From the NCBI RefSeq assembly GCF_028583425.1, contig NC_072799.1, positions 90,010,217 to 90,074,216 on the forward strand: a stretch of DNA of 64,000 nt, written 5' to 3'. The position numbers and the translations under genes are program-made. Every line of letters begins with the position of its first letter. Position 1 is the first letter of the stretch. This document shows positions 1-64,000 of this stretch, piece by piece. Below the pieces are notes generated by a model. The model searched no databases. It saw nothing but the letters and a program-made list of their open reading frames with translations, and had not been told where the DNA came from. Source of the stretch: Eublepharis macularius. Lineage: Eukaryota > Chordata > Lepidosauria > Squamata > Eublepharidae.

Positions 1-348
1 CAAACACGCCCAGGTCTCATGACGTTCAAACAAACAAACAAACCCTGGATGCTTCAGAAAGCGCGGCCCAACCAATCCGCACGGGTCTCCTTCCCGAGCT
101 AGCCATTGTGATTCTGGGTTGTTATAACAAAAGTACGCCGAAGCCGCTGCGGAGTGGGGAGAGCACAAAGGGACTCTCCATTTATAATAATGAAAAATTA
201 TACAATTTTTAAACGTGTTTTGCCTCTCCCACTCCCCGGGGCAGGCCAGCCCCAGCCCCGGCCGGGCTCCGGGGCGACTCCCTTCCACCCAGGGGCACGG
301 CCTGCCTGGCTGTCTCCGCTAAGCCCCCCACCCCTTCCCGCCGCTCAC
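1..348 (-). other. SLAIN2: SLAIN2 intron 1 (5' part)
   Basis: Sequence downstream of the SLAIN2 exon 1 splice donor, read on the minus strand. The donor is GTGAGC on the minus strand, starting at position 348. The stretch contains no further recognisable exon; the rest of the gene lies outside the window to the left. Confidence 0.85.
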
Positions 349-1320
349 CAGCCGGTCTCGTCCTCCTCGCCGCCGGCCAGCCTCTCCAGCTCGTCGGGCC
401 TCAGCGGCTCCACTTCGTCCAGGAGGCCGCCGTTCTCCGCCGCACCGCCGCGCCCGCCGCTCTCCTCCCCCGGCCCAGGCCGCCGGGGCCCGGCCTTGGG
501 GCTGGGGCAGCGGCCCTCGAGCCCCGAGAGCGACGGGCTGCTCCGGGCGGCGGGGGACGACGACGAAGGCGGCGGGGACGGGGGCGGCGGCGGGGCGGCG
601 GCCGGCGGCGTGGAAGCGCCCGACGCCCCGCCGGTGCCGAGGAGCCGCTTGGGGCTGCCCGCGGGCGCTCCGGCGGCGCTGCGGATGCGCAGCTGCTCGT
701 TCTGCTTCTCCAGCTTCTTCACCAGCTCCTGCAGCTTCCGCACTTCGGCGTCGGCGTTCACGTTGGAGTTGATGTCCTCCATGGCGGGCGGGCGAGGGGC
801 CGCCACGACCCTCCTCGGGCCCCTCCGCTCAGCCGCCGCTGCCTCTCTACTCCCTCACGCCGGGGCGAGCGAGCGGGCGTCTCCGCGGCGGGCCCCCTCT
901 ACATGGCCGGGCGGGGAAGCGCAGCTCGGGCTCTGCCTTCGCCTCTTCCTGCCGCCGCCGCCGCCGCCGCTCCGGCTCAGGGGCTGAGCCTCGCCGAGTC
1001 AGCGACGCCCGCCGCCGCGGCCCGTCGCAGACACGCATATCCGGCCGCGGCCTCGGCCAGCGCGGCGGGCGCCATGTCCGTCCCTCCCTCGCGGCTCTTT
1101 CGCTCTCCCGGTCCCCCGGCGATTTCTCCCCCGGGGCGACCAGGCCGGGCCGTGAGGGGCGGCGCCAGGGAGACAATGGGGGCCGGGCGCGGCGGTGATT
1201 TCACACAGGGCGCGCGAGGCCGGCTGTTGGCCGTTGAGGGAGGGCAGCCGCGCGCCCACCGCCGCCCTGCCCGCCGCTGCTTGGTTCCCCCCGCGCAGCC
1301 TCGCGCTCAGGTTCTTGCCC
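225..1320 (-). promoter_or_regulatory. SLAIN2: CpG island / SLAIN2 promoter and 5' UTR
   Basis: Very GC- and CpG-rich block enclosing SLAIN2 exon 1 and about 540 bp upstream of its ATG (783-1320). No TATA box is seen, which fits a housekeeping CpG-island promoter. Long open frames on both strands here are a product of GC richness. The TSS position is inferred to lie between about 800 and 1150 and is not determined. Confidence 0.8.
349..782 (-). CDS. SLAIN2: SLAIN2 exon 1 (N-terminal coding exon, partial gene)
   Basis: SLAIN2 is a microtubule plus-end tracking protein that binds EB proteins, CLIP proteins and ch-TOG/XMAP215 and promotes persistent microtubule growth. The reading frame starts [20 protein letters not shown], a typical SLAIN N-terminus that begins the coiled coil (roughly residues 12-30). 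It ends with the conserved block [16 protein letters not shown] followed by an acidic GGEEDET stretch. Between these is a low-complexity segment rich in Pro, Ser, Ala and Gly (roughly residues 35-115). The start is the ATG at 782. An in-frame upstream ATG at 806 would add eight residues, but MED is the conserved family start. Exon length is 434 nt, so the last Trp codon is split as TG|G at the donor GTGAGC. The gene continues off the left edge. Identity is near certain; the exact TSS is not visible. Confidence 0.94.
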
Positions 1321-1510
1321 TGGTCAGGCGAGCCTGGTCTCGTCAGATCTCAGGAGTCAAACGGGGGCCGCCTTGGTTAGCAGCTGGATGGGAGCCCTCC
1401 ACGAAAGACCTGGGCAGCGGCAGACCACCTCTGGTAGCCTCTTGCCACGAAAACTGCCCCAGGGGCGGCCCTACGGTGGCTGTGACTTGAGGGCACTCCC
1501 TTATATTATT
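1321..1510 (+). repeat. 5S-rRNA-derived SINE
   Basis: The head resembles the internal promoter region of 5S rRNA (gcctggtctcgtcagatctc, then ggatgggag). It is followed by a tail ending in ggctgtgacttgagggcact, shared with other copies in this window. It is a decayed SINE, not a functional 5S gene. Confidence 0.65.
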
Positions 1511-1574
1511 AGACGCTTCGTCAATTGTGTTGGTTTCCACAAGGGCCCTGGTGATGGATACCACTGGCAGAGGT

Positions 1575-1830
1575 AAGGTGGTGTCAGAACATGTGCCAAG
1601 TGCCTTTCATTCACCTGCTCTGTTTCATCGTCGGGACCCAAAGCAGTGTACATCATTACGCCATTTTATCCTCACAACAACCCTGTGAGATACAGTAAGC
1701 TGAAAGTGTATGCCTGGCCCAAGGTCACCCGGCGAGTTTCTTTGGCAACGGGGGGGGGGGGATTCAAACTTGGGTCTTCCTAGATCCCAGTCCAGCCCTC
1801 TACCCCACCACACTAGGCTCTGAAGCCATT
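1575..1830 (-). repeat. tRNA-derived (MIR-like) SINE, reverse orientation
   Basis: On the minus strand the order is MIR-like: a box-B-like element (complement of gattcaaacttgggtc near 1760), the 'gtgaccttgggc' core (complement near 1720) and a 'cctcacagggttgttgtgagg' type tail (complement near 1675). A G-run interrupts it at about 1750-1760. Confidence 0.6.
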
Positions 1831-1839
1831 AAGGAATCT

Positions 1840-2550
1840 TAACATTCTTTTGTAATAGGCTCTAATCCCCACAAGGCCTATCATGGAAAGCCAAGCCCCA
1901 CAGAACACAACTGTTCACTATAAATCCCCAATACTTTAAAATAAAAGTTTGTTTTATTTTAACACCATGAATTTTTTTATGTTTTCTTATTGTTATATAA
2001 TTCCCATTTTCCCTCATTTGCCAGACTGGTTCCAGTCTGTGCCTGAACTAAGCAGGTGTGGGTCAGGTCATTTCATTGCTTGGATGGAAGACCCCCGTAG
2101 AACCCAAATGTATGCCATGTCCCATGGCGGAAGAAGGGCAGGATAATAAATGTAATACACGATAATCTTCTATTGTGAATTATTTTCAACATTGCCAATT
2201 ATAAATATGTTGAATAAAGGAAAATTATATTGGTACTTAGCATTCATAATTTCTTCAATAAGCATTAAGACTTAACGTTAGATCAAAGTAAGCCAACAGT
2301 TTCTGCTCCTGTGACCATAAGACCACTCTTCCATGACTGGTTTATTTATTTTACTTTGTTTATAGTCCTTTGAGATTTGAGGTGGATTACAATGTAGACA
2401 GACATCATAAAACAACCAATGTACAATGCAATAGAACTAGGATTACAGAATGAGGAAACAACGCAAGCAGTATCATTATCTAAAGTAAGGTATGCTAGAA
2501 GCAAAACAGAAGATGGATTACAAGGTATAAGACAATGCAGTAAAAACTGG
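1840..2550. other. Intergenic, no recognised feature
   Basis: AT-rich sequence with only short open frames. No repeat family or gene was recognised. Confidence 0.5.
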
Positions 2551-2554
2551 TGTG

Positions 2555-2740
2555 TATGTGTGTTATGTGCTGTTAAGTCACTTCCAACTTATGGTGACCC
2601 ATGAATTAATAACCTCCAAAACATCTTGCCATTAACAGCCTTGCCCAGATCTTGCAAACTGGAGGCTGTGGCTTCTTTTATTGAGTCAAGCCATCTCATT
2701 TGGGGTTTTCCTCTTTTGGGTTTTCCTCTTTTCCTGCTGC
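2555..2740 (-). repeat. Interspersed repeat with SINE/LINE-type tail
   Basis: Shares a stretch (gtgctgttaagtcacttcc ... tatggtgaccc ... acctccaaaac) with 4932-5110. The start of the block, read on the minus strand, matches the 3' tail of the 5S-derived SINEs here (a gacttgacagcac-type end). Probably a retroposon in reverse orientation. Confidence 0.5.
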
Positions 2741-2884
2741 CTTCCATCTTTCCTCACGTTGTACCGGCAATAATCATTGTCTTAAGTAAGGATGGTCCAC
2801 AGTTTGTTATGCATTATACTGCTAATGCACACATTAATAGTAAGCCCCATGGAATAGACCTGAGTTCCTTGTTTACCTCACAAC

Positions 2885-3142
2885 CAGGGCTTTTTTTCAG
2901 CTGGAACGTGGTGGAACGGAGTTCTGGAACCTCTTGAAAATGGTCACATGGCTGGTGGCCACGCTCCCTGATTTCCAGACAGAGGGGTTTAGATTGCCCT
3001 CTGCACTGCACTGTGGCACAGAAGGCAGTCTAAACTCCCCTCTGTCTGGAGATCAGGGGGCGGGGCCACCAGCCATGTGACCATTTTCACTGAGGGCAAC
3101 CCACTGAGTTCCACCACCTCTTTTCCCAGAAAAAAAGCCCTG
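2885..3142 (-). mobile_element. hAT-type MITE, copy 1
   Basis: Bounded by terminal inverted repeats CAGGGCTTTTTTTC / GAAAAAAAGCCCTG and flanked by the perfect 8 bp TSD ctcacaac (2877-2884 and 3143-3150). An 8 bp TSD and CAGGG ends are hAT hallmarks. The interior is a long inverted repeat built on gaaaatggtcacatggctgg. No transposase is encoded. Orientation here is defined by the end reading CTGGGAAAAGAGGTGGTGG, which is on the right. Confidence 0.92.
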
Positions 3143-3599
3143 CTCACAACCACCCTCATGTGCTGACCATTCTGACAAACTACCTGTCAGGTCTTGCCAG
3201 ATAAATCCCCCAAGCACTTCACTGTAGACACTCAGGTGTAAGAGTTAAAGTTAATTTATTAAAGAGATCTATCAGTATCAAGGTACTCAGACAAGGTCAT
3301 TGGCAGAAGTGATGTGTGACGCAAGGTAGGTGAGCAGTGTTAATTATAGGGGAACGTTCCCACCCCTGGGAATTGGAGACTGATAGGGTTTTGTCACGAA
3401 GGGAGGAATGAGTTCATCACAGTTCTCAGGGAGGACCGGCTCCAGCCGGCACTCCAAGGCCTTGTTCTCAAGCCAGCTGGGAAAGTGAAAGCAAAACACC
3501 TGCAAGATAGGCAACTAACAGCCAAGCAGCAACTAAGTTCCCTTTACACATTCTCAGAAGATCAGAACATTAGAAACAATCATGGAAGATAATGCTGGG

Positions 3600-3840
3600 G
3601 TGTATCTGACACTACCATGCCTTCCTGTAGTACCAGTTAAGCAGAAGAGTTCTAAGACAAAAGTCTTGGGTGGCAGCAAAAAGACAGCAAGATACAGATC
3701 ACACAACAAAACCGGTAAGGTGTTCTTGAGGTATAAACCTGGGTAAAGTACACCTAAGCTCTGTGTGAGTGGGACTAAAAAGTGTGTTGACTGTGACCTG
3801 AGTAGACCTGCTTAGGATGGCACTGTACACTAGCTATGGC
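3600..3840. repeat. Unclassified interspersed repeat
   Basis: The segment beginning near ttcctgtagtaccagttaag and continuing through a ggcagcaaaaagac block recurs, diverged, at 20695-20960. A shorter relative is at about 4865-4935. Family unknown. The stretch 3150-3600 to its left holds nothing recognised. Confidence 0.45.
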
Positions 3841-4032
3841 CCTTCCTGGGGAGGGGGCTGGGTGGGGCAGAACTGACCTCAGTTATCCATGTTTAGGTAC
3901 CTTACAGATTAGTTTACTGTATGGTGTAATCTAGGGGGATGTTTTTGAGGATCATCCAGAAACTTCAGCTTTTCCAGAATATGCAGATGCTGAATTGCCT
4001 AGATCAAGATGGGTAGCCATATTAACTTGTCT

Positions 4033-4234
4033 GAAAAGAACAAGAGTTCAGTAGCATTTATAAGACTAACAAAATTTGTGGTGGGATATGAGCTTTCATG
4101 AGCCACAGCTTACTTCTTCAGATACAGGTAACTGATACAGGTATCTGAAGAAATGAGCTGTGGCTCATGAAAGCTCGTGCCCTACCACAAATTTTGTTAG
4201 TTTTATAGATGCTGCTGACTCTTGCTCTTTTCTG
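4033..4234 (+). mobile_element. PLE-derived foldback fragment with hammerhead-like arms
   Basis: Two inverted arms, about 4033-4133 on the minus strand and about 4134-4234 on the plus strand, each contain the motif series seen in the 25-27 kb array: a CTGAAGA core, a GAGCTGTGGCTC-type stem II, GAAAGCTC, and further out an acaaa(at)ttgttagt block. Inverted or tandem terminal repeats are characteristic of PLEs. Confidence 0.6.
4141..4181 (+). ncRNA. Hammerhead-ribozyme-like motif (PLE type)
   Basis: CTGAAGA at 4145-4151 fits the hammerhead consensus CUGANGA. It is followed by an extra A, then a stem II with arms ATGAGC and GCTCAT closed by a tgtg loop, then GAAAGCTC. Stem III is the self-complementary AGCT, so activity would need dimerisation. 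Stem I (GTAT with GTGC) is weak. Activity is inferred only from sequence. Confidence 0.45.
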
Positions 4235-4267
4235 TTGGATTGCCTAGAAATGCATGTACCTCCTAAA

Positions 4268-4645
4268 CGGGTCATTTCATAGAAAAAGAGCTGGAGGAAC
4301 TCATTAGCATAGCTCATTAGCATAACTCATTAGCATATGCCACACACCCTGACATCATCTATCCTGGCTGTTTTGGACCCAATCCTGGCCATTCAGGGCT
4401 GAAATTGGGCCCAAAATGGCAAAAGGGGGCTGAAAATGGCTGAAAAGGGGCCCAAAATGGCCCGGAATGCTGTGTGGGAGAGTGATCCACCACCCATCAG
4501 AGGTTTGATCTGCCGTTTCAGCCCCAATCCAGGCTGAAATGGGCCCAAAATGGCTGAGAGTCAGGTGGGTGGGGCCACCTGACGTGACCTCTTTGAGGAA
4601 CTGCCAAAACTGCATTCCTGCACGTTCCCCTCGAAATAAGCCCTG
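4268..4645. mobile_element. Larger hAT-type non-autonomous element
   Basis: Flanked by the perfect 8 bp TSD ctcctaaa (4260-4267 and 4646-4653). The right end is gaaataagccctg; the left end cgggtcatttc looks like a mutated version of the same terminus. It contains three tandem actcattagcata-type units (about 4299-4340) and repeated 'gggcccaaaatgg' blocks. The left half recurs inverted at about 53190-53278. Confidence 0.75.
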
Positions 4646-4864
4646 CTCCTAAAGAACTTCATTGGTTATGGGTGTTTCAGACACAATTTGGAATGTTGAT
4701 TTTGAGCTAGAAAGCTGTAAAAGATCTGATACGGAGATTTGCGGGACTGCCTGTTCTCATATGAAACTGTCCATGAGTGAATATCCTCACCAATTACCCT
4801 GCTGTGGGTACACCCACCTGAGATTAGGTTAGTGGTTACCAAGGATAAGATCATTTTCTGCTGT

Positions 4865-5110
4865 CTTCCACTTTTTGTAGAAGACAGCAACATATAGGTC
4901 ACACAAACAAAACAGGGAAAGTGTTCTCAAGGTATGTGTGTGTTGTGTGATGTGCCGTCAAGTTGCCTCTGACATATGGCGACCCTATGAATGAAAGACC
5001 TCCAAAACGTCCTATCATTAACAGACTTGCTTGCTCAGATTCTGCAAATTGGAGGACATGGCTTCTTTTATTGAGTCCAGCTATCTTGTTTTAGGTCTTC
5101 CTTTTTTCTC
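4865..5110. repeat. Two adjoining repeat fragments
   Basis: 4865-4935 resembles part of the 3600-3840 repeat (gaagacagcaa ... cacacaaacaaaac). 4932-5110 is a second copy of the 2555-2740 repeat (gtgccgtcaagttgcc ... atggcgaccctatgaat). Confidence 0.45.
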
Positions 5111-6480
5111 AGAACACTAGAAGCCTACATGGGGTGTGATCAGAAAGTTGCTTCATAAGGGTGGGGTCTTGTACAAGTTCCAACAGTAAAGTGCTAAATG
5201 AGATCATTCAGTTGTATAAAAGCAGATATAAATCAGATGTATTCTGAAATTCATAATAGGTTTTACTTGGGGATTTAGCTAAACACTCATATGCATAAAA
5301 GAACAAGTACTGGCATGTTGAAAACTTCCCTGGAGGGTTGGGAAGCAACAGTGTCTTAATCAGAAATCTAAATAATTATTCTGTAAAGTAATAAGGTGGA
5401 GTTGAATTCAGACTAATGTAAATGCTGGTTAAATACCTACATCTGCCGAAGCTTAGCAGATTACATTTCTGTAGCCTTTTATGGCCGATTCAAATATACA
5501 GAGTTTTACATTGATGTGGTACAATTCTCTCACATGGCTATCACGTCAGAACCCATGTGAATGCTGCTTGAGTGAACGTGCATGAAAATTATGTGAAAAC
5601 CTGGCATCACAGAGACACGTTTTAACTTAGTCTTCATTCCTGATATGTAATTTTTTCATTTGCCATGTGGTTTTGCTGTGAAAGTGCTTTCAAATAAATG
5701 ACATCTCTCCACAAACACATCTACAGGCATTCTGAGATAATCCAGGTGAGATGGCTGCTTCAGCATAAGTCAAATTATAGCTTTTAAATCACTGTTGGTT
5801 TCTCGTCAGGAAAATTTGGGCTATGTTATTGTAGAAGGTGCGTGTTTTGGTTATACCACCTGGAAAATCACATGAATTGGGGTGTTGGTTTCAATCAGAA
5901 TTATTTTTCTTTATCTAAGCTGGATAATGTGCCCAGTCAACTATTCCTAATGATATCCAAGTCAACTTGAACATTTTGAACTGTGAAAATGTTTCCCAAG
6001 ATAGGTTATTTTACATGTAATCCTAAAAAGAGTTACTCCAGTCTAAGCCCATTACAATTAGTGGGCTTAGACTGGTCCAGTGGCACGTTAAAAACCAGAT
6101 CTCTCTTTGTCATATACTCTGCCACAGACCAACGCAGTTGTCCACCTGAAACTATGTGCCTAGGATTGTGCTGTTAGTGTGACAATACTTAAGAGTCCAT
6201 CTACACTCCCAAACAACAAACCTGATAATTTAGGAGGAGTCCTCATATTTTCCTGTACAAATATGACATTCATAGCAACCCAGCACCACCCAGTGGGAAG
6301 AATTTATAGTGTCATTTACCCTGAACCACTAATAAAAATTATATGAATAAAAAGCATTTTCTGGTTTTAGTTTGAATATGATATAGTTTGTTACCAGTAT
6401 GTTCTTTATGTTAACTGTAATGACATACCTGGCAACCATCATATTCCATAACAGAACCAAGTTGTGAATTGTAATGATTT
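5110..6480. other. Intergenic, no recognised feature
   Basis: AT-rich, only short chance open frames, no repeat family recognised. Confidence 0.5.
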
Positions 6481-7010
6481 TAAGTAAGTGTGTGTGTGTG
6501 TGTCTTTAAATGCTTGGTGTGATGTAGATGAAGAGTGGGGGCAAAAGAAAGGGATGAGTGAGTGATATGATTGGCTGATGACTGAGAGTGTGGGCGGAGT
6601 GAAGGCAGTTTTAGACTGAGAGGGGAGAGAAAATATTTAGGGCAGGAGAGGCCAGCTGTGTGCAGCCTTAGCCTGTTTAAGCATTTCTGAGAAAAATATT
6701 GAGTCAGGAGAAAGCAGGCAAGCAGTCTGTTGTCTGAGAGAAATATAACCTGTGTGGAAGCCTGAACTGTGTGTTTGTGGAGGAACATTCAGTCAGGGAA
6801 AAGCAGGCAAACTGTGTGTGCGCCTGAGAAAAGGTCTTACTGGTAATTGAGAGAGATACTAATATCAAAAGCAGGCACGTTGTGTGTGAAGCTTGAGAGA
6901 AGATCTGTGTGACTGGGTTTAAGTAAAGTTACTTTAAGAACCGAGAACTACTCTTTTGCAACCATCAAGTTTTGGAAATAATATCAAACCGATACACTTC
7001 TTATAAAAAT
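6480..7010 (+). repeat. LTR-like or complex repeat with internal subrepeats
   Basis: Contains several diverged subunits of the form 'aaagcaggcaa...tgtgtgtg...gcctgag'. It ends in aaccatcaagttttgg followed by a polyadenylation-like aataaaagttc. A second, interrupted copy lies at 18360-18680 plus 19775-20640. It could be a solo LTR or another retroelement; no coding capacity is seen. It begins with a short (GT)n run at about 6485-6502. Confidence 0.4.
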
Positions 7011-7980
7011 AAAAGTTCACTTTGGGTTTTTTATGTCCCAAAATATCTGTCATTCCTATATCCCATTCCTATCCTCAGGGCCACATAATACCACAAAAAA
7101 GCCTGACCCTCAGGCACGCTACTAAAAGGGGAAATTTAAGTTATTCTGGAATTTAATTCCTGGTGGCAGCAATCTACTAAGAGGAGGCAAGAATAAAAGG
7201 CTTAAAGGCCAAATCTACCCAACGGAAAGAAAGGGGTTGTAACATGAATGTTATCAAAATGTATTGTTGAAGGAGAGAGCATGTACAAAATGTTGGAATT
7301 TTTTTAAAAGATAAAAAAATAGATTTGATAGTGGAAGAGAACAGGCTGAAGTACAAAGTAGTATGAAATGTTTGCCCATATGGATACAAGACAAAGGTTA
7401 ATACTTAAGTTTACTGGGTACTAAATTTCACCATAATAAATTAGAAAAGGCAACTGTTACAGACACAGCAGAGAGTACGCTTGCTTACTTGTAAGACAGC
7501 AAATCCCCACACCTTCTCTCCCCTTGGCTATGTATCTTTTGGACCTGATGCCACCAAATTGATTTTCACTAACAGTTTGGCACTGGTGAGCCTCTGAGCA
7601 CATGCAGATTGCCAAGCATGAGCTTTGACACAGCCTTCTTAAACAGAAAGATCTTTGCAGGGCCAGCTCAAGGTGTGAAGGTAGGGCAGGGGCTAGGAAG
7701 ACACGGAGATCACAGGTGGAATTAAAAAGGCCACAACTTTATTGCTTACATTTCACTAAAGTTGTGGTGCCATATACGGCATGGATCCAAGATTGGCTGG
7801 CCTGCCAACCAGCCAATGACACCCTCTCTTCTTTAGCCTGCCAACTGAGGGGGACACCATGAGATGACAGTAAGTGGGATTCCACCTGGGAATCCCGCCT
7901 CTGTGTAGTATTCCTTGTCACCTAGAAAAAAGCATGCCCTGTCAGCCCCCAAGCTGGTCTTATCCTTGTTCTGCTTCACT
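7010..7980. other. Intergenic, no confidently recognised feature
   Basis: No gene seen. The stretch about 7700-7920 has a reverse-strand polyadenylation-like context (an acaactttattgc block), which may mark a decayed LTR. Confidence 0.4.
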
Positions 7981-7984
7981 CCCA

Positions 7985-8185
7985 ATATCCCTTAAGGGGA
8001 TCCTCAGCTAGTGCACACAAGCCATGTTTTCCCCAAAAGGATCTGTAATTGGATGGGAGACCTCCACTGAAGCCCAGGGTTGCAGAGGCAGGCAATGGCA
8101 AACCACCTCTGATAGTCTCTTGTCATGAAAACCCCACTAGAGGTTGCCATAAGTCAACTCTGATTTGAAGGCACCACACATACAC
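7985..8185 (+). repeat. 5S-rRNA-derived SINE
   Basis: Contains the 5S-like block ggatgggagacctcc, then a gcccagggttgcagaggcagg region, and ends gttgccataagtcaactctg ... gaaggcaccacac. It matches the copy at 35050-35255. Confidence 0.7.
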
Positions 8186-8790
8186 AAGGTGGACAATGAA
8201 GAAACTGAAATTGTTAAAAGATTTTTTTAATCCTTGACTCAACCAAAATGGAGACTGCAACCAATAAATCAGAAGGAAATTGAGAATTGGAAGGGAAGCC
8301 ATGAAGGAACTAGAAAAAATCACTAAAATGGGTCACCGGGGACCAAGATTAAGATAATCCGCACTATAGTATTATTCTCCATTACCAAGTATGGATGTGA
8401 GCTGAACACTGAAGAAAGCTGACAGGAAGAAGATTCATTTGAAATGTGGTGCGGGAGGAGAGTTTGCTCCTTTGCACTGGGAGTGCGTGTGAGAGGGAAC
8501 ACTCAGAAGGTGAGTGTCAGCCCCCCCACCACCACCAGGAGAGTAAGAGGAACTGGCAACCCTATCTCCAGAAGTGAGGTCTCCCAGCCAAGGCTGGGCG
8601 AGCACACACATTTTGCGTGCACGAAGAAAAGAGCTCTGGTAAGTGCCACCTGCGGGTTGCCTAGGAGGCCTGGCAACTCTATCACCACTGCTTCAGACCA
8701 TTGTCACAAATCATGATGTTTCAAGATGGTACTAAGATTTACACAGATTGGTCATTTTTATAGCTTATGTTACAGGAGTTCCACCCTAAG

Positions 8791-9106
8791 TGGAAACTTA
8801 GGGTTCCCAGGTGCCGACCAATAGCAGGCAAGTGCCTGGCGGTTTGTCCTGGTGGGAGATGGTAAGCTTCTGTCAATTGCCTGCCATTGGCAGTCAATCT
8901 AGGCCAGCACATGGCATGTGCACTCCTGGCGACATCATTTCCTGAAGTGATGTCATCGTGTTGGCTGTGGGAATGCTCCAATGCTTCGCAGGGGCCAAGT
9001 TCTAAAGGAATCAGCCCCGTGTAAAGCCAGTGCAATGTTGTCACTTCCTCCAGTAGATACCAGGCTCTTCCTCCTGCTGGGAGCCTATGGGGATCTGACA
9101 ACCCTA
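8791..9106. repeat. GC-rich repeat of the 'gg-caaccct' family
   Basis: The ends are related (agggttcccagg and ctgacaaccctag). The interior carries a palindromic motif gacatcatttcctgaagtga followed by tgtcatc (about 8930-8956), which is shared with the other copies of this family. Confidence 0.55.
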
Positions 9107-9109
9107 GGT

Positions 9110-10180
9110 AAACCACAAGGATAGAACTTGTCCATATTTTTAGGAAGGTAGAATTGTGAGAACAAACTTAAGTGTGTTTGTCTTCAGACTAAATATATAT
9201 TTATGGGAAAGACCTCTTGGAGGCAGTAAAGAACAACAGCCAGCTTGCTGTCAAAAAAACTCACTTAAGAGTGGCCAGGTTGTTTAGTAGACTAACATAA
9301 GAGATCATGTTATTCTGTTCATCATTCTGTTGAAAGTTGAAATTGGTGTGTGTTAGTAAGGGGGCTATAATGACCACTGGGTATTAGTGATCTGTTTTCC
9401 AACTTCATATTTCCAATTAAACTAATTAGAAGGTGACTAGATACTTTTATTATATAGCAACCCCAACAAGTCCCTTGATGTTATGCTTGTTTGGCACGCC
9501 TTGCAAAGTAAATGGCAGGATGGCTCTGTTAAAATATGGCAACCCTTACTGTTAAACCATTGTAACCAGATGAAGCATGTGGGCTTCTTTTTCGCATGCA
9601 CAGAGACTGCAACACATGCACATGTGTCAGCCTGCAAATGATACGAAAAGGAAGGAATAAAGTCTTTTAAAATAAGAAACTATAATCGTTCCTCTTTATA
9701 GATCAAATGATTCCCTTCCCTCCAAAGCTTGCTATTCTTGTGTCAAGTTAAGATCAAGACGCTGCATATTTGATTGATGGGACAAAAGTGAATCCCTAGG
9801 ACCTTTTAAGACATTTGGAGGTAAAAGTAAGGCATTGTATTATAGGAAACATGTCGTTATATATTTTTTCCAGTAGTAACATATCCATGGCAACAGAAAT
9901 TAATGGTGATTTTCAACAGGGAGCTTTATTTGATATTAAATAATTTAATTTGAAGGATGTACCGTAAGAAGAAAAAATATTTTGTTTAGTGTGAGCTTTA
10001 TATAAGCCAATAAATCATAAACAGGTTTCTAGATTAAACACACTGCTCAGTATCATACATTTCTGAAGTTTGCCTGCCTAAAACCTTATAGAATTTATAT
10101 CTGACAGCTGAATCTGACGTACACTTTACATTTTGCATTTATTTATGTTTTGCTTTTCATACCAACGGAGATGCGTTGTT
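9110..10180. other. Intergenic, no recognised feature
   Basis: AT-rich sequence with no recognisable gene or repeat. Confidence 0.5.
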
Positions 10181-10184
10181 CTCT

Positions 10185-10350
10185 CTTCCTCCATTTTTTG
10201 CAGTAATAACCATGTGAGGTAGGTTAAGCTCAAAGAACATAGTCACATTCCTACAGTCTCCAAGAAAGCTTCCATGACAGAGGTGTGGTTTCGAACCCAG
10301 GTGCCCCAGGATCCTAGCCAGATGCTCTACCCACTATGGCACACTGGATC
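10185..10350 (-). repeat. MIR-like SINE fragment
   Basis: On the minus strand it has a box-B-like segment (complement of tttcgaacccaggtgcc) and a tail with the complement of ccatgtgaggtaggttaag, in the MIR-like order. Confidence 0.55.
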
Positions 10351-10650
10351 TCAATGCATTACATGATGAAATATGGAGAAACTTCTTGCAATCATAATCC
10401 AGTGATAATGTATTTTGATATAATTGGTAACATATCAGTCCTAAATAGTAGCATGTTCGTTTGCAAAGCCTGTGATTTCAGAGTTTTGCCTGGACTTGAA
10501 TGACTCATCTTAAATATTTCCTTGTATCCTAATGCTTTTAAGCTCAACACAGTATAAGTTCTAAAGCAAAAATAGTACTGGAGATTCATGAGAATTCTGA
10601 TTTTTAAAAGCACCAATAAGGGTTTGCAAATTCTGTCTATTGATCTTTCT

Positions 10651-11940
10651 GGCCGATTCTACACTACCTTAGCTCTCGCTTTTCTTGTGCAATGATTGCT
10701 CCATCTGTTATTGTGCATTCTTTGCTTGTTTGTCCACATCACCCTTTGAATAGCGCTTCTCCTGCGCAATCCGTTGATCACATCCCCTTTCAAAAAGACG
10801 AGTAAAGGGGCGGGAAAAACCCGAACGGCCCTGCGTTTTTTTTTTTTAAAGGACAAATTGACGCTATATCGACGAGTAAGCATCCTGGTTCAATGGTACA
10901 ACGACACCATTAATATAATATATTTTAAAAAATCACCCGAGACACTTACGATGAGCGCTCGGAACATCACAGCCTGCTTGCTGGTTGAAATTATCCGGAA
11001 ATGGGTGAGCGGTCAATATCACCTACAGCAGCATCCCACAGCAGAGCTTCATTTTGTCTTTGGAAAATTGACATCTGTGCCTAACTCGTCGGCACAGTCT
11101 GTGTCGGGGCGTAACATGAGCCATGATTTCAGTATCATGTGGATGCCCCCCCCCAAATATATAAATTGAATTAACATATGAAATTGTTCCTCTGATATTT
11201 GAGGTCTGCCCGCTTTTTTAAAATGAGATTAATATGATGAGGTGTCGCCATATCGACACGGTACTCTTTTATTTTTTAAAAAAAGGGGTGGGGACAAAGG
11301 TGGAGAATTACTCCTTAATTGGGAGGCGGGTCAAGAGAGGCTCAGAATTCAACGGAGGGCAGTTATTCATCAAAAAATATCCTGCGGCGAAAGTGCAATG
11401 GGCTGTGGCTGTCAGGGTTAGAATGTTATCCCTGAATATGTAACCAAAGAGACTCCATATTAATTCTTTCAGTATTCTAAGTGCTTTGTTCACAGGTGCC
11501 AAGATGTTCCACGCAACTATCTCACAGAGGAGGATTGTTTTGGCTATCGCTTTTCCAGCCTTGGGAAACTTTCGCTTTCTCAGCTTCAAAGAGATTGTTT
11601 TGAGAACTATGGGGGGAGGTTGGGTCTGCTGGATCTGATACTTTGTACCTCATGCTTTGCCTGTCATTCGTAACAATACACGTGTACCAAACCAGAGATT
11701 GCATCTGGGCCAGTGGACTATAATGATTGCTTTTTCAGTAAATTCTTTTGGAAACAACGGACTCTTGTCTGATTGCAGAAGGTAGTCTGGATTACAATTA
11801 TTATTTAGCCACAGATCTGACAGTGGCGACGCCATGCCGAATTAATGACAGCTTCGGAGACGATGCATGTGAACAGATGAAGGAATGGCGCTGCAGAAGC
11901 AAAAAACTGCCGCGAGAACGATGGTAGTGTGGATTCGGCC
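10651..11940. mobile_element. Non-autonomous DNA transposon (PIF/Harbinger-like?)
   Basis: Terminal inverted repeats GGCCGATTCTACACTACC (left) and, read inward from the right end, GGCCGAATCCACACTACC. A 3 bp direct repeat tct flanks both ends (10648-10650 and 11941-11943). About 1.29 kb. The interior has open frames of up to 131 codons (10774-11169, plus) that I do not recognise; no transposase motif is visible. The 3 bp TSD and GGCC ends suggest PIF/Harbinger, but the TSD is not the usual TWA, so the class is tentative. Confidence 0.6.
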
Positions 11941-12917
11941 TCTATCTAACAGTCTCCAACGTTTTACAAATAGGAGCACTCACACATTTGTATTACATTA
12001 TCATCCCACCCTTCCGCCACAAAACTCAGAGCGATATACATTCTCTGTCCCCATTTTATCCCCACAACAACCCTGTTGGATAGGTCAGTCCACCCAGTGA
12101 TTTTTGGTGGCCAGCAGGTGTCTCAGGCTCTAATACAAAACTCTGGTCACTATACAGACTCTCTCAACAGAACAGGAAGCATTGTTTCCCCATGCTGTCT
12201 TCCTGGTCTCAATTCCTCCTAGATAGCTATTGCCTGCCTCCCCTGGCCCCCAGTAAAAAATCTGGAAGGCTCCCTATCATCCTGAAACAATGCTGCCATT
12301 AGGGGGTCAAATTTTATACATGTAGAAGTATGTAGAAGTTTATATTGCAAAATGTAACATGAGCAACGTAGAGTTATATCTCATATATTTCACTTAGTTC
12401 CATGACAAAACATCTTGAATGTATTCGTTCATTTAATAGATAGACCTATTCTACAAGGAGAGAGTGGTGAGATTCCAGGTATACCTGTGGCAATATGCTG
12501 CTGAATCGTACAGAGGTTTTGCTTCTTTTTGGCCTCCAAAGCAGGGAAGCATTTGGGGGGAGCATCTTCCATCTTTGTCTACTTAATCATCCACCTTCCA
12601 GGTTTTCCTCTCTGTTGGAATCTTTCCCAAAACATTATTTGACACACTTTTCTTGGAAAGATCACAGCCAAAGTATCTTTGCATGACACATGGACAAGAA
12701 GGTATACATTTATAAGGTCCCGACTCCCAAGCACATTAGCGGCTTGAGTTTTTGAGGCGTTTGTTCATTATACTTGGGATTTATTAATGTTTGATTGAAA
12801 TTGACACTGATAGATATTGAATGACCGTTCAACTTTATAGCCAGTAAACCACATCTTTATTATATGTATATAGTTAACTTGTATCCTTCATGTGTAGTAT
12901 TCTACTCTCTTTCACAT

Positions 12918-13129
12918 TAGCCTCCAGGTGGTAGCTGGAGATCTCCTGGAATGACAACAGATCTCCAGGCCAAAGAGATCAGTTCCCTGGAGAAAATGGC
13001 TGCTTTGAAGGGTGAACTCTATGGCATTATGCCCCACAGAGGCCTCTCCCCTCCCCAAACCCCACCCTCTCCAGGCTCAACCCCCAAAATCTCCAGGAAT
13101 TTCTCAACCTGGATCTGGCAACCCTAGGT
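12918..13129. repeat. Short DNA-transposon-like repeat with GGCAACCCTA end
   Basis: Contains the shared blocks cctccaggtggtagctggag, gagatcagttccctggag, aaaatggctgctttg and ctggcaaccctag. Full-length relatives are at 33733-33951 and 40534-40755. The inverted GGTTGCCAG/CTGGCAACC ends in those copies suggest a non-autonomous DNA element. Confidence 0.6.
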
Positions 13130-13139
13130 AAGGCAGTTG

Positions 13140-13425
13140 GCAACTAGAGACAGGGTCTTACCTTTGGAATGTCCTTCCCCTTGACACCTGCCTGGCATCT
13201 GCTTTACTTTAAGTGCCAGGTCAAAATACGTCTTTTGACCCAGGCTTTTAAATTAGGGGTTTTATATTATGGCTGGCTTCTGGTTTTAATATAATTTCAA
13301 TGCTGTTTATGTCCAATGGTTTGTTCTTAAAGCTTGGTTTTATTTTGTTACATTTTTTAAAATTGTAAGCCACCTTCAACAGGACTCTGAAGAGGCTGCA
13401 TAGAAATATCACAAACAAACAAACA
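13140..13425 (+). repeat. L2/CR1-like LINE 3' end
   Basis: Carries the typical end 'ttgtaagccaccttcaacagga' type sequence followed by a simple (caaa)n tail. A similar end occurs at 58548-58620. No reverse transcriptase frame remains. Confidence 0.5.
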
Positions 13426-13427
13426 AA

Positions 13428-13565
13428 CGTTATAGCAATCTATTTGTCTTTGGCGTTAGAGGCTTACTTTTTAAAAGAAAGTTGGAATCTCAGAAGAAAT
13501 AGCAGATCATGGCAATAGATTGTTATAACGTTATTGTGCTATAGCTATCTAGCAATTACCAACTT
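13428..13565. mobile_element. Small foldback element
   Basis: Left end gttatagcaatcta is inverted in tagattgttataac at about 13517. The sequence is homologous to the element at 43990-44510 that was later split by a SINE. Confidence 0.45.
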
Positions 13566-14215
13566 TTTAAAAGGTGGAGAAGCCCTTTTGTGGCAAGGAG
13601 AAATGGAGGCTCTGGGGAGCTGAATCAAGGAAAGTCAACGGCCTTAGAAAGGTAGTTTCAGGAAAAGTGCAGAATGGCAGTGTGCAACACTTGCACAGAA
13701 ATCAAGAAGTATTAAACATACTTAATTTTAGATAGAACATGCTCCAGTGCTTTCAATATGTGAATATGTGCTCTACAGCGCCCTATATTACCAGATGCTG
13801 GAAGTGGGGGTGACCCGAGATGGACTTGCAAGTACCCAAGTCCTAAAAGTGTGACTGACTTCCACTAAAAGAAGTTGAAAATAAATTAACAGATGGAATT
13901 AGCAAGGTCTTAGTGATAAACGGTTCTATGTTCACCATAATAAAAATGAACAAGGTTATGCTTATGAAGGTGTGGAGCAATATCTTGGAAAAGGTGATGC
14001 TTCTGATTGGTCATGGGAAAAGTCTTGACCTCTTTCACGAGTAACGTGTTTTCATACACAACACCCTCAAACCAGAAACAAAGAGCAAACGCAACCAGGG
14101 GATGTCGTGTGGACTCCATCATTATCCTAGGAAATTAGTAGAGAGAGATCGGAGTGGCTCAATGACGCCCTCGACATGCCTTAATTTATATTGTGCCTCT
14201 GACAAACAATGGAAT
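13565..14215. other. Intergenic, no recognised feature
   Basis: No recognised gene or repeat. Confidence 0.45.
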
Positions 14216-14218
14216 AAT

Positions 14219-14470
14219 GGCTGTTTTCACATGTCGTACTGGCCGTGCAAAATCGCACAAAACTCCCAGAACAACGGCATCTTCCTGGCGCGATTTCCCA
14301 TCATGACTCTGGTTTGTGGCGCAATCGTGCCACAAACCGGAGTCATGATGGGAAATTGTGGTGATTGCGCCACAAACTGGAGTCATGACGGGAAATCGCG
14401 CCAGGAAGATGCTGTCGCTCCGGGAGTTTTGCGTGATTTTGCATGGCCGGTAAGACGTGTGAAAACAGCC
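14219..14470. mobile_element. Foldback MITE with GGCTGTTTTCACA ends
   Basis: Long imperfect palindrome: the left end ggctgttttcacatgtc is inverted in gacgtgtgaaaacagcc at the right, and the interior carries cggcatcttcctggcgcgat and its complement. Flanked by the 3 bp repeat aat. A possible relative is at 45958-46142. The 3 bp TSD suggests PIF/Harbinger-type mobilisation. Confidence 0.65.
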
Positions 14471-14479
14471 AATGCCAAT

Positions 14480-15270
14480 GTGGGAAAGGGAATATAACAT
14501 TCTGTTCAGTGGAATTTGTAGACATCTTTTGTTGTTCTTCCTCAGGAGGGAGATCAAAGCATTATATTCCAAAATTAGTATACAATTTAAAATAACATGA
14601 TAAAATGACACCCCTACTCCAAACTCTCTGTAGCAGAATCAAAGGCAAAGCTTGCTCTTATTTTTATGAAAATCTTGCCATTTTTCCTTCTTACAAGATT
14701 TCCCGGCACAAACAATGTGAGTAAGTTGGCAAGAATGAGGTATTTCCTTTGGGTTAAGTTCCTACTATTGTTTACAAGCTAGCTACTCAAGGACTGCTAC
14801 AGATATCTGCTACCAACAACACAACTGCATATCAAAACAAGAGAATTTTCAGTTCACAGTTTATTGTGTATAGCCATAGGCCATCACAAAATTACAAAAT
14901 CCCCATAAAATGAGATAAAAATTAGGTAAAATGGTATTATATATAGAGTACAGATTTACAGAAATATGGGGAGAATTCCACTAAAACTAATGGCAAATTC
15001 AGTTAATGTCCTCTGCTTCATTAGACCTTATCTTCATAGCAGTAAGGGCAAAAAGTGAAACTCTATATGAAACGTATGCATCAACATCAGAAAGTAAACA
15101 TGAGATTTTTCTTTGCTCTGTCTTTTAACTTTTTTACAATAAAAAATAAAAAAGTAAAAGAGATTTTCTCCACGTCTGTGTATAAGCTTAGGCCAAATAA
15201 AATTCCTGCCAGAAACTTAGATCTGGGGTCAGAAATGGGCAGAAAAGAACATAATGAGGTAAATCCTTTA
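14480..15270. other. Intergenic, no recognised feature
   Basis: AT-rich with short chance open frames only. Confidence 0.45.
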
Positions 15271-15274
15271 GTGT

Positions 15275-15462
15275 ATGAGCTGGCTTAAAGCCAGCTGGGT
15301 GACCTTGGGTCAGTCACAGCTCTCTCAGAGCTCTCTCAGCCCCACCTACCTCACAGGGTGTCTGTTGTGGGGATAATAGTGACACTGACTTGTTAACCAT
15401 TCTGAGCGTGGCACTAATCTGTCCTGAAGAGCAGTATATAAGCACGAGGTTATTATTATTCC
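15275..15462 (+). repeat. Sauria-type SINE, 3' part
   Basis: Contains gccagctgggtgaccttggg, then cctcacagggtgtctgttg and 'cctgaagagcagtatataag', ending in ATT repeats. The tRNA-related head is missing. The family points to a squamate genome. Confidence 0.7.
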
Positions 15463-17015
15463 CAGAATACAGAAAGATAACTATGGCCAACAGTATTGAA
15501 AGCCATTGACTGATCCAGGAGAACTAACAGGGATGAACAACCCCTGTTGGATGACCAAGGGAAAAGATTTGACATGAGATGGTTAATCAGAGAAACTAAG
15601 ATGGTTTCTGTCCTCTATCTGAACCTGAACCTGAAAATGGAAAGAATCTAGATAATCTGTCTTATCCAGAATCACACGGAGTTGAGAAGCCACCGCACCA
15701 TTTTAAAGAGCACTTTTTCCAGGGTTCTTATATTTAACATTCTGAGGAATTGTAAGTACAAAACAATTGTTCCACTTCATTATCTTTGAGCAGTTTTGCT
15801 TCTAATTACAGCCTTTGATAAATGCTAAACAATGAAGGAGGAGAATATTTTGATTCAAAGCTAAACATTCTACTAAAGTGCAGAAATTTTGTTGGGGCAA
15901 TAATGAAACATATGGCAATGTTCCCACTACATTACTGTCAACTTGTCTGAATAGTATATATGATCTTTAAAGGCATGCGAGTTAATACTGAAATTGAGAT
16001 TATATTGAAATTCAGCATATAATTAACTTTTTCCATATGCACATTTACCAGTTTTTAGTTGCCCGGTTACCAGAAAATATTGAAATTGCTTTTAGAACTA
16101 AGTCTAGTGTATATTTAAATTGTCCACTGAATGTTTACATTTGATTTCATTGTATATTAAATAACAAAACAGGACTTGCAAATAATTATATAAAGCTAAA
16201 TGAATGCATTCTCATCTTTAACAAATTACTAACAAAATACAAATGTTTCTACTTGTTTACACTACAGGAAGAAATAATAAGTTTAAGCTGCCTGTTTAAC
16301 AGAAAAAATTGATTCTACCAAGCTGCAACCTTCTCTCTTCTGAAGTATTTTTTGTGTGTGATATCTATACTGTACGAAAAATCATATGTGGATTCTATAT
16401 AGCTTGGTGAAATAATTCACATATGCATGTTATAAGGCTTTCACACCTAGCTAGCTCTGTAATTGCAGAAAGACTGAAAAGTGATAATTCCAGAGCGTAG
16501 ACATGTTAGTATGTTACAGCAAAAATAAACAGGAATCTTGCAGCACCTTAACACACTTTTATTTTGGCATAAGCCTTTGCCATTAGACAGACAGACACTG
16601 AGGGGTGGCGTGCCCACTGAAGAGCTGCTGTCACCCCTTTTTGGACAAAGGAACACGTTTGTGAACTGAATTGAGCTGCTGCTGATTCTGTTTTCTGAAG
16701 AAGCCAGTTGAGCAGGGTGCTGATTGGCTACATAGCTCCTGCGATAACTAAGGTCACTCTCCTGCCACCTCCACTCTGGCTGTACAAAGGGACGACTGGT
16801 TGGCTCTTGTAGTGATCACCGAATCACTCCTCCCCCCTCCCAGTTGTCCAGAGCCAGGCTTCAAGTTTTAGAACATTTTTTTTAAAAAAGGACCAAATCT
16901 ATGCTTAAATAGAAAGACATGCTGGGAGCTTGAAATAAAACATTTTAAAAGCTGAAAGCTTTCCTGAAACATGCAGAGAAATCACAAAGGAACCAGAGGT
17001 AGGTATCTGCGTGTC
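15462..17015. other. Intergenic, no recognised feature
   Basis: Mostly AT-rich to about 16500, then mixed. No gene or repeat recognised. Confidence 0.45.
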
Positions 17016-17017
17016 AG

Positions 17018-17676
17018 TTAGGGTTGCCAGTCCCCTGCTGGGGGCAGAGGATTCTCCACTCCCACCCCCACCCACCCCCACCTCTGCTTACTTGGCCTGT
17101 GGGGGAAAAGGCAGGGGGACGTGACTCCCAGGGTGCACTCCTGGGAGGTGTGGTGTGTTCCCACATGCCACAGGGGTCCACTTTGGGACTGTTTGGGGCC
17201 TAAATTGGCCCACTGTGAAGTGCAGGAGCTTGCCAGGGCCCTCCTAGCAGCGCTCCTGTGCTCCACAGTGGGCTGAAATCAGCCTGCTGCGAAGCGCAGG
17301 AGTCCAGTGCCCATCATGGCACCCCAGCAATGCTCCTGCACTCCACCGCAGGCAGATTTTGGTGCCAAAATGGACCAAAATCAACCCACTGAGGAGAGCA
17401 GGAGCACTCCAGGGCCTGTCACACTGCCCCGGCAACGTTCCTGTGCTCCGCAGTGGGCAGATTTTGGCTCTAAATAGGCCAAAATCAGCCTGCTGTGGGG
17501 CGTGGGAGCACTCCTGGGAGTAGCACATGGCCTGCGTGATGATGTCACTTCCCAGAAGTGACATTATTGTGTGGCCTGGGACCACACACACACTTTGCTC
17601 ACACCCAGACTTCTGGAAAGGTGAGCACCAGGTCTCTCGCCTCCCGCCCAGAGGGTAAAGGGACCTGGCAATCCTA
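17018..17676. repeat. GC-rich 'agggttgccag ... ctggcaatccta' repeat with internal subrepeats
   Basis: Inverted ends agggttgccagtcccc and ggacctggcaatccta. The interior has several roughly 90 bp subunits each containing 'caggagc ... ctcctgc/gctccac.g' and 'gccaaaat' blocks. It carries the CRE/ETS-like palindrome near 17537-17570 (gatgatgtcacttcccagaa then gtgacatt). Confidence 0.65.
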
Positions 17677-17679
17677 GTG

Positions 17680-18355
17680 TCAGGAGAGGAGAGTTGGTGA
17701 GGAAATAAAGAGTTGCACAGGCTCCTAAGAGGAGGTAGTCTTCAGCCTTAAAAGATCCAGATCTGAGAGAAACGTGGGAGTGTTTTGGAACCACAAGCCA
17801 TCTAGTCTGGATTTTGTACAACTGCTTACCACAGGGCAGTTGAGTGCTTACCACGCGTATTAATTTACAGTGGGATTATTCAGAGTTTTTATTATTATGA
17901 AGCCAGGCAGCAACCAAGAAACCTGTGTGAGATGATTCACATCAATGTGAAACAACAAACACCGAAATGCAAATACCTATTATGTTCAAATTGGAATCAT
18001 TCCATTTATTTCACTGCCCCTTCACACGATGTGCTCAGTTCCCAAATGCGGCTCAGCCATTGGGCTCGATGCAGCCCTGTTCTGTACCTGCCCATGCAAG
18101 CAGAGTGACAGGCCGTGGCAGGGAACGAGAGAGCTGTGCACACTGTGCACATCGTCATCCAGCCAGTACTCTCTCTGCTCATTGTTATGTTGCTCCCCTC
18201 AAATAGGGGAAAGGGTTAAAAGGGTCTTATAGAGATCAATAGTAATTCTCATTAGCTATGCAGGTGTTGGTGTTGGCAGTACTACGTCATTTTCATCCTG
18301 GCCAAGTTTGGGTCAGCTGTACGGCACTGGGAAATTGCAAGCAGTACGGTATTTG
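17680..18355. other. Intergenic, no recognised feature
   Basis: No gene or repeat family recognised. Confidence 0.4.
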
Positions 18356-18679
18356 AAGGGGACGCAGGGAAGAGTGCTATGGAGTCCAGAGAGAAAAGGA
18401 GAATGTAATGTTTTGCAGGTAATTTAGTTTGTGTGTTTTATTTCTGCTTGCTAACGTGGGTTTTTAAAAATTGTTGCCGTGAGTTTAAATGCAGGCCCCT
18501 AAGGAAAGGAGGAGGGGGGCTGGACAGGGGAGTGAAGCGTAATCTGACTGGACAGTAGCTGTACCCGAGGGGATGGAGTGAATTGTGCAGTTTTGGTCAG
18601 GGAGCTGAGAGAAAAGTGTTTAGTTTGGTCAAAACAGGCAAATTGTGGGGAAGCTCAGGCTGAAAGGGGTCTCATTCTG

Positions 18680-19255
18680 TCAAGTTAATTTAATTTAATT
18701 TATTGTATTTATATTCCGCCCTCCCCGCTTTCGCAGGCTTAGGGCGGATAACATAATACAAATATACACATCATTAAAAACACCTTAAAAACACAATCAT
18801 CTCATCTACATCTATTACATATAAATAATTTTAAAAAATTATAAAAGCAGCACATAGCAAATGTTTAGTGTATCACACAGCAGTGTTACCAGAGCAAATC
18901 CATACTGTAATAATAAGTGTGGCAGCAGCATCTGTTTTTTTTTTTAAAGAATTTTTATTGGATGGGTTTACAAACATAGACATAAAAATCATCATCATTA
19001 TCCACCCCATTGCATTTCCCCCCATCCTTCCCCCCCTTTTTTCTGGTGACTCCCAGCAGTTTTCCATACCCAACTTAATCTAAAAAGTATATCATATAAA
19101 TTCTTAAAATCTATAATGTATATCTATATTATACATACTAATCAAATCTCTTTACTTATCTTAACTATCTACACTAACTATATTACTTGTCTTAGATAAA
19201 AATATAAGAATTATATAAGTAATTATAGGTACATATACTAACTAAAAAAAACCCT

Positions 19256-19291
<36 letters not shown>

Positions 19292-19770
19292 GTAACATAC
19301 TATTCCTTACATACCAATTAACTATATTATCTATATTTCACATATACTCCCTATAACCTTATTACTCATACTTATATTCCCCTGTAAATATACTATATTA
19401 ATCCATTAAAATACAATAAAATATACCCCTTGTGGCAGCAGCATCTGCGTTCACATGGGGGAATAGTTTAACCGCCCCCCTCCACGGGGGGAGGGGGGGT
19501 GCACCGTCCGGCATCAGCCATATGCCTGGTGGAATAGCTCCGTCTTACAGGCCCGGCGAAATGCAAGCAAATCTTGCCGGGCCCTAGTCTCGCAAGGCAG
19601 AGCATTCCACCAGGCTGGGGCCAGGACCGAAAAGTCCCTGGTCGACGCCAGGCGGGCCTCCCTAGGGCCAGGGACATTTAGAAGATATTTTCCACTAGAT
19701 CGAAGAGTCCTCTGGAGCTCATATGGTGAGAGACGGTCCCGCAGATACGTCGGTCCCAGGCAGAGCAGTC
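18680..19770 (-). repeat. L2/CR1-like LINE 3' region, reverse orientation
   Basis: The left end, on the minus strand, reads as the typical end with 'gcctgcgaaagcggggagg' and 'cggaatataaa'. The right part (19448-19745), on the minus strand, contains the complement of ggtggaatagctccgtctta and gcaaggcagagcattccacc, a familiar squamate LINE 3' segment. It is interrupted by an L1 insertion at 18935-19430. Confidence 0.6.
18935..19430 (-). mobile_element. 5'-truncated L1 3' end, reverse orientation
   Basis: Begins with a T-run (the poly-A tail of a minus-strand L1) followed by the complement of an aataaaaattctt end. It is bounded by the perfect 17 bp TSD tgtggcagcagcatctg (18918-18934 and 19431-19447). 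Only AT-rich 3' UTR remains, including (CA)n and (TA)n runs at about 19255-19292. Confidence 0.85.
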
Positions 19771-19874
19771 GGTCCCAGGCAGAGCAAGTTCAGTGAATCT
19801 GCATGGTGTTTTGAGAAATTCAGTCTAATTCAGGCAAACTGTGTGTTTGCCTTAAAAGTCTGTGTTTATCTGAG

Positions 19875-20395
19875 TCTCTCTCTACATGAGACGCCTCAGC
19901 ACGTGTTTATCAAGTGTAGAGCAACGCCATGTCAGGCGGGAAGCATAGTTTAAAACAACCTCAGAGGGTTTGTTAATTTCATCTTCACCTCCCTGAAGGC
20001 TCTGTCAATTTCATCTCTCTACACAAGGGTAGTTTAAAAAGACAGAGTTGGCTGAGATCACTCCTCAGAGGGTTTGTCAATTCATCTTCTCCTGCCCAAA
20101 GGCTCTGTCAATTTCACCTCTCCTGTCTAAAACTGTGTGGGATCGCAACCAGAGGGCAGCAAGGAATGGAAATGGGCTGGAGCTGCCTTCCAGAGCCAGG
20201 CTTGGACCTGGAGAGGTTCTAATGGGCTGAAGTTTCCCTTCTGGCATTTCACAGCCCCTTCACACAGCTCCAGTGTACAGCAAAGCCTTTGCCCTGCCAC
20301 TGGCCCTGTCTTTTTAAACTACCCTTCCCAGCTAACATTGCATCTCCCGACACATGTTCGTCACGTCGGAAGACTTGTGTAGATAGACTCTGTGA
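19875..20395. mobile_element. Foldback element with TCTACATGAGACGCC-type ends
   Basis: Left end gagtctctctctacatgaga and right end gtgtagatagactctg are imperfect inverted repeats. The interior has inverted blocks such as gcatagtttaaaa and tttttaaactac. Related to 23043-23415 and 50283-50458. Confidence 0.5.
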
Positions 20396-20694
20396 GAGAG
20401 ATTAATCTATCTACAGCAGGGAAACTGTGTGGAAGGGCCTGAGTGAATCTACGTCTGTGTAAATGAGATTAGAGTTTATCTCGTTGGTGAAGATCTGTGT
20501 GGAAAACTACTCTGTGTGACCAAGACTGTGAATATTCCTTTAAGAAGATATAATTATTTCTGAAACCACCAAGCTTAAGAACTATTTTGAAACCATCATG
20601 CTTTTGTACTTATGAATATATTCTACTTTTAAGGGAAAAAAAGATATTTTTTTCACCTCACAATCCCTTTCCCATTGTCAAACGACCATCTACA

Positions 20695-20960
20695 ACAACG
20701 CTTTCCTATAATACCAGTTAAGCAGAAGAGATCTAAGGCAAAAAGCCTTTTGTGGCAGCAAAAAACTTTAGGGAGGCCACATAAACAAAAAAACAAAAAA
20801 AGGAAGGTGTTCCTGAGGTATAAGGCTGGATAAAGTAGAGAACACCTGAAGCTCTGTCTGGGTGGAAATAAAAAGGAGTGTTGGTTGTGACTGAAGCCTT
20901 CCCGAGGTATAAGTTTAAGGTAAAGTAAGGACGAGCTGGATTAAAGGTCCAAAGGCAAAG
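20695..20960. repeat. Unclassified repeat, copy of 3600-3840
   Basis: Shares taccagttaagcagaagag, tggcagcaaaaa and gtgttcctgaggtataa with the copy at 3600-3840. Confidence 0.5.
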
Positions 20961-21099
20961 GTTTAAAAAAGTTTAAAAACAAACAGCAACCCATTACAAG
21001 GAGTAACCTGTGAGAGAGGAATAAGAAAAAGAGGGTTATAACTGGAACCTGGGGATGGAGATCTGTAGAAAGAGAGGAAAGCATGCATTGTTAACAAAG

Positions 21100-21335
21100 A
21101 CTTGCCACACTGGGCATCTCTTTCTGGTACTCAAAGGCCTTCCCTCGCTTCCAGTTTTTTCTTGGCACAATTCAAAATGCTAGTGTTGAATTTTAAAGGC
21201 TTAAATGGTTTAAGGAGTTGGCTATTTGAAGAACAGCTTTTACGGTGTGAATCAGTTATAAAACTATCAAATGCAGAATGTTGTTACCTGAGATGCTCTG
21301 GAGAATGGTGGGCATATAAATATTTTAAATAAACA
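21100..21335 (+). repeat. L2/CR1-like LINE 3' end
   Basis: The start (cacactgggcatctc...) and end (gaatggtgggcatataaata) follow the pattern of other LINE 3' ends here, with a final aaataaacaaaat tail. Confidence 0.4.
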
Positions 21336-21339
21336 AAAT

Positions 21340-22235
21340 AAAAACATTAGCACTGAGATAAAAATAATTACACCACAGGAGCTGATTGCAGAGTGTCTGC
21401 ACTAAGAACTTGATACTAAAAAGCAAGTTCCCTTTCTTGTTGTTTCACTTACGGAAATCAAATGCACACTGAGTATTAAAAGAGGTGAAAATCTAATTCA
21501 CTGCAATGTCATGAATTTGGAAACAATAACGTTGCCTGCTTTGCTTCAGAAAGAAAGCATTGTCTTATCTAGGGCCACTTCTGCATAATAAAACAATAAT
21601 CTATCTTTATAATACATACTGAAATTACCTTTAATGTGTAAATCTGTAGCAGGAAGCTCACTCTCTTCACCAGCTGAGATCAGGTATAGAGCAGGCGGCA
21701 ATACTCGTTCCCTTTCACGGGGCTGGAGTCAGGCGTGCAGCAGGGGGCAATGTGTCATGTCTGAGCCCCATCCATTCCAATTTTGATTCTATTCTGCTGA
21801 ACAGAGTGTATCTAACTATGGCTCAATATCACTTTGCTAGTGTCATAACTATTCTTTTCTCAGGCTTTCACAGGTGTTCGTCTGTTGAACTGTAACAGCT
21901 TCCAGTGTTTATGACCTTGTGCTCATTCCCAGACAGTGCTGTGTAACTCATTGTGTTATCACAAATATGTGAAGTGTTCTCACACAAAGAGAGTGCCAAA
22001 GTATTCTTTACAGTTGGGAAGGGGGGGGGGAGAAAGAAGTAAACTATAATGTTAAAAAAGAAGTTTCTCTCACATGATGTCATACCTGTCAACTTCTACT
22101 CATGCTGCTTAGATGTCTGCCTTGCTTCTAAGTAGTCCTATGAAACTGTATATGGAAATGATCTGATTTCTGAATACAGTCCATTTGACTAAGTACTTGC
22201 ATCTTACTGCAAAACGGCCAGAGATCTGTCTGTCA
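21340..22235. other. Intergenic; one outlying minisatellite-like unit
   Basis: Mostly unrecognised. About 21660-21770 contains two outlying units (gcaggcggcaatactcg, gcagggggcaatgtg) of the minisatellite at 22240-22590. Confidence 0.4.
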
Positions 22236-22239
22236 TCCA

Positions 22240-22590
22240 TAGCCTGACACAATGTCTGCTCCCTCTTCACCCAGATGGGCTCAGGAGTGGAGCAGGTGGC
22301 AATGTCCACCCCCTTTTACTTGGCATGGATCAGGTGGCAATCCCTGCCCCCCTCCATCACCCAGTTGGGATCAGGCGCAGAGCAGGATGCAATGCCTGCT
22401 CCCCCTTTCACTCAGCAGAGCAGGTGTCAATGTCGGCTCTCCCTTCAACCCACCGGAATTAGGCTCAGAGCAGGCAGCAATGCCCATCCCCCTTCACCTA
22501 CCCTGGATCAGGCGTGAAGCAGGAGGCAATGCCTGCCCCCCCTTCACCTGGCTGGGATCAGTCACAGAGGAGGAGGCAATGCCCACCTGC
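22240..22590 (+). repeat. Degenerate minisatellite, about 50-60 bp unit
   Basis: About six to seven imperfect units with consensus 'gcaggnggcaatgcctgcccccttcacc' followed by 'ctgggatcaggcgcagagca'. Open frames over it come from the repeat and do not suggest a gene. Confidence 0.7.
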
Positions 22591-23042
22591 CCACCATCCC
22601 CTTTCTAGAGGCCATTGTATCCCCCCCCCACAACTGTCTTTGTTGCTAGTAAAATAATAATAATAATAAAAAGAAATATTCCCACTGTATTTTTTTTTTA
22701 AAATCCAGGTTAGCTATTACAAAACAACAGCCATGTGAAGGAATTGACCAAGAATCTATAAATGCAGAGTCCCTCAGAGAAAGAAGTCCCTGTGGAAAAA
22801 ATAATGGTTATATTGCCTTTTTCTAAATGGAATTCACCAAGTCTTCCAAGCAGTGCAGTGTCTGACCGAAATGGAGCACACAGAAATCTTTTGCGGAGGC
22901 AGGAGGGGAATTTGATATAACAACTATATTCAAGATTGGGGCATAGTCAGTTTGGGTTAGCTGGCATTAGTTTGCACACCCCTATTGATTCTCAAGCCTA
23001 CCCAGAAGCCAGTTTAACTGTTCAGCAAACCCGTATCACTAA

Positions 23043-23415
23043 GAGTCTTTCTACATGAGAGGTCTGGGGGCGGAGACGCTATGTTATCTGGGAAGCATAG
23101 TTTTGAAAGACAATGCCGGCACAGATCGCTCAAGAGGGAACAGATTCTCTCACAGCCCTCTGTGTCGGACGGTCTCCCCTTCCAGAGATTTTACCCTGCC
23201 ACCCTCGCTGCTTAAAACTTTGAATTAACTGAGCCTCAGCAGGGCAAAGGCTCTGGAAGGGGAGACACCAGAGGTGGTGGAGGGCTGTGAGAGAATCTGT
23301 TCCCTTCGGAGAGATCTCCACTGGCTCTGTCTTTCAAAACTATGCTTCCTGCCTAACACTGCATCTCCTGGCAGGTGAAGATCATGTGTCAGATGTCTTG
23401 TGTAGAGAGAGACTA
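23043..23415. mobile_element. Foldback MITE
   Basis: Ends gagtctttctacatgagagg and gtcttgtgtagagagagact are inverted relatives. The interior has inverted blocks agggaacagattctctcaca / tgtgagagaatctgttccct and gtctccccttccagag / ctctggaaggggagac. The whole forms a long imperfect hairpin. Confidence 0.65.
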
Positions 23416-23443
23416 ATCCCATATGTGTAATGGAACTGGTTGT

Positions 23444-23655
23444 ATTGTCGAAGGCTTTCAGGGCTGGAGAACAATGGTTGTTGTGGATTTTCTGGGCTGT
23501 ATTGCCGTGGTCTTGGCACCAAAGTGTCAAACTGAGAGATCTCTGTCTTTTGGTGCTACACCTCTGAAGATGCCAGCCACAGCTGCTGGCGAAACGTCAG
23601 GAACTACAAGGCCAAGACCACGGCTATACAGCCCAGAAAATCCACAACAGCCATC
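23444..23655 (+). mobile_element. PLE-like foldback insertion (second hammerhead family)
   Basis: Flanked by the 11 bp TSD gaactggttgt (23433-23443 and 23656-23666). Arms are inverted copies of attgtcgaaggctttc-type and 'ggctgtattgccgtggtctt' sequence. The right arm holds a hammerhead-like core at 23561-23601; the left arm lacks it. Confidence 0.7.
23561..23601 (+). ncRNA. Hammerhead-ribozyme-like motif (ACGT stem III type)
   Basis: Order seen: CCT (stem I), CTGAAGA (C3-A9 of the CUGANGA consensus), an extra T, stem II arms GCCAGC and GCTGGC closed by a cacagct loop, GAA, the self-complementary ACGT (stem III), C (position 17), then AGG, which pairs with the initial CCT. The predicted cleavage point is after 23598. 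Known hammerheads in PLEs share this dimeric layout. Activity is untested. Confidence 0.65.
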
Positions 23656-23990
23656 GAACTGGTTGTGGTTACAGAAAAGCTTTCTGCACACGTTTACAAG
23701 CAGGCTCATGATTGCCTTATATTTTAGCCCTGCCATATACAACAGGTTGTCATTTAATAGAGCTTGTCAATTTGCTTAGGTTTCGTTTCAGCTCTGTGTG
23801 GCATTTCTGCTTATTTGAAATTCCTATCGTATTGTTTATTGAATGCAGTTTATGGATCGCATTGACTCATACTGTGTAATCTGCCTCGCGTCTCACTGAG
23901 AAAGGCGGCCAACAAAGGAAAGAAAGAAAAAGAAAGACGCCTGCCTCCGTGACTCTGGCACATCCATACTCGCAGGATTTCATTTTTCAC

Positions 23991-24001
23991 CCAATGCAAA
24001 T
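23991..24001 (+). promoter_or_regulatory. Overlapping CCAAT box and octamer motif
   Basis: CCAAT (23991-23995) overlaps a perfect octamer ATGCAAAT (23994-24001) immediately upstream of the CpG island proposed as the TEC promoter. Octamer sites bind Oct-1/Oct-2 and are used in lymphoid promoters, which would fit TEC, a haematopoietic kinase. The functional role is inferred. Confidence 0.45.
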
Positions 24002-24003
24002 GA

Positions 24004-24780
24004 GTGACCTCTCCCCCCCCCCCCCAACATTCCCCGGCGAGGCTCCCCGGAGCGTTTCCCGCCGCGCGCCTGGCCTGGCCCGGCCCTCTTTCGGGACCCT
24101 TCCCAGGACGTCCCTTTAAAAACGGGGGCCAGGCGGAGCGTGCCGCGCCAGGCGCCCAGGAGGTTGCAGCAGCGGCTTCCTTTTCCTCGCCTCTTGCAGC
24201 AACCTCCGTCCGGCCCCCGAGCGGAGCGCAACAGCGCCGAGCCTCGCCGGGCGCGCCAGAAGAGGGCGAAGAGGAAGGCCGCGCTCGCTCGCTCGCTCGC
24301 TGCCCGCGGGCGGAAGGGGGCAGGGGCGGCGGCTGGTTTCGCGGCAGCCTCCGGACACCTCGGAGGGAGCCTCGGCCAAGCCAGCCGGGCGCCCGGGGCT
24401 GGCGCGCCCCAGCTGCCCCGGAGACCTTTCCAGGTAAGGCGAGGGCCGGCGGGTTGGCCTTGCGAAGAGCAGAGGCTGCAGCGCGGCGGGGCGGGGCGAC
24501 GGCGGGCCAGTCGGCAGCGCAGCCTTGAAGCAGCCGAGAGGAAGGCGGCAGCGGCGGCGCACGCTCGGGGCTGCTCGGGGCGCCTTCCGGGCGCCTTTTC
24601 ACAAACGGGGACGCGCGGACCTGTCGCGCTTTTGCCGTGGCAGAGGCGAAGGTGGAAGGCGTGTGCGCGTGAGTGAGCGCGGGACGGCGAGCGGGCCAAA
24701 GAGCTTGTTCTCCTTCTCCCGGGAAACTTGGAGGCGCCCAGCGAGGGCGATGGGCGATAGTCAGGCAAGACCCAAGAAAA
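24004..24780 (+). promoter_or_regulatory. TEC: CpG island, putative TEC promoter
   Basis: Dense GC/CpG block, the only one between SLAIN2 exon 1 and the TEC coding exon, with no TATA box. Its position upstream of TEC, the gene's orientation and a good plus-strand donor at its centre support it as the TEC promoter. Long open frames on both strands have no recognisable domains and are composition effects. Confidence 0.6.
24130..24433 (+). other. TEC: Putative non-coding first exon of TEC
   Basis: The sequence cctttccag|gtaaggcg gives a near-perfect CAG|GTAAGG splice donor, with the exon ending at 24433. The 5' boundary is not visible; 24130 is only a placeholder inside the CpG island. TEC genes start with an untranslated exon well upstream of the first coding exon, which fits, but no transcript evidence is available here. 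Confidence 0.4.
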
Positions 24781-24835
24781 CACTTCTGAACTCAGTGGCA
24801 GCAGAAAAGTCCTGTCCAGCAGCGCCTGTAACACG

Positions 24836-25024
24836 AACAACATTTGTGGCAGGGGACGAGCTTTCATGAGCCACAGCTCAGTTCTTCAAAAGAAGTGAAG
24901 AAGCGAGCTGTGCTTCGCGAAAGCTCACACCGTCCCACAAATGTTGTTAGTCTTATAGCCGCTACTGGACTCTTGCTGTTTCTGAGTGCTACGGATAAAC
25001 TAACACGGCTGCCCATCTTGATTG
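24836..25024 (+). mobile_element. PLE-derived foldback fragment
   Basis: Inverted arms around 24885: acatttgtggcaggggacga, ctttcatgagccacagctca on the left and gcgagctgtgcttcgcgaaa, cccacaaatgttgttagtct on the right. It ends actaacacggctgcccatct. The hammerhead core is damaged (GTGAAGA in place of CTGAAGA). Confidence 0.6.
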
Positions 25025-25354
25025 AACTCGGTGGGTAATTCAATGGCGGGATTCAATCCCAGTTAAGGTAACGAAGGCCGCGATCACAGGTGGCTTCCCA
25101 AAGGTGTGCAGGGCGTGGCCGAGGGGTCGGCCCGGCAACGTCTTCGAGCTTTGGTGGCTGCGGGGAACCTTCCAGTTGAGCGGCAGGAAGCCTCTGGAGC
25201 TGCGGTGCCAGGACGCACCGTCAGGGGGAGCCCTTTGGCCTCTGTGTCCCGCTTGTCGGCCCCTTAACAGCACAGGGATGCTCAAGTGAAAGATCTTACC
25301 CTCGTTCTTCCAGTGTGGATTCACATGCACTGCCAGGGAGACTCGGATATTAGG

Positions 25355-26928
25355 TCCAGAGCAGTTAGCCGTGTTAGTCTGTGGTAGCAAAATCGAAAAG
25401 AGTCGAGTAGCACCTTTAAGACTAACTAACTTTACTGTAGCATAAGCTGTCGAGAATCACAGTTCTTTTCATCAGATGCGATGCATCTGACGAACAGAAC
25501 TGTGATTCTTGAAAGCTTATGCTACGGTAAAGTTAGTCTTAAAGGTGCGATGCATCTGACGAACAGAACTGTGATTCTCGAAAGCTTATGCTACAGTAAA
25601 GTTAGTTAGTCTTAAAGGTGCGATGCATCTGACGAAGAGAACTGTGATTCTCGAAAGCTTATGCTACAGTAAAGTTAGTCTTAAAGGTGCGATGCATCTG
25701 ACGAAGAGAACTGTGATTCTCGAAAGCTTATGCTACAGTAAAGTTAGTTAGTCTTAAAGGTGCGATGCATCTGACGAAGAGAACTGATTCTCGAAAGCTT
25801 ATGCTACAGTAAAGTTAGTCTTAAAGGTGCGATGCATCTGACGAAGAGAACTGTGATTCTCGAAAGCTTATGCTACGGTAAAGTTAGTTAGTCTTAAAGG
25901 TGCGATGCATCTGACGAAGAGAACTGTGATTCTCAAAAGCTTATGCTACAGTAAAGTTAGTCTTAAAGGTGCGATGCATCTGACGAAGAGAACTGTGATT
26001 CTCGAAAGCTTATGCTACAGTAAAGTTAGTTAGTCTTAAAGATGCGATGCATCTGACGAAGAGAACTGATTCTCGAAAGCTTATGCTACAGTAAAGTTAG
26101 TCTTAAAGGTGCGATGCATCTGACGAAGAGAACTGTGATTCTCGAAAGCTTATGCTATGGTAAAGTTAGTTAGTCTTAAAGGTGCGATGCATCTGACGAA
26201 GAGAACTGTGATTCTCAAAAGCTTATGCTACGGTAAAGTTAGTTAGTCTTAAAGGTGCGATGCATCTGACGAAGAGAACTGTGATTCTCGAAAGCTTATG
26301 CTACAGTAAAGTTAGTTAGTCTTAAAGGTGCGATGCATCTGACGAAGAGAACTGTGATTCTCGAAAGCTTATGCTACAGTAAAGTTAGTTAGTCTTAAAG
26401 GTGCGATGCATCTGACGAAGAGAACTGTGACTCTCAAAAGCTTATGCTACAGTAAAGTTAGTTAGTCTTAAAGGTGCGATGCATCTGACGAAGAGAACTG
26501 TGATTCTCGAAAGCTTATGCTACGGTAAAGTTAGTTAGTCTTAAAGGTGCGATGCATCTGACGAAGAGAACTGTGATTCTCGAAAGCTTATGCCACAGTA
26601 AAGTTAGTTAGTCTTAAAGGTGCGATGCATCTGACGAAGAGAACTGTGATTCTCAAAAGCTTATGCTACGGTAAAGTTAGTTAGTCTTAAAGGTGCGATG
26701 CATCTGACGAAGAGAACTGTGACTCTCAAAAGCTTATGCTACAGTAAAGGTAGTCTTAAAGGTGCGATGCATCTGACGAAGAGAACTGTGATTCTCGAAA
26801 GCTTATGCTACGGTAAAGTTAGTTAGTCTTAAAGGTGCGATGCATCTGACGAAGAGAACTGTGATTCTCAAAAGCTTATGCCACAGTAAATTTAGTTAGT
26901 CTTAAAGGTGCTACTGGACTCTTTTCGA
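25355..26928 (+). mobile_element. PLE insertion containing an expanded terminal-repeat array
   Basis: Flanked by the 8 bp direct repeat atattagg (25347-25354 and 26929-26936). The left end (gcagttagccgtgttagtct) and an inverted partial unit (25398-25475) precede 20 head-to-tail units (25480-26911), ending ctactggactctttt. The plan of one inverted plus tandem direct terminal repeats is typical of PLE terminal regions. No coding sequence is present. Confidence 0.75.
25480..26911 (+). ncRNA. Tandem array of 20 hammerhead-ribozyme-like units
   Basis: Units start at 25480, 25549, 25622, 25691, 25764, 25831, 25904, 25973, 26046, 26113, 26186, 26259, 26332, 26405, 26478, 26551, 26624, 26697, 26766 and 26839. 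Each reads GCAT-CTGACGA-A-stem II (GAGAA...TTCTC)-GAA-AGCT-T-ATGC. GCAT pairs with ATGC as stem I; AGCT is a self-complementary stem III that could form only between two copies; the predicted cut follows AAGCTT, 39 nt into each unit. CTGACGA is intact in all 20. The GAAA step is mutated to AAAA in six (units 7, 11, 14, 17, 18, 20), and stem II is weakened in units 1-2, leaving 12 units with every core feature. Unit length alternates 67-69/73 bp in the first half. The array lies sense to TEC. Cleavage is predicted, not shown. Confidence 0.65.
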
Positions 26929-27291
26929 ATATTAGGCCTATTTTTTAACAGCTGCTGGACAGACAAAAGGTTCAACATGAAGCGTTTCTCATCATCTCTG
27001 TGTTTTGGGAAAGCTTCCTTTGCTACGTCTTAGTCTGTTGGAAAAACAAAGAGCTCAGCAGAAAGAAGATCAACAGCTGCTCCAGCTGAATGTTTGCCTG
27101 TGAGGTTAAAGCCAAAGGAATCTTACTGGGATGGTGACTGTTTTAGAAGTTTTAATATTTTCCCTGTTCATTCTGTAGCTCCATCAGTGTCCACTGAGCT
27201 TATATCACTAATCAGCAAATTGTTTTCCAAAATGGCTAAATCAGGGAGCGAGGAGTGGCTTGCTACTCCACATACCTGTATATTGATTGAA

Positions 27292-27761
27292 CAGTGTCTG
27301 TTGTCACAGGTGCCACTTTCTTCACTCTCTTCTGGCATTTAGAATGGCAATTTGATAGAAACTAGTTTTTCGGGAATCATACTTGGTCTTGTTTGTGGTG
27401 GAGAGTGCCCTCAAGTCACAGAGGACTTATGGTGACCCTGGTGGGGTTCTCATGACAAGAGACTAACAGAAGTGGCCTCCACAACCCTGGTTTTCGTTGG
27501 AGATCTCCCGTTCAATTACTAACCAAGGCTGACTCTCCTTCTGAGATTTGATGAGATCGGGCTTGCCTGGGGTATCCAGGGTAGGGTCTTGTTTACCTTC
27601 ACAGTAACCTGTTGCAAAATAGGTTACTGCATCTGCATCTGACAAAGAGAGCTGTGGTTCTCGAAAGCTGATGAATGCCAGTGTCTGTTGTCACAAGTGC
27701 CACTTTCTTCACTCTCTTCTGGCATTTAGACCAGCAATTTGATAATCAGAAACTAGTTTTT
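27292..27761 (+). repeat. Direct duplication of about 78-83 bp flanking a 5S-SINE region
   Basis: 27292-27370 and 27679-27761 share cagtgtctgttgtcac, tgccactttcttcactctct, ggcatttaga and aaactagttttt with few differences. Between them are a reverse 5S-derived SINE and a short hammerhead-like PLE scrap at 27636-27670. Confidence 0.7.
27395..27600 (-). repeat. 5S-rRNA-derived SINE, reverse orientation
   Basis: Starts with the complement of the SINE tail (gagtgccctcaagtcacag, tatggtgaccctggtgggg) and ends with the complement of the 5S-like head (gagatttgatgagatcggg). Confidence 0.65.
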
Positions 27762-27764
27762 GAC

Positions 27765-27897
27765 TGTGATGCATCAGATGAAGAGAGCTGTGGTTCTCGA
27801 AGGTTTATGCAACAATAAAGTTGGTTAGTCTTAAAGGTGCTACTGGAATCTTTACTGTTTTGCAACTACAGACTAACACGGCTAACTTCTCTGGATC
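27765..27897 (+). mobile_element. PLE terminal fragment, decayed hammerhead
   Basis: Reads gatgcatcagatgaagagag, tggttctcgaaggtttatgc, cttaaaggtgctactgga and ends gactaacacggctaac. The core is mutated (CAGATGA for CTGATGA; GAAGG for GAAAG), so no activity is expected. Confidence 0.6.
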
Positions 27898-28030
27898 AGT
27901 AACCTGTCGGGCCGTGCTTTTTTCAGGTACATTTGGAACTGAACAGTGGCATGTAATCATTGTGTACATATTGCTACAACACACCTGTGCATTTTTCTTG
28001 TGTGCATGCACGTGCCTTGTTGATTAGACT

Positions 28031-28281
28031 CAGGGCTTTTTTTCCGGGAAAAGAGGTGGTGGAACTCAGTGGGTTGCCCTTGGGAGAAAATGGTCACATG
28101 GCTGGTGGCCCCGCCCCCTGATCTCCAGACAGAGGGGAGTTGAGATTGCCCTCCGCAGTGCGGAGGGCAATCTAAACTCCCCTCTGTCTGGAGATCAGGG
28201 GGCGGGGCCACCGGCCATGTGACCATTTTCAAGAGGTGCCGGAATGCCACTCCACCTCGTTCCTGCTGAAAAAAAGCCCTG
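28031..28281 (+). mobile_element. hAT-type MITE, copy 2
   Basis: CAGGGCTTTTTTTC ... GAAAAAAAGCCCTG ends and the shared internal hairpin. Flanks are attagact on the left and catgagact on the right, a diverged TSD. Confidence 0.88.
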
Positions 28282-28289
28282 CATGAGAC

Positions 28290-29310
28290 TCACGTTCCAT
28301 GACATTTACAATGTTTTCTAAATCCATTATAATGATCTGCTTAGGATAGCACTATTAAAAGAGCCTATACTGAGTGGGAGAAAATCATCAGAACGGGGAA
28401 GATGAGCAACAGTAATGCAGAAGAGGCACCGTAAACTCCCGCAAACGTTATTTGGTGTGAGGGACATATTTTTTTTATATCATAGCAAGGGGATTAAAAC
28501 CCAAGTGCACCAATATATTACAGCAGCCCAAAGGGCTCAATTTCTAACTTGCTTAGAACATACGGGCTTCATCCGATCGTGTTCTAGATTTATTTAGCTT
28601 TGAAACGTTGTTGAACAGTGGAAGCTGTGGGGACTGACTTCTGACTTAGTCAGGGGAAAGAGACATCAGTGGCTTGACCATGGTCTGAGGTTCTAGAGGA
28701 GCTGGGGTTACCCACTTTTCACATCGTTATCAGTCACTTCTGCAGCTTTTTCATATCTTGAATTTTTGAACTGCAGTGTTTATTTGAAGTGCATGTTTGA
28801 CCTGGAATTGCCTGTTGTGTGTCCGGTTCCACATTTTAAAAGCCCTGCTGTTGGGCAAAGCTAAGAACAGAAGCTGAGACTTCTCTGCATTAGCCACCAA
28901 CTACATTAGGGTCTGAATTTCAGTCTCCCACATAACGTTTGCCAACCTTAATTCAGGGCAGAGCTTCCCATGTCTTTAATAAATGGATAGGAGCAAGAAT
29001 CTTGGCTAGTTACAAGCCTATTGGTTGCTCTTATGCTGGTTTTTTTTCCTGGCGTGAATGGCTGCTGTCTTCACAGCAAGCAAGGTACAGCTGGCATGTT
29101 CTAGCGTCACTTTCTTCACATTTTAATCTCTCGATTAGGGGACAAAATGGTGCCTCTCAAGAGACCAGCTGTGACCAGCAGCTTCTATTTTGCCGACTCC
29201 AGATAAATAAGGAAAAGCTGATTTAAGCATCACATGTGGTAATGACATTTGTCCATATTTTGAATGAGTCATCCAGATCTAGCTTCCAGACAAAATAAGT
29301 TTTAGAATTC
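28290..29310. other. Intronic, no recognised feature
   Basis: No recognised gene or repeat. Confidence 0.45.
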
Positions 29311-29324
29311 AAGACAATAGTATG

Positions 29325-29581
29325 CAGGGCTTTTTTTCAGCTGGAATGCGGGGGAACGGAGTTCCGGAACCTCTTGAAAATGGTCACATGGCTGGTGGCC
29401 CCGCCCCCTGATCTCCAGACAGAGGGGAGTTTACATTGCCCTCTGCACCGCTTGGAGTGGAGGGCAGTCTAAACTCCCCTCTGTCTAGAGAGCAGGGGGC
29501 GGGGCCACCAGCCACGTGACCATTTTCTCCGAGGGCAGCCCACTGAGTTCCACCACCTCTTTCCCCAGAAAAAAAGCCCTG
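29325..29581 (-). mobile_element. hAT-type MITE, copy 3
   Basis: Same ends and internal inverted repeat as copy 1, with the perfect 8 bp TSD atagtatg (29317-29324 and 29582-29589). Confidence 0.92.
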
Positions 29582-29951
29582 ATAGTATGTATTAAGAAAG
29601 TTGTTTTATCTGATATTTTTTTTTTAAAAAAAAAACACTATTCTGTTAAGCAAGGATGGCGAGGTCGGTGCAATGAACAGATTTACTAATTCCAGCAATT
29701 AGTATACATAGCAAGAAAACTGATGCTCTAAAATTGAAGAGTGAGTTTAAGGCTTCTGCTGCACTTTCTACCTACTAGGGGTGTACAAAATGAAACAAAC
29801 AAAATACTGTTTCAGTATTTCAAACTGTTTCATTTTGCTAAAGCAGCTTCTGGGACAGTGAACCAAATCTGGGAAGCCAAATTATGGCACACTTCCACCC
29901 AAAAGTGTGTGTGTTTCGTTTTGGCTCTTAGCTCACAACATTCCTTAACGG

Positions 29952-30210
29952 CAGGGATTTTTTTCAGCTGGAACGGAGTTCTGGCACCTCTTGAAAATGG
30001 TCACATGGCTCGTGGCCCCGCCCCCTGATCTCCAGACAGAGGGGAGTTCAGATTGCCCTCCGCGCCGCACGGGGCCACCGGCCATGTGACCATTTTCGCC
30101 GAGGGTGATTTAAGCTTTTAAAAACTCTCCCCTTGTTCCAGCTGACCCAAAGTGACATCATTGTGCGGTCCTGAGTTCCACCACCTCTTTTCCCAGGAAA
30201 AAAAGCCCTG
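29952..30210 (-). mobile_element. hAT-type MITE, copy 4 (variant with extra segment)
   Basis: Perfect TSD cttaacgg (29944-29951 and 30211-30218). The right half carries a block of about 75 bp (ccccttgttccagctgaccc, then gtgacatcattgtgcggtcc) that is absent from most copies but present, inverted, in copy 8. The right internal arm is shortened, so the hairpin is incomplete. Confidence 0.9.
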
Positions 30211-30464
30211 CTTAACGGTATTCACCAGCTGGGTCCGAAGGGGAGAGAGCCATTATGTTATTAATTAACTCTGTTGGCAGAAGGGGGGGGGATGTGCACA
30301 ATGCTCATTAGTGCATTTTTTTCCTAGCCCTATCTGGGCAACAGCATTGTCATGTCTCCCTGCCAATCAGGTCCTTGCAAGGGAGACCCCTCTCAGCCTA
30401 TCGGCTTTGGAAAGATTTGGAAGGGGGAATGAGCAGACTTCAGTCACATCAATAGTGATAGACT

Positions 30465-30740
30465 TGTACACTGTGATTGATTGATTAGATTTTTAGCCCA
30501 CCCTTCCCGCAAGCAGGCTCGGGGCGGGTTACAATAATAAATAAGGTACAATAGATAAAACCAATAAAATAACATCTCAGTGCAAACATGGATATCTGCG
30601 TTCCAGATGGGGCACCTTTCCCTGCCCACCATACACAAGGTAAGAAAAGGGTGGAGGTGTGGGCTGGTGAAACTCTAACTCCTCAGGCATGGGGGGGGGC
30701 AGATGGACCATATGCTCCCCCCCCCACACTTGTTCCCGGT
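30465..30740 (-). repeat. L2/CR1-like LINE 3' end, reverse orientation
   Basis: The minus strand reads the standard end (complement of cgcaagcaggctcggggcgg, then gattagatttttagccc). Similar to 18680-18810. Confidence 0.55.
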
Positions 30741-31199
30741 CTCAGGTTACAGAGGGGGCTTACAATAGAGATAGATAGGAAGATATACTATACTGCTTTG
30801 TCTGATGCTATCTCTTTAATGTACAGATTGCTATACATTTGATTGTCGGCTGCTTAGGAGTTTTGCAGGCTGCTAGACATTCTAAACGACGCTTGTGTCT
30901 GAAGGGTGTTATTCAATGCTCCAAAGAATTCCTGGGCTTAATGGCTTTGGGCCAGCGGCCAAGAGATACGGGGGAGTCGCCCCTCCAGCCTAGTAACAAA
31001 CAGATGAAGATAGGAGACTATTTCCCCCTTAGAAACAAATTTGAGCTGGCTTATCCTGAATTTACCATTGAAGCATCTAACCACTTTTCTCCTTTGGAAA
31101 GACATACCTCCCCCCCCCCACCGAAGGAGATGGGGACCCAATATGTTCACTTGACAAGGGGAATGTAGAAGACGCTGAGCCCTCTACAGGGGCAGGGTC

Positions 31200-31810
31200 C
31201 TTAAAGATACAGCAAAGGCAGCAGTTGACTATTTCAAATGAAGAGGCATCTCCATCTGCTGTATATTCCCTTCTTGGCTTAATTGCCAGTACAGTTGAAC
31301 GTCTCTTTAAGAATATGGGACGTATGGTAGGGAAGGTCAGTGACCTTACCTCAGATATAAGGCTGCTATCGAAGAGGCTAGTTAAGCTGCAACAGGCTCA
31401 GTGTGGGGGTGGGGATGCTCCAGTGGAACGACCTGCAAGCTTGCAACAGGCTCGCCCACCTAGCGGTGGATTACACAGACTCTACGAATTTACAATAATA
31501 GATGGCGCCCTGTAGTTATTCTCACGCCCCTATGGAACATCGCACCTGCATTCGTGGATTACCTACAGTGGAGAACCTTCCCCACTACCTACGTTACTGT
31601 CCGTTATATAGTGTACCCAGAGCTAAATTTTTGGTCAGAATCCTATCAGTGACAAACACATACTCTGAAATTGTGAAGATTGTGTTTTTGTTATCTGACA
31701 CGGATAGTCATGTGTCCTATAGAGTCTCTCAGTTTGCTCTTGCAGCCAAAAAGATAAGATCTAAGGTGGTACTGAATGAGGCTGTTTAGTGACTCCTGGG
31801 ATAGTTTGAC
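31200..31810 (+). pseudogene. LINE remnant (fragments of retrotransposon protein)
   Basis: Two short frames in tandem. 31225-31515 encodes a leucine-rich, possibly coiled-coil segment (residues about 10-60). 31502-31789 encodes NLPHYLRYCPLY followed by a basic stretch, resembling the Cys/His region near the end of some LINE ORF2 proteins. Stops and frame changes show it is inactive. Family assignment is uncertain. Confidence 0.4.
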
Positions 31811-32127
31811 ATACTGTATTGTTTTAATTAATTTTAGTAACCTGTACAAACTGTGATAATGGATTTAATTGTTTATTAGTCGATGTTTGGTGAATTGTGA
31901 CGGCCTGTGGCTGTAGACAATAAGCTCTTCTTTTGATTGCACCCTGTAGACATTTCCTTTTTAACCACTGTGAGAGACGTTTTGTGCGTAGATGATGAAA
32001 CATGTATTTTAACTACCTTGATACCTGTGCTTCGCTATGGTATTTAACTACTTTAAATCCAGTTATAATACTTATGGGTATGTAAACTTTTTTTCGTTTG
32101 TGTTTTTTTCTTTTTTAGGGGGGTTGG

Positions 32128-32606
32128 CAACCCTAGTGAACTTTTAGGGGAAGACTGGGAGGTGCATTTGACCTCAGGACACATTCAATGACTCCCAATA
32201 ACAACTGCAGACTGTTTCAAATGTGGGGGGTGAGGACCAGTCAGGCCGCATATGCAAATTACCTCTGTATTCCAACCGTCTGGGGGGGGGGGAGATGAAG
32301 TGTGGAATGTTGTGAGCCCCAATCAGCCCACATATGCAAATGACCTTGAAAGGCTGGGCCAATCAGGGAAGAGTGGCTGAGTTGGCAGTGGGCAGGGGCC
32401 CAAGCAGGCAACAGCTTGCCAGCCACACAGGAAGCTGTATCCCTTTGGGAAAACACATTTTATCCTCTTTACCCCCTTAAGGGGTGAATTTCTTAAAATC
32501 CCTTCTTAGTGGATGTTTACATCATGAAAGGAATGTGCTTCCCAAATGTCATGTTTCGAGGTCCAGGTTGATAAGTCAGTCAGGACACTTGTCTTTATAT
32601 ATATAG
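32128..32606 (+). repeat. Unclassified repeat, copy A
   Basis: Shares about 430 bp with 42040-42464: ggcaaccctagtgaactttt, ggacacattcaatgactccc, aatcagggaagagtggc, aagctgtatccc, and the end gacacttgtctttatatata. No coding capacity. Confidence 0.65.
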
Positions 32607-33312
32607 ATTATGTAGTTAAACTTATTTTGCAGCTAGGTTTTTACATTGTCATATGTTTTACATGTTACAGATTTCTGTTTCCTAGATTTCACTTCATGCA
32701 AATTCCTCAGCATATCGAAGGTTATGTTTGCTACTGTCCGTATTTTATACGTTCCTCTTTTTTGAGAGAAAAGGAGATATTGTGCCGTCATATGTAATTT
32801 TCATATGGACCCTCAAATACCTAAAGTGCTGATGGTCTGTCTTGAATTAAGCTGTTTCCCCTTCTGTCTGTCACGTGCCACTTCCTCCTTTTCACAGTCA
32901 CAGGGTAGGCCAGTGGTGGTTCCCCCCTCCTCTATGATTTCTCCTCCTCCTCCTTTTTCCCCTTCATCTTTTTTTCCTTTAATCCCAGTTTTGCAGAGAT
33001 CTGCTCTGCCTTTTTATAATGTCCTTTTGCGGATGGCTCTTTTGGAGTAGAAGAAGAACTATTGCATGAGGCTTATTTAGCTGAGAGTGACCCTGCTCGG
33101 TGTGGGCTCCTGCCCTGTGCATGGAGTGGCCATTCCGTATGTGCCGCTCTCATGATTTGCTGGTTCAGACACCAATGCAGGCAAAAAAGGGCCGGCAGAA
33201 AGGTGAGTGAGCCTTCGTTTTCCTCCTTTCCCACCCCTCTGATATTCATGGTGTTAAGCCTTCCAGGCTTTTCTGTCTTTCATTAAGATGAATTGCTGTA
33301 TATTGCATTATA

Positions 33313-33522
33313 GTAAAAAGTCCAGTGGCACCTTTAAGACTAACCAGCTTTATTGAGGAATAAGATGCCTCTGACACCGCTCTCTTCTGATGATGCATCT
33401 GTTGAGGAGAGCTGTGGTTCTCGAAAGCTTATATGACTCAGTAAAGTTGGTTAGTCTTAAAGGTGCCACTGGGCTTTTTGCTATAATGCAACTACAGACT
33501 AACATGGCTAAGTCCTCTGGAT
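33313..33522 (+). mobile_element. PLE terminal fragment, foldback, decayed hammerhead
   Basis: Inverted arms with ggcacctttaagactaacca at left and gttggttagtcttaaaggtg at right. The core at about 33400 reads CTGTTGA in place of CTGATGA, with GAAAGCTTAT intact. It ends gactaacatggctaag. Confidence 0.65.
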
Positions 33523-33732
33523 ATACATTCCATTGTATATGCATTGACTACATTACAAATCAGAAGGCGGGCACCCTGACCTTGGGTTCTGTTGGTAGTA
33601 GAAACTTTACTTGGATCTCAGGAACTGCAGACTTTGTGAAGGCAGGTGCTTATGCTTTCTGGTGCCTGCTTTGTCTTGTCTTTGAATAATAAACTATGCT
33701 TCAGCTTGCATTTAGTGTTGCTGAACTTCAAG

Positions 33733-33951
33733 TAGGGTTGCCAGCCTCCAGGTAGTGGCTCGAGATCTCCCAGAATTACAACTGGTCTCCAGGCCACAGA
33801 GATCAGTTCACCTGGAGAAAATGGCTACTTTGCGGGGTGGACTCTATGGAATTATGCCACGCCAAGGTCCTTTCCCTCCCCAAACCCCACTTTCTCCAGG
33901 TTTCACCCCCTAGATTTCCAGGAATTTCCCCACTTGTAGCTGGCAACACTA
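33733..33951. repeat. DNA-transposon-like repeat with GGGTTGCCAG/CTGGCAAC ends
   Basis: Begins tagggttgccagcctcc and ends agctggcaacactaac, with the family blocks gatcagttcacctggagaaa and ggaattatgcc inside. Confidence 0.65.
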
Positions 33952-33954
33952 ACT

Positions 33955-35045
33955 TCAGGGTAATGACAATATCATGATATTTTTATGTACTGTGAAGCCT
34001 TGCCTGTGATATATTTGATTTGCATTTTTTCCATATTTTAGAAATACCTAATGCCTCTTAAAACTGTACGTCTGTGTATCTTATGCTGTCTTTGATCTGG
34101 ACTGTTCTCTAATGCATACAAATGTTATGGTCTGTAAAGTGTGTCAAGACTTTTTTTGTGCGTGGGTGGCTGTTCTGTTAAGTTTATTTTAGGACAGTGA
34201 GAAAGTGCACATGTTCAGCCGTGTTTCAAAAAGCAAGGAAACTACAGTTGCAGTCATTTCAGCGTATTTTAGCAGTCTGTAGTAACTTTTTGCTGATACT
34301 GTTACGAAAACAATTCAAAAAGGCCTTGGAAAAACAGCTTCTATTAAGCTTATCTGCCACTACCACAATTGTGTGGACAGCATTTAGAAGCAGAACTTGG
34401 CTAATGTTTACTTAGCTTTAATGTAAAGGAACTCAACATTTAATGTAAAGGAACTTTCCAAGAGGGAACCTTGCCAAAGAGACTGTTTTCCCTTCTTGGC
34501 TGCTGGATAACTTAGATTTCTCAGATCTTTTCTGATACATAATACAGATAACCGCTGATGAAAGCAAGTTCTAGAAGAAATATAAAGAAATATCATAAAA
34601 ATATCATAAAGAACTGTTGATTGTCTATAATATTTTTTGTAGCAAGGTTGTTGCACTTCAGAGGACAGCATGAAAGGACTCGATGCTTTTAAAGGCTATA
34701 TATGGATATAATGCAGTACTGCCTCACCATGCAATAGTGTTATACTCTGTGGGTGAAGTGTCACATAACACTGTCAAACTTGCAGAAAGTAGACTAGGAA
34801 GTAATTTTATTTAATGCCATAAAAGAGTTGTTTGAGGTTAGTTGGGGCACAATCCAATTTATATAAGAACAATTGGTTGCCTTAGAAGCAACTAAGCAGT
34901 GCTTAACTTTCCTGTATGGAAACTTTGGCTGGATGACGCCCATTTTATTTGGACCCCTAAAGAAGCAAGACAAGCCTCTTAAGCAGCTATGTTAGCCCAA
35001 CATAATTAAACACAGAACAAGTAAGAATGGTGCAGGTTTATCTTG
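33955..35045. other. Intronic, no recognised feature
   Basis: No gene or repeat recognised; a 19 bp sequence 'taatgtaaaggaact' is locally duplicated at 34419-34455. Confidence 0.4.
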
Positions 35046-35049
35046 CATC

Positions 35050-35255
35050 CTGACTTGAATGGCCCAGCCTAGTCTGATCTTGTCAGATCCCAGAAGCTAA
35101 GCAGGGTCGGAACTGCATGGTGGTACACGGCCAACGAAGCCCAGGGTTGCTATGCAGAGGCAGGCAGGCAAGTCATCTCCGTGTCTCTTACCTTGACAAA
35201 CCCTTTGGGCGTTGCCAGAAGTCAGCTGTGATTTGACAGCACTTTACACAGAGGT
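35050..35255 (+). repeat. 5S-rRNA-derived SINE (best-preserved copy)
   Basis: The head tgatcttgtcagatcccaga then agctaagcagggtcgg closely follows the internal promoter of 5S rRNA. It continues with gcccagggttgc and ends gttgccagaagtcagctgtg, atttgacagcactt. Confidence 0.8.
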
Positions 35256-36139
35256 TTATCCAAGTAGGCCTCTGGTGAAGGCAGGAAGAAGGAGAAGCTT
35301 TTTCATGTTATCTTTTTCACATTATTCAAACAAAGCTTGTTTTTACGTGACAGCAGGCCTTTAGCTTCTTTGAAACAGAAAGAAAAATCACCAAATGGTT
35401 CTTTAGCCCTTCTGAAGAAGCTAGTTTCCTTTCATTATGTTTGTTTCTATTTCCCCTTCCTTTCACAAGTGACATTGTTACTGTAGCACACATTCTGTTC
35501 TTGCAAAAAGTAGATTAGCAACTAGCCCAGTTCAAAAACCTATATTATTCACCTATATTATTTATGATACCACATTAATTGCTGTACGTATTCAAGCTTA
35601 AATGTTTATTCTGGTATGTTCACTAAGGTCTTCAGGAGCCATTAAAAAGAGATGCTGAGCAGTAGGTTGAATGGGAAGCATGGCAGAGCAGGAATGTTTT
35701 CCCGTGTGCCCTGGTTTCCCAGCTCTTGCACACAATAGACAGAAGGTCATTGCAGGATCCAGTGGACAGATTCTGTTTAGCTGGCTTCCGGATGCTGTTG
35801 TGGGCCTGTCTCTGGGGAAAGATACCCGCCTTTTCCTTGAGGCACTTCCTGTTCTAGTGCTGAATTGAGGCTATGGAAAGTTACCATGTGGACATTTCCT
35901 TAGGCTGGTACACACGTACATTTTACATAATTTAATTTCTCTGATTATTGTCCGTGGAGTATTTGAACCGTTTTCACTATTTGAGATGATACGAGGTAAC
36001 ATGCATGTTGTTGTTTAATGCTGCTACCACTACGTGATAAACAGGCATTGAACTAGCGCTTTGGTCTGTGCATGTTCCTGACATAGTCAAGTGAGGCTTT
36101 TGCAAGTAATAATTTTGCAGGAACATCCATTTTCAATTT

Positions 36140-36537
36140 ATACGGTGAGGCCAAAACAGGTATTCCCCGCTCCCACCCTCTGCCCCTTGCCTCCACTCAC
36201 CGGCCCAGTGGGGGGAAAGATGGGGGAACAGGCCTCCTGGGGTGGCACAATGACATCACTTCCAGGAGTGATGTTATTGCACCGCCCCCGAGAGTGCTCC
36301 TGTGCTTCTCAGTGGGCTAATTTTTGCCCCAAACTGGCTGAATTGGGCCCATTTGGGACACAAATTGCTGAGAAATGTGCACCGGCTCCCGTGCCTGTGC
36401 GATGATATCACTTCCCAGAAGTGACATCATTGCATAGGTGCGGGAGTCCATGTGAGGAGCACCCGGGAAGTGATGAAAGGTAAACACTGGCCACCTCCCG
36501 CTCCTGCTAGGAGGCTAAGGGGACCGGGCATCCCTAG
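36140..36537. repeat. GC-rich CRE/ETS-palindrome repeat
   Basis: Ends with ggggaccgggcatcccta. Holds two copies of the palindrome: atgacatcacttccaggagt (from about 36250) and gatatcacttcccagaagtg (from about 36403). Confidence 0.6.
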
Positions 36538-36539
36538 GT

Positions 36540-37200
36540 ACTGTGAATGTCATCTCCTTCACCGATGCTACCAGTTTCCGGACTGATTATGCTTACGTTT
36601 ACTCTCCCTAACTGTTTCTTCCTGGGCTCATGGGAGCCACATGGATTGGGAGGCTGTAGTGGGGAGTGGCAAGTGACGAAATCACCTTCTCCGCTCTCCC
36701 CTCAGTAAAGAAGGCAGTTTTGTTCCCTCTCTGCGCTGCACCTTGGGACATGTGACCAAGTGGGTCCCATGATCCTAGAAATTAACTTTCCTGGGTTGGA
36801 AAGATTGCTGGTGAGAAGACAACATGAGAAAAGGCCACAGCTGTCAGCGCCTTCCACTGATGGTTCATGGAATCCAAATCAAAATACTTAGGACTTTAAG
36901 GCATAGAAATGTTTGTGTTAATTTCAATGCCTGAAAATATTAATCAAACTATTTAGATTCTGCTTTTCAGTATAAAGCTCCCCATAGAGGTTTGTATCAT
37001 AATAAAAACTCAGCTACAACTTAGAATTGATTCCGTAAATCCAACCATCAGCAAAATCATTCTTCTTCAAAATTCATAAATCAATGCAACAACATCCAAG
37101 CTACCAAGAAGAAACAAGATAAAAGTAACTTAGGAGGATGGTGGCAGAAGCCCACAGCGGGACCAGGAAAAAAGAAACCCAGCGTCTCATCCAAAGCTGT
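36540..37200. other. Intronic, no recognised feature
   Basis: No recognised gene or repeat. Confidence 0.4.
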
Positions 37201-37204
37201 CCTA

Positions 37205-38200
37205 GATAAAGGCAAAAATCCTGAACACACTTGCTAGGGAGTAAGTCCCAGTGAGCTTAATGGGACCTGCTTCTGAATTTAGGATTGTACTGTACAAAGT
37301 TCACAAAACCAAAAGGTCCATTGAAAATTCAGAGCATGTGCATCTACGGGGAGGGAATTCCGTCATCTCGGTGCTACCACCAAAATGGGCTTGTCATATA
37401 CGGACACCAGCTGAACCTTTGATGGCAGCCCCTCGCAAATCACATCCTCATTAGATGACCTTGGCATATGGGCAGGCTCATGCTACAGAAGCCAATCCTG
37501 AAGGTATCCTGGCACCAAATCGTTTAGGTTTTTAAAGGTCAAAACAACCACTTTGACTTGGGCCTAAAAATTAAATGGGAACCAATGAAACTTCATACAA
37601 AACAGGTTGAATGCCACTTAGTTCTGTTCAATCCCCAACCAATAGCGCAGTCTCAAAGCAATAGCGCTTCCATCTTGTCTAGGTTAAGTTTCAGTTTGTT
37701 CACCTTCATCCAATGCATCACTGTGTCTACACACTGGTTCAGTAAGTTCACTGCCTCCTTACGATATAATGTACACAAGAGGTAGAGTTGGGTGTCAGGC
37801 AGGTTCACCCAGCGTTGTCATGTAGATGCTAAATGGGAGCTAGATGGAGCCTTGAGGAACTTCACCAGATTGGGGGAACTGCAGCAATCTGCTAGTCTCA
37901 CCACCTTCTATGACCCATCAGAACCATGTATTATGGTGCCTCCTAATCCCAGCCAGGCAATCCAGAAGAGGACCATGGTCAACGATAATCAAAAGCTGAG
38001 AGGTCCAGGAGAAGTAACAGGATTGAGCTCCCTTCTCTGTATCCAGACCTAAATCCTCAACTAAATGAGGAAGATAGTCTCAGTATTGTACCCAAGCTGA
38101 AAGGCAAACAGATAGGGATCCAGAAACACGGAAGGGTTTGTGATGTTGGCCAAAACTGTCCACAACTCACCAACCATTTGTGTTGGTCCACCTGTGGGGG
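37205..38200 (-). repeat. Old LINE-like remnant, reverse orientation
   Basis: The left part (gagtaagtcccagtgagctt, tgggacctgcttctgaattt) is a widespread amniote-type repeat segment. The remainder (e.g. gtcatgtagatgctaaatgg, gagccttgaggaacttcacc, gctgagaggtccaggagaa) looks like a decayed retroelement. Family assignment is tentative. Confidence 0.35.
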
Positions 38201-38279
38201 TTGAGAAAACAATTTTTGCCTCCTGTACAGGATTGTAGAAATCAGTTGTCAGACACCTGGCAGGCAACAACGCATACCA

Positions 38280-39255
38280 CAATGTGTACTTGAATGCTCT
38301 GTTAAGCTTTGTGGGACAGAAGTTGTACAGATCTTGTTTTCAACAAGTCTCTGCTTTCAAGAAGAATGACCTGCAGTGTGTGACTCTTTTCCTATGGCAA
38401 ACTTTTCATTTACTGGGAATTGATTTTAAAATCTCCAAGAATGTTAGCGTGTGGTACAAATCTTGGTACCCTGGATGTCCCTCTAGCCAATCATGATAAG
38501 AGACACACACGGAGTCCTGTAGATGAAGTAATCTAAAATTGTTTATTAAACAATGGATAAGCGAAGTTAAAAAAGGATAAAAAGGTCTCCTCGTGCCCGA
38601 AGCTCATCAGAGCTACAATAGCAGTACAAAGTAATTAATTAATACCTTTTGGTTAATTATAATATTTGTTATCTTATTGGCTCAAAGAATACAGTGGTCC
38701 CTCATTGGAAGAGGAGGGGGACCACCTGTCATGATACAAGTGTCTAGGAGTATTCTGATTGGAAGATACAACTTAGGTCAACAGCATAGTTACAGCATTA
38801 CAAGATTGCAATTTCTTATCTGTCCTTGGTGTTATCTCTGGAAGGAACATCTTCCTTCCTTTCTCACACATCTCTCTCATGGGCTTCTCATTCATGCCCA
38901 CTCCTTTGGTCAATTGTAACATTTAACAACGGTGCCCCAGTGTCGCTTCTTGCAACCTTGGGGGCTTCAAGTGAGCTGGGGTCTGTGGGTGGAAAACAGC
39001 TGGAATGTGCTTGTGGTTACATTAAGTCCCCCCCCATCTCATTTTTGTGGTTTCTCTTCTCAGCCTTGAGAGATGTTTCCAATCTTAGCTTGATTTCATT
39101 GCTACATTTTGCATAGACAGTTCTTCAAAGGGGATTTCTATATCGAGTAAGTAACAGGTGTCAGGAATCAAACAGGTGCTCCTCTAGCGTATTGAGCACA
39201 ATCTACTGATAGCAAGTGTCACAGTGCTTTGAACTTACTTTTCACAGTGATTTAC
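38280..39255. other. Intronic, possible decayed LTR but unproven
   Basis: 38490-38610 has a reverse-strand polyadenylation-like context (aattgtttattaaacaatgg). I could not find paired LTRs or TG...CA ends. Confidence 0.3.
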
Positions 39256-39357
39256 ATACATTCTGCTTTGGTGTATTGTCGAAGGCTTTCACGGCCGGAG
39301 AACGATGGTTGTTGTGGGTTTTCCGGGCTGTATTGCCGTGGTCTTGGCATTGTAGTT

Positions 39358-39398
39358 CCTGACGTTTCGCCAGCAGCTGTGGCTGGCATCTTCAGAGA
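39358..39398 (-). ncRNA. Hammerhead-ribozyme-like motif (ACGT stem III type), minus strand
   Basis: On the minus strand: TCT, CTGAAGA, T, GCCAGC-loop-GCTGGC, GAA, ACGT, C, AGG. Stem I has one G-U pair. It is the mirror of the plus-strand motif at 39433-39473. Confidence 0.6.
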
Positions 39399-39432
39399 GA
39401 TCTCTGAGAGATCTCTGTCTTTTGGTGCTACA

Positions 39433-39473
39433 CCTCTGAAGATGCCAGCCACAGCTGCTGGCGAAACGTCAGG
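39433..39473 (+). ncRNA. Hammerhead-ribozyme-like motif (ACGT stem III type), plus strand
   Basis: CCT, CTGAAGA, T, GCCAGC/GCTGGC stem II, GAA, self-complementary ACGT, C, AGG. All core positions match the consensus, with an extra nucleotide between A9 and stem II. Identical in layout to 23561-23601. Confidence 0.68.
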
Positions 39474-39599
39474 AACTACAATGCCAAGACCACGGCAATA
39501 CAGCCCGGAAAACCCACAACAACCATCATTCTGCTTTGGTCTTTTGTTTCAAGTTTCATTTTCTTGCAAGTTGCGTTACAAGTTCTACTTTAGCTCCTG

Positions 39600-40530
39600 A
39601 GAATAGTAAAAGTGTATAATACTGAAAGGCACAGAAAGGGTATATAAAATCTCTTTCATTAAATCCATTTCCCACAAGAGGATAAAGTTAATGGGATTGC
39701 TAGTTCCATAGAGTCATTGTGACCTGAAGTCTTGAATCTAAACAGCTGCTGGAATAATCAGGCCCTGTTCAATACAGTATATTGTGTTAAGAAATGGTTC
39801 AAGGGGGGAAAAGGTAGTACCCTCTTCCATTAGAAACACCAGCCCTCAGACTCACCTTGGAGCCAGGTTACGGGCCGTGCAGGGGGAGGAGGGTGGGGAG
39901 GGCATGGCAGCCGCCATGTGCAGTGCGGGGCGGGGAAGCGCAGGTGGCTTGGGAGGCACAGCTGCGCACATCCACTGCAAGCCCTGGGGAGCTGGCCCCC
40001 GCTCCTTAGCACTTGGCTGGCATCCCGGCTAGCCCTTCCTTTTGTCACAACTTTGGAGCGAGCAGGTGGAGTGGGCATTGGGCACCGATCCGTTTTGGGG
40101 GAAACAGGGCCCACGAGCTCAGTTTCCCTATTATGGTGATCCCCTTAAGGGGTCTGGGGCAGCATGGCAGGTGAGACATGGCAGGTGCATGCCCAGCTTG
40201 GAGATCCACCTCACTCCCAGGTGGCAGGGAATCCACACAGGGGGGTTCACCCATGTGGCATCCCACTGACTGACATCCCATGGTCCCCCCCCTCAGCAGA
40301 GGTCTGAGGGGGTGTGGGGGTCATTGGCTGGCAGGCGGGTCAGCTGATGCTCGGATCAGTGCCCTATGCAGCACCAGTGCGCTGCGAACTGTAATATCAA
40401 TAATGTTGTGGCCTCTTTCAATTCCAGCACTGTTGTCTGTTGTGTTTTTGTCACCTTGCCCCACCCCCATCCTCCCCCATCCAGCACTGTCCTGCAAATA
40501 CACTGGGTTGGATTCTATGACACCCCCATC
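39600..40530. other. Intronic, no recognised feature
   Basis: 39840-40300 is moderately GC-rich with chance open frames. No gene domain or repeat family recognised. Confidence 0.4.
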
Positions 40531-40533
40531 CAC

Positions 40534-40755
40534 TAGGGTTGCCAGGTCCAAGTTTGGAAATTCCGGGAGATTTTGGAAGTGGAGCTTGGAGAGGGCGGGG
40601 TTTGGGGGTTGGAGAGGCCTCAGTGGGGTATCATTCCATAGAGTTCACCCTTCAGAGCAGCCATTTTCTCTGGGGGTACTGGTCTCTATTGCCTGGAAAT
40701 CAGTTGTAATTCTGGGAGATTTCCAGCTTTCCACCCAGAGGCTGGCAGCCCTACC
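40534..40755. repeat. DNA-transposon-like repeat with GGGTTGCCAG/CTGGCAGCCCTA ends
   Basis: Begins tagggttgccaggtccaag and ends ggctggcagccctac. Interior blocks match 12918-13129 in reverse (gtatcattccatagagttca, aatcagttgtaattctggga). Confidence 0.7.
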
Positions 40756-41129
40756 CTCCACTAAGGGCCATACTAGACAGGATAGTGTCCTTTGGTCCAC
40801 ACAGGGTTACTATTGCCATTTGAAAGACTAAAATGGGCAATTTAAAATGCTTTGAGGGACAAATTAAGATGAGGTGCTCCTGTCCCCGCCCCCGCCCCCG
40901 CCCCATGACTTTTCAAGTGCTGGAATGGCACGACACCCCTACCGAGTGTCTGTTTCAGTATTTGAAAAGACAGAGGGGGAAACACGGGCCCTCCTCGCAT
41001 CGTTTTTAAACCACCCGTTTTAGGCTTTAAAATGGTGGCTCCACCCACATCTAATCTAGTTTGGCCTTAAGTTTTCCTCCAACAGAGGGAGATTTCCCTC
41101 AGCAAAGTCTCATCAGAGGACGCCATTCT

Positions 41130-41440
41130 CCATTGACAGGAACACACATGGTGCTCGTGCTCCCAGGGGGAGGGGCAACATTACTTCCGGAAGTGATGTC
41201 ATGGGAGCCATGGGAGCATTCTCACACTTTGTTTGGGGCCAATTTGGGCCTCAAACGGGCTGAATCGACCCCATGCAGAGCACGGGAGTGCTTCCATGGC
41301 TGGCATGATGACGTCACTTCTGGAAGTGACATCATCGCCTAAGCCTCAGGGCGAGCGTGAAGAATGACCATGCAAGCAACACGAGGTAAGTGCCAGGTCC
41401 CTCCCCTCCCGCCAAAGAGAATCACAGGATCTATCCCGCT
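41130..41440. repeat. GC-rich CRE/ETS-palindrome repeat
   Basis: Contains cttccggaagtgatgtcatg (41188-41207) and gatgacgtcacttctggaag (41306-41325), the latter with a perfect CRE TGACGTCA. It lacks a clear left end. Confidence 0.55.
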
Positions 41441-41594
41441 GCCTATAGAAAGTTAGTATGTCAAAGAAAAGACCAGGTGATGTGCTGTGTTTCCATAAGT
41501 AGGGAGTTGTTTCTTTTTTTTCATCCTACATATTAGAATCCAGATAAGATCATTTCTTTTCCCAGAACATTTTAATTGGCTATAACTATGTTCA

Positions 41595-41690
41595 CCCTGC
41601 CTTGGGTGGCCCAGGCTAGCCCAATCTTGTCAGATTTCAAAAACTAAGTAGGGTTGGCACTTGTTTTACCAGAACTGGCCTCCTTGCAAT
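41595..41690 (+). repeat. 5S-rRNA-derived SINE fragment
   Basis: ggcccaggctagcccaatct, tgtcagatttcaaaaactaa, gtagggttgg corresponds to the 5S-like head only. Confidence 0.6.
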
Positions 41691-41904
41691 AAATGATTGG
41701 GGGGTGGGGGGTTAGCAAGCAAGGAGAATGGCTATGCAAGAGGCCGGCAACTCTGGGATCTATCACCGGCGTGTACCAGGTCCCTTCCGAAATAGCAAAC
41801 AAGGCTGGTTCTTGAGGTCAAACGATAACTTTTATTAAAGAACAAGATGGCGTGCACATACACTTGCATTACAGGGTAAAAATAATCATACACACACACA
41901 TATA

Positions 41905-42032
41905 ATACCATAGAGTCCACTCTCTGAAGCAGCCATTTTCTCCAGGGGAACTGATCTCTGTCTCCTGGAGATCAGTTGTAATTCTGGGAAATATCCAGCC
42001 ACCACCTGGAAGCTGGCAACCCTACATGACAG
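41905..42032. repeat. Partial GGCAACCCTA-ended repeat
   Basis: cagccattttctccagggga, gagatcagttgtaattctgg and ctggcaaccctac match the right half of the 33733-33951 family in reverse. It directly abuts the next repeat. Confidence 0.55.
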
Positions 42033-42039
42033 GGAGATT

Positions 42040-42464
42040 GGCAACCCTAGTGAACTTTTAGGGGTCGACTGGGAGGTGCATTTTACTTCAGGACACATTC
42101 AATGACTCCCTTAGTAACTGCATACTATTTAGAATGTTGGGCTCAGCCCCAATCAGGCCGCATATGCAAATGACCTTGAAAGGCCAGCCCAATCAGGGAA
42201 GAGTGGCCGAGCTGGCAGTTGGGAGTGGGGGGTGGGAGCAGGCTGCAGCCTGTCAGCCACACAGGGAAGCTGTATCCCTATGGGAAAACACATTTTACCC
42301 TTTTTTACCCCCTTAGGGTGCAAATTTCTTAAAATCCCTTCTTAGTGAGTGAGCCTCTACATTACAAAAGGAACATTCTCCCCAAATGTTACGTTTCTAG
42401 GTCCAGGGGTTTGGGCTGGGCGTTGATGAGTCAGTCAGGACACTTGTCTTTATATATATCGATA
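42040..42464 (+). repeat. Unclassified repeat, copy B
   Basis: Second copy of the 32128-32606 repeat, ending gtctttatatatatcgat. Both copies start at ggcaaccctagtgaac. Confidence 0.65.
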
Positions 42465-42878
42465 TACTTAAAAAGAACGTTAAGCAGTAATTCTCTTGTG
42501 TTGAAATATTGACTGTTTCTATGGCACCTCAGAAAGTCAGAACAGTATCCAAAAAGTCATACAATTTTTTCATTTGTAAAATAAAACCATATGTACCAAA
42601 TGAGGGACATTTTTGGACAGTGTTTCCTTCTGCTAGAAATAGGTGAATGTGTTGTAACTTCTTCTTTTTTGTATCCCATAATACATTAGAACATTTCCTT
42701 TGAATACATTTTTGAACTTCCAGTTAATAACAGCAGTTCTTGCTTAAGTAACATTTTGCTAGAAAGATTTTTATAGAATTTTTTTGTACAAACTAGCAGT
42801 GAACAGAAGAAAGAAGTTTATGATGAATTGGCAGTTGATAGCTAATTAGCATGTTTTTCATTCCTTATAATTATGTGT
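42465..42878. other. Intronic, no recognised feature
   Basis: AT-rich; nothing recognised. Confidence 0.45.
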
Positions 42879-42886
42879 TATAGAGT

Positions 42887-43142
42887 CAGGGCTTTTTTCT
42901 GGGAAATGAGGTGGTGGAACTCAGTGGGTTGCCCTTGGAGAAAATGGTCACATGGCTGGTGGCTCTGCCCCCTGATCTCCAGACAGAGGGGAGTTTAGAT
43001 TGCCCTCTGTGCCGCATGGCGCGGAGGGCAATCTAAACTCCCCTCTATCTGGAGATCAGGGGGCAGGGCCACCAGCCATGTGACCATTTTCAAGAGGTTC
43101 CGGAACTCCGTTCCACCACATTCCCGCTGAAAAAAAGCCCTG
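42887..43142 (+). mobile_element. hAT-type MITE, copy 5
   Basis: Perfect 8 bp TSD tatagagt (42879-42886 and 43143-43150), CAGGGC/GCCCTG ends, full internal hairpin. Confidence 0.92.
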
Positions 43143-43264
43143 TATAGAGTCAAGCTGTTATTTTAGAGTTTGGGCTGTTGGTGTGCTCTGTTGCAGAATT
43201 TGTCCAGTGTTCACCCTCCCATGACTCCTGGCAGAACTTGGCTGCTTGCTTATTGGGATATCTA

Positions 43265-43470
43265 TGCCCCTTTGCTTTTTACCCAGAGTGGTGTACATCA
43301 TTGTTCTCTTTTCCAATTTATCTTCATAATAGCAACCTTGTGAGGTAGGTTAGGTTGAGAGAGAGAGAGAGACTGATGGCCAAAGGTCATCCAGCAAACT
43401 TCCTTGACACATTGGGGGTTTGAACCTGGGTCTGTCAGATCTGGTGTGACACTCTACCATATGTTCCATG
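43265..43470 (-). repeat. MIR-like SINE, reverse orientation
   Basis: Complement of a tail (ttgtgaggtaggttaggttg), the core (ggccaaaggtcatccagcaa) and box B (gggtttgaacctgggtctg). Includes a (GA)n run at about 43360-43373. Confidence 0.6.
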
Positions 43471-43601
43471 TGGTAGTTGTTTGTCACCTTGGTTTCCAAA
43501 TTGCAGCTGGGGACCTACACATTATGTTGTTCTATAATCATGTTCTTTCTAGTCTTCCTCATTCTTGGTACATACTCTCTCAAACTTGGTTTGGTATGAA
43601 C

Positions 43602-43842
43602 CAGGGCTTTTTTCCGGCTGGAACACCGTGGAACGGAGTTCCGGAACCTCTTGAAAATGGTCACATGGCTGGTGGCCCCGCCCCCTGATCTCCAGACAGA
43701 GGGGAGTTGAGATTGCCTTCTGCGCCAATCTAAACTCCCCTCTGTCTGGAGATCAGGGGGTGGGGCCACCAGCCATGTGACCATTTTCTCCAAGAGCAAC
43801 CCACTGAGTTCCACCACCTCTTTTCCAAGAAAAAAAGCCCTG
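43602..43842 (-). mobile_element. hAT-type MITE, copy 6
   Basis: TSD gtatgaac/gtatgatc (43594-43601 and 43843-43850, one mismatch). The loop between the hairpin arms is shortened. Confidence 0.9.
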
Positions 43843-43989
43843 GTATGATCTTAGTAGAAAGAATGCAATCCAGACACATTAGCAAGCTGTCTGAATGGGA
43901 AGGCTGCCAGTTTTAGAAGTTGCTGTTTCTCTCCTCACCATATGCCCCTTTTATATGATTTTAAAAATATATGTATATATAATCGCTAT

Positions 43990-44510
43990 TGTGATATGGT
44001 GCAATAATGGTATAGCAATCTAGTGCCTCAGTCTGCTGGCTCTTCTAAATTCGCAGCTTTCATTAAAAAATTAAGTCTTTTGCCTGTGGAGTTCCAAGGG
44101 GAAAGGCAATTAAAGAATCTCTGCAACAAAAAGAGATAGAAACTTTCCTTTTTAAAAAGAAAGCTGAACATTCGGGGTAAATAGTAGTTTGTAGCAACAG
44201 ATTGTTATAAACTGGGAGCCAGTTTGGTGTAGTGGTTAAGAGTGCGGGACTCTAATCTGGAGAGCAGGGTTTGATTCCTCACTCCTTCACTTGAAGCCAG
44301 CTGGGTGACCTTGGGCTAGTCACGGCTCTCTGGTGCTCTCAGCCCCACCCACCTCACAGGGTGTTTGTTGTGGGGATAATAATGGCATACTTTGTAAACC
44401 GCTCTGAGTGGGCATTAAGTTGTCCTGAAGGGCAGTATATAAATGAAATATTATTATTATTATTATTATAAAGTTGTGCTATAACACGAAAGCAATTACT
44501 GATTTTTAAA
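43990..44510. mobile_element. Foldback element split by a Sauria SINE
   Basis: Relative of 13428-13565. The arms read gtatagcaatcta-type at left and agattgttataaa ... gtgctataac at right. The SINE at 44214-44475 interrupts the right end, so the foldback is older. Confidence 0.45.
44214..44475 (+). repeat. Sauria SINE, full length
   Basis: Starts gggagccagtttggtgtagt, with a box A (tggtgtagtggttaagag) and box B (gggtttgattcct) as in its tRNA-derived head. Then come gccagctgggtgaccttggg, cctcacagggtgtttgttgt and a (att)n tail. The short flanking repeat ttataaa fits a target-site duplication. It is diagnostic for squamates. Confidence 0.85.
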
Positions 44511-44529
44511 TTTTGTTTTGTATTTATTT

Positions 44530-44755
44530 ATTTTCTTAATTTATATCGCACTTTTATCCCCAGCAAGGATCCAAGGTTTCTTAAAACATTATCCCCTTCT
44601 CTATTTTATACTCACAACTACCATGTGGGGAAGGTGAAGCTAAGAGTATGTGATTGGCCCATGCTCACCCAGAAAGCTTCCATGGCAGAGTTCGGATTCG
44701 AACCTGGGACTCCCAGATATTAGTCTAACACAAACCACTACACTAAAAAGCTTTT
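44530..44755 (-). repeat. MIR-like SINE, reverse orientation
   Basis: Complement of a tail (ctatatttata-type 'cacaactaccatgtgggga'), the core (gattggcccatgctcaccca) and box B (ggattcgaacctgggactcc). Confidence 0.6.
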
Positions 44756-44759
44756 TGCT

Positions 44760-45345
44760 GGCATACTAGGACAAAATGCAGAGGAAGTGGCATTTGAGAG
44801 AGGAAAGTATGCTCAAAATTCATGTGTGAGATTTTTATTGAAGCTCTCTGCATTCATGAATGCTGATGACAGAAAACAGAGAATCCTTGCGGATGCAGCC
44901 TGACACAGCAAACCTAAACTACTTTTATGCTAGTTCATTTATCCTCACCCGTTCTAAGAAATCACAGGAAATGCAGAGAATTTTGAGGTCCTGAGAATTC
45001 TGTGGAAGAGGTTTATCTATGGGCCATACATATAAATACATTTCCTAATGTTCTTTGGGTGGGACCAGTGGCAGTTTAGCCGGTTAATATTTGTAGTGTA
45101 AACATACCCCATGCTTCCTAGGAAGGAGATGTTTTGAATATATACTTTCTTTTTGTTTCGGACAGTGTAAAGAGAAGTTGTTAATTTAACATGTTTCTTT
45201 TCCAGTAGATAGAGAACAATGTTTTCTGTTGTGAGTAATCTTCGAACAGTGTTAACTGATTCTTTTATGTTCTTATTCCTATAGAAAAATAGATTTATTT
45301 TCAGAATAACCTAAACCATACTAACAGGTGATCATTCTTCCCTAA
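44760..45345. other. Intronic, no recognised feature
   Basis: Nothing recognised. Confidence 0.45.
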
Positions 45346-45355
45346 ATCATAAAAT

Positions 45356-45615
45356 CAGGGCTTTTTTTCAGCAGGAACGCGGTGTAACGGAGTTCCAGAA
45401 CCTCTTGAAAATGGTCACATGGCTGGTGGCCCCGCCCCCTGATCTGCAGACAGAGGGGAGTTGAGATTGTCCTCCGTGCCGCTCAGTGGCGCGGAGGGCA
45501 ATCTCAACTCCTCTCTGTCTGGAGATCAGGGGGCGGGGCCACCAGCCATGTGACCATTTTCTCCGAGGGCAACCCACTGAGTTCCACCACCTCTTTTCCC
45601 AGAAAAAAAGCCCTG
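45356..45615 (-). mobile_element. hAT-type MITE, copy 7
   Basis: Perfect 8 bp TSD cataaaat (45348-45355 and 45616-45623), both terminal repeats and a complete internal hairpin. Confidence 0.93.
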
Positions 45616-45639
45616 CATAAAATAAACGATCATTTTTAG

Positions 45640-45790
45640 GTTACAGTCCATGGGAGGATCTGTGGCTACATGCCGGAAGTCCATGGTTCGGTTCCTGGGA
45701 GTCTCCAATTAAAAGGTCTTGGGTGCTGAGAAAGATCTTTCTGCCTAGGCTGTTACAGAAAGCCATTTCCTGACCAAGTTAGAGGGACCA
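45640..45790 (+). repeat. tRNA-derived SINE fragment
   Basis: Box-B-like catggttcggttcctgggag, then tctccaattaaaaggtctt and a 'ctgagaaagatctttctgcc' core follow a common sauropsid tRNA-SINE pattern. Confidence 0.5.
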
Positions 45791-45957
45791 GGATTCAAAC
45801 GGAAGCTGAATCCACACAGCGACGATTTTCTGTGTTCCTTCTGTTGTCACCTGTGAATGCAAAGGCTCCCCCTCTTTTGCCATTTTCTCCACACCTTGTA
45901 GCCACAATATCTGCAGCTAAAAGCAAACTGGCGGCACCTGTCAATGGGCGAGATTTA

Positions 45958-46142
45958 GGCCATTTTCACACATTCTTAAAATAGCGCAATACTGAAAGGC
46001 TGCCAGCTTCGACACCATCTGTTTACAAATCAGAGGCAGGCGGCCATGAAAGCGCCATCATCATGGATGTCGGCAAAAATTGCGCAAGGAAGCCGGCAGC
46101 CTTCCGTGAGTATTGCGCTGCTAAGGACGTGTGAAAACGGCC
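45958..46142. mobile_element. Foldback MITE with GGCCATTTTCACAC ends
   Basis: Left ggccattttcacac and right gtgtgaaaacggcc are inverted, and agcgcaatactgaaaggctg is mirrored by cagccttccgtgagtattgc. Related to 14219-14470. No clear TSD. Confidence 0.55.
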
Positions 46143-46224
46143 CTGGTCTAGTTGCTCCCCGTTGTCTAAAATGGTGACTTCATTGGAGCAAAATGACTTC
46201 TTGTGTTCATTATGTATGTGCGTG

Positions 46225-46370
46225 CATTCAAGTCACAACTGAAGGTGCTTTCGAAGCGAGCGAGAAGCAGAGTTGGTTCGCCTTTGCCCAGTCGTTCTTG
46301 GTGGTCTCCCACCCAAGTTCGTCTGACCCTGCTTAGCTTCCAAGATCTAATGAGATCTTGGCCGCACCAT
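46225..46370 (-). repeat. 5S-rRNA-derived SINE fragment, reverse orientation
   Basis: Complement of the 5S-like head: ggtggtctcccacccaagtt, ctgaccctgcttagcttcca, agatctaatgagatc. Confidence 0.7.
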
Positions 46371-47000
46371 GCCATCTTCCCTCTTTTGTCTTCATTAACG
46401 TCTTTTAAATAATTGTTAAAAGGCATAGAATTTAATATTGAGCTAGGCAGGTTCGTTAACATAATTTCTCTGTTATGTGTTCGTAGTGATTTTTTCCTGT
46501 ACATTTACAAGTAGGCTTATCTATTGTTTTTTCTGCTGTAGTTCATAAAATATTTTGAGTGGGAGACAAAAGGACCAGTTTTTGAGGACTGACAAAGCGA
46601 TTGACTCACCCGATGACAGAGATCAGGTGACTCAGCCTCCCGATGGTATAGTTTCCCCATGTGGAAAATGAGAATCCTGATATGATCTTTTTTTAGAAAA
46701 GCAGGGTTTGAGATGTAGAAATGAATATGCTTAAGCTCAGGCATGAATAGTGTATGTAGGTTAATGAAAGGAAGGGGCGGGTAGGTCAGGGGGATTCTTG
46801 TCTCTATTTGCAATCATGCCTATAAATCCACCTTGCCGTGAACAAGTGTAGATACATTCCTGGCTGTCCTTTCAACATGAGGATTGTTAGTTGACTCCCA
46901 TGCCATCCCATTTTGTTGAATGTGTGGCATGTTCCTGGCTGCCTCTACCACCACTACCCCCCACCAATAACCAGAGGGTTGTTGAAAAGTGTGAGGTGTC
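46370..47000. other. Intronic, no recognised feature
   Basis: Nothing recognised. Confidence 0.4.
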
Positions 47001-47004
47001 AGAT

Positions 47005-47635
47005 CTAGAGTTGCTTTTCCCCCAGTGGGGGCGAGGGAATCCCAGGCTCCAACCCGCCACCCTCCACCACCACTCACCTGGCCAGCAGGGGGAAAAGGCG
47101 GGAGAACAGGCCTCCCAGGTGCACTCCTGGGGTGGCGCAACGATGTCACCAGGGCTTTTTTTCTGGGAAAAGAGGTGGTGGAACTCAGTGATGGAACTCC
47201 GGACCGCACAATGACGTACTTTGGGTCAGCTGGAACAAGCGGGGAGTTTTTTAAAGTTTAAATTGCCCTCAGTGAAAATGGTCACATGGCCGGTGGCCCC
47301 GCCCCCTGATCTCCAGACAGAGGGGAGTTTAGATTGCAATCTCAACTCCCCTCTGTCTGGAGATCAGGGGGCGGGGCCACCAGCCATGTGACCATTTTCA
47401 AGAGGTGCCGGAACTCTGTTCCACCGCGTTCCCGCTGAAAAAAAGCCCTGGATGTCACGTCTAGGAGTGATGTCATCGCACTGCCCTGACAGCATGTCTG
47501 TGCTTCACAACAGGCCAATTTGGGCCCCAAGTGGGCTGAATCGTGCCCATTTGGGGCCCAAATCAGCCTGGTGTGAAATGCCAGGTCCCGTCCCCCCACC
47601 ACCAGGAGCATGAGGGGACCTGGCAATCCTAACCA
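47005..47635. repeat. GC-rich CRE/ETS-palindrome repeat, interrupted by a hAT MITE
   Basis: Left part to 47149 and right part from 47451 form one element ending ggggacctggcaatccta. The MITE copy 8 inserted exactly in the gatgtcac half of the palindrome, duplicating it as its TSD. Confidence 0.65.
47150..47450 (+). mobile_element. hAT-type MITE, copy 8 (variant with extra segment)
   Basis: Perfect TSD gatgtcac (47142-47149 and 47451-47458). At about 301 bp it is longer than the others because of an extra block near its left end (accgcacaatgacgtacttt, gggtcagctggaacaagcgg), the inverse of the block in copy 4. Confidence 0.92.
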
Positions 47636-47639
47636 GATC

Positions 47640-49540
47640 CCTATATGTTACGGTGTATCTATCTATTCTCTAGAAAGCTGTTGAGGTGACCTTCACATTG
47701 CAAATTTTGTATGAGAGGTACAAAATTAGTCGTTTTCAGGCTTTTCTAGTAATCAAGATATGGTAATGTTTGTGTGAGACAGTGCTGTTTAAGCAGTTAC
47801 TTCAATGGGCTTAGAATGGTGTGGTTCACTTTTCTATCTACCAAATTTCACCTTTCTATCTACTACAGAAGTAGCCTAATGAACTTGGTATCCACATTGA
47901 AGCTGAAGTGTCATTTGTGTATTATTGTGACTTTTGTGTATTATTCCTCTACTAAAACATTATACTGGTAGCCTTGTGGAAATTCATTAGATGTGTATAA
48001 TGTTGTTCTGACTACTGAGTGAAAGGCTGAAAGGCATAAATATCCTAACAAACCAAAGAGCCGAGTGCCTGAAACTCTCTCTTTAGTTGAGATTGTGCCT
48101 TCTCGGTCTGTTGGCTTGACAGACTGGCTAAGCGAGGGTTGGTGGGGGCAGAGAGAGCTCTCTGACTATTGGTATTATGGAAATTTGGGAGGGATGACAG
48201 TTTGAAACTCCCACAGCTATTGCAGACAACATGAGCCATTGGCCTCTCAGTCTCTAAAGAATGTTTTTAATGAGTACTGTTGCCACATGAGGAGATAGTT
48301 CAGCAGTGAGCATTGTTGAAACGGAGGTATCGAGACTGAGGTCTGTTTCCACAGGTGAGTTTGGCTGTGCAGGATAATTTTCTAAGAACTGCTTTTCCCT
48401 CAGAGTTTGAGATGAGCTCTTCAGGTGCCTTAGATTGAGAATTGTGATAAAGGGCAAAGCTGATTTGACATAAGAATTGCCATACTGTGCCAGGTCAGTC
48501 GCATATCGGCTCAACATTTGGCATATCAGGAGTGGATGTCTGTTTGAGTTTGAGACGAACTGTGATGGGGGATGTCTGTTCCCTGTTGTTGATACCAGAA
48601 TTTGGTAAACAGAGTATCTTGTTTCTGAATATGGAGGTTGTATAATTGGCTGTCATGGAAAGTACCTACCAGTACTCCTGTCCTCCAGGTAGATGTACAA
48701 CCTTTTTGGTAATTACTTCTGCTAGAGGACCTCATGTTATATGGAAATAAGTTTCATAGTTTAAATATGATATAAAAATGGTACCTTTGTCTTAAATGTG
48801 CTGTGTTTACGGAAATTTTATATTCTCCACACAAGCTTATGGCTTTGTAAATTATGTCCCTCCTCATTATTTCTTCTGATTTAAAAATAAGTATTATTTA
48901 ATCCCTTATTACAAGGAAGCCTATCCATTCCTCTTGATAGTTTTAACTGACCCTTTTCAGTCTTTTCCTGCTGTTCCCAATTCTACCTTATTATTTGGCA
49001 AAAGTATATTGTAGGTGCATCATAAAACAATATGACTTTTTGTTATTATGGCAAGCAATGATCCCAAAATCTCTCTTTGCTGAGCAGCTACACCCAAGTC
49101 AGAACTCATCATTGTGTATTTATGAGAGAAGATTTTTATTTCAGCATCAATAGTTTTTAAGCTTTCTAAAGTGGGACTCACTTCTAAATTTATTCTACCT
49201 TTTGCGACTCGACGACATAGTTCTGCAGCTGGCCAGCAGTATTGGTTTGGAAGGCTGTGGGCATAGGCTGTGCCTGTCACCTGCTGTGCCTCAAGTGGCT
49301 GGGAATGAGGCAAACTGGTGAGAATGAATGGGAGTTCAGGATGAAGGAGGGGAAGAGAGAATATGGCAGCTCTGCTGTCTTTTCTCTTTTTTCCAGTACT
49401 GGGAGAAGGGGGCCCGGAGCTTTCTCCTCCAGCCCAGGAGTTTGAGCCTTGCAATCCACTAGTAAGAGAGTCTTAACTCACTTTTGCATCATGACCCACA
49501 ATTTGAGAACCACTGCAGTATGTGTTATATTGCCCCTATT
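47640..49540. other. Intronic, no recognised feature
   Basis: No gene domain or repeat family recognised in about 1.9 kb; open frames are short. Confidence 0.4.
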
Positions 49541-49544
49541 TACA

Positions 49545-49655
49545 GTTGCTAGCCTCCAGGTAACGGCTGGAGATCTCCCGGAATTACAATTTATCCCCAG
49601 GTGACAGAGATCAGTTTCCCTGGAGAAAATGACTTGTGTTAAAGGGTGGTAGGGT
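49545..49655. repeat. Partial repeat of the 33733-33951 family
   Basis: ttgctagcctccaggtaacg, gagatctcccggaattacaa and gatcagtttccctggagaaa match the family's left half. Confidence 0.5.
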
Positions 49656-49659
49656 TTCC

Positions 49660-49880
49660 ATGTCCCCTAACTCTCCTGGTGGGATGGGGGGACCCAGCTC
49701 TTACCTTCCTGGTGCTGTGTGACACTCCTTGTGTTTGCACGATAATGTCATTTCCAGGAAACGATGTCATTGCGCAAGGCTGAGGAGCATGTGCGTGCTT
49801 TGCTGCGAGCTGATTTGCGAAGCTTGGGAGCCCTTCCCTCCTTAGAAGATCTATCCTCTTTTCCTTGCCCCATTTCAGAG
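49660..49880. repeat. Partial GC-rich CRE/ETS-palindrome repeat
   Basis: Starts cccctaactctcctggtggg and holds gataatgtcatttccaggaa, acgatgtcat (49741-49770). The right half is missing or unrecognisable. Confidence 0.45.
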
Positions 49881-50282
49881 TCTGCACTCACTTCTCAAAC
49901 CTCCTTGCCAACTTTCCTCAGTCCTCCTGCCCGTGTTAAAACCGCTCTCTCCGTTAGGACTCCGTCCCTCAACTCTTCACACTGGATTCCACTCTCTGCT
50001 AGGACTGGCAGACATCAGCACTGGCCCCTGGGAGCGTGCCTTTCCCCCCACCAACCAACCATATACTATGACAAGTATGTGCCTTGTCCCACAAATCCTC
50101 AGCTCCACCCTTCATTTTTATAAGGGAGTGTTTAACTGAGTTCATACAAAGAAACTGGAAATATTAGTTCCAAAATAGATGTTTTTCTATGTCTGAAGAA
50201 AATGGTTCTTGAAAGAAGTCGAGTCAGTCAAACAGAGTGTGCAAGGAGACACCCACTCACACAGACGCTGCTGTCTTTCTCA

Positions 50283-50458
50283 GAGCTAAACTACATGAGA
50301 CGCCTGACACATGTTAGGTTCCCGCAAGTTCCCCTGGAAAGTGCAGTTGGGCCCCGCCCCTGAGCTCCCAGAGGAAAACCTGAGCGAGGCCTGACTACAC
50401 TTCCCAGGTGAACTTGTGGGAACATGACACGCGTTGAGCGTCTTGTGTGGTTTAGCTC
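50283..50458. mobile_element. Foldback MITE with GAGCTAAAC ends
   Basis: Left gagctaaactacatgagacg and right cgtcttgtgtggtttagctc are inverted. Inner blocks gttcccgcaagttc and gaacttgtgggaac are also inverted. About 176 bp. Confidence 0.65.
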
Positions 50459-50735
50459 TTAGATTCTTCTGTTAAAGAGGCTTCACTAAGGCTTGGTATA
50501 CACAGTCAGCAGAATGAGGTGCTAGAATGCTGATAGCCCATTGACTTCAGAGGACTTTAGAAGAGTATAATCACCGTGCTTAGATCTGCACTGCAAAACA
50601 TTGGAATGTCCTGTTCTTCATACCAGCCAGGCTACAGGTGACGTGCCATTGCAGACCTTAGCTGAACAAAGTGTTGACCTTTTTGTCTAATGTTTAACCC
50701 TTGTTAATTTCCGAGTTACTGTGTTAGGAATGTAA

Positions 50736-51068
<333 letters not shown>

Positions 51069-52004
51069 TGAGAGGAGATTTGCTTTTGTAGTTGCTTTTG
51101 CTCTGATTTAATTTTGTTTTCTGAACTTTTTTATTGATGGTGGAGGTATCTTAGCAAGTTGGGAGAAATTAAAATTTTTATACTGGAAACTTACCTCTTC
51201 CCTGGAACAAACTAGGTTGTACTGTAAATATATTTATCAATATGAACATGGAAAGAACAGGGATAATTTTTTCCCATGCAGTATGGCATTCATACCAATA
51301 CATAGTAATTGGATTGCTACTAATTGCAGAGGAATAAAATATAGTATGTTACGTTTATGTTTGATTTTCCAAAATGCAGGCTGAAACACAACCTATTTCC
51401 CCCAGTCTAGAATATTACAGAAGTTGCTGTGGCACACCGGTTACAAACAGATGTCATTACGGATATCAAAAAATGTTTCAGATTTCCTGTTGTGCAACCT
51501 CTGAGCATGAGCAGTAAGGCCACCCCCCTTTTCACATTATCTTCACAACATGGAAGCTGCTGCACAGCTCTTTTTATGTTGTTCAGGTAATGTGAAAAGC
51601 CCCAAGACATGCAAGAGGAATCCACATTGTGGTTCCTATCCATACCAATGTCGATCCAATTTCTGGGAGTGGAAAGACTGGTGGAAAAAGGAGTCATGAC
51701 CTGGGTTTCTCTCATAGCCTGGGGCTTCTGGTGTTACCTGAGTCGCTCAGAAACCATCTGGGCTAGGGCAGCTTCATGGTACAAATGTTTGGCTGCAATC
51801 CTAAGAACATGTTCCTGGGAGTAAGCCCCATTAATATAATGCAACTTCTTTCTGAGAAGACTTGCTTAGGTCCCTTTGTCTGGGAGTTGTAAGGTAAAGG
51901 GAACAGGAGCAGTGAAGCTTGACAAGGGAGGGTAATTTCTTTAGGCTGAAGAAGTGGAAATGGGTAGACTTAAGTTGGTTTCTATCACTGTTCAAAAGCA
52001 CAGA

Positions 52005-52170
52005 GATAAGAGGAGGGCCTTCAGAAGCTACTGTGTAGAGGTTAGAATGTTGGACTAGGGACTGGGGAGTTGCTGGTTCGACACCTGCCATAAACCTTTT
52101 CAGGTGACCTTGGACAAGTTCTTTCTCAGCCTGACTTCACAGAGTTGTGAGAATAAAATGGAGGTGAGGA
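52005..52170 (+). repeat. MIR-like SINE
   Basis: Box-A-like ctgtgtagaggttagaatg, box-B-like ctggttcgacacctgcc, core ggtgaccttggacaagttc, tail cacagagttgtgagaa, in forward order. Confidence 0.65.
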
Positions 52171-52187
52171 GAATCATGTACTCTTCC

Positions 52188-52447
52188 CAGGGCTTTTTTT
52201 CTGGGAAAAGAGATGGTGGAACTCAGTGGGTTGCCCTCGGAGAAAATGGTCACATGGCTGGTGGCCCCGCCCCCTGATCTCCAGACAGAGGGGAGTTTAG
52301 ATTGCCCTCTGCGCCGCCAAGTGGCGCGGAGGGCAATCTCAACTCCCCTCTGTCTGGAGATCAGGGGGCGGGGCCACCAGCCATGTGACCATTTTCAAGA
52401 GGTTCCGGAACTCCGTTCTCCCGTGTTCCTTCTGAAAAAAAGCCCTG
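52188..52447 (+). mobile_element. hAT-type MITE, copy 9
   Basis: Perfect 8 bp TSD actcttcc (52180-52187 and 52448-52455). 52242-52396 folds into an almost perfect stem of about 75 bp with a loop of a few nucleotides. This is the clearest hairpin of the family. Confidence 0.93.
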
Positions 52448-52759
52448 ACTCTTCCCTATGCTCCTTGGAGCTAGGGTGGGGTAAACATTCTCTCATTAAA
52501 AAAGAAATTAAAATAAAAGAAGTGGAGGCCCCTGTGTGAATTCAGTATTAGGAAAAGGTTTTGCCTGTTCCAATATTTGACGCTTCTTTAGAAGTTGTAA
52601 TTTTGAATAAGGGGCGGGGGACAGGAGGAGCATGACATCCATGATTCAGTGCTTTATGGTAAAAAAACAAGAACCCATTGGAAGAAAGGCCTTCAGTTAT
52701 GTGGACGGAGTAGAGAGTAGTCTTCTTATTTGGGGCTGTATTGTTTTTTATTGTGAAAT

Positions 52760-53110
52760 GGCGCTAGGCTCCAAAGGAACAGTAAGCTGCTTGGATTCCT
52801 TCTGCTCTGCTCTTTTACTTTCATTTGTGACTGGGGGGGGGGGTGGAGAGGAGAGAGAGAGAGAGAAAATGAGTGAATGATGAGTGGTGCTGGGCTCCAA
52901 AGGAACAGTAAGCTGCTTTGATTTCTTCTGCTGTGCTCCTTTACTTTCATTTGTGACTGGGGGGGAGAGAAAATGAGTGAGTGCAAGCCGAGTGGTGCTG
53001 AGCTTCAAAGGAACACAAGCTGCTTGGAATTCATGCTGCTTTGTTTTCATTTGTGACTTGAGAGAGTGAGTGAGTGGGTGCAAGCAGGGCTGGCTCCCCA
53101 GAGGAGGGTA
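52760..53110 (+). repeat. Minisatellite, about four units of 100-115 bp
   Basis: Units begin gctgggctccaaaggaacag, continue taagctgctttgattt and tactttcatttgtgactggg, and end in a GA-rich run with gagtgagtg. It lies next to an inverted copy of the left half of the 4268-4645 element (53190-53278), and may belong to a related hAT element. Confidence 0.7.
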
Positions 53111-53189
53111 AGCTGCTTTGAGTTCATTCTGCGTTAAGGAAATACCTGGAGACTTTTGTGAAAAGGGGCCTGAGGGGTGGATGTTGCCT

Positions 53190-53277
53190 TCTGACACACT
53201 TCCAGTGATGTCAGGGGGTGTGGCATATGCTAATGAGTTATGCTAATGAGTTCCTGCAGTTCTTTTTCTAGGAAATG

Positions 53278-53278
<1 letters not shown>
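53190..53278 (-). mobile_element. End of a hAT-like element (relative of 4268-4645)
   Basis: gtgatgtcagggggtgtggc, atatgctaatgagttatgct, aatgagttcctgcag, ctttttctaggaaatgacc are the reverse complement of the left end of the element at 4268. The opposite end was not found. Confidence 0.55.
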
Positions 53279-53280
<2 letters not shown>

Positions 53281-53327
<47 letters not shown>

Positions 53328-53350
53328 ACACACACACACATACACACACT
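53281..53350. repeat. (TC)n followed by (TG)n/(AC)n microsatellite
   Basis: About 38 bp of TC repeats, a short TG run, then an alternating ACAC run. Confidence 0.95.
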
Positions 53351-53354
53351 TTTA

Positions 53355-54325
53355 GGTTGTTACTTAACCCCTTTTGTTCCCCTGCTTGTTTGGGTTGAGT
53401 TTGTGAGGTACCCCCCCTTTTTTTCTTCCTTGCCTGGGGAACCACTCCTGGAGCCAGGCTGGAAATGCAGTTTTAGAGGAGAGCCGGTGGCTACAACAGC
53501 CATGCTCCCAAGCCTCCCTGATGGATCGCCAGCTGCCTGAAAGGGAAACGGAGACATGCGCAGCGATGGCAAGCCACAGCCATGTCTTCAGCACCTTGGG
53601 GGAGTGTTCATGGCTCATGGGAGGAGGCGGCCCCATCAACACAGGGGCTACCCGTAATAGATTGACTAATACCCCTCCAGCGAGGAAGTGCTCTTTCACT
53701 GCTCAGGCAGTCTTGCTGCTGTGGTTGAATGGAGCGCCTGTAAGGGAAACACTCCAGGCCACCTTTAAAGGCAAGTTAGGAGAGCCAGTACCTGGGCACC
53801 CTGGCCCACAGCCATGCTCTGTCCTCTGCCCAGAGGGTGGGTGGGAGTCCAGCTGAGGGAGCCTGTGTGCAACTCGGTCATGAGCTGCAGGCATCCCCTG
53901 CCCCCTCCCCATTTAAGGCAGCTCTGTTGATCACGGTTGCCTGGGTGGTTCCCTCTTTGTCAGGCATAGGGCAAGGTGCCTAGAGGGGAGGATCTGGCCT
54001 CCCCCCTTGCTGTCAGCTTCAATCCTAGAGGGCACCATTTGAGGGGAGGCACCAGCCCATGTGTGAGGGGAATGAGAGAGAGACCGCTGAGGATGAGTGA
54101 GCTGGAGCATTAGGCTGCCCTGCTCGTTTTCACCTGTCAGTGCGTCCTCGTCCCTTCAAGGCAAGACACTGGAGACGAGCTTTGTGTAAAGGTTCTGTAA
54201 TAGGAGATGTCCGTCGGACATTCTGGACTTTGCTCCCCACTGCCCATGTGTGTGTGGAAATTGCTCACCCTGTTTTGCAAAGTGCCCACTCGGTGTTCTT
54301 CCTGCCACTGAGGTGCTGTGCTCTC
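53355..54325. other. Intronic, no recognised feature
   Basis: Moderately GC-rich, with several open frames of about 70-110 codons on both strands but no recognisable domain. No gene is called. Confidence 0.4.
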
Positions 54326-54328
54326 TAC

Positions 54329-54446
54329 GGGCCAAGCTACACATAACGAATGACACTTGAACGGCAAGTGTATTTCTCCCTGTTCACTAGCCCTCCACTC
54401 AATCCACTTGCCGTTCAAGTGTCATTCGTCATGTGTAGCTTGGCCC
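54329..54446. mobile_element. Perfect-ended palindromic MITE with GGGCCAAGCTAC ends
   Basis: Left gggccaagctacacataacg and right gtgtagcttggccc are inverted, as are aatgacacttgaacggcaag and cttgccgttcaagtgtcatt. A small 118 bp hairpin with arms of about 43 bp and few mismatches. Confidence 0.8.
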
Positions 54447-54864
54447 TCAGTCTCCATGGTAGGGAGCTCTCGGGCAAAACCTCATGCCTCGTCCCTACTT
54501 ACTGAGTTCATGGGTGCCCTGGCAGGAGCCGGGGGGGGGGGTTTGTGTTTGGGAGCTGAGGAAGGCGCTTGGACTCTGCAGGGTCACAAACGGATTGGTC
54601 GCAGTTTTAGTCTTTATCCTGCGCTCCTCTGGGCCATTTAGGTGGGGGTGGCAGCCAACTTTTTCTATAACATGGACTTTTATGGGCTACGCCACCTTTT
54701 TCATGGCGTAACTTTCTGTGGCAGTTGGGGGCATTCCTAAGGCTGAAGTAGCTTAGGGAACCGACTCACTCATCCCCTGACCCACTCCCTCCCCTGCTAG
54801 CACAGAGTTTATGCTCCAGATCTGCCGACACCAGACCACTACAGCCCCCCCACGGTTGTCAGAC

Positions 54865-56100
54865 TCAGGCAGGGTGCCACCAAGGAACTCTGCCAGTGTG
54901 ACCGAAGTTTACAGTGACATAAATGTCAGATACACGGTCATAGGGGCTTGTCGGCTCCCTGAGCGCTTTCGGGCCTCCGTTTTTAGGATTGTGCTGTAAG
55001 GAGAAGTCTGTGATAATCATGGTCATAGCTGGGGTATTAATAACGTATGGTCTCAGGCTGGAGTCCATAAATCCTGATACTCCTTCTGTGATGGTGCTTA
55101 TGCTCGAGACAATGGGACATCCAGGGTTGTAAAGTTTGTGTCTGTTTGGCAAGAGGTAGGTGCCCGGTTGCGGTTCCCAGGGTGCATCTGTATAAATTTG
55201 TTCCTGTATATATGTTGGGACTTTCTTCATGATTTTGTTGAGTGCCTGCTGGTATTCATGTGTGGGATCTGAGGTTAGCAGCCTGTAGAAACTGGTGTTG
55301 GAGAGTTGTCTTGGAGCTTCTTGTATGTAGTCTGTCTTGTCCATCATGACAATGGCTCCTCCCTTGTCAGCTTTCTTTATTATAATATCCAGATTGTTTC
55401 TCAGGCTGCTTATGGCATTTCTCTCTGAGCGGCTGGTATTTTTTGTTAATTATTTCAGCTTGGGCTCAGCGACAGACGCATTCTATGTATACATCTAGTG
55501 TAGGATTGAGGGCTTCAGGAGGGGTCCACATGGAGTCCTTCTTTCTGTAGTGTCAAGGGGGAGCTAATTGGTCACCCTTATACTCTTCATTGGTGGAAGG
55601 GCGAGGAGGCAGCTGTTCAGCAGTGGATTGTGGAAGCTGTGAGGAGGCTGTCGGTCTGAGTGTGTTCTGTTCTGTGCTGTGGTGAAAGTATTCCTTCAAG
55701 TGTAGGTGGCGGAAGAAGGCCTCCAGGTCTCCACAGAGCTGTATTGTCTGTGTAGGGTTAGTGGGATGGAAGGATAATCCTCTTGAAAGAACAGAATCCT
55801 CTGCTAAGCTGAGGGTATGCTGGGAAAGGTCAACAATATTGCTGCTAGGATTGCTGTTATGACTAGTTGTGGCTTGTAAAATGTTGGAAAGTTTTTTGTC
55901 TTTCTGCTTTTATAGAGAAGTAAGTTGCGTGTTGTAGATGCCTTGTCTCCTGCTGTGAAATTGCTCTGGAAAGCGTTGATCCTGTAGATCAGAGAAGTTC
56001 AGTGAGTTGATCCTTGATCAGTTTCTGTTTCTGGTACAAGACACTGGCCAAATGTTTCAGTAACGTCTTGGAAAATGTATGACACAAACTCTCACCATAG
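54865..56100 (-). pseudogene. Penelope-like element ORF remnant (N-terminal region and part of RT)
   Basis: The minus-strand frame 55347-54865 contains DYIQEAPRQLSNTSFYRLL, YLLPNRHKL and GCPIVSSIST, the RT-region signature of Neptune/Poseidon-type PLEs (usual forms LPKIHK and RPIVSS). Upstream (55370-55900, other frames) are FFRHLHLKEYF-like and WTPPEALNPTLDVYIE-like segments, typical of the N-terminal part. The catalytic YxDD region and the GIY-YIG endonuclease are missing, and there are several frame breaks and stops. It is inactive. It shows that autonomous PLEs were present in this genome. Confidence 0.7.
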
Positions 56101-56238
56101 TTAGTGAGGTAAGTGGATTTGCAGAGGGTATTTTATTCCCAGTCCCTTTGGTATTATTGTATGTTGAGATTAACAGCTCTCTGTAATATAATAAACATCT
56201 TTGTTGGAAACTGGAAGCAGATAGACTGAAGACTCAAA

Positions 56239-56436
56239 GCCAAGCTACAAGTGACGCCTTACACAGGTTGGACACTTGTCAGCTTCCCTCAAGTTTTGAT
56301 GGGAAATGTAGGCATCCTGGTTTTACAGCTTGGCTCTCCATTACAGCTGCAAGACCAGGATGCCTACATTTCCCATCAAAACTTGAGGGAAGCTGACAAG
56401 TGTCCAACCTGTGTCAGGCGTCACTTGTAGCTTGGC
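56239..56436. mobile_element. Near-perfect palindromic MITE with GCCAAGCTAC ends
   Basis: Arms of about 85 bp (56239-56323 and 56352-56436) are inverted with very few mismatches. The loop is about 28 nt. Ends match those of 54329-54446. The high arm identity implies a recent origin or gene conversion. Confidence 0.8.
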
Positions 56437-56448
56437 TCCCAGGCTTAG

Positions 56449-57172
56449 GGTTGCCAGGCCCCCTCCATCTCCCAGTGGGGGATCGGGGCCTGGCTCTTAC
56501 CTCTGTTCCGAGGGGGGGGGTGCGCTCCCGCGAAATGCGATGACGTCACTTCCGGGAAGTGATGTCATTACGCTGTGCACGCACCCCCCCCCAGCATGCT
56601 CACGCTCCACAGGGGCTCGTGTTGGGGGCTGCTGTAGAGTGCAGGAATGCTCCTGCACTCCACAGTCGTCCAAAACGCGCCCACAGATCGGGTCCGTTTT
56701 GAGGCACTGTGGAGTGCAGGAGCGCTCCGCAGCGCCTCAAAACAGCCCCATTTTGGCCTGGATTGGGCCCATTTTGAGCTGGTGTGGAGCGCGGGAACGC
56801 TCCTGCGCTCTGCAGTGTCCGAAAACGGGCCAAATCCATGCCAAAATGGGCCCGATCTGCAGCCATTTTGGTGCGGATCGGGCCCATTTTGGGGTGCTGC
56901 GTTGCACATGAGCACTCCTCCGCAATGGCTCAAAATGGGCCCAATCCGGGCCAAAACGGGGCCATTTTGAGGCACTATGGAGCGCAGGAGCGCTCCTGCA
57001 CTCCGCAGCACCTCAAAATGGGCCTGATCCACGGGAGCGCGCAGCTCCACAGGGGAGCGCGCAGAGAGGGTGCGCACCCCCCCCCCACTGGCCAGGTAAG
57101 TGGGGGCGGGGTGTGTGGGGGTGAGGGTGGGGGATCCCCCACCCCCACCGGGGGTCTGGCACCCCTACTCAG
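56449..57172. repeat. GC-rich CRE/ETS-palindrome repeat with internal subrepeats
   Basis: Ends agggttgccaggccccct and ggggtctggcacccct. Near its left end is gatgacgtcacttccgggaa, gtgatgtcatt (56540-56570), combining CRE and ETS motifs. The middle is a degenerate tandem of 'ggagcgcaggagcgctcctgc ... caaaatgggccc' subunits of about 60-80 bp. Open frames here are repeat artefacts. Confidence 0.7.
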
Positions 57173-57437
57173 GCTCAACAGTAACCAATTTATACTTGTA
57201 GAAACCACTCCCACTTTTACAACAACCAATACAATGTACGCAGCTAGAATCCTTCGTTTGCATTAACTGTATACAAGTATCTACTTTTGAACACAGTGAT
57301 TGGACTACAAAGCAACAGTTCTGATTGGCCGTGCCGGCACCCAAACACCAATAGCTTTGTAGGCATCAGGAGCCTTCGTTCTACTCAAGCAATTCATAAC
57401 AAGTATAACGTTCAGTCTTCTGCATTTGTTGAGAAAA

Positions 57438-57583
57438 TGTCTGTTTGTACCTGTATCTGAAGAAGTGAGCTGTGGCTCACAAAAACTCATCCCCTACCAC
57501 AAATATTGTTAGTCTTATAGGTGCTACTGAACTCTGTTTCTTTTCTGCTGCCACAAACAGACTAACACAGCTACCCATCTTGA
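57438..57583 (+). mobile_element. PLE terminal fragment, decayed hammerhead
   Basis: ctgtatctgaagaagtgagc, tgtggctcacaaaaactcat, caaatattgttagtcttata, gactaacacagctacccatc. CTGAAGA is intact but GAAA is changed to AAAA. Confidence 0.65.
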
Positions 57584-57794
57584 TCTATCTTCTGTGAGAT
57601 GGAGTTTCATGGTTTACTTCAATCTCAAAATAGGATAGACCTGTTTCTTTCAGTCCCTGTTTTGACTCAAACATTGAACAGCATCATCTCACTCAAAGAT
57701 CACATATCAAAGTTACCCTAAAGTTCCATACTACACAGGAAATCAAAGCATTCTCCCCCCTCCCCCCAAATCCCAGGAAAAGCTAGTGCAGACT

Positions 57795-58620
57795 GCTGTG
57801 ATTAGACTGGTGCTTGAGGCCAGCTATCAGGTTTCGGAATATGCGACACCGATATTACCCCAACTACACTAGCTACCAATCCATTCCTGAGCACAATTTG
57901 AGGGGTTGGTTTTGGCCTTTAAAGACCTGCATGGTTTGGCACCAGAGTATCTGAAAGACTGTCTTCTCCCATATGTTCCTGCCTAGGAATTAAGATCACA
58001 GGGAGACACCCTTGTGACTGTCCCATCAGCTAAAGAAGCTCCCCTGTTGTGTGCACAGGAGAGGTTATTTTTGGTGGCAATCCCACCATTATGGAACTGC
58101 ATCTCCAGGGAGGTGCGCCTGCCCCCTCACTGCTGATCTTCAGGAGGCAGCTGAAGATGTTTTTATTTAGACTTTTCCTTTATTGCTTTTAATTAACTTT
58201 GTTTCTATATGTATTGACACTCCTAAACTGTGTTTTACAACTTTGTTTTTATTCATTTTATTATTGTTATTTTATTTACAATGTAAGCAGGGCTTTTTTT
58301 CTGGGAAAAGAGGTGGTGGAACTCAGTAGGTTGCCCTTGGAGAAAATGGTCACATGGCTGGTGGCCCCGCCCCCTGATCTCCAGATAGAGGGGAGTTGAG
58401 ATTGCCCTACGCACTGCTGAGCGGCGCGGAGGGCAATCTCAACTCCCCTCTGTCTGGAGATCAGGGGGCGGGGCCACCAGCCATGTGACCATTTTCAAGA
58501 GGTTCCGGAACTCCATTCCACCGCGTTCCTGATGAAAAAAAGCCCTGATTGTAAGCCACCTTGAGTTCCTGTAACAGAAATATGGCTAATAAATGTTTAA
58601 AATAAATAATTAAATACATA
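57795..58620 (+). repeat. L2/CR1-like LINE 3' region, split by a hAT MITE
   Basis: Contains the segment tcccaccattatggaactgc, tccagggaggtgcgcctgcc, aggaggcagctgaagatgtt, which is a decayed C-terminal/3' region. After the MITE it ends attgtaagccaccttgagtt ... aataaatg and an A-rich tail. Confidence 0.6.
58288..58547 (+). mobile_element. hAT-type MITE, copy 10
   Basis: TSD aatgtaag/attgtaag (58280-58287 and 58548-58555, one mismatch). Full internal hairpin. Inserted in a LINE 3' end. Confidence 0.92.
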
Positions 58621-59600
58621 AAAACAGCATTATACAAACTCCACTCATGAAGGTGGCAGTGCCTGCTAGGTGCAGAGGTCCTTTTAGGATTTGAGTATAT
58701 TTCTGAATATAAGCTTGAGTATGATCAGAGGAATTGTGATTATCTAATGTTTTGCCATACATAAAAATATTCATTCCACAGCATTCTTAGAAAATATGTT
58801 AAATAAAACCAAACATTATTTAAACTCATATTTAAAAATATTTCACTCATTCCAAAAAGAGAAAATGTTTCATACAAGTTTTGTTTCAGTATTTCTCAGC
58901 ATTTCCCATTTTCCTTTTGGAAAAAATGAAATAAACCTCTGGTGTGGGGTGGGGAACCTATTTTAATTCCAAAATGTTCAGCTTTTGTTTCTGGGTCTTG
59001 AACACCTTTTTGAACCCCGAAGTCTGGCATCCCCACCTTGCAAGTAAGAAAGCACTTACGGGGGTTCATTTTTCTGAATAATTTGGGCATGGAATGAACC
59101 ACTTGACTTCTCTCATGGGGCAAATAGAAATTGTCCCTAATCCATCCAGTTGACCCAAAGCTTATCTTTTGCAGCAGCTCTTCACCACGTTACCACTTTG
59201 CAAATATCCATGGGACATAAAAATATGGCAAATCAGCTTTTCAGATCAGGAGTTTTCTGCAGACGGTTATTTGTATGCTGTTTTTCCTGCAGCATCTACT
59301 TTCAGTTACGTTCCTTCGTTCAATATCTCCTGCTTGTCCTGCAGTTTAGTTTAGGAGTCCAATTTAAAAATAGACACTGTGCAAGCATAAAGTCCCTGGA
59401 GTCACGTGCGGATCAGGCCTGAGTCAGTTACTGTAAAGAGAACTGTCAAGGTCCTAAGATAATTACCTTCATGAACAAAGAAGCTCTTCATACCTAAAAG
59501 GGAAGGTGATTGGAATTATATAAAGGCTAGTTTATTCTGCCCTATGTTTACTCAGCAATGAAGGAAGGCATGTCATACAATACGTAGTCCCAAACCGGGT
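58620..59600. other. Intronic, no recognised feature
   Basis: AT-rich; a possible SINE end (gcagctgccttatattgagt, reverse) follows at about 59620-59650. Confidence 0.4.
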
Positions 59601-59709
59601 AAGTTCTGTATGTGAAGATGTGCAGCTGCCTTATATTGAGTCTGATCACATGTCTAACAAATTCAGAAATTTTTTCTATAACCAGCAGAGTCATAGTTTT
59701 TCTTTGGGA

Positions 59710-59712
<3 letters not shown>

Positions 59713-59741
<29 letters not shown>
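59713..59741. repeat. (TG)n microsatellite
   Basis: About 14 TG units. Confidence 0.95.
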
Positions 59742-59742
<1 letters not shown>

Positions 59743-59850
59743 GAGAGTGCCCTAAAGTCATAGCTGACTTACGGTGACCCTCCTGGTGGGGTTTTCATGG
59801 CAAGAGACTAACAGAAGTGGTTTGCCATTGCCTGTGTGTTTTACTTGATT
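59742..59850 (-). repeat. 5S-SINE tail, reverse orientation
   Basis: gagtgccctaaagtcatagc, tgacttacggtgaccctcct, ggttttcatggcaagagact match the 27395-27480 copy. Confidence 0.6.
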
Positions 59851-59987
59851 GAATATAAATGATTTTCAGAAGAGTTTGTAGCCTCACTCCTACGTATAGT
59901 CTGATTTGACTATAAGATAGTATTGATTTTTTAAAATTATATTTTTTCAGGTTATGAGATTGCAAGGTTTTTTAGATTTTGAATAAC

Positions 59988-60240
59988 AACAACATACGAT
60001 TTATATACCACCCTTCAGGACAACTTAACACCCACTCAGAGTGGTTTATAAAGTTTGTCATTATTATCCCCACAACAATCACCCTGTGAGGTGGGTGAGG
60101 CTGAGAGAGCTCTGAGAAAGCTGTGGCCTACCCAAGGTCACCCAAGGTCACCCAGCTGCCTTCAAATTGAGGATTGGGGAATCAAACCTGGTTCTCCAGA
60201 TTAGAGTCCCGCACTCTTAACCACTACACCCCACACTAAG
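59988..60240 (-). repeat. Sauria SINE, reverse orientation
   Basis: Complement of the (att)-adjacent 3' end (cacccttcaggacaacttaa), the middle (ctgtgaggtgggtgaggctg) and the box A/B head (cctggttctccagattagag, ttaaccactacacc). Near full length, with a small internal duplication of ccaaggtcac. Confidence 0.8.
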
Positions 60241-60278
60241 AGTGGTTTAGAAAGTGTGTTATTATCCTTCCCTCCTGG

Positions 60279-61199
60279 GTGGTTCCATATGAAGTAATAG
60301 ATCCGAGAACGGTTGATAATGAACAACAGTGCTTAACGTATAAGGAGATAACAAGAATAGAATCTTCTAAAATAAGAATAAAGACGCAACAAGAGTTGTC
60401 TCCAAACTACGACTGGTTTCAATATAGACAAATCAGGGATCTTTACTACTCGGACTGTGTGAAGGGAGGGATAAGAATGGAGAATTCAGACTTAGAGAAA
60501 GTAATTTTACAAGAAGATAAAAAGGAAATCTCTAAGATTTACAAAGTGTTGTTAAAATGGTATACGGAAGATGAAGCAGTTAAAGTGCAAATGGTGAAGT
60601 GGGCTATAAACTTTAATAAAGAAATAACAATGGAGGCGTGGGAATACTTATGGAAAAATACATTGAAGATTACGACATGTACCAATATCAAAGAGAATCT
60701 CTACAAAATGATTTACCATTGGTACTTGACACCAAAGAAAATTGCGCTAGGGAATTTGAATATGTCTAACAAATGCTGGAAATGTAAAAAGCATGAGGGA
60801 TCTTTGTATCACATGTGGTGGACTTGTGAGGTAGCTAGGCAGTACTGGGGGAAAATAATAAGAGTAATGAATGAGATTTTACAATTTCAAGTCAATAAGA
60901 ACCCAGAACTCCTGCTACTGAACTTGGGAATAGAGGACATTCCAGCACAATACAGGACATTGTTATTCTATATGACAGCAGCAGCTAGGCTTTTGTATGC
61001 GCAGAAGTGGAAAGTACAAGAAGTGCCAACTATTGAGGATTGGATTTATAAATTGCTGTACATGGCGGAGATGGATAAAATGACAAGAAAATTGAGAGAC
61101 CTTGATCCAGGACAGTTTAACACGGACTGGGAAAAGCTGAAACAATATCTGGTGAAAAAATGGGAGGTGGGAGGACTGTGGCAGTTCGAAAACTACTGA
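60279..61199 (+). pseudogene. L1 retrotransposon ORF2, C-terminal fragment
   Basis: An open frame of 306 codons whose C-terminal half matches L1 ORF2: a Cys/His knuckle CWKCKKHEGSLYHMWWTC (C166, C169, H178, C183) preceded by YHWYLTPKKIA. The reverse transcriptase and endonuclease domains are missing (5' truncation). The frame is uninterrupted to its TGA at 61197-61199, so the copy is fairly young. It lies in TEC intron 2 in sense orientation. Confidence 0.85.
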
Positions 61200-61527
61200 A
61201 ATATGACAAAAGGAGAGGGGAGTGACTATACCGGGGGGGGGGGAGAGTTAAGGGAAAAATTCTAAGCAATTACTTTATTTGACTAGTATGTATAGTTGGG
61301 TATTAATAGCGTTATTATTATAAGGATTATAAGGATCATAAGGATAGAATTTAACTAATCTTATTTGCTGGTAGATAACTGTACAATGGAGAATGAATAT
61401 ACATTAGCATACAGAATGTGGGTCTAATTGATAGACTTATGCTAAACGTGCATGAACTGTCTATCTTTGTTAGATAGTTTTATAATGAAGAAATTAGTCA
61501 ATTAAAATGGATGAGATAGGTAAAAGA
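61200..61527 (+). mobile_element. L1 3' UTR fragment, cut by the gypsy insertion
   Basis: AT-rich sequence following the ORF2 stop, with a G-run at 61232-61242. The expected L1 end and A-tail are not reached before the gypsy LTR begins at 61528, so the LTR element inserted into the L1. Confidence 0.6.
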
Positions 61528-61911
61528 TGTCAGGGCTTACTGCGGCTGCCACTGGGCGTGGCACTGGGCAGTCTGCTCCTGACGTCACAGGGGGGCCAGG
61601 GACTCTGCAGGACCCTGCTCTGTGGAAGGAGGGGCGGTATACCTCACCCAGACTCCCTCTCAGTCCGCTCGCTGGCCTGCTCAACCTGGCCTGCTTACCC
61701 TCTGCATCCTCCTTCATCTCCTCCTTCCAGAACTCTCCTCCAAGCCACCATCCTTGCATCCTACTGCTCTCACTCCACATCATCACTCCTCACTCACACC
61801 CACCACCTCAGAGCTCTTCCTAGCCACCTTATATAGGGCTTCCTTTCCCCGCCCTGCCCTCCTTCTAGGCTTGTTCCCTCTCCTGACTTGGCCCAGCTGT
61901 GCCTTCCCTCA
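61528..61911 (-). mobile_element. Putative 3' LTR of a Ty3/gypsy element
   Basis: On the minus strand the proposed LTR begins TGAGGGAAGG (61911), preceded by a purine-rich tract (61912-61928), and ends CCCTGACA (61528), giving TG...CA ends. It contains a TATA box (61829-61835). The 5' LTR is outside the window, so the limits cannot be confirmed by comparison. Confidence 0.55.
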
Positions 61912-63518
61912 GGTGTTTCCCTCCTACCACTAATCCCTTCTTGGCTTCCTTGCCTTGCTGGCAGGGTGGGGTTGAATGCGAGCCATCCCCAGCTGAGGTC
62001 TCCTCGGCCTTCCTCACGAGGAGCTGCCCCAGCCGGCTTCTGTGCTGCTGAGCCTGCCTGGCCTTGCTCGCGAGGAGCTGCCCTGGCCAGCTTTTGTGCT
62101 GCTGAGCCTGTCTGGCCTTGCTCGCGAGGAGCTGCCCTGGCCAGCTTCTGTGCTGCCTGTTCATTGATGCTGGGAGGGGCTACCCATCTCCTCCCCCAGA
62201 ATGCCTGTGGCAGCTCCACCTGGAGGGGCTTGGCTCCTAGCACCTCCTGAGCCAGGCTGCTGTCCTCTAGCCAGGGTGTGGCTCTGGGCTGTGGTGGCTG
62301 CTTCTCCTCCTTGGAAGGTAAGGGCTCTGTCTGGGCTGTTGCTGTGTCCCTGTTCCCCTTGCCTTGGCCCTTTTCCTCTAGCCTGCTTAGCCCCCTTTCT
62401 CCCCCATGGTGGGTGGGACTAGCTGGCTTCTCCCTGCTCCCTCCAGCCTTCTGAGGCTTTGGCCTTTTGCCCCTTCCCCCTGGAGTAGGCAGGGTCTGGC
62501 TCTGTTTGCCAGACAGAGCAGCTGAACTGCTGTCTCCCGGCTGCCCCCTGCCGCTGTCTGCCAGCAAGTCCGGGGGCTGGGCTGCTGACCCCGGACACAC
62601 ACCCCCTCTTAGCCTGGACGCTGGCTCGGGGGGGTCTGGCTCGAAGAGCCGTGACATGAAGTCCGCATCCCTATGGCTGGTCCCCCGGCGGTAGGTAATG
62701 GTGAACCGGTATGGCAGTAGAGACAGGTACCACCTCAGGATGCGAGGGTTGTGCTCTTTCATCCGGTGCATCCATTGGAGGGGTGCATGGTCTCTCACCA
62801 ATGTAAAGGGGTTATTCGCCAGATAATACCGCAAAGCCCCCACGGCCCATTTGATGGCAAGGGCCTCCCTCTCAATGGTTGCATACTTCTGCTCCGCTGG
62901 CTGGAGCTTGCGGCTCAGGAACAAGACGGGCACCCTCCCTCCATCTTGCTCCTGCATCAGGACCGCCCCCAGGCCTGAGGCCGATGCATCAGTTGCCAGT
63001 ACGAAGGGTTTCTCAAAGTCCGGATTCCAGAGCTTGGTGGTGTCCGATAGTGCAGTGCGTAAGTCCTGGAAGGCAGCCTCCCGCTCCGGCGTCCAGCTGA
63101 GGCGACTAGGGCTGCCCTTCTTCAGACAGTCCGTCAGGGGGGCTGAGCGGGTCGCAAAATGGGGGATGAAGCGCCCGTAGTAGCCAAGAAGCCCCAGAAA
63201 CCTCCTGAGCTGACGCTTGGTCTGTGGTTGGGGCACATCCCCTATGGAGGCCACCTTTTCAGGCGGGGGTCGGATCTGTCCACCTCCGATGACAAATCCC
63301 AGGTACTTGAGCTCCTGGAATCCCAAGTGGCTCTTCTTGGGGTTGGCCTTCAGCCCTGCCTTCTGGAGTGCGGTGAGGACTTTCTCCAGGTGCTGTAGGT
63401 GGGAGGGCCAGTCGGAAGATGACGATGTCATCAATGTAAGCCATTGCAAAGTCCCGACAGTCCCCCAGGACTTGATCCACCAGCCGCTGGAAGGTAGCCG
63501 CTGCCCCGTGGAGGCCAA
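61794..63518 (-). pseudogene. Ty3/gypsy pol: RT end, RNase H and C-terminal extension
   Basis: Open frame of 574 codons. Residues 1-34 are out of frame with the element and should be ignored. From about residue 35 it continues the RT connection region (LGLLGYYGRFIPHF at about 108-121). RNase H follows at about 170-290, with acidic residues D177, E218, D243 and D284/D286. Then comes a roughly 280-residue Pro/Gln/Lys-rich extension with three 18-residue repeats, running into the LTR. No integrase follows RNase H. The upstream RT is in another frame, separated by a frameshift near 63420, so the copy is inactive as it stands. Confidence 0.85.
62018..62156 (-). repeat. Tandem 54 bp repeat (18 residues) in the gypsy pol extension
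   Basis: Two full units (62018-62071, 62072-62125) and a partial third (62126-62156). They encode AAQKLARAAPREQGQ-type repeats. The repeat length is a multiple of three and preserves the frame. Confidence 0.85.
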
Positions 63519-64000
63519 AGGGCATGCGGCGGAACTGGAAGAGGCCCCGGGGGGTGGCGAAGGCCGTCTTCTCCCGGTCCTCCAGGCGCACTGGTACCTG
63601 CCAGTACCCTTTCGTCAGGTCGAGGGCGGACAAGTACCGGGCCGGCCCCAGTTGCCCCACTAGGACGTCCGCCCGCGGCATGGGGTATGCGTCGAACTTG
63701 GCCACTTTGTTCAGTTCCCGGTAGTCGATGCAGAAGCGAGTCGACCCGTCTGGCTTTGGCACCAACACGATGGGGCTGCGCCATTCACTTCGGGACGGTT
63801 CAATCACCCCCAGGCGCAGCATTTCCTCCGTCTCCCGATCCACCGCCTCCCACTGCTTCCGGGGGATGGGTCGCCAGGTTGCCCGTGCAGATTGCCCCGG
63901 CTGGGTGGGGATGGCATGGTGCACCAGGTTCGTGACCCCGGGGCGTCTTGAAAAGACCCCGGGCGCTTGCTTCCACAGGGCCTGTAGCTGGGCCTTCTGT
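63259..64000 (-). pseudogene. Ty3/gypsy reverse transcriptase, partial at window edge
   Basis: The frame is open from the window edge. It contains the RT motifs in order: an EEMLRLGVIEPSRSEW region, VLVPKPDGSTRFCIDYRELN, LDLTKGYWQVPV, FRRMPFGLHGA and the catalytic YIDDIV (about 63433-63416). A single-base frame change at about 63420, just after the catalytic motif, moves the rest of pol to the next frame; this frame then runs without meaning to 63259. Related elements of fish and amphibians have RT and RNase H last in pol, with integrase before RT. Confidence 0.9.

Follow-up and report, generated by a model that had tools for sequence, protein, structure and literature searches.

Newt satellite 2 and the satellites of cave crickets encode hammerhead ribozymes, and the newt ribozyme acts as a dimer. 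Minimal type-I hammerheads were reportedly located in the pLTRs of Penelope-like elements (PLEs) by Cervera and De la Pena in 2014, and in 2017 Lunse and colleagues are said to have found that PLE hammerheads cleave as dimers. Passages of two papers describe minimal hammerheads in PLEs, their tandem occurrence and possible dimeric cleavage (PMC6155905, PMC7761336), the first mentioning a newt satellite and the second calling the role of PLE hammerheads 'still a mystery'. In published PLEs, as sections of a further report describe them, the pLTRs are inverted and have palindromes where they meet head-to-head, one arm may carry a 31-bp tail, and target-site duplications measure 8-10 bp (PMC3846280). 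Metazoan non-LTR retrozymes are presented, in parts of another paper, as tandem hammerhead repeats in animal genomes that are possibly mobilized by PLEs, and the same source reports tandem copies of minimal hammerheads in axolotl PLEs (PMC7229834).

The locus described here lies in a stretch of Eublepharis macularius DNA of 64,000 nucleotides, called the window below, at 90.01-90.07 Mb of contig C10 in an assembly of 2.24 Gb. The window holds a tandem array of very short hammerhead-like units within a PLE insertion (Table 1). We consider it likely that this array is a PLE remnant that expanded in place, whose core is drifting and which is carried as a passenger upstream of the TEC coding sequence.

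Table 1. Positions of the array, the surrounding insertion and the host gene features, counted from the first nucleotide of the window
Feature	Position	Strand	Remarks
GC-rich island, presumed TEC promoter and exon 1	24000-24750	.	GC about 0.74
Left target-site duplication ATATTAGG	25347..25354	.	8 bp
Whole insertion	25355..26928	.	Single non-autonomous PLE copy with two head-to-head pLTRs, of which the + one holds 20 units
Inverted pLTR copy	25355..25479	-	Optional 37-nt tail at outer end (about 25356-25392)
Tandem array	25480..26911	+	20 units, 67-73 bp, consisting of a minimal hammerhead-like core and a spacer
Span of 12 fully matching cores	25622..26838	+	Units 3-6, 8-10, 12, 13, 15, 16, 19
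Right end of + pLTR	26912..26928	+	Stops short of tail
Right target-site duplication ATATTAGG	26929..26936	.	8 bp
TEC coding exon, start of PH domain	about 50886-51035	+	Best PDB match 2lul (Tec), E 4.5e-21

A first-pass annotation of the window had proposed 20 head-to-tail units of 67-73 bp, which is borne out both by TRF (20.0 copies at 25477-26911, period 73, 93% matches) and by a per-unit table, in which the units measure 67, 69, 72 or 73 bp, the length of the last one depending on the chosen end point. Every unit begins at the palindrome GATGCATC and presents, in order, GCAT, CTGACGA, an extra A, stem II, GAA or AAA, the palindrome AGCT, a T and ATGC. The motif counts that had been claimed (CTGACGA in 20 of 20 units, GAAA in 14 of 20, full cores in 12 of 20, and AGCT-T-ATGC with GCAT upstream, each in 20 of 20) are all reproduced in the table; GAA stands 3' of stem II in those 14 units and AAA in units 7, 11, 14, 17, 18 and 20. 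Stem II is GAGAA/TTCTC in most units, with a loop of 4 or 6 nt; its first pair is broken in units 1 and 2 and its last in units 14 and 18. Stem I (GCAT/ATGC) is possible in every unit, a closed stem III is impossible within any single one, and the AGCT palindrome could pair between two units.

Hammerhead position names (C3, A9, G12, H17) are applied here to the array core. With these names, the 12 complete minimal cores retain C3-A9, G12-A14 and a cleavable H17. G12 is catalytic in hammerheads, and it has been lost through a G-to-A change, as expected at a CpG, in six of the 20 units, five of which (7, 11, 14, 17 and 18) lie inside the span of the complete cores. The pattern CTGANGA-N(10-30)-GAAAGCTTATG matches 14 times in the window, always within the array, and not once in 100 dinucleotide shuffles.

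The segment that contains the array is one non-autonomous PLE insertion, because its inverted pLTRs, junction palindrome, tail and target-site duplication fit the published anatomy. In the window, the 8-mer ATATTAGG is confined to two sites, one at each edge of the insertion. The minus arm meets the plus arm head-to-head at 25480, with the palindrome GATGCATC at the junction, and its outer end is 37 nt longer than that of the plus arm, from which the tail is absent. This minus arm is 92% identical to the last array unit with the adjoining right end, 85% and 80% identical to pLTR copies at 27.8 and 33.4 kb, and less similar to more distant copies. Others lie near 4.1, 24.9, 27.6 and 57.5 kb, the set including a diverged subfamily with a different stem II. 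Among the fetched loci, 19 of 49 pLTR clusters have flanks that share at least 9 bp (control mean 2.15, maximum 6 over 200 shuffles), although at least one of these 19, at locus L042, is element sequence and no true duplication.

No reading frame for a reverse transcriptase with GIY-YIG is present at the array locus itself. However, a search for motif pairs about 3 kb apart located a relative (L058, C1:4656500-4660100), a PLE copy of about 3 kb that has inverted arms with the hammerhead motif on both and encodes domains above the Pfam cut-offs (RVT_1, 45.1 bits against 29.6; GIY-YIG, 25.8 bits against 22.6). This relative and the target-site duplications confirm the earlier placement of the array inside a PLE insertion. 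At least four motif pairs spaced 2,993-2,995 bp occur among the first 100 strict-motif places listed, which suggests a recent family. On the minus strand of the window, 54868-55449 is a fragment of a PLE reverse transcriptase, 62% identical to that of L058 over 150 columns; a protein search with the fragment gave a single remote, nameless match. None of 12 solo motif copies, read with flanks of about 5 kb, has a reverse transcriptase beside it. Neither the motif nor the tail was found at any locus in viral contigs, and four single motif matches in four bacteria, from the scan of prokaryote contigs, were taken as chance.

Stems I and II covary among members of this PLE family, which makes the hammerhead fold a family trait. 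The covariation score of the hammerhead pairs is reached by none of 500 shuffles in an alignment of 15 rows, five of them array units, and by one of 500 in an alignment of 10 rows with one array unit, with the caveat that related sequences can exceed every shuffle; a poorly aligned row (c33399m) was kept in the larger set and omitted from the smaller. Of five measures applied, two do not stand out: the number of pairs with both sides altered is reached by 79 (15 rows) and 120 (10 rows) of 500 shuffles, and that of further pair types by 115 and 137. The score for the competing hairpin is weaker, being reached by 141 and 22 of 500 shuffles, respectively. The annotated PLE origin of the motif is supported, as is its minimal, type-I hammerhead-like core without a closed stem III.

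A covariance-model search, which the annotation had proposed as a check, came back negative, with no Rfam hammerhead at E<=1 in 4001 bases or at E<=10 in 171 bases. This result is weak evidence, because six sister loci likewise give no Rfam hammerhead at E<=10. The strongest matches to Rfam miRNA families, all below the gathering score, are head-to-head inverted pLTRs read as hairpins, and a further one at 28.1 kb, also below that score, is another inverted repeat read in the same way. A near-perfect, GC-rich inverted repeat of about 86 bp, which forms a long hairpin, lies at 28116-28201.

The comparison with described systems reveals both shared and distinct characters. Satellite monomers of newts and cave crickets are hundreds of base pairs long, whereas the array unit is little more than the ribozyme and resides inside a PLE insertion. 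The minimal hammerheads of PLE pLTRs resemble the array in having CUGANGA, stem II, GAAA, no closed stem III and a palindromic AGCU that could dimerize. However, the tandems treated in the relevant passages of the PLE papers are whole or partial elements, while the array is a 73-bp piece of a pLTR present 20 times in one insertion. For Poseidon of Anolis carolinensis, sections of the report place the cut site 26 bp after the start of the open reading frame (ORF), describe an optional tail of 30-40 bp and have the reverse transcriptase begin 111-118 bp into the ORF; by hand count, the distance to the cut site in the array is 26 nt counting from A9, and the 37-nt tail of the window insertion ends about 111-114 nt after the start of stem II or A9 (PMC11167929). 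Unlike Poseidon, the window locus has no ORF and its motif is multiplied. Retrozyme monomers, as described in parts of the source, are about 150-450 bp long and give circular RNAs (PMC7229834), and they carry a canonical hammerhead and disperse as multimers; the array has units of 67-73 bp with a minimal motif and no closed stem III, and its junction is confined to the array itself, whereas a 47-bp sister junction is dispersed. Among the titles retrieved from a mostly open-access literature, none concerns comparable arrays with units of 41-91 bp.

Such an array had been called unusual, a view not supported in a genome with 2,939 head-to-tail junctions of the same motif. The strict motif pattern matches 24,748 times, and the reversed forms of both patterns give no match. 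Arrays in the fetched loci have periods of 41, 47, 50, 52, 58-61, 64, 68, 80, 88 and 91 bp, compared with 73 bp in the window. As a PLE remnant, the locus is ordinary; of some note is that very short hammerhead arrays like it form a large population. The genome amounts to a natural experiment: its roughly 25,000 nearly identical minimal hammerheads, thousands of head-to-tail junctions, arrays with intact, mutated or missing cores and clean target-site duplications can be used to tell array formation apart from catalysis and to learn if short multimers are mobile.

The array would have begun as a single non-autonomous PLE insertion with two pLTRs head-to-head at a short palindrome, one of them tailed, between 8-bp duplications. 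The first 73 bp of the plus pLTR, comprising the stem-III-less hammerhead motif and a spacer, would then have multiplied in place to 20 units, partly through the duplication of four-unit blocks. Two observations bear on this proposal. The junction between window units occurs 18 times in the genome, always in this array (the 19th internal junction has a substitution), and because it is private the array appears to have arisen once, at its present site. In addition, the similarity between units at an offset of four exceeds expectation (P 5e-5 for this offset, 0.0015 when ten offsets are allowed for), which indicates that four-unit blocks were duplicated. Together, the blocks and the private junction point to unequal exchange or slippage after insertion, and it is possible that the first duplication took place during reverse transcription.

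A different origin, in which the units multiplied as RNA or cDNA, is unlikely for the window array but has some evidence in its favour, here and elsewhere in the genome. Here the PLE reverse transcriptase would have jumped from the 5' end of its template, at the GATGCATC palindrome, to an internal site, or would have circled a small RNA, and the multimer would have been inserted ready-made. Most arrays, whatever their period between 41 and 91 bp, share the 5' start at the palindrome and vary in their 3' ends (exceptions are L018, L019 and L035), and 256 of 352 unit matches in the fetched loci, solo copies included, start at model position 2 or 3. A single target-site duplication encloses the complete array in the window and at L015, L017, L054 and L056. 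Moreover, the 47-bp junction recurs 242 times in the genome, with at least 47 clusters among 100 places listed, on five contigs (C1-C5), and for 12 loci, which fall into three groups of equal period, the flanks are dissimilar, so that those arrays probably moved as multimers. Families of 47, 50 and 52 bp each recur at several loci with dissimilar flanks (e.g. L046-L057, L013-L022), the recurrence of the latter two resting on the first 100 junction places listed. The dispersal of the 47-bp junction family shows that other arrays of this genome probably move as multimers, and multiplication at the RNA level may occur in it. For the window array, however, the private junction speaks against this origin, as do the four-unit blocks, which are as expected from duplication of DNA. 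Furthermore, the arrays at L018 and L035 start elsewhere and lack the core, and the constant 5' point differs from the hammerhead cut site. The idea that unit 5' ends correspond to that cut site was rejected, because of all arrays read just one, that of L035, has its start close to this site, and there it falls a few bases within the spacer.

The positions of arrays along contigs were also compared. All 47 listed clusters with the 47-bp junction lie no more than 24 Mb from a contig end, and 13 arrays are nearer to contig ends than are 24 solo copies (P 0.004 for distance in Mb, 0.011 for distance as a fraction of the contig), a comparison that is biased in that both sets were hand-picked from a best-match list.

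An extension of this reading treats the arrays as mini-retrozymes, that is, as PLE pLTRs reduced to hammerhead monomers of 47-73 bp in multimers, whose transcripts are cut as dimers, copied by a PLE reverse transcriptase and re-inserted as multimers. We hold this to be improbable. If it were true, the resulting RNAs, circular or linear, would be much smaller than those of known retrozymes; the families of 47, 50 and 52 bp would represent the mobile forms and the window array a private, newly born one.

The annotation had further proposed that the array works on RNA, with dimeric hammerheads cutting the TEC pre-mRNA into 67-73-nt pieces or circles and thereby affecting TEC expression or yielding stable small RNAs. 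This proposal is decidedly improbable, although the 12 complete cores among 20 units, the covariation that backs the fold across the family and the dimeric cleavage reported for related PLE hammerheads would all agree with it. Under the in-place account, the motif would have been inherited from the PLE, where it was presumably useful to the element, and would be drifting within the array, some cores being complete and others lacking the catalytic G12. Variable columns are about as frequent in the core and stem as in the spacer of the window array (4 of 33 versus 6 of 40; Fisher P=1). The share of intact cores in the window array exceeds that of most sister arrays, which counts against the drift reading. 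Locus L016 has an intact core in six of seven plus-strand units and L013 in none of five. In a second 20-unit array (L017, 556-1810), CTGCCGA replaces CTGANGA in 16 of the 20 plus-strand units and one of the 20 is intact, and the CTGANGA core is absent from the roughly 25 units of 68 bp at L018 (C12:19.58 Mb), as the core is from the L035 array.

Intact cores are likewise not enriched in arrays as a group. Of 265 unit matches in 27 array clusters, 53 have a strict core, against 25 of 71 in the 47 clusters without arrays, which is a lower share in arrays (P=0.011); this comparison includes inverted arms and partial units (24 core-less L018 matches are among the 265), omits L033 (which overlaps L018), L058 and the window, and draws on best-match or first-listed places that are not a random sample. 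There is no sign that arrays are retained for RNA cutting, and arrays form without a working core, which argues against inferring the function of such arrays from sequence alone. The claimed function as a ribozyme array is thus left unsupported by the G12 losses, by a core that drifts as the spacer does, and by sister arrays with mutant or missing cores.

Structure predictions also weigh on whether the array RNA would cut itself. For two units, the minimum-energy fold is -30.7 kcal/mol, compared with -15.3 kcal/mol when a double hammerhead is forced, a cost of 15.4 kcal/mol; for seven adjacent intact pairs trimmed to the motif, the mean gap is 10.3 kcal/mol. The cleavage-competent dimer is accordingly placed about 9-15 kcal/mol above the minimum-energy fold by programs that take no account of hammerhead tertiary contacts or of help from proteins. 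When the full insertion is folded, stem I within the unit has a probability of no more than 0.0001 in every unit, and that of stem II ranges from 0.0035 to 0.72, the highest value belonging to one unit. The one case in which AGCT-AGCT pairing between units rises to 0.61 involves units 18 and 20, neither of which has G12. Short-period arrays, which have no AGGTGC arm, had been expected to avoid the competing fold but did not, with gaps of 7.8-17.3 kcal/mol (per-locus means from 8 of 12 sources with adjacent strict pairs, some of these pairs being 94-100 bp apart and not next neighbours).

An argument for cutting comes from nascent RNAs of 46 nt, for which, in five units, the predicted probabilities of stems I and II are 0.94 and 0.98. 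By 65 nt, stem I has dropped to 0.03-0.54, and by 73 nt to no more than 0.0002. On paper, this behaviour would leave a brief window in which the RNA could be cut during transcription. The units of the array RNA are predicted to fold mostly into another hairpin, so any cutting would be weak and dimeric and would perhaps depend on a PLE protein. For the Anolis relative, sections of the Poseidon report state that its hammerhead cut in vitro solely with its own protein present and that RNA-seq gave no ends at its cut site, and also mention earlier self-cleavage of a PLE hammerhead at 3-25 mM Mg2+ (PMC11167929). Self-cleavage of, or circular RNA from, the array may occur. The functional inference drawn from the array is mostly disfavoured, and the observation of the array itself and its identification with PLEs and hammerheads are confirmed.

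An assembly artefact behind the copy number or order of the units is scarcely credible, since, hard as tandem arrays are to assemble, the differences among these units, at 15 columns, follow a structured order of four, neither the flanks nor the duplication show irregularities, and arrays with other periods exist independently.

The setting of the array in the host gene agrees with the annotation, which had placed it sense to TEC: the PH-domain exon lies on the plus strand, as does the array. The array begins 0.7 kb downstream of the GC-rich island and is upstream of that exon, and with this position between the two it probably lies in intron 1 of TEC. Here it would most likely be a passenger upstream of the coding region. 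SLAIN2 is the usual neighbour of TEC, and the window contains at 348-854, on the minus strand, an ORF that resembles the first exon of SLAIN2 and is a candidate for it.

Several other repeats are present in the window. LTR-retrotransposon-like ORF pieces occupy 61797-63999 on the minus strand, of which 61797-63614 matches RNase H and the end of RVT_1. A LINE-like ORF end lies at 60240-61196 on the plus strand, with a weak zf-RVT match below the cut-off, and a MITE-like repeat of 118 bp with long terminal inverted repeats is found at 54329-54446.
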